A DNA stretch of 24,294 nucleotides from Bacteroidales bacterium (lineage in GTDB: Bacteria > Bacteroidota > Bacteroidia > Bacteroidales > UBA932). The translations under genes were made by a program, and so were the position numbers. The stretch covers positions 1 through 24,294 of the forward strand of contig JAFYZZ010000076.1 in assembly GCA_017548445.1 (NCBI GenBank), given 5' to 3'. Positions within the stretch are counted from its first letter, which is position 1, and every line of letters starts with the position of its first letter. The notes under the pieces were generated by a model. It did no database searches and had not been told where the DNA came from. It saw only the letters and a list, made by a program, of their open reading frames with translations. Of this stretch, positions 1 to 24,294 are shown piece by piece.

Positions 1-22
1 AAATCAACCATTTAGCTCGCCA

Positions 23-30
23 CAAAGGTA
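23..30 (-). promoter_or_regulatory. Possible sigma-ABfr -7 element for a leftward gene leaving the window
   Basis: Read on the minus strand this is TACCTTTG, a perfect TAnnTTTG element. An ATG on the same strand lies at 11-9 and would open a reading frame (M-V-D) running off the left edge. No convincing TTTG -33 box is seen 19-21 bases further upstream. Only three codons of the putative gene are visible, so its existence is an inference. Confidence 0.3.
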
Positions 31-36
31 ATAAAT

Positions 37-57
37 TTTTGGCGACATTTTGGCGAC
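37..57. repeat. Tandem 10-base repeat TTTTGGCGAC
   Basis: TTTTGGCGAC occurs at 37-46 and again at 48-57, one DNA turn apart. A related inverted core, CTCGCCAC, lies at 16-23 and recurs at 154-161. Repeats phased by one helical turn beside a promoter often bind regulators or recombinases, but nothing here identifies the protein. Confidence 0.45.
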
Positions 58-81
58 TTAGCTGAAAAATATTGATTTTTC

Positions 82-103
82 GTGGTCCCGTACTAGAATC
101 GAA
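82..103 (-). other. tRNA-3'-end-like segment, possible attachment-site scar
   Basis: On the minus strand this reads like a tRNA 3' end: a T-loop TTCGATT, five bases CTAGT, then ACGGGAC, which could be an acceptor 3' strand. The bases 5' of the T-loop do not pair with CTAGT and no anticodon or D arm precedes it, so it is not a functional tRNA gene. Elements that integrate into tRNA genes carry such 3' ends as attachment cores, which is one explanation. Chance is another. Confidence 0.25.
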
Positions 104-318
104 ACGGGCTCAAAAACGCATATAAATTATTGAATATCAATGTATAGAAAGCACTCGCCACTTTCAAATCCGTTCATCTCATTTCAGACCCGTTCAGCTC
201 TTCGATTCCCGCCCGGGGCACGCACGCAGCGGACGTCAGCACTTCGAGGCAATAGCTTTGGACTGCTGGCGTTCTTCCTTTTAGCACCGTTCTGCATTGC
301 GCGCGTGCCCTTCGGGCC
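104..318. other. Non-coding left-edge region, with a second tRNA-end-like motif and an imperfect inverted repeat
   Basis: No convincing gene was found here. A second tRNA-3'-end-like motif lies at 201-220 on the plus strand: T-loop TTCGATT, then CCCGC, CCGGGGC and A. It overlaps one arm of an imperfect inverted repeat in which 211-215 pairs with 313-317 and 216-223 with 303-310, with a two-base bulge. The 60-codon reading frame at 140-322 shows no signal, domain or promoter and is treated as spurious. Confidence 0.35.
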
Positions 319-358
319 TTGATGAACGAGGGGACGGACCGGATATATAAAAATAAAC

Positions 359-366
359 TATCTTTG
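359..366 (+). promoter_or_regulatory. sigma-ABfr -7 element of the 394-1899 lipoprotein gene
   Basis: TATCTTTG matches TAnnTTTG exactly and ends 27 bases before the ATG at 394. This spacing favours the 394 start over the in-frame ATG at 319, which lies upstream of the promoter. No good -33 TTTG is visible at the usual distance. Confidence 0.6.
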
Positions 367-393
367 TACGAACCATCATCCACTAAACGAGCA

Positions 394-1899
394 ATGCGCA
401 AACTCCGGTCAGTCTTTCTTGTTCTTATGCCTATGCTCCTGCTATGGGGAGCGTGCGATGGTTTGGAACCGCTGCCTGCTGGCGGACAACCGGAGTCTCC
501 CTCGTCACCATCATCGCCAGAACCGGTAAATCCAGGACAGCCTGTACAGATCACCGGGACATCTTTCTCCCTTGGAAACGGCATCACGGATCCTTATGAC
601 TCCCTTTTCATCCATTTTGACGGCAAAATAGTCGATTCGACAACCCCGCATTACGATTGGATTACCGATGTGGATTATTATTATCCAGAGAACAGAATAA
701 TCTTGAACGATACGACGCTGGTCCTGGTATTTGACGGACATCAGGCAGATTGTTTCGGACAGGAGAACGAATATGGTTTTACGGTTACCGGGGAAGATGG
801 AACGCAATCTCCTGTTTCCGTGAAAATCCCTGTCTACGACAGGAGTTATCGTGTCGATGATGTTCTTCAGAGGATGTTCCTGTTCAATCAGGACAAGGAG
901 TTGATGGCTTACTGCGAAAACGGAAAGAAGTTGTTGCGTATGGATTGTCAGACGGGGGAAATAATACAGGAATACGATCTGTCCGAGTTGCCGGGAGATT
1001 CCGTCTTTTTCACGGTTAACGGATATAACGGTTACGTGTATATATGGAACCTCTATACCGGCGGCATTGGCATCGATGTCCCAACGATCTGGATGTTGGA
1101 TCCTGAGAGCGGGGAGTTTCGAGTCAGCGCCACCATCCCGGAGGAAGAAGACGTCGTGTATCAGTATTTGCAACCGGCCAATCTTGCCTTCACGAAATAT
1201 GGCACCGGTGTGCTTGTCCTTCATTCTTCAGCATCATCTTCCTCCCGCGTGAAAGTGGTGGAAACCGCTGCGGACGGCACCTTGACGCTGAAGGATCCTG
1301 ATGCATATCCGGGTAATGAGGCGTTTCTGGAGTCCGGGATTCATTACATAATGGATTATGTGACCATTCAAGACGGCTTGTCCGAGAGCCAGGATGGCTC
1401 TTATCTGTATTGCCTGGCAACTTCCGCTTATTATGTCCGTTTTGAAGGGGCGGACTGCCGTTTTATTCAGGATCACTATAATAATGACCACAAGGTGCAG
1501 GCGGTTGCCAACAAGAAGAACGGGATTTGGCTGATGCGCGAATTATATGATCAGTACCTGCTCTATCCCGATGGCTCGACGAGTCCACACTGGAGTCTGG
1601 ACAGCCGACATGAAGGGAACGCCGATTTCTGTTATACAGCAGGATACGAGAACCTGATAATAACATTCGAAAGCCTCAATTTTACGGATGAACCTGCTGG
1701 TATTTGTTTTATTGACACGACTACCGGGGAGATTGTTTTCCACAAACGTGTTTTAGGGGAAATGATGGATTTCCAGACGACGGCTGACGGCAAGTACGCC
1801 TTTACTTACCGCCGGGCGTATTCGGTCTCCGGTGACTATTCCCATAGCCAGATATTTGTTTTCGATATGCCTTACCTGCTTTCCCATTGCAGACTTTGA
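394..1899 (+). CDS. Surface lipoprotein with propeller-like C-terminal region, unknown function
   Basis: A 501-residue protein. The start at 394 was chosen because it opens directly into a signal peptide (MRKLRSVFL, hydrophobic core, then WGAC with the cysteine as likely lipid site) and lies just after a -7 element; the frame is open upstream to 319. The lipobox is imperfect because W sits at -3. After a Pro/Ser-rich linker, roughly residues 45-150 resemble a small beta-sandwich, possibly of the IPT/TIG type. The remainder has spaced beta-rich segments such as GKKLLRMDCQTGEIIQEYDL, typical of YncE-like propeller proteins. The gene is clearly AT-richer than its neighbours beyond 2450, suggesting separate origin. 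It is monocistronic, closed by the terminator at 1958-1993. Substrate or partner is unknown. Confidence 0.8.
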   Translation: MRKLRSVFLVLMPMLLLWGACDGLEPLPAGGQPESPSSPSSPEPVNPGQPVQITGTSFSLGNGITDPYDSLFIHFDGKIVDSTTPHYDWITDVDYYYPENRIILNDTTLVLVFDGHQADCFGQENEYGFTVTGEDGTQSPVSVKIPVYDRSYRVDDVLQRMFLFNQDKELMAYCENGKKLLRMDCQTGEIIQEYDLSELPGDSVFFTVNGYNGYVYIWNLYTGGIGIDVPTIWMLDPESGEFRVSATIPEEEDVVYQYLQPANLAFTKYGTGVLVLHSSASSSSRVKVVETAADGTLTLKDPDAYPGNEAFLESGIHYIMDYVTIQDGLSESQDGSYLYCLATSAYYVRFEGADCRFIQDHYNNDHKVQAVANKKNGIWLMRELYDQYLLYPDGSTSPHWSLDSRHEGNADFCYTAGYENLIITFESLNFTDEPAGICFIDTTTGEIVFHKRVLGEMMDFQTTADGKYAFTYRRAYSVSGDYSHSQIFVFDMPYLLSHCRL

Positions 1900-1957
1900 T
1901 CAGACAGGCCGATTACTATTTTTTTAGTCAAAAGTTAGCGGACTCGCTTAGGGCACG

Positions 1958-1993
1958 AAAAAACCGTCTTACAAGTACCTGTAAGGCGGTTTT
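1958..1993. terminator. Bidirectional intrinsic terminator between converging lipoprotein genes
   Basis: A 14-bp stem (1960-1973 with 1980-1993, one G-U pair) closes a six-base loop. The stem ends in TTTT on the plus strand and is followed by a T6 run on the minus strand, so it can stop transcription from both 394-1899 and the 2443-2018 gene. Confidence 0.85.
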
Positions 1994-2017
1994 CTTTGTG
2001 AAGTGGTGTAAACGGTG

Positions 2018-2443
2018 TTATTTCGTGCTGAACTTCTTGATCCGAACGTAGGGCTGTTCTCCTCTTTCCCCATCCTCTTCAAATATAAATGAGATCCTGT
2101 CATCGTTGATGACAGTTACTCTCGTCGTTCCTTCCCACCCCTCGACAGTCATAACACCGCCGGAAATGTCATATTTACCCATTACTTCCTCTTGCCAAGT
2201 TGAAGGAGATGGGGAATACAGCACTCCGTTTTCGTACGTGGCATACCCGCGGTGAAGCTCATACGTCTTGTAAAGGCCGTCCTTCGTGAATTCCAGATAA
2301 AACTGGATTCGTGTGTTGTCAACGTCAGCCGTCCAGCAGCCGACCAGGGTGTCCCGGATCGTGTTGTCACTCTCTTTCTCACAAGAACAAAACAGGACGC
2401 TCATTCCAAGCACGAGCATTAAGGCAAAAACGAGCTTTTTCAT
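2018..2443 (-). CDS. Small lipocalin-like lipoprotein, unknown function
   Basis: A 141-residue protein that starts with a clean lipoprotein signal (MKKLVFALMLVLGMSVLFCSC, lipobox FCSC). The mature part begins LVGCWTADVDNTRIQFYLEF, which resembles the opening strand of lipocalin-like Bacteroidota proteins (G-x-W followed by alternating strands), and continues with short beta strands to the end. It starts 15 bases after the esterase stop on the same strand, so it is probably the last gene of the RT-esterase transcription unit and ends at the 1958-1993 terminator. Base composition is lower in GC than the esterase, so it may be a later addition. No catalytic residues are apparent. Confidence 0.75.
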   Translation of the reverse strand: MKKLVFALMLVLGMSVLFCSCEKESDNTIRDTLVGCWTADVDNTRIQFYLEFTKDGLYKTYELHRGYATYENGVLYSPSPSTWQEEVMGKYDISGGVMTVEGWEGTTRVTVINDDRISFIFEEDGERGEQPYVRIKKFSTK

Positions 2444-2458
2444 TCCAGGTCTGTTTGA

Positions 2459-4830
<2,372 letters not shown>

Positions 4831-4838
4831 AGAAAAAA

Positions 4839-4974
4839 GGAAAAAGGGGAGAGAATTTGAATCCGCAAAATTGCGGATCACGGGACGGTACGCGGTCCGG
4901 CCGCCTGCAAGACACATTATGGACCGCGCTGCGTCCTCCGCAGGCGCAGCCTTCCGGCTGCATCCCCTTTTTCC
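4839..4974 (-). ncRNA. Candidate RT-associated structured RNA, closed by a 12-bp inverted repeat
   Basis: A perfect 12-base inverted repeat (4839-4850 with 4963-4974) encloses 112 bases containing three hairpins. At 4946-4961 a 6-bp stem carries a GGAA (GNRA) loop in the RT sense. At 4883-4936 an 8-bp stem (4891-4898/4921-4928) and a 5-bp stem (4883-4887/4932-4936) are in one register across a 3x3 internal loop, with a 22-base apical loop. At 4861-4878 there is an 8-base palindromic stem. Apical-loop bases 4902-4908 can pair with 4940-4946, a possible pseudoknot. The GNRA loop appears only on the minus strand, which supports the assigned orientation. The segment ends eight bases before the RT start and shows no promoter of its own, so it is probably processed from the RT transcript. 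It could instead be a cis-regulatory leader. Confidence 0.55.
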
Positions 4975-4984
4975 GGAAAAACGC

Positions 4985-5509
4985 TTATCCTACGAATCTG
5001 TTGATTCGCGAAATGACATACGCCCTTTCGTTGGGCATCTGCGTATAGAAGTTGATGTAGGGAAGCCCCATCTTCTTGGCGAACATCCTGGCTATCAGGT
5101 ATTTGACATTGCTGTCGTGGCTGTGGCCGCTTCCCAGCATCACCACGCCCTTCGGCGCGCCGCCCTCGTAAAGTACAAAAGTGTAGGGCGCGCCCCATTC
5201 GGCCCGGTACACCTGGGTGGGACGGGATTTGTAGAGCTTGAATTCATCGGCCACATCGCCCACGAGTTCCGTCACGGGAACGCCCTGGCGGACGGCGAAG
5301 CGGGGGAACTCCGTGGCCAGGATTTCGGCGAAATAGGCTTTCCATTCCGTGTCGGTGCGGAATACCTCGGGTTCACTGGGGGTATATGCGTCCTGCCGCT
5401 GGGCGGGCTTGGGCCCGGTCGCGGATTCGGTGGAGGTCTTGATGGCGTCCTTCACCTGCGAGAGGACGCTCTCGGCCACCGATCCCAAAATGCTTTTAAA
5501 CAGTCCCAT
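4985..5509 (-). CDS. Conserved-looking protein of unknown function upstream of the RT
   Basis: A 174-residue protein I do not recognise. It begins with an amphipathic helix (MGLFKSILGSVAESVLSQVK) but no signal peptide, followed by a Pro/Gln/Ser-rich linker to about residue 50. The compact C-terminal domain (about 55-174) alternates strands and helices: EWKAYFAEILATEFP, APYTFVLYEGG, PKGVVMLGSG and NVKYLIARMFAKKMGLPYIN. That pattern could fit a nuclease-like or nucleotide-binding alpha/beta fold, but no catalytic set can be pointed to. It is first in the minus-strand unit leading into the structured segment and the RT, and it has a promoter at 5537-5568. Whether it works with the RT is unknown. 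Confidence 0.7.
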   Translation of the reverse strand: MGLFKSILGSVAESVLSQVKDAIKTSTESATGPKPAQRQDAYTPSEPEVFRTDTEWKAYFAEILATEFPRFAVRQGVPVTELVGDVADEFKLYKSRPTQVYRAEWGAPYTFVLYEGGAPKGVVMLGSGHSHDSNVKYLIARMFAKKMGLPYINFYTQMPNERAYVISRINRFVG

Positions 5510-5536
5510 AAGTCATTATGTTATTAGTTGGAGGGA

Positions 5537-5568
5537 TAAAAATACAATGTTTCTTCCAATAAACCAAA
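5537..5568 (-). promoter_or_regulatory. Promoter of the unknown protein-RT-esterase unit
   Basis: On the minus strand TTTG (5568-5565) is followed after 20 bases by TATTTTTA (5544-5537), seven of eight matches to TAnnTTTG. It ends 27 bases before the ATG at 5509. No other -7-like element was seen between 5509 and 4830, so this is the only visible promoter for the RT. Confidence 0.5.
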
Positions 5569-5585
5569 GTATCCGGCAAAATCCT

Positions 5586-5593
5586 TATCTTTG
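5586..5593 (+). promoter_or_regulatory. sigma-ABfr -7 element of the 5611-6129 gene
   Basis: TATCTTTG matches TAnnTTTG exactly and ends 17 bases before the ATG at 5611. The -33 box is not clear. Confidence 0.6.
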
Positions 5594-5610
5594 AAGAAAA
5601 AGAACTGCAG

Positions 5611-6129
5611 ATGAAAACGGTCCTGGCTTTTACCCTGTTTTTCCCGTTCCTCGGCCTGTTTGGCGGTTTCGGCGTCAAGGCGACGGGCAGGAACGAGAAA
5701 CCCAAAGGCGAACTCGAGTCATATGAGTACAGTTACAGCACGATGGCGCGTTTCCCGAATCTTTATCATCAGGTCCGGCGGGACAGCACCGGGATGCTTT
5801 GTATCTATTTCTCCAAGGACCTCGAGGATGACATCTGCGTCATCCAGGCGCCGGACGACGCCCTGGAGCACATTGCCGGCATCGTCCGGGATTGCAAGAT
5901 GCATAAACTGCGCAGTTCCTACCGTCCGAGGATGGAGGTGCTGGACGGATATGCCTGGCACTGTTTCCTGAAATTTACCGACGGCTACATCTCTTCGGGC
6001 GGCTCCAATGCGGGCGCCCAGGGAAAGCCGGGCGGTGGCGTCCGTGCGATCAACGACTATATCATATCGCTGATCGACGCGTCCACGGAAGCCGACATCA
6101 TCCGGCACGAGAGCCACCTAGACCGGTAG
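5611..6129 (+). CDS. Small secreted protein of unknown function
   Basis: A 172-residue protein with an N-terminal hydrophobic signal segment (MKTVLAFTLFFPFLGLFGGFG) and no lipobox cysteine, so it is probably exported to the periplasm. The mature part (YEYSYSTMARFPNLYHQVRR, then a GMLCIYFSKD strand and later a Gly-rich GGSNAGAQGKPGGG loop) looks like a single small alpha/beta domain. I cannot assign it to a family. Three cysteines lie in the mature part. The last 12 bases overlap the 3' end of the convergent aminopeptidase gene, and no terminator is visible between the two. Confidence 0.75.
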   Translation: MKTVLAFTLFFPFLGLFGGFGVKATGRNEKPKGELESYEYSYSTMARFPNLYHQVRRDSTGMLCIYFSKDLEDDICVIQAPDDALEHIAGIVRDCKMHKLRSSYRPRMEVLDGYAWHCFLKFTDGYISSGGSNAGAQGKPGGGVRAINDYIISLIDASTEADIIRHESHLDR

Positions 6130-7872
6130 CGTCTTCTCCCGGAGCCACGCGGCCACTTCTTTCGGAAGCTGCGGGGAAAGGGTCCGGTACACCCGTTCAT
6201 TGTAGGCGTTGAGCCATTCAATCTCGCTGCGGTCCAGCAGCGGGAGTTCCAGCGCGTCCGTGTCGAAGTGGCAGAGCGTGAGCGGCTCGAAAGCGAGCCA
6301 GCGGCCGAAGTCGTTCTGCCCCGCCTCGACGACCAGCAGCAGGTTCTCGTGGCGTACGCCGTGCCTGCCTTCCCGGTAGATGCCCGGCTCGTCGGAAATA
6401 ACCATTCCCGGTTTCAGGGGCGTAGGGTTGAGGTTCTGCCGCACGTCCTGCGGCCCTTCGTGTACGCCGAGCAGCCAGCCCACGCCGTGTCCGGTGCCGT
6501 GGCCGAAGTTGCGTTTGCTGCGCCAGAGCGGCTCGCGGGCGAGCGCGTCCAGGCGGCAGCCGGGCGTCCCTTCCGGGAAGACGGCCATCGCCAGGTCGAT
6601 GTGCCCCTTGAGCACCAGGGTATAGTCCTCGCGCTCCAGTGCGCTGCAGCGGCCGAATGGCACCGTACGCGTGATGTCCGTGGTGCCGCAGTTGTACTGC
6701 CCGCCCGAGTCGCACAGGTATAGCCCGCCGTCGCGGATGGCCGGGGCGTAGGCGTGCGGGGTGACGTAATGGGGCAGGGCGGCGCCGGGGCCGTAGGCCG
6801 AGATGGTCTCGAAGCTGTCGCCGAGGTATCCGGGGAGGTCGGCGCGCAGCTGGCCCAGTTTCACGGCGGCGTCCCATTCGCTGATCTCGCGTCCTGCGTC
6901 CAGCGAGCGTTCCAGCCAGTACAGGAAGCGCTCCATCGCCAGGCCGTCACGCAGGTGCGCCTCGCGCATTCCGGCGACCTCCTTCGCGTTCTTGACCGCC
7001 TTGCGCGCACCCACGGGACTGGTGCCCTCCTCGAGGGGAATGCCGGCGGAGACCAGGGTGTTATACAGCTGGAAGTTGAGGGTGGCGGCGTCCACGAAGA
7101 GCCGTCCGCCGAATTCGGATGCGAGATAGTCGATATCGTCGTAGGGGAGCATCCGCACGCCGTCGGCTTCCAGGATGCTGAAGGTGGCTCCTGTCTGCGG
7201 GTCTTCCACGGCCTCTTTGACCACGTACCAGCAGATATCCTCCCGAGTGATCAGCAGATAGCTGATGACCAGCGGGTTGTATTCTATGTCGGAGGCGCGG
7301 ACGTTGAGCGTCCAGGCAATCTCGTCCAGGGCTGTGAGCAGGATGCCGTCGCAGTCCTGCTCTTGCAGGAACGAACGGAGCCACGCGATCTTCTCGCGGC
7401 GGCTCTCGCCCGGGTCCACCGTATAGACGGGCGTCTGCGGCACGGCGGGGCGGTCCGTCCAGAACCGGCCTAGCAGGTCGGGGACGCTGATGACCGTGCC
7501 GGGCAGCGACTGGGCGAAGTCGGCCCCCACGCACAGCCCGTCCACGGCGATAAGACCCTCGCCGCCGAACTGGAGCTCCAGCCATTCGGGAATCAGGACC
7601 TGTTCCGGCACGCGCGTCTTGTGCAGGACGATGCCGGTGCCGGCGAGCTGCTGCTCCGCCTGGATAAAATACCGCGTGTCCGTCCACAGGCCCGCGTGGT
7701 CCAGGGTTACCACGATATCGCCCGCCTCGCCGGTAAAGCCGGATAGCCATTCCACCTGTTTCCAGCGTTCGGCCGGGTATTCGCTGCTATGGGGGTCGGA
7801 GCCCGTGATGACCACGGCGTCCCATCCTTTGGCGCGCATCAGGGCGCGCAGCATTTCGATTCTTTCAGACAT
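6118..7872 (-). CDS. X-Pro aminopeptidase (M24B, aminopeptidase P type)
   Basis: A 584-residue cytoplasmic metallopeptidase that removes N-terminal residues before proline. It has the long three-domain layout of eukaryote-like aminopeptidase P: two creatinase-like N-terminal domains (about 1-150 and 155-300) and a pita-bread catalytic domain (about 305-530), followed by a C-terminal tail. The metal ligands are visible: Asp388 (CDSG), Asp399 (TTDITRT), His462 (HGTGHGVG), Glu495 (DEPGIY) and Glu509 (RHENLL); His458 and His471 (VHEGP) match the catalytic histidines. No signal peptide is present. It is transcribed divergently from dusB, with a -7 element at 7919-7912 and a REP-like hairpin in its short leader. 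Confidence 0.95.
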   Translation of the reverse strand: MSERIEMLRALMRAKGWDAVVITGSDPHSSEYPAERWKQVEWLSGFTGEAGDIVVTLDHAGLWTDTRYFIQAEQQLAGTGIVLHKTRVPEQVLIPEWLELQFGGEGLIAVDGLCVGADFAQSLPGTVISVPDLLGRFWTDRPAVPQTPVYTVDPGESRREKIAWLRSFLQEQDCDGILLTALDEIAWTLNVRASDIEYNPLVISYLLITREDICWYVVKEAVEDPQTGATFSILEADGVRMLPYDDIDYLASEFGGRLFVDAATLNFQLYNTLVSAGIPLEEGTSPVGARKAVKNAKEVAGMREAHLRDGLAMERFLYWLERSLDAGREISEWDAAVKLGQLRADLPGYLGDSFETISAYGPGAALPHYVTPHAYAPAIRDGGLYLCDSGGQYNCGTTDITRTVPFGRCSALEREDYTLVLKGHIDLAMAVFPEGTPGCRLDALAREPLWRSKRNFGHGTGHGVGWLLGVHEGPQDVRQNLNPTPLKPGMVISDEPGIYREGRHGVRHENLLLVVEAGQNDFGRWLAFEPLTLCHFDTDALELPLLDRSEIEWLNAYNERVYRTLSPQLPKEVAAWLREKTLPV

Positions 7873-7881
7873 ACATTCATC

Positions 7882-7902
7882 ATTCCGGGCCTGACCCGGA
7901 AT
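7882..7902. repeat. REP-like hairpin, copy A, in the aminopeptidase leader
   Basis: ATTCCGGG (7882-7889) pairs with CCCGGAAT (7895-7902) over a five-base loop. Core and flanks (TCAT before, CT after) match the copies at 11363 and 15177. It lies between the -7 element at 7912-7919 and the ATG at 7872, so it would be the leader of the aminopeptidase mRNA. Confidence 0.65.
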
Positions 7903-7911
7903 CTCTCTTTA

Positions 7912-7919
7912 CAAATATA
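7912..7919 (-). promoter_or_regulatory. -7 element of the aminopeptidase gene
   Basis: On the minus strand this reads TATATTTG, an exact TAnnTTTG. It gives a leader of about 30 bases occupied mostly by the REP-like hairpin. It lies only five bases from the opposing dusB -7 element. Confidence 0.5.
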
Positions 7920-7924
7920 ATTAT

Positions 7925-7932
7925 TATTTTTG
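7925..7932 (+). promoter_or_regulatory. -7 element of dusB-lpxK, almost at the start codon
   Basis: TATTTTTG fits TAnnTTTG and ends six bases before the ATG at 7939. With the usual start about seven bases after this element, transcription would begin at or next to the start codon, giving a leaderless mRNA. The in-frame TTG at 7930 would lie inside the promoter and is therefore unlikely as the start. Confidence 0.55.
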
Positions 7933-7938
7933 TACGAT

Positions 7939-8934
7939 ATGAAGATCGGGAACCTGGACCTGGGGGAGCGCCCGCTGCTGCTTGCACCGATGGAGGACGT
8001 CACGGACGTTTCCTTCCGCATCCTCTGCCGCGAGCAGGGGGCCGATATGGTCTATACCGAGTTCGTCAACTCCGACGGACTGGTGCGCGACGTTCCCAAG
8101 ACCATCGCCAAGATGCACACCCTCGAAGAGGAGGCGCCCGTGGGCATCCAGATCTACGGGCAGCATCCGGATGCGATGGTGGATGCCGCCCGGATGGCCG
8201 AAAAAGCCGCGGAACTGGCCGGCGGCCACGGGGCCGACCTCATCGACATCAACTTCGGCTGCCCGGTGAGCAAGATTGCCGGGCGGGGTGCCGGCTCGGG
8301 AATGATGCGCGAGCCGGACAAGATGGTGGCCATCACCAAGGCGGTGGTGGAGGCGGTGAACAAGCCCGTCACGGTGAAGACCCGCCTGGGCTGGGACGAT
8401 AACTCCAGGATCATCGTCGAATTGGCGGAACGCCTGCAGGACGTCGGCATCCGGGCCATCACAATCCACGGCCGGACGCGCTGCCAGCTGTACAAAGGCT
8501 CGGCGGACTGGACGCTGATCGGCGCCGTCAAGGCCAACCCCAGGATGCACATCCCCGTCATCGGCAACGGCGACGTAACCGACGGTCCTTCGGCCCGCGA
8601 GGCCTTCGAACGCTGGGGCGTGGACGGGGTGATGATCGGCCGCGCCACCTTCGGCCGCCCGTGGATCTTCCGGGAGATCAAGTACTTCCTGGAGCACGGC
8701 GAGCCTATGCCGGAGCTGTCCGTCGCCGAACGGGTGGCCCTGGCGCGGCGGCACCTCGCCCTCTCCCTGCAGTACAAGGGCGAACCGCGCGGCATCTACG
8801 AGATGCGCCGCCACCTGTCCTGTTATTTCAAGGGACTGCCCGACTTCAAGCAGACCCGTATGCGGATGGTCACCACCCTGGACGTGGCCGAACTGCACGA
8901 TATCCTCGACTCAATTGAAACGCGATATGATTGA
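7939..8934 (+). CDS. dusB: tRNA-dihydrouridine synthase, DusB-like
   Basis: A 331-residue FMN enzyme that reduces uridine to dihydrouridine in the tRNA D-loop using NADPH. It is a TIM barrel with family motifs in order: LLLAPMEDVTD (residues 13-23), DINFGCPV with the catalytic Cys108, GRGAGSGMM (116-123), VTVKTRLGWD (144-153), IHGRTRCQLYKG (177-188), and the phosphate-binding IGNGD (208-212) and IGRATFGRPW (233-242). A helical RNA-binding domain follows. The ATG at 7939 was chosen because the -7 element ends just before it. The stop overlaps the lpxK start by eight bases, so the two are probably translationally coupled. Confidence 0.93.
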   Translation: MKIGNLDLGERPLLLAPMEDVTDVSFRILCREQGADMVYTEFVNSDGLVRDVPKTIAKMHTLEEEAPVGIQIYGQHPDAMVDAARMAEKAAELAGGHGADLIDINFGCPVSKIAGRGAGSGMMREPDKMVAITKAVVEAVNKPVTVKTRLGWDDNSRIIVELAERLQDVGIRAITIHGRTRCQLYKGSADWTLIGAVKANPRMHIPVIGNGDVTDGPSAREAFERWGVDGVMIGRATFGRPWIFREIKYFLEHGEPMPELSVAERVALARRHLALSLQYKGEPRGIYEMRRHLSCYFKGLPDFKQTRMRMVTTLDVAELHDILDSIETRYD

Positions 8935-10051
8935 CAAGGTTCTCCTCTACCCCTACTATCTGTCCCTGAAGCTGCGCGACCGCCGCTACAGCCGGCCCGG
9001 CCGCAAGCTGGAATACGCCGAAGTGCCTACCCTGTGCGTAGGCAACGTGACTGCGGGCGGCACCGGCAAGACTCCGCACGTCGAGATGGTCCTGCGCCTG
9101 CTCCGGGAGCATCCCGACTGGAGCGGGAAGTCGCTTGCGATGCTTTCGCGCGGGTACAAGCGCGACAGCACGGGCTTCCAGCAGGTCGTGGCCACCGGCA
9201 GCGCGACGATGTACGGCGACGAGCCGCTGCAGGTCAAGAAGAAGTTCCCGGAGGTGACGGTGGTGGTGGACTCGGACCGCGTGGAGGCCTGCGACCTGCT
9301 GGCGCATCCGGAGAAGATGAAGAACCGCAAGGTGGCGAAGAAATGCTGGGACCGCGAGTTCCCGAAGGCGGACTACATCGTGCTGGACGACGCCTTCCAG
9401 TACCGCAAGCTCAAGGCGAACAAGAATATCGTGCTGGTGGACTGGAATCGTCCCGTCCAGAAAGACCACCTGCTGCCGCTGGGCCGCCTGCGCGACCTCC
9501 CGGAGCGTATTTTCGACGCCGACGCGCTCATCGTGACCAAGTGCCCTTCCGAGATGGACGAACTGGAGAAAGCGAAATTCGTCGAGGAACTGGGTTTCAC
9601 GGACTATCTGCCCTCCGAATACGAGGCCACCAACCCCAAGGGAAGCCGCCAGCTCATCTTTTTCACCACGGTCCGTTACGGGCAGGTGACGGGCGTGTAC
9701 TCCACGGCCGAGCCGCGCTATACGTATGCGAAGAAGGCCATCGTGCTCACCGGCATCGCCTCCGACGGGCCGATGTGCAGCTACCTGAGCGACTTCTACA
9801 AGATCATCCGTCATTTCCGTTTCCCGGACCACCACCGCTTCGCGTGGAAGGACATCAACAAAATACAGGCAGCCGTGGACCAGACGCCCACGGCCGCGAT
9901 CATTACTACTGAAAAGGATGCCCAGCGCCTGCTGGACTATGTCGGGATGCCCGAAAGCCTGATGCAGCGGCTCTTCTACGTCCCCATCACGGTGGATTTC
10001 CTCTCCGACGACGAGCGCGAACGCTTCACGGAGTTCGTGGCAAGCGTGTAG
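8927..10051 (+). CDS. lpxK: Tetraacyldisaccharide 4'-kinase (lipid A 4'-kinase)
   Basis: A 374-residue inner-membrane-associated P-loop kinase that phosphorylates the 4' position of the lipid A precursor disaccharide. It shows the unusual LpxK Walker A (GNVTAGGTGKTPH, residues 39-51), SRGYKRDSTG (74-83), GDEPLQ (97-102) and the DDxxQ motif as DDAFQY (154-159), where many homologues have H after Q. An amphipathic N-terminus (MIDKVLLYPYYLSLKLRDRR) suits membrane attachment. The ATG at 8927 gives the standard LpxK start; it lies within the end of dusB. Its presence implies a lipid A outer membrane. It ends immediately against the stop of the convergent frr gene. Confidence 0.93.
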   Translation: MIDKVLLYPYYLSLKLRDRRYSRPGRKLEYAEVPTLCVGNVTAGGTGKTPHVEMVLRLLREHPDWSGKSLAMLSRGYKRDSTGFQQVVATGSATMYGDEPLQVKKKFPEVTVVVDSDRVEACDLLAHPEKMKNRKVAKKCWDREFPKADYIVLDDAFQYRKLKANKNIVLVDWNRPVQKDHLLPLGRLRDLPERIFDADALIVTKCPSEMDELEKAKFVEELGFTDYLPSEYEATNPKGSRQLIFFTTVRYGQVTGVYSTAEPRYTYAKKAIVLTGIASDGPMCSYLSDFYKIIRHFRFPDHHRFAWKDINKIQAAVDQTPTAAIITTEKDAQRLLDYVGMPESLMQRLFYVPITVDFLSDDERERFTEFVASV

Positions 10052-10621
10052 CTAGACCGTCAGGATCTCCTTTTCCTTAGCGGCGACGATCTCGTCGACC
10101 TTCTTGACGTTCTTGTCCGTGATCTTCTGCACCTCGGTCTCGGCCTCCTTCTCGGTGTCTTCGGGCATACTCTCGTTCTTCTGGGCCTTCTTGAGGAGTT
10201 CGATGCCGTCGCGCCGGGCGTTGCGGACCACGATCTTGGCGTTCTCGCCCGCGGCCTTCGCCTTCTTGATGAGGTCCCTGCGGCGCTCCTCGGTGAGGGC
10301 CGGGACGGTGCAGCGGATGATCTCGCCGTTGTTGTGCGGGGTCAGGCCGAGGTTGGCGTCCATAATGGCCTTCTCGATCTTCGGGATGAGGTTGCGTTCC
10401 CAGGGCTGCAGGGCGAGGGTCTTGACGTCGGGCGCCGAGATGGAAGCCACCTGGTGCAGCGGGGTGGGCGTGCCGTAGTAGTCCACGGTGACGCCGTTGA
10501 ATATGGCGGGGTTGGCCTTGCCTACGCGGTAGGTCTTGAGGTCTTCCTCGAGGAAGTTCAGGGCTTCCTGCATTTTCTCGTCAGTCTGGTTGACGATTTC
10601 CTTTGCTCTGTCTGTCAGCAT
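10052..10621 (-). CDS. frr: Ribosome recycling factor
   Basis: A 189-residue protein, close to the usual 185. It frees ribosomes from mRNA after termination together with EF-G. The sequence follows RRF throughout: an N-terminal helix (EKMQEALNFLEEDLKTYRVGKANPAIF), the small domain (VDYYGTPTPLHQVASISAPD), then the long helices (TEERRRDLIKKAKAAGENAKIVVRNARRD). It follows pyrH by 23 bases, the conserved pyrH-frr pairing. Its stop codon abuts that of lpxK with no space for a terminator. Confidence 0.97.
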   Translation of the reverse strand: MLTDRAKEIVNQTDEKMQEALNFLEEDLKTYRVGKANPAIFNGVTVDYYGTPTPLHQVASISAPDVKTLALQPWERNLIPKIEKAIMDANLGLTPHNNGEIIRCTVPALTEERRRDLIKKAKAAGENAKIVVRNARRDGIELLKKAQKNESMPEDTEKEAETEVQKITDKNVKKVDEIVAAKEKEILTV

Positions 10622-10644
10622 ATCTGTCTTTTTTAGTTATCGTT

Positions 10645-11343
10645 TTATGCGTGCACGACCGTGCCGACCTTCTCCCCATTCAACAGGCGTGCCAGGTTGC
10701 CCTCCTCCTCGATGTTGAACACGATGATGGGCACGGGACCCTGTTCGCAGAGGGCGTAGGCGGTCAGGTCCATCACCTTCAGCTTGTCGGAAAGGGCGCG
10801 GGCGAAGGTAAGTTCCTCGAAACGTGTGGCGGTGGGGTCCTTCTCGGGGTCGGCGGTGTACACGCCGTCCACGCGGGTGCCCTTCAGCAGGGCGTCCGCG
10901 CCGATCTCGAGGGCGCGCAGCGCGGCGCCGGAGTCGGTGGTGAAGTAGGGGTTGCCGGTACCGCCGGCGATGAGCGCGACGCCGCCCCGCTCCAGCAGGG
11001 CAACGGCTTCTTCCTTGCGGTAATAGAGGGCCACGGGGCGCATCGGGGTGGCGGTGAAGACCTCCGCTTCCACGCCGAGGCTGCGGATGGCCCCTGCGAT
11101 CGCAAGGGCGTTCATCACCGTGGCGAGCATACCCATACGGTCGCCCGTGACGCGGTCGAATCCTCTTCCGACACCCTGCAGGCCGCGGAAGAAGTTGCCG
11201 CCGCCGTTCACGATGGCCACCTGATGGCCGGCCTTAACGGCGTCCACGATTTCGCGGGCATAGCGGACAAGGTATTTCTCGTCGATTCCCTTGCCGGCGG
11301 GGCCGCCCAGGCTCTCTCCGCTCAGTTTCAGCAGTACTCTCAT
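10645..11343 (-). CDS. pyrH: UMP kinase
   Basis: A 232-residue cytoplasmic amino-acid-kinase-fold enzyme that phosphorylates UMP to UDP for pyrimidine nucleotide supply. Motifs are LLKLSGESLGG (residues 4-14), the glycine-rich VNGGGNFFRG (45-54), RVTGDRMGMLATVMN (64-78), IAGGTGNPYFTTDSGAALRA (125-144), and KGTRVDGVYTADP (153-165). Its length is a few residues below the usual 235-240. It is first in the pyrH-frr operon, with a promoter at 11398-11429 and a REP-like hairpin in the leader. Confidence 0.96.
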   Translation of the reverse strand: MRVLLKLSGESLGGPAGKGIDEKYLVRYAREIVDAVKAGHQVAIVNGGGNFFRGLQGVGRGFDRVTGDRMGMLATVMNALAIAGAIRSLGVEAEVFTATPMRPVALYYRKEEAVALLERGGVALIAGGTGNPYFTTDSGAALRALEIGADALLKGTRVDGVYTADPEKDPTATRFEELTFARALSDKLKVMDLTAYALCEQGPVPIIVFNIEEEGNLARLLNGEKVGTVVHA

Positions 11344-11362
11344 AGATTATTCTTCAATCGTC

Positions 11363-11383
11363 ATCCCGGGCTTGATCCGGGAT
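11363..11383. repeat. REP-like hairpin, copy B, in the pyrH leader
   Basis: ATCCCGG (11363-11369) pairs with CCGGGAT (11377-11383) over a seven-base loop; flanks GTC before and CT after match copy C. It sits between the pyrH -7 element and the ATG at 11343. On the plus strand it is followed by CTTTTTG, so it could also terminate rightward transcription, although no rightward gene ends here. Confidence 0.65.
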
Positions 11384-11397
11384 CTTTTTGCGGAAAA

Positions 11398-11429
11398 CAA
11401 ATTTATTTGAAAATTATGAAACTTGCAAG
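11398..11429 (-). promoter_or_regulatory. Promoter of pyrH-frr
   Basis: On the minus strand CTTG (11429-11426) is followed after 20 bases by TAAATTTG (11405-11398), an exact TAnnTTTG. The leader to the ATG at 11343 would be about 50 bases and contains the copy B hairpin. Confidence 0.55.
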
Positions 11430-11437
11430 ATTCGGGC

Positions 11438-11445
11438 TATATTTG
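11438..11445 (+). promoter_or_regulatory. -7 element of the sdhC gene
   Basis: TATATTTG matches TAnnTTTG and ends 29 bases before the ATG at 11475. It faces away from the pyrH promoter. No clear -33 box was found. Confidence 0.5.
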
Positions 11446-11474
11446 CAGTCTAGACACGTATTAAACCCAACGCG

Positions 11475-12200
11475 ATGTTCATATTCAATTCCTCCATCGG
11501 CAAGAAATTCATCCAGGCGGTGAGCGGCGCTTTCCTGTTCATCTTCCTGCTGCTGCACGCCACGATCAATTTCTTCTCCGTCATCGACTCCTTTACCGGA
11601 AAGTTCGGTATCGCCGCGGCGGACGAGGCCCTGTTCAGCAAAGGGGACGGCCTGTTCAAGCTCGGCTGCGACTTTATGTCCACGCCGGTCATCTCCATTA
11701 TGGTTCCGATCCTCGCGCTCGGCTTCTTCGTCCACATCCTGTACGGCTGCTGGCTCACCTGGCAGAACATCCGCGCCCGCGGCGGCTGGAAGCGCTATGA
11801 AGTGGCCAGCAAGGCGGCCGTCGATTCCTGGTCGGCCAAGAATATGTTCGTGCTGGGCATCGTGATCCTCGGCATCATCGCCTTCCACCTGACGCACTTC
11901 TGGGCGAAGATGCAGCTGCCGGAGATGTTCGGGATCGGAAGCTTTGAGAACAATCCCTACCTGCTGCTCACTGCGTCTTTCGGCCGGTGGTGGGTCCTTG
12001 CCGTCTACATTATCTGGTTCGTCGCCCTGTGGTTCCATCTGGTGCACGGTTTCTGGAGTATGTTCCAGACCGTGGGCTGGAACGGCACCACCTGGTTCAA
12101 GCGGGTGAAGGTCATCGGCATCATCGTCGCCTCCCTGATCTGCCTGTTGTTCGTCGCCACGGCGCTCAACGCCTTCGTCCAGGCCAACTTCATCGCCTAG
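11475..12200 (+). CDS. sdhC: Succinate dehydrogenase/fumarate reductase cytochrome b subunit (b558 type)
   Basis: A 241-residue inner-membrane protein of the single-subunit diheme cytochrome b558 family that anchors the flavoprotein and iron-sulfur subunits and passes electrons to or from quinone. About five membrane helices can be traced: residues around 14-36, 70-95, 125-146, 172-200 and 210-235. Histidines suited to heme binding lie within them (LLLHATINF, GFFVHILYG, IAFHLTHFW, LWFHLVHGF). In Bacteroidota this gene is normally followed by the A and B subunit genes; here the next gene is rplM, and neither subunit is in the window. The family assignment is firm, but the missing neighbours are odd. 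Confidence 0.88.
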   Translation: MFIFNSSIGKKFIQAVSGAFLFIFLLLHATINFFSVIDSFTGKFGIAAADEALFSKGDGLFKLGCDFMSTPVISIMVPILALGFFVHILYGCWLTWQNIRARGGWKRYEVASKAAVDSWSAKNMFVLGIVILGIIAFHLTHFWAKMQLPEMFGIGSFENNPYLLLTASFGRWWVLAVYIIWFVALWFHLVHGFWSMFQTVGWNGTTWFKRVKVIGIIVASLICLLFVATALNAFVQANFIA

Positions 12201-12208
12201 GAAGCATA

Positions 12209-12239
12209 TTTGTTTTTTCGGAATAAATGACTACCTTTG
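12209..12239 (+). promoter_or_regulatory. Promoter of the rplM-rpsI operon
   Basis: TTTG (12209-12212) and TACCTTTG (12232-12239) are separated by 19 bases, matching the Bacteroidota consensus in both boxes. Expected transcription start is near 12246, about 50 bases before the rplM start. Confidence 0.75.
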
Positions 12240-12240
12240 C

Positions 12241-12263
12241 GGTCCCTATTTTGTGTAGGGATC
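12241..12263 (+). promoter_or_regulatory. Hairpin at the rplM mRNA 5' end, possible r-protein leader
   Basis: GGTCCCTA (12241-12248) pairs with TAGGGATC (12256-12263), including one G-U, over a seven-base loop. It lies at or just after the predicted transcription start, so it may be only partly transcribed. It is followed by an A/T-rich stretch before the GTG start. Autoregulatory leaders are known upstream of several ribosomal protein genes; a match to a known L13 leader cannot be judged here. Confidence 0.35.
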
Positions 12264-12296
12264 GCAATTTTTATTAACTAATTAAAGATCAAGACA

Positions 12297-12749
12297 GTGG
12301 ACACACAAAGCTACAAGACTGTTTCGCTTAACAAAGCGACTGTTGACAAGAAGTGGGTTGTCATTGACGCGACTGATCTCGCTCTTGGTCGTCTCGCTGC
12401 CCGCGTGGCGCTTGTCCTTCGTGGCAAGACCAAGCCGGGTTACACCCCGCACGTCGACTGCGGTGACAACGTCATCGTGGTGAATGCGGAGAAGGTCGCC
12501 CTCAGCGGCAAGAAGATGACCGACCGGGTTTACACCCGCTACACCGGCTATCCCGGCGGACAGCGGTTCACGACCCCGAGGGAGATTCTCGAGAAGAACC
12601 CCACCGAACTCGTCAGGAGAGCAGTGAAGGGTATGCTCCCCAAGACCCGTCTTGGCGCAGACCTCCTCGGCAACCTGTTCATCTATGCAGGACCGGAGCA
12701 TCCGCACCAGGCACAGAACCCTACAGAAATCAAGTTGGACGAAATTTAA
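12297..12749 (+). CDS. rplM: Ribosomal protein uL13
   Basis: A 150-residue 50S subunit protein, full length. It follows the Bacteroidales L13 pattern: MDTQSYKTVSLNKATVDKKW at the N-terminus, ALGRLAARVALVLRGK (residues 28-43), the YTPHVDCGDNVIVVNAEKV segment and the YTRYTGYPGG signature, then MLPKTRLGADLLGNLFIYAG. Alignment of the N-terminus supports the GTG at 12297 as start. rpsI follows after nine bases; L13 and S9 are paired in most bacteria. Confidence 0.97.
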   Translation: MDTQSYKTVSLNKATVDKKWVVIDATDLALGRLAARVALVLRGKTKPGYTPHVDCGDNVIVVNAEKVALSGKKMTDRVYTRYTGYPGGQRFTTPREILEKNPTELVRRAVKGMLPKTRLGADLLGNLFIYAGPEHPHQAQNPTEIKLDEI

Positions 12750-12758
12750 ACAGAGCAA

Positions 12759-13148
12759 ATGGAACAGACACACGCCCTTGGAAGACGTAAAGCAGCTGTC
12801 GCTCGCGTTTATCTCACTCCCGGTGCCGGCAACATCACGGTCAACGGACGTCCCCTCGAGAACTATTTCGCGCTCGAGTCGCTCCGTTACATCGTGAACC
12901 AGCCGTTCGAGGTTACCAACTCGCTGGGTCAGTTTGACGTGAAGGTCACCATCATCGGTGGTGGCACCAAAGGTCAGGCTGAGGCCATCCGCCTTGGTAT
13001 CGCCCGCGCCCTCAGCGAGGTTGACCGGGAAGTTTACCGTTCTGCACTGAAGGCCGCCGGATTCCTCACCCGCGACGCACGCGAGGTCGAGCGCAAGAAG
13101 CCGGGCCAGCCCGGTGCACGCCGCCGCTTCCAGTTCAGCAAACGTTAG
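12759..13148 (+). CDS. rpsI: Ribosomal protein uS9
   Basis: A 129-residue 30S subunit protein, full length. The [15 protein letters not shown] start (residues 7-21), [23 protein letters not shown] (middle) and the C-terminal RRRFQFSKR tail, which reaches the tRNA anticodon stem in the P site, are all present. It is cotranscribed with rplM. Confidence 0.98.
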
Positions 13149-13329
13149 TTACTGCCTATTTTACGGCACAGCCGTGGTTTGAAACTTTCTGGGCCGAGAG
13201 GCCGGGTGGAAGTTGCCACGCTGCGGAAAAGGCCGGAGACCGGAGAAGCTCCGCTACTCCGCCTTGAAGAAAAGAGACCCCGCCGCGCGGGGACAGAAAA
13301 AGAAAAAAACAAAACAAAGACACACAGAA
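13149..13329 (+). promoter_or_regulatory. Structured leader between rpsI and rpsB
   Basis: This 181-base gap contains no gene but many local stems: 13163-13167/13171-13175 (triloop), 13192-13195/13200-13203 with a GAGA tetraloop, 13206-13209/13216-13219, 13233-13236/13240-13243, 13241-13245/13249-13253 and 13278-13283/13287-13292. The fourth and fifth overlap at 13241-13243 and are alternatives. An outer pairing of 13223-13226 with 13259-13262 would close them. An A-rich, unpaired stretch leads to the rpsB ATG. No TAnnTTTG promoter was seen. It may be an S2-responsive leader like those known for rpsB in other bacteria, or a terminator/processing region. Confidence 0.45.
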
Positions 13330-14148
13330 ATGTCACGTACAAATTTCCAGGAATTGCTTGATGCAGGCGTTCACTTCGGCCACCTGGCCCGCAAGTGGAA
13401 CCCCAAGATGGCTCCGTACATCTTCGACCAGAAGAACGGAATCCACATCATCGACCTGCACAAGACCATCGGCAAGATCGATGAGGCTGCCGAGGAGATG
13501 AAGCAGCTGGCCAAGTCCGGCCGGAAGATCCTCTTCGTCGCCACCAAGAAGCAGGCCAAGGATCTCGTCAAGGAGAAGGCCACCGCGGTCAATATGCCCT
13601 CCGTCACGGAGCGCTGGGCCGGCGGTATGCTGACCAACTTCCCGACGATCCGCAAGGCCGTCAAGAAAATGTCCACCATCGACAAGATGAAAGAGGACGG
13701 CACCTTCGAGAAACTCGCCAAGCGCGAGCGTCTGCAGGTCGACCGTCAGCGCGCCAAACTCGAGAAGAACCTCGGCTCCATCCGCGATATGAGCCGCCTC
13801 CCTTCCGCCCTGTTCGTCATCGACGTCCAGAAGGAGGCCAACGCCGTCAAGGAAGCCAACCGCCTCAACATTCCGGTATTCGCAATGGTTGATACTTGTT
13901 GCGATCCCACCCCTATTGATTATGTGATACCGGCCAATGACGATGCGACGAAGTCCATCGAGTGCATCCTGAACCTCCTTTGCGCCGCGATCCAGGAAGG
14001 CCTGGACGAGCGCAAGCTCGAGAAGGACAAGGAGGCCGCCGAGGAGCCCGTCGTGGAGGAAGGCGTCAAGCCCGCCGCCCGCAAGCTCCGCGCCCGCAAG
14101 GGTACCCGCGACGCCGAGGAGAAAGCCGAAGAGGTCGCCGCCGAATAG
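13330..14148 (+). CDS. rpsB: Ribosomal protein uS2
   Basis: A 272-residue 30S subunit protein. The start MSRTNFQELLDAGVHFGHL is typical of the family, and the frame upstream of 13330 is only open leader. Signatures include RKWNPKMAPYIF, GIHIIDLHKT, LFVATKKQAKD, ERWAGGMLTNF and the VFAMVDTCCDPTPIDYVIPANDDA segment (normally VDTN.DP; here VDTCCDP). The last 45 residues are a charged, Ala/Glu-rich tail (REST as EEPVVEEGVKPAARKLRARK and onward), the usual variable end. tsf follows after 25 bases. Confidence 0.97.
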   Translation: MSRTNFQELLDAGVHFGHLARKWNPKMAPYIFDQKNGIHIIDLHKTIGKIDEAAEEMKQLAKSGRKILFVATKKQAKDLVKEKATAVNMPSVTERWAGGMLTNFPTIRKAVKKMSTIDKMKEDGTFEKLAKRERLQVDRQRAKLEKNLGSIRDMSRLPSALFVIDVQKEANAVKEANRLNIPVFAMVDTCCDPTPIDYVIPANDDATKSIECILNLLCAAIQEGLDERKLEKDKEAAEEPVVEEGVKPAARKLRARKGTRDAEEKAEEVAAE

Positions 14149-14173
14149 TTCCATTGATAAAACAGAAAGCATT

Positions 14174-15169
14174 ATGGCTATTACTGCAGCAGATGTAATG
14201 AAGCTCCGGAAGATGACTTCCGCCGGTATGATGGACTGCAAGAAGGCCCTTGAGGAAGCCGAAGGCGACTTCAACAAGGCTATGGGCATCATCCGCGAGA
14301 AGGGCAAGCTCGTCGCCGCCAAGCGCGCCGACCGCGAGACTTCCGAGGGTGCGGTGAAGGCCCGCGTGGCCGGCAGCAAGGCGATTCTCGTCTGCCTCGG
14401 CTGCGAGACCGACTTCGTGTCCCGCAACTCCGATTTTCAGAACCTCGCCAACGCCATCGCCGACGTGGCCATCGCGAACTGCCCCGCCGACCTCGAAGGC
14501 CTGAAGGCCTGCAAGATGGCGGACGGTTTCACCGTGGCCGAGGCCGTCGAGGCCCAGACCGGCAAGACGGGCGAGAAGCACGTCCTGGCTTACTATGCGC
14601 TCGTGGAGGCCCCCTTCGTGGTCGAGTACATCCACACGCTGAACGGCAAACTCGGCGCCCTCGTGGGCTTCAACAAGGAAGTTCCCGCGGAGCTCGCCAA
14701 GGGTGTCGTGATGCAGGTCGCTTCGATGAACCCCGTCTCCATCTCCCCGGCGGACTGCCCGGCCGAGGTGCTTGAGAACGAGAAGAAGGTCGCCATCGAG
14801 AAGACCAAGGAAGAGCAGGTCCAGAAGGCCGTCGACGCCGCCCTGAAGAAGGCCGGCATCAACCCGAACCTGGTGGACAGCGAGGACCATATCGAGTCCA
14901 ACATCGCCAAGAAGTGGCTCACTGAGGAAGAGGCCGCCAAGGCCCGCGAGATCATCAAGACCGTCAGCGCCGAGAAGGCTGCGAACCTGCCGGCCCAGAT
15001 GGTCGAGAACATCGCGAACGGCCGCGTGCAGAAGTTCCTCAAGGAGAACACCCTGACGGAGCAGGAGTACCAGATGGCCGACGACAAGAAGACCGTCGCC
15101 CAGGCCATCGCCGCCGTGGACAAGGACGCCAAGGTCGTCGCTTTCAAGCGTTTTTCGCTGAACGACTAA
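14174..15169 (+). CDS. tsf: Elongation factor Ts
   Basis: A 331-residue nucleotide exchange factor for EF-Tu, of the length seen in Bacteroidales. The N-terminal UBA-like helix bundle (ADVMKLRKMTSAGMMDCKKA), the KGKLVAAKRADRETSEG turn and the core signature CLGCETDFVSRNSDFQ (residues 75-90) are clear. Two core subdomains and a helical coiled extension follow. It is the last gene of the r-protein unit; a REP-like hairpin lies eight bases after its stop and may act as the 3' end. Confidence 0.97.
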   Translation: MAITAADVMKLRKMTSAGMMDCKKALEEAEGDFNKAMGIIREKGKLVAAKRADRETSEGAVKARVAGSKAILVCLGCETDFVSRNSDFQNLANAIADVAIANCPADLEGLKACKMADGFTVAEAVEAQTGKTGEKHVLAYYALVEAPFVVEYIHTLNGKLGALVGFNKEVPAELAKGVVMQVASMNPVSISPADCPAEVLENEKKVAIEKTKEEQVQKAVDAALKKAGINPNLVDSEDHIESNIAKKWLTEEEAAKAREIIKTVSAEKAANLPAQMVENIANGRVQKFLKENTLTEQEYQMADDKKTVAQAIAAVDKDAKVVAFKRFSLND

Positions 15170-15176
15170 ACCCGTC

Positions 15177-15197
15177 ATTCCCGACTCGACCGGGAAT
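15177..15197. repeat. REP-like hairpin, copy C, after tsf
   Basis: ATTCCCG (15177-15183) pairs with CGGGAAT (15191-15197) over a seven-base loop, with flanks GTC and CT as in copy B. Its place directly after the tsf stop suggests mRNA 3'-end formation or stabilisation. Confidence 0.6.
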
Positions 15198-15241
15198 CTC
15201 AAAATTTCAAAAGTGGCTCGCCAAGTGCGGGCCATTTTTGT

Positions 15242-15249
15242 TATCTTTG
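15242..15249 (+). promoter_or_regulatory. -7 element of the flippase gene, next to the start codon
   Basis: TATCTTTG matches TAnnTTTG exactly and ends seven bases before the ATG at 15257, so the transcript would be leaderless or nearly so. No good -33 TTTG is present at the usual spacing. Confidence 0.6.
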
Positions 15250-15256
15250 CATCCGT

Positions 15257-16708
15257 ATGAATCTGAAGAGTCTTGCGAAGGATACGGCGCTCTACGGGCT
15301 GGTGAGCATCGTGGGCAGGTTCCTGAACTACCTGCTGGTGCCGGTCCATACCTATATGATTCCCGCGGAGAGCGGCGGTTACGGCATCGTGTCCAACCTG
15401 TATGCCTACACGGCGCTCTTCTTCGCGCTGCTGACCTTCGGGATGGAGACTACCCTGTTCCGCTTCGCGAACAAGCCCGGGACGGACGACAGGATGGTGT
15501 ACAGCAACGCCCTCCGGATGGTGGGCGGCGTGAGCCTCGGCTTCCTCGCCCTGGTCTTCCTGCTGCTGCACCCGATCTCCGGAGCGATGGGCTACGGGGC
15601 GCATCCGGAATACATCGGTATGTTCGCGCTGATCACGGCGCAGGACGCCTTCCAGGCGGTGATGTTCAGCCGACTGCGGCAGCAGCGCCGGCCGATTCGC
15701 TTCGTCGTGCTGAAGTTCTCCTTCATCATTCCGAGCGTCCTGCTGAACCTGTTCATCTTCTATGTGCTGAAGCGGATCCCGTCGATGCAGGGGCTTTTCG
15801 AACAGTTCAACGCCGGCGCCGGACTGATCTTCGTCGCGAATTTGTTCTGCACGACGATGGTCTCCTTCCTCTTCATTCCGGAGATCCGGGGCATCGCCTA
15901 CGGCTTCGACAAGCGCCTGGCGAAGGAGATGCTGGGCTACTCCTGGCCGCTGCTGATCCTGAGCCTGGTGGGCGTGCTCAATCAGGTGTCCGACAAGATC
16001 CTGCTGCCCAAATTGATGCCGGGCGAGGAGGGTATGGTGCAACTGGGCATATATGGCGCCTGCGTCAAGTTGGCGATGGTGATGGCCCTGCTTACGCAGG
16101 CTTTCCGCTATGCCTATGAGCCCATCGTCTTTGCGGACAACAAGGACAGGAACAGCCCGTCCACCCTGGCCGACGGAACGAAGTATTTCATCATTTTCAC
16201 CCTATTCGCATTCCTGGCGGTGATGATCTATCTGCCGCTGCTTCAGCATTTCATCGGTGGCGACTACCGGGACGGGCTCGGCGTCATCCCCATCGTGATG
16301 ATGGCGGAGATCTTTATGGGCGTGTACTTCAACCTGTCCTTCTGGTACAAACTCACCGACCAGAACTGGTGGGGCGCCATCATCAGCGCCATCGGCGTGG
16401 CCCTGATGATCGCGATCAACGTCCTGTTCGTGCCGAAGATCGGTTATTGGGCCTGTGCGTGGGGTGGATTCGCCGGCTATGGCATCCCGATGCTGATCAG
16501 CTATTTCCTCGGGCAGAAGAAGTATCCCATTCCCTATGACCTCAAGACGATCGGCAAGTTTACGCTGATCGCGGGTGCGATGTTCGCGCTGTACTGGTTC
16601 TGGCTGCGCACGCTGCCTGCCTGGGCGCAGATGACCGTGGGCACGGTCCTGCTGGGGTTGTACGGCCTGGCGGTCTGGAAAGAAATCAAATCATCCAAAG
16701 CAATATGA
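15257..16708 (+). CDS. Polysaccharide/lipid-linked oligosaccharide flippase (MOP superfamily)
   Basis: A 483-residue integral membrane protein with about 12-14 predicted helices spread over its length. The N-terminus (LAKDTALYGLVSIVGRFLNYLLVPVHTYMI) is typical of Wzx-like polysaccharide biosynthesis proteins, as are the Gly- and Tyr-rich first helices (ESGGYGIVSNLYAYTALFFA). Such proteins move lipid-linked sugars across the inner membrane for O-antigen, capsule or glycoprotein assembly. No glycosyltransferases are adjacent, so the cargo is unknown. Its last codons overlap the start of the cyclophilin gene (ATGA). Confidence 0.88.
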   Translation: MNLKSLAKDTALYGLVSIVGRFLNYLLVPVHTYMIPAESGGYGIVSNLYAYTALFFALLTFGMETTLFRFANKPGTDDRMVYSNALRMVGGVSLGFLALVFLLLHPISGAMGYGAHPEYIGMFALITAQDAFQAVMFSRLRQQRRPIRFVVLKFSFIIPSVLLNLFIFYVLKRIPSMQGLFEQFNAGAGLIFVANLFCTTMVSFLFIPEIRGIAYGFDKRLAKEMLGYSWPLLILSLVGVLNQVSDKILLPKLMPGEEGMVQLGIYGACVKLAMVMALLTQAFRYAYEPIVFADNKDRNSPSTLADGTKYFIIFTLFAFLAVMIYLPLLQHFIGGDYRDGLGVIPIVMMAEIFMGVYFNLSFWYKLTDQNWWGAIISAIGVALMIAINVLFVPKIGYWACAWGGFAGYGIPMLISYFLGQKKYPIPYDLKTIGKFTLIAGAMFALYWFWLRTLPAWAQMTVGTVLLGLYGLAVWKEIKSSKAI

Positions 16709-17379
16709 AACGCATTTTAACAATCCTCCTCTGCTGCTTCGGTGCGGCTGCGATCCTTTGCAGCTGCGGCGGCAATGCCGGCAACAAGTCCGGTGCGGAC
16801 AAAGCCGCCGCCGATTCGCTCAAGGCAGCGAAGAAAACCCAGCGTACTATGGACAAAATCGCAAAACTGCCGGAAGAACCGGTCTTCGACATCATCACTT
16901 CGATGGGCGTCATCAAGGTGAAGCTCTATGCCGACACGCCCAAGCACCGCGAGAACTTCGCGAAACTGGCGCTTGAAAAGTATTATGACGGAACTCTTTT
17001 CCACCGCGTCATCAACGGGTTTATGATCCAGGGCGGAGACCCGCTCACGAAGAATCCCGCCAACAAGGCCCGTTTCGGTACGGGCGGCCCGGACTATACC
17101 GTTCCGGCCGAGTTCGTGCCGCAGCACACCCACAAGAAGGGCGCCCTGGCGGCCGCCCGCCGCGGCGACGCCGTGAATCCCTTCAAGGAATCTTCCGGCT
17201 CCCAGTTCTATCTGGTGCAGGACGAAGTGGGCTGCTCGCAGCTGGACGGGGAATATACCGTATTCGGCGAAGCCATCGAGGGCCTGGACGTGATCGACAA
17301 GATCGCCGCCGTGCAGACCGACAACCGCGACTGCCCCCTGCAGGATGTAAAAATCGTGACCATAAAACTTTCCGACTAG
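16705..17379 (+). CDS. Lipoprotein peptidyl-prolyl cis-trans isomerase (cyclophilin type)
   Basis: A 224-residue protein with a lipoprotein signal (MKRILTILLCCFGAAAILCSC, lipid Cys21), a charged linker and a cyclophilin domain from about residue 58. Cyclophilin marks are YYDGTLFHRVINGFMIQGGD with the catalytic Arg, GSQFYLVQ, and the later LDGEYTVFGEAIEG. It probably assists folding of exported proteins at the periplasmic face. The start overlaps the flippase stop as ATGA, so translation is likely coupled, although the two products have no obvious functional link. Confidence 0.93.
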   Translation: MKRILTILLCCFGAAAILCSCGGNAGNKSGADKAAADSLKAAKKTQRTMDKIAKLPEEPVFDIITSMGVIKVKLYADTPKHRENFAKLALEKYYDGTLFHRVINGFMIQGGDPLTKNPANKARFGTGGPDYTVPAEFVPQHTHKKGALAAARRGDAVNPFKESSGSQFYLVQDEVGCSQLDGEYTVFGEAIEGLDVIDKIAAVQTDNRDCPLQDVKIVTIKLSD

Positions 17380-17454
17380 CCCTGTTGGCATAGTAATTGT
17401 TATCAAAACAGTCGAATAGTTTTTTCATAGGTTTAATTTAGGTTAGAATTGCGT

Positions 17455-17482
17455 GACGGCCCCGCTGGGAAGCAGGGCCGTC
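17455..17482. terminator. Hairpin after the cyclophilin gene, probable terminator
   Basis: GACGGCCC (17455-17462) pairs with GGGCCGTC (17475-17482), with three more inner pairs past a C-A mismatch and a GGGA loop. There is no strong T-tract. A T6 run at 17420-17425 lies upstream of it. The rest of 17380-17577 holds no gene; the open frame from 17449 crosses this hairpin and is not considered coding. Confidence 0.5.
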
Positions 17483-17522
17483 ATAATTGTTACCTGGGCC
17501 CACCGTTTTGCGGCGGCTGGCT

Positions 17523-17554
17523 ATTGTTTTTTCTTCCAACCCAATGTATCTTTG
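17523..17554 (+). promoter_or_regulatory. Promoter of the DUF4954-SIS-lplA unit
   Basis: ATTG (17523-17526) and TATCTTTG (17547-17554) are 20 bases apart; the -7 box is perfect. It ends 23 bases before the ATG at 17578 and excludes the upstream in-frame extension as coding. Confidence 0.65.
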
Positions 17555-17577
17555 TAAGATTAATAACAATTAGCCAT

Positions 17578-19782
17578 ATGGAAAAAGTGACCGTCCTTCC
17601 GCCCGAGAAGCTCATCAACGGCTGGATCGATCCCAAGTACCTTCCGGAAGGCAAGGACAAGTATTATCTCCGCAACAAGCAGGTACGCAAGCCGCGCGGC
17701 GGCTGGCGGCATCTTACGAGCGATGAGATCGAACGTCTGGTGAAGAACGACAACACCGCGGCCAGCTGGGACACCATCTGGGTTACCGACGAGTTCCGTC
17801 CGCACAGCATCAAGAACAACCGTTTCTATGGAACGGTGCGCATCGGCCGCGTGAGCGAGAACGGCCTGCAGTTCCACGACCTGCGTATGCCTATCGGCAT
17901 CACGAATTCCTCCATCCATTCCTGCGATATCGGAGACGACTGCGCCCTGCACAACGTCCACTATCTATCACACTATATCATCGGCAACCGCTGCATCCTC
18001 TTCAACATCGAGGAAATGTGCACCACGGACCATGCCAAATTCGGCAACGGCGTCATCAAGGACGGCGAGCCGGAGGACGTCCGCGTGAAGATCGAGGTGA
18101 TGAACGAGACCGGCTGCCGCGCCGTCTATCCCTTCGACGGGATGACGACGGCGGACGCCTATATGTGGGCCAAGTACATCGACGACGAGCCTCTGCAGAA
18201 ACGCCTGCAGGAGATGACGCAGGCCTCGATGGACCATCACCGGGGCTATTACGGCACCGTGGGCGAGGGCTGCGTGATCAAGAACTCTTCCATCATCAAG
18301 GATGTCAAGATCGGTGCCGCCTGCTATATCAAAGGCGCCAGCAAGCTCAAGAACATCACCATCAATTCTTCCGAGAAGGAGCCCTCGCAGATCGGCGAGA
18401 ACGTGATCCTGGTGAACGGCATTATGGGCTACGGCAGCCGCGTGTTCTATTCCTGCACGGCCATCCGTTTCGTGATCGGCAACAACAGCGCCCTCAAGTT
18501 CGGCGCCCGCCTGATCAATTCCATTCTGGGCGACAATTCCACGATTTCCTGCTGCGAGGTGCTCAACAACCTCATCTTCCCTGCGCACGAGCAGCACCAC
18601 AACAACTCCTTCCTGATCGCCGCCTGCGTGATGGGGCAGAGCAATATGGCCGCCGGCGCGACCATCGGTTCCAACCACAACAGCCGGACCAACGACAACG
18701 AGGTGGTGGCCGGCCGCGGCTTCTGGCCGGGCCTGTGCACCAGCATCAAGCATTCCAGCGTGTTCGCCTGTTACACGCTTCTCGCCAAGGCGGACTATCC
18801 TGCCGAGTTGAACATCCCCCTGCCGTTCTCCCTTGTATGCAACAATGCCAAGGAAAACAGGCTGGAAATTACCCCCGCTTTCTGGTGGAGCCGCAATATG
18901 TACGCGCTGGCGCGCAACAACTGGAAGTTCAAGACCCGCGACAAGCGGATTACCAAAACCCAGAACATCGAATTCGACACCTACGCCCCCGACAGTATGG
19001 AAGAGGTCATCCGGGCCAGGAAGCTCCTGGAGGTCTGGACGGCCAAGGCGTGGTACCGGAAAGAGAATAAAGCTTTCGACAACCTCAGTGACAAGCAACT
19101 CCGGGCTAAAGGCTTCGAGCTGCTCAACGGGGACTCCAAGACCGTGGACGACCTTGAGATTATCGGCGAAAACATAGAGAAGACCGATCGTTGCGTGCTC
19201 ATCCGCCGGGTCTGGCGGGCATACCACGCGTATGGCGATATGCTTATGCATTACGCGATGACCAATGCGATGGATTACCTTGAAGCCAATCCGGGCGAGA
19301 CGCTCAGCTCTATGTCTGCACTTCTCAAGAGCCGCCGTCAGCGTGAGTGGATCAATCTGGGAGGCCAGCTGATGATGACGACCGAATTCGACCGCATCCG
19401 GGCTGACATCCGCAGCGGGAAGCTCGCTTCCTGGAAAGACATCCACAAGCGGTACAATGACATCTGGAGGCGCTATCCCGTTGACAAGCTTCGCCACGCC
19501 TATCTCTCGCTGTGCTACTTGCTGAAGGTTGACCAGATGGACGCGGCGGCCTGGCAGCAGGCCATCACCGAAGAGATGCGCATCCAGCAGTTTATCTGCG
19601 ACGAGGTGTTCCTCACCCGCCAGAAGGATTACGAGAACCCGTTCCGCAAGGCCACCTACCGCAACGCCGAGGAGATGACCGCCGCGATCGGGCCGCTGGA
19701 GAAGAACAGTTTCGTCCGCCAGGTACAGGCGGAGACGGAGACCAACCTGAAACGCCTCGAGGCCCTGCGTTCCCGCATTTAA
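17578..19782 (+). CDS. DUF4954-family protein with left-handed beta-helix
   Basis: A 734-residue cytoplasmic protein common in Bacteroidota. The first half has many short imperfect hexapeptide-like turns (NSSIHSCDIGDDCALHNVHY, GEGCVIKNSSIIKDVKIGAA, GENVILVNGIMGYGSRVFYS), the mark of a left-handed beta-helix as in sugar-nucleotide acyl- and nucleotidyltransferases. The second half is mainly helical and charged. The N-terminus lacks the usual nucleotidyltransferase GxGTRL motif, so a pyrophosphorylase activity cannot be claimed. It is followed after 17 bases by a sugar-phosphate isomerase gene, which hints at a role with phosphosugars. The start at 17578 follows the promoter directly. Confidence 0.82.
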   Translation: MEKVTVLPPEKLINGWIDPKYLPEGKDKYYLRNKQVRKPRGGWRHLTSDEIERLVKNDNTAASWDTIWVTDEFRPHSIKNNRFYGTVRIGRVSENGLQFHDLRMPIGITNSSIHSCDIGDDCALHNVHYLSHYIIGNRCILFNIEEMCTTDHAKFGNGVIKDGEPEDVRVKIEVMNETGCRAVYPFDGMTTADAYMWAKYIDDEPLQKRLQEMTQASMDHHRGYYGTVGEGCVIKNSSIIKDVKIGAACYIKGASKLKNITINSSEKEPSQIGENVILVNGIMGYGSRVFYSCTAIRFVIGNNSALKFGARLINSILGDNSTISCCEVLNNLIFPAHEQHHNNSFLIAACVMGQSNMAAGATIGSNHNSRTNDNEVVAGRGFWPGLCTSIKHSSVFACYTLLAKADYPAELNIPLPFSLVCNNAKENRLEITPAFWWSRNMYALARNNWKFKTRDKRITKTQNIEFDTYAPDSMEEVIRARKLLEVWTAKAWYRKENKAFDNLSDKQLRAKGFELLNGDSKTVDDLEIIGENIEKTDRCVLIRRVWRAYHAYGDMLMHYAMTNAMDYLEANPGETLSSMSALLKSRRQREWINLGGQLMMTTEFDRIRADIRSGKLASWKDIHKRYNDIWRRYPVDKLRHAYLSLCYLLKVDQMDAAAWQQAITEEMRIQQFICDEVFLTRQKDYENPFRKATYRNAEEMTAAIGPLEKNSFVRQVQAETETNLKRLEALRSRI

Positions 19783-19799
19783 TCAAAACATAAAGTATT

Positions 19800-20810
19800 A
19801 TGAATCTGAAAGAAGAAAAATACGCAAAGTATTATCTCGTCCAGGAGATGATGGGGACCGTTCCCACCGTCGTCAAGTTCGACCCCGATTGTTCGAAGTT
19901 CGTCGCGGACTCCCTCCGCAAGACCGGCCGGATCTTCTTCTCCGGCGAGGGCTCTTCCCGCCTCTTCCCGGCCAAGAACTGCCGCCGCGTGGCTCTGACC
20001 TGGGGGCTGGCCGCCGAGGTCCAGAACGACGGCTCCCACCAGGCCGCGGACTATGACCTGAGTCATTTCACCGTTCTGATCGATTCCAACTCCGGACGGA
20101 CCAAGGAGGCCCTGATGCTGGCAAGGAAACTGCAGGCCGAGGGCCATAAGGACACCTTTGCCCTGAGCGCCAATCCCGACACCCCCATCCGCCAGGCGTG
20201 CGCGGACGGACACGTGCTCGGTTGCGGCTGGGAGGAGGCCGTGGCGGCCACCAAGAGCGTGGCCGAACAGGCTCTCTTCTGCGAGTCCATCTTCTGGAAT
20301 CTCGCCGGCAAGGATATGAAGGCCGCGTTGAAGGGTCTTCCCGAGAAGCTCGAGGCGGCGATGACCCTGCCCGTCCCTCCGGAGATCGTGGAGTGGGTGA
20401 AAGGCGCACATACCATCTATTTCGGCGGATACAACGACGGCGTGGCCGAGGAGCTGACCCTCAAGACCAACGAGATCACCCGCCGCAAGAGCGACTACCT
20501 GGAAGGAACCTATGCCGTCCACGGCATCGAGGAGGTGATGCAGGAAGGCGACATCGTGTTCCTGGTGGACCCCATCGAGAGCGAGTACGACAAGTTCCTG
20601 ACCGTCTTCAAGGGCGCCGGCGTGCACGTGGTGGCCATCGACACCAAACCCACGCCGTTCGAGAGGACCATCGTGGTCCCGGACGCCGGAGCGTTGCAGC
20701 CTTACGTCTATCTCTGCGCCGGATGGAACATCCTCGTGGAGGTGGGCATCAGCGACGGCATCAACCTCGACAAGCCGGAGCGCGCCCGCAAGGTCGGCAA
20801 CGAGATGTAA
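19800..20810 (+). CDS. SIS-domain sugar-phosphate isomerase or regulator
   Basis: A 336-residue protein with two SIS modules of the GlmS/AgaS type. The phosphosugar-binding marks are FFSGEGSSR (residues 46-54) and IDSNSGRTKE (94-103) in the first half; the second (YFGGYNDGVAEELTLKTNEI, FLVDP) is the degenerate partner. It may bind or isomerise an amino-sugar phosphate; the glutaminase domain of GlmS is absent. It lies between DUF4954 and lplA with gaps of 17 and 15 bases, so it is part of one operon. Confidence 0.85.
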   Translation: MNLKEEKYAKYYLVQEMMGTVPTVVKFDPDCSKFVADSLRKTGRIFFSGEGSSRLFPAKNCRRVALTWGLAAEVQNDGSHQAADYDLSHFTVLIDSNSGRTKEALMLARKLQAEGHKDTFALSANPDTPIRQACADGHVLGCGWEEAVAATKSVAEQALFCESIFWNLAGKDMKAALKGLPEKLEAAMTLPVPPEIVEWVKGAHTIYFGGYNDGVAEELTLKTNEITRRKSDYLEGTYAVHGIEEVMQEGDIVFLVDPIESEYDKFLTVFKGAGVHVVAIDTKPTPFERTIVVPDAGALQPYVYLCAGWNILVEVGISDGINLDKPERARKVGNEM

Positions 20811-20825
20811 TCCCGCGGTCGCCGT

Positions 20826-21782
20826 ATGCGGTTTCTGACGAACCCTTCGACCGACCCCTGGTTCAATATGTCGTTCGACGAGTACTGCCTGGAGCGGTAT
20901 GCGTCGAACGACCCTTTTTTCTATCTGTGGCGCAACCGCCCGAGCGTCATCATCGGTCTGAACCAGAATGCGTTCAGCGAGGTGAACCTGGCTTTCCTGG
21001 AGGAGCGCGGCATTGCTCTGGCCCGTCGCGTCACGGGAGGAGGCGCCGTCTATCACGACCTGCAGAACCTCAATTACACCTTCATCGGGCGCGATGTTTC
21101 GCCCCTTCCGATGGTGGAGGCGCTGTGCCGTTTGGGAGTGCCTGCGGAACTGACCGGGCGCAACGACATTTTCGTCGAGGGCCGCAAAGTTTCCGGCTAC
21201 GCACGCCGCGTGTGGCGCGACCGGCAGATCGTGCACGGCACGTTGATGTACGACGTGGACCTGGACACGCTCTCCCGCGCTTTGGACGTGCCGGGTTCCA
21301 AGTTGGCATCGAAGGGGATAGCTTCCGTCAAGAGCCGCGTGGCGAACCTGAAGGATTATCTGCCGCAATTCCCTTCGCTGGACGATTTTCAGGCTGTTTT
21401 GCAGGAGATGCTGTCCGCCGGTGATGCGGAACTGCCTTTCGGAGAGAATCGCCTGGCGGAGGTGCAGCGCATTTCCGAAGGGAAATTCTCCACCTGGGAG
21501 TGGATCTACGGGCATTCCCGGGCCACGGACCTGGTCCGTTCCGCACAGCTTCCTTGCGGCACGGTCGAGGCTCGCCTCGGCCTGGACCGCGGCATCCTCA
21601 CAGGCCTTGAATTTGGCGGCGACTTTCTCGGTGCCCTGCCCGCCGCCGAACTCGCCGACCGCCTTGTCGGCCTGCGCTTTGAGCGCAATGCAATCGGAGC
21701 GGCCTTGCGGGCCGCTCCGGTAGGGGACTGTTTCGACGGCACTTCCGCCGCCGACCTTCTGGAACTCCTCTTCGGAGCCTGA
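20826..21782 (+). CDS. lplA: Lipoate-protein ligase A family
   Basis: A 318-residue cytoplasmic enzyme that attaches free lipoate to E2 and H proteins via lipoyl-AMP. It shows the family core RRVTGGGAVYHDLQNLNYTF (residues 67-86), NDIFVEGRKVSGYARR with the expected catalytic Lys121, and HGTLMYDVDL; the C-terminal accessory domain carries EGKFSTWEWIYG. Close to the E. coli LplA length and layout. It ends three bases from the stop of the convergent lipoprotein gene. Confidence 0.92.
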   Translation: MRFLTNPSTDPWFNMSFDEYCLERYASNDPFFYLWRNRPSVIIGLNQNAFSEVNLAFLEERGIALARRVTGGGAVYHDLQNLNYTFIGRDVSPLPMVEALCRLGVPAELTGRNDIFVEGRKVSGYARRVWRDRQIVHGTLMYDVDLDTLSRALDVPGSKLASKGIASVKSRVANLKDYLPQFPSLDDFQAVLQEMLSAGDAELPFGENRLAEVQRISEGKFSTWEWIYGHSRATDLVRSAQLPCGTVEARLGLDRGILTGLEFGGDFLGALPAAELADRLVGLRFERNAIGAALRAAPVGDCFDGTSAADLLELLFGA

Positions 21783-21785
21783 CGC

Positions 21786-22721
21786 TTATGACTCGTCCCG
21801 GACGGCGAACCAGTTGGTGACGAGGGTGGTGGCGGAAACGCGGCCTTGCAGGCCGAAGCAGTCGCCCCGCGGAGTTTCCAGGTAATAGACGGCGGACACT
21901 TCGTAGCGGTCGGATTCCGGATTCTTTGCCATCCTGGCGCGGAACTCCTCCCAAACGTATTCCGGCACGGCCAGCGAGTCGTCAAGCTGCCAGACCGTCT
22001 CCCTCCAGCCATCGGCGGCCGAATAACCATTGCCTTGATAATTGTTCTGGAAGCGGACGCGTTTCAGCCGGCCGTCGTGGAAGATATAAAAGGTGTCATA
22101 ACCGGAGTCATTGGCAAGCCCGCGCACATCGCAACCGGGATAGCGGCCCGCGATGAAATCCAGTGCACCATCGTGCCCGGTTGACCAGTCCATACGGTTG
22201 AAATAGCTGTTGGCGTTCTCCAGCACGATACCTTCTTCGTCGATCAGGACGAAGTGAAGGGCATAGAGATCCGGTCCGAGCTCGGTGTGGAAGCGAAACT
22301 CATAATACTTGTGGCCGATGCCCCGGCGCGAAAACTCCGCCACGCGGTCATCATCGGACTTGGGGCAATATCTTTCGAAACCCAGGGCCTTGAAGGCGTC
22401 CGCCACGGCACGCGGGAGGTCATATCCGGGAGCCTGACGGTCAAATTCCCGCAGGGTCAGCTGCCATACTCCGTCCTGGTATTCGCTTTGGCAGGGGTGG
22501 CCTGCCGGGTCCTCAAAATAGATGACGGCACTGCCGACAGCGGTGCCATACGCATCCGTAACCCGGACATTGCCGCCGTTGCGGGCGAAGAAATCTTTCT
22601 GTATCTCAATAGGGATTTCCTGCTGGGAAAGCCGGCTTTCCGGGAATTCTTCCCATCCGCACGAGCAAAAGGCGGCAGCCGTACACAAAAGAACCGATAT
22701 TCTTAAAACAAAATTTTTCAT
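21786..22721 (-). CDS. PepSY-like lipoprotein, unknown function
   Basis: A 311-residue predicted lipoprotein (MKNFVLRISVLLCTAAAFCSC, lipobox FCSC). The start at 22721 was chosen because it opens the signal peptide and follows a full promoter; the in-frame ATG at 22796 lies upstream of that promoter. The mature part has three or four similar modules, each a helix with an aromatic/acidic start and then paired strands (IPIEIQKDFFARNG, PRAVADAFKALGFERY, VPEYVWEEFRARMAKN), which recalls the BLIP-like/PepSY-like proteins of Bacteroides. These are exported and may bind proteins or peptides, but no function is established. The gene is convergent with lplA. Confidence 0.75.
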   Translation of the reverse strand: MKNFVLRISVLLCTAAAFCSCGWEEFPESRLSQQEIPIEIQKDFFARNGGNVRVTDAYGTAVGSAVIYFEDPAGHPCQSEYQDGVWQLTLREFDRQAPGYDLPRAVADAFKALGFERYCPKSDDDRVAEFSRRGIGHKYYEFRFHTELGPDLYALHFVLIDEEGIVLENANSYFNRMDWSTGHDGALDFIAGRYPGCDVRGLANDSGYDTFYIFHDGRLKRVRFQNNYQGNGYSAADGWRETVWQLDDSLAVPEYVWEEFRARMAKNPESDRYEVSAVYYLETPRGDCFGLQGRVSATTLVTNWFAVRDES

Positions 22722-22741
22722 AAAATCATAATAAAGTGCCG

Positions 22742-22773
22742 CAAAGGTAGCTAATTGGCCACAATATTCCAAA
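22742..22773 (-). promoter_or_regulatory. Promoter of the PepSY-like lipoprotein gene
   Basis: On the minus strand TTTG (22773-22770) is followed after 20 bases by TACCTTTG (22749-22742). Both boxes match the Bacteroidota consensus perfectly. The -7 box ends 20 bases before the ATG at 22721. Confidence 0.8.
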
Positions 22774-22800
22774 TCGACCCACTGCTGATTAATCAATTAC

Positions 22801-22844
22801 TTACAGAACGACTCCGGGCATTTTGACCCGGAGTCGTTCTGTAA
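22801..22844. terminator. Perfect 18-bp hairpin after the tricorn-like protease gene
   Basis: Bases 22801-22818 pair without mismatch with 22827-22844 over an eight-base loop. It lies 29 bases beyond the protease stop codon at 22874. There is no T-tract on either side, so it may be a processing or stabilising end rather than a standard intrinsic terminator. Its core CCGGG/CCCGG resembles the REP-like copies. Confidence 0.7.
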
Positions 22845-22873
22845 CCTATTGATAATCAGTAAAAGGTAGAAGC

Positions 22874-24294
22874 TTACTTGCTCTTGTCCGGAGCGGCGGG
22901 GGTGCCGGGCAGCGGCTTGTAGTTCTTGAGTTCGCCCTTCAGGTATTCCACGGCCTTCTCCAGTTGGGCGTCCTTGCCGTTCCAGTCTTCGAAGGGGTTG
23001 ATGTCCACCACGATGTCGGGATCGACGCCGTGGCCTTCGATGATCCATTCACCCTCGGTGGAGTAGGAGGTGAAGAACGGGGTGCGCATATCCTGGCCGT
23101 CCACGAACTGGCGTGAACCGGAGATGCCCACGATGCCGCCCCAGCTGCGGGTGCCGATCAGCTTGCCGAGGCCGAGCTGGCGGAAGCCGTACGGGAAGAG
23201 GTCGCCGTCGGAAGAGGAATACTTGTCGATGAGGCAGACCTTCGGGCCGTAGAACGTCTCGTTCGGGACGGGCTGGTTGCCGCCGTTGCGGTACATATTG
23301 ACCCGGTAGACTTCGCGCTGGAGGCGCTCCAGGATCATCGGGGACACGTTGCCGCCGCCGTTCATACGGTCGTCGACGATAAGCGCCTTCTTATCCAGCT
23401 GGGTGTAGAAGAGCTTGGTGAACATATCCAGGCCCTCGGTGCTCATATCGGGGATGTGGATGTAGCCGATCTCTCCGCCGGAGAGCTTGTCCACCTTCTC
23501 GATGTTCGTCTGTACCCAGTCGTAGTAGGCCAGGTTGGACTCGTCAGCCACGGGTTTCACGTACACGGTCCGGGTTCCCTTGCCGGAGGCGGAAGAGGCG
23601 ATCTTCAGGGAAACGGTCTTTCCGGCCTTACCGATGAGAGCCTGCCCCGGATCCACCAGGTCCTTGGCCGGCGTGCCGTTCACTTCCACGATGTAGTCGC
23701 CCACCTTGGCGTCCACGCCGGGGGTACGGAGCGGGCAGCGCAGGGAAGCGTCCCAGTCGGCGCCCCGGAAGATCTTCTCGATCTTGAAGGCGCCGGTGCC
23801 TTTGTCCTTGCTGTACTGCGCTCCCAGCAGGCCGGTGGCGATGCGCGGGATGTCCGGGCTCTCGCCGGAAGTGATGTAGGCGTGGCCGATGTTCAGCTCG
23901 CCGATCATCTCGCCGATCAGGTAGGTGAGGTCGTCGCGGTGCTTGACGTAAGGGAGCATCTGGCCGTATTTCTCACGCATATGGTCCCAGTCCACGCCGT
24001 GCATATTCTCCACATAGAAGTTGTCGCGGGTGATGCGCCAGCTCTCGTCGAAGATCTGCGCCCATTCGGCTTCGTGGTCGATCATCATATCCATTTCGCC
24101 GACGGGCACGGAGCCGCCGCGGGCGGGGCCGCCGCCGAAGGGAACGACCTTGTACTGGCCGTCGCTGCGCACCAGCGCCTTCTTGGCATCAGGGGTGAGC
24201 GCGAGCGGCATATCGGCGGGGCCGTCGCCGGTCTGCAGGGTCTGCAGGTCGAGGGTCTTGACCGAAGCGCCGCCACGGCCGCCGGGACCGCCGG
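22874..24294 (-). CDS. Tricorn-like S41 peptidase, 3' part only
   Basis: The 5' end lies beyond the right edge; about 473 residues are visible and the frame stays open to 24294. Numbering from the ATG at 24211, a helical segment with DESWRITRDNFYVENMHGVDWD (55-76) is the C1 domain of tricorn-like proteases. A PDZ domain spans about 130-220 and the S41 core about 225-410. The catalytic histidine His110 (GELNIGHAY), nucleophile Ser334 (SSSDGD) and Glu392 (IIEGHGVDPD) are visible. The residue before the histidine is Gly rather than the Ser found in archaeal tricorn. The missing N-terminal part normally holds beta-propellers and, in Bacteroidota, a signal peptide. It probably degrades peptides in the periplasm. 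Part of the open frame near 24212-24294 is Gly-rich (GGRGGASVK). Confidence 0.9.
   Translation of the reverse strand, partial: GGPGGRGGASVKTLDLQTLQTGDGPADMPLALTPDAKKALVRSDGQYKVVPFGGGPARGGSVPVGEMDMMIDHEAEWAQIFDESWRITRDNFYVENMHGVDWDHMREKYGQMLPYVKHRDDLTYLIGEMIGELNIGHAYITSGESPDIPRIATGLLGAQYSKDKGTGAFKIEKIFRGADWDASLRCPLRTPGVDAKVGDYIVEVNGTPAKDLVDPGQALIGKAGKTVSLKIASSASGKGTRTVYVKPVADESNLAYYDWVQTNIEKVDKLSGGEIGYIHIPDMSTEGLDMFTKLFYTQLDKKALIVDDRMNGGGNVSPMILERLQREVYRVNMYRNGGNQPVPNETFYGPKVCLIDKYSSSDGDLFPYGFRQLGLGKLIGTRSWGGIVGISGSRQFVDGQDMRTPFFTSYSTEGEWIIEGHGVDPDIVVDINPFEDWNGKDAQLEKAVEYLKGELKNYKPLPGTPAAPDKSK

Follow-up and report, generated by a model that had tools for sequence, protein, structure and literature searches.

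The window, by which we mean the whole stretch of 24,294 nucleotides analysed here, carries on its minus strand, in this order, the gene of a 174-residue protein designated up174 (5509-4985), a structured segment (4974-4839) that begins after 10 nt, and a reverse transcriptase (RT) gene (4830-3601) that begins after a further 8 nt. The first base of the RT ATG is 4830, and the 8-nt distance from the end of the RNA is the one given in an earlier note on this DNA. A U-rich tract lies downstream of the stem that closes the RNA. A scan of 4700-5700 for promoters of the sigma-70 type, the only type that it covered, found none between up174 and the RNA. The three components are as follows.

3601..4830, minus strand: UG26 reverse transcriptase, 409 aa (PADLOC RT_UG26, 515.8 bits, E 1.6e-155; Pfam RVT_1; Y-S-D-D catalytic motif)
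4839..4974, minus strand: RT-5 RNA, the whole structured unit with its closing stem (cmscan core 4848-4949; own model; z -6.4)
4985..5509, minus strand: up174 partner protein, 174 aa (PADLOC RTasCOG2852-like, 27 bits; predicted PD-(D/E)XK/VSR-like fold without canonical active site)

The system is adjoined at 6118-10051 by genes for aminopeptidase P (M24), a tRNA-dihydrouridine synthase-like protein and an LpxK-like protein, the last two named by eye. This block is common to the close relatives L001, L003 and L004 (L numbers denote loci, G numbers genomes).

The RT matches RT_UG26 over positions 3-396 of the 398 in that model, and the next RT model reaches 107 bits; UG26 was assigned as the best model in the PADLOC library, which has no stated cut-off. 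It is followed by the general RT model, Drt9, UG27, UG17 (DRT10) and UG4, and then by Cas1_IIIb and Drt3a. In the fold search with the RT model, group II intron RTs stood above DRT9 (rank 7, E 5.5e-14), and DRT2 came at rank 16. One of our sets of RT sequences comprised 26 members, the RT of the window and 25 of the 120 homologues listed from a total of 2897.

The minus strand of 4848-4949 matches the Rfam family RF03026, 'RT-5 RNA', from the first to the last position of the model (1-104 of 104) with 94.2 bits in cmscan, above the gathering score of 45.7 bits. The Rfam output states no function for it. The Rfam model describes the core only, whereas the RNA of the window has in addition a closing stem and the hairpin P1, as well as a pseudoknot that is absent from the printed structure line of the family. 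Our own full-length model, R1, gives 150 bits to 4835-4976 of the minus strand, the window being among the sequences from which the model was built. Both parts, the RNA as RT-5 in Rfam and the RT as UG26 in PADLOC, were already catalogued, which does not support the view of the earlier note that this is a new system of RT and non-coding RNA (ncRNA). We found no paper on the function of UG26, on COG2852 proteins with RTs or on RT-5, and no printed report of a link between RT-5 and UG26; the literature searched did not include the UG/Abi survey and the RT-n motif paper.

The minus strand folds with a minimum free energy of -72.5 kcal/mol (z -6.4), and none of 200 shuffled sequences was as stable. 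The plus strand folds too (z -5.2), so that the strand is not settled from the single sequence; it is settled by the relatives, in favour of the minus strand, and their antisense matches to our own model reach at most 25.5 bits. In the order of transcription, the parts of the RNA are the following.

4963..4974, minus strand: closing stem, 5' arm, 12 bp (covariation in 78 and 87 rows)
4946..4961, minus strand: P1 hairpin, 6 bp, with a GGAA loop here (86.2% of cells paired)
4940..4945, minus strand: pseudoknot, 5' strand, GCCUGC (99.8% of cells paired)
4921..4936, minus strand: P3, 5' strand, 4 bp and 7 bp across an internal loop (repeat search and covariation)
4903..4908, minus strand: pseudoknot, 3' strand, GCAGGC, within the P4 loop (pairs with 4940..4945)
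4900..4913, minus strand: P4, 3 bp with an 8-nt loop (99.6% of cells paired, 3 of 3 pairs changed on both sides)
4883..4898, minus strand: P3, 3' strand (repeat search and covariation)
4861..4878, minus strand: P5 hairpin (96.7% of cells paired, 7 of 7 pairs changed on both sides)
4851..4860, minus strand: unpaired linker that joins P5 to the closing stem, candidate template (UCAAA at 4860-4856, 98-100% conserved)
4839..4850, minus strand: closing stem, 3' arm (covariation in 78 and 87 rows)

The features that the earlier note had read from the window were confirmed at the places it gave. The repeat search returned the perfect 12-nt inverted repeat (4839-4850 and 4963-4974, 112 nt between the arms), the 13-bp hairpin with its 3x3 internal loop (16-nt arms 4883-4898 and 4921-4936, 81% complementary, 13 of 16 positions) and the short palindromic hairpin (4861-4868 and 4871-4878). 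The hairpin with a GNRA cap in the sense of the RT is there as well, 4946-4951 pairing with 4956-4961 around a GGAA loop on the minus strand, although in relatives the loop varies and the innermost pair of P1 mostly fails. The pairing proposed between 4902-4908 and 4940-4946, which on the minus strand joins the loop to an upstream stretch, is present, and the pseudoknot strands within it (4903-4908 and 4940-4945) covary in relatives.

Comparative evidence was drawn from a scan of genome contigs that yielded 520 stretches encoding relatives of the RT, the best 80 of which were used. Their records belong to Bacteroidales, Prevotella and related groups and are mostly metagenome-assembled. Many come from ruminants (goat, sheep, yak, buffalo, deer, reindeer), and others bear RUG or RUI labels, which we take to stand for rumen. 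A complete RNA precedes the RT at 77 of these 80 loci (76 by pattern, L075 by eye and model), and at the remaining three, L035, L041 and L065, its 3' part is present and the rest is cut off by the contig end. RT homology begins at a median of 10 nt after the RNA. At L025, L038, L039, L043, L046, L048, L073 and L111 a repetitive stretch resembling GACACGAGACACGGGAC was seen by eye between RNA and RT.

A MAFFT alignment of 78 sequences, the window and the 77 loci, has 94.7% of cells paired and changes on both sides in 26 of 45 pairs, against at most 51.7% and 16 in slid controls. From these 78 sequences we built our own model, which leaves out the pseudoknot, and with it an alignment of 87 rows from 86 sources (the window, 75 of the 80 loci found by RT and 10 later ones), omitting L012, L079, the three loci truncated by contig ends and further loci retrieved afterwards. 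For the closing stem, 95.6% of cells are paired and 5 of 12 pairs are changed on both sides in the 78-row alignment; in the 87 rows, an alignment fitted to the stem, the values are 98.0% and 11 of 12. The pseudoknot, which was no part of the model behind the 87 rows, has both-side changes in 3 of 6 pairs in 78 rows and in 5 of 6 in 87 rows (99.8% of cells paired). On the RT tree, where counts cover 16 chosen pairs, at least 4 changes from one Watson-Crick pair to another are needed for the pseudoknot (three pairs that vary) and at least 19 for the closing stem (the four pairs examined). What is borne out of the earlier note, by the covariation of closing stem, hairpins and pseudoknot in relatives, is a structured RNA dedicated to this non-retron RT.

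The association extends to divergent relatives. When the RNA was used as the starting point, it turned up at 11 places in 10 genomes, one of which the RT search had also yielded. An RT adjoins it at 10 of these places, and the eleventh is an additional copy of the RNA within one of these loci. In a further sample an RT was found in 6 of 6 genomes, in one case 3 kb away and with only its first 169 residues inside the contig piece retrieved. Genomes found with both queries contributed L117 and L116, whose RTs show 54% and 41% identity, and searches with the RNA alone contributed G836 (41%), L110, L113 and L114 (36-38%) and L115 (33%). The RTs of L115 and L116 still belong to UG26 in PADLOC (362.8 and 522.4 bits). 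With our own model the divergent RNAs have E-values of at most 2.9e-9, followed by an antisense match at 6.5e-4 (these E-values are rough). The L115 RNA scores 41.2 bits with the Rfam model, below its cut-off, and 55.9 bits with our own, and its pseudoknot strands read GCUUUC/GAAAGC as against GCCUGC/GCAGGC in the window. Judged by the alignments, the closing stem and the pseudoknot, both outside the Rfam model, covary down to an RT identity of 33%.

Among the best 80 of the 520 RT relatives, the third component, up174, precedes the RNA at all 76 loci with enough upstream sequence; the other four have at most 313 nt upstream, and at one of them, L066, the last residues of the protein are visible by eye. 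Between the up174 stop and the RNA there are 0-33 nt (median 7, n=76). L115 is a divergent relative in which RNA and RT occur without a partner ORF. Structure modelling predicts for up174 a PD-(D/E)XK/VSR-like (COG2852/VSR-like) fold; sequence searches against solved structures gave no match. Endonucleases of the COG2852/VSR-like type carry a D and a (D/E)-x-K in their central strands, whereas up174 does not: across 60 partner proteins (the window, 38 of 120 listed homologues and 21 loci), strands 109-115 and 118-126 hold no conserved acidic residue and no E-x-K. Residues E104 and D88, which are conserved elsewhere in the domain, may be part of another active site. PADLOC did not recognize the diverged partners in L110, L113 and L114 or two ORFs in G836. 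At the divergent UG26 locus of G836 (L095, 2735-6353) there are two RT-5 RNAs, and immediately before each lies an ORF whose product has a partner-like domain, weak in the first ORF and present in two copies in the second. By eye, both ORFs contain stretches like zinc ribbons, and hydrophobic helices occur in the second.

In 199 genomes of the family of G001, the same 7 carry UG26 (above 360 bits, a line set after the scores were seen) and RT-5, and 47 further genomes have weaker RT matches (at most 127 bits) and no RT-5. RT-5 was found in 10 of 399 genomes of the family of G006 and in 6 of 393 of the order of G010 (5 above the cut-off), and among 395 genomes of the phylum only in the starting genome. 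All 8 genomes in which copies were counted have one; G836 has two RNAs. Occurrence in few of the genomes sampled points to an accessory system. No other neighbour gene is conserved to a comparable extent, the largest further cluster covering 11 of 81 loci. Among 114 of 146 immediate neighbours (one protein per side, 100-900 aa), each of the 25 PADLOC families listed, out of 34, matches a single member, and the 25 Pfam families listed, out of 137, are mainly metabolic or housekeeping, a weak context for defence. Carriage by phages or plasmids was considered and rejected on scans that need close relatives: the plasmid collection contained no close relative (all 644 matching records below 60% identity), nor did the phage collection (11 records, all below 60%), and viral contigs gave only 2 relatives at 29-31% identity and no match to the exact RNA-core pattern. 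Against this rejection, the available part of one paper (PMC10504277) lists UG26-classed RTs among those of cold-seep viruses, with no study of them in that part.

What the RNA does for the RT has to be weighed against several alternatives. The earlier note called the RNA retron-like. In a retron-like mode the closing stem would correspond to a1/a2, a 2'-OH would prime the RT and P5 would be copied into msDNA. Like a retron RNA, this one is closed by a long stem upstream of the RT, and the linker directly 5' of the 3' arm would be the first template. Retron RTs, however, carry the motifs NAxxH and VTG, and retron priming uses an unpaired G just after a1. VTG occurs in 0 and NAxxH in 3 of 81 RTs, and retrons first appear at rank 25 of the fold search. 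The junction base before P1 is mostly U (88%), and the position after it, a G in 85 rows, is paired in all 86 rows with letters (first P1 pair GC in 82, GU in 3, AU in 1, unpaired in 0, gap in 1 of 87), so that no free priming G is seen. The retron mode was rejected on the missing motifs and the paired G, and we regard it as very improbable. Even less credit can be given to the view that the RNA regulates the RT gene in cis, as a leader, attenuator or riboswitch; the earlier note had cautioned that a regulatory leader would look similar. The 8-nt spacing in the window and the U-rich tract after the stem would suit this view, but at 13 of 77 loci RT homology begins more than 30 nt after the RNA, and in L112 two complete TrkA-/TrkH-like ORFs (named by eye) stand between RNA and RT. 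There is another gene in L110, together with a 12-bp hairpin running into a U tract, and in L116 a hairpin followed by U5; both terminator-like hairpins rest on folds, a simple terminator scan listing neither. Genes or terminator-like hairpins thus separate RNA and RT in three relatives, which hardly fits an RT leader, and the candidate was dismissed on these separations and the gap lengths. The intervening ORF of L110 (3564-4040), which follows the RNA and its terminator-like hairpin, looks lipoprotein-like by eye.

Two further alternatives were weighed. The RNA might belong functionally to the nuclease-fold protein, as an inhibitor or guide in the manner of an RNA antitoxin, with the RT as a third party. 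In G836 the two RNA copies each stand directly behind a partner-like ORF, though the domain is weak in the first, and in L112 it is the partner that the RNA adjoins, the RT being 3 kb distant; on the other side, L115 keeps RNA and RT without the partner ORF, and the partner lacks the usual catalytic residues. We consider this quite unlikely. Somewhat less remote, though still unlikely, is that the RNA is not copied but acts on the RT, or on its complex with the partner, as a structural scaffold or activator, DNA being made untemplated or on a protein template. Most conservation in the RNA is structural, and PMC13213688 describes RTs of DRT systems that have no RNA template; against it, the longest unpaired run that is nearly invariant occupies the place of the DRT10 template, just 3' of a stable hairpin.

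The reading that we prefer is a UG26 system of the Class 2 DRT (defence-associated reverse transcriptase) kind, in which the RT-5 RNA would be the scaffold and probably also the template. One feature of that class, a conserved ncRNA encoded in cis with an RT of the UG group, is present: a 136-nt RNA with closing stem, P1, P3, P4, P5 and pseudoknot has been kept with the UG26 RT through deep divergence, usually in the order partner protein, RNA, RT. No other nearly invariant stretch of unpaired bases is as long as the UCAAA after P5 (98-100% conserved in 87 rows), and the linker has 10-12 unpaired nucleotides in all 78 rows (strings of 12-14 include two letters of P5). The Class 2 DRT systems studied so far copy a portion of their own ncRNA into tandem repeats (PMC12632851; PMC13174585). 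The DRT10 template, which shows an A-B-A' pattern, comes right after a stable hairpin (PMC12632851). By analogy with such anti-virus systems, the RNA is probably what the RT copies or builds on. In the linker, a UUC before AAA recurs as a UUC before CCC with at least 3 matching letters in 58 of 78 rows, as against 18.9 in shuffled sequences, none of 2000 shuffles being as high. The second UUC overlaps the start of the conserved UCCCC stem, so the A-B-A' signal may have another cause. The window has only 2 matching letters at that place and its own second UUC earlier in the linker (4855-4853), and L116 has lost the CAAA motif. With these three points in mind, we hold it very probable that RT-5 is the partner RNA of the RT and fairly probable that it serves as its template; a role in defence is favoured by a little, and repeated copying is a tentative idea that we rather doubt.

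On the preferred reading, the RNA would be cut from, or would end, the transcript of the partner protein; we place it there because the median gap of 7 nt leaves little room for a promoter. It would then fold and bind the RT, the pseudoknotted core of P1, P3 and P4 acting as a scaffold and P5 setting the 5' edge of the template. The RT would copy the conserved linker 3' of P5 (UCAAA..., 4860-4851), perhaps repeatedly by slipping between the two copies of UUC, as DRT10 does with its own repeat. The partner, of nuclease fold and without the usual catalytic residues, would bind the RNA, the cDNA or the RT and not cut, and the likely use of the whole would be defence against phages. At its boldest, and with rather low confidence on our part, this would be a telomerase-like writer of repeats, in which the linker (UUCAAA and the second UUC) is copied over and over, the product is held by the nuclease-fold protein without a cutting site, and some hosts (G836) provide two RNAs and a multi-domain partner for one RT. 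Repeated copying would yield a short tandem repeat: in the window, for example, this would be TTTGAA, and in the commonest relatives TGATTTTGAA.

A close parallel is DRT10 (UG17), which consists of an RT, an ncRNA and a SLATT protein (PMC12632851). It likewise has three parts with the ncRNA encoded beside the genes, and its RNA, too, carries a short direct repeat in the unpaired stretch that comes after a stable hairpin (PMC12632851). The partner differs, being SLATT in DRT10 and of nuclease-like fold here, as does the place of the RNA, which lies upstream of the SLATT gene in DRT10 but between partner and RT here. The template loop of DRT10 is poorly conserved, whereas UCAAA is nearly invariant in the present system, itself known from sequence. 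DRT9, DRT3a and DRT2 are also systems of RT and ncRNA, and DRT9 structures align best among the DRTs; the DRT2 RNA is called pseudoknotted, like ours, in PMC12039810. They belong to RT families other than UG26, and neither the poly-U template of DRT9 nor the ACACAC of DRT3 occurs in any of the 78 linkers.

Similar pairs may be more widespread. RT-17 RNA (RF03020) lies directly upstream of RTs at L129 (2008-2092), L131 (1922-2006), L130 (2014-2099) and L133 (3020-3100, overlapping the start of the ORF as called), and the best specific PADLOC model of these RTs is UG17; RT-n motifs in general may be ncRNAs of UG-like RTs. L123 (2508-3770) encodes a full UG27 RT (739.7 bits), from one of the PADLOC families closest to UG26. 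No Rfam RNA was found beside it, which makes it a place to seek an undescribed ncRNA.

RT-5 is now tied to UG26 RTs and has gained a closing stem, P1, a pseudoknot, a third component and a candidate template, additions that turn RT-5/UG26 into a system that can be tested experimentally. Telomerase has been argued to descend from DRT systems (PMC12632851). If the UG26 system were indeed a writer of repeats, the DRT systems would gain one more DNA product and a partner protein of a new type.
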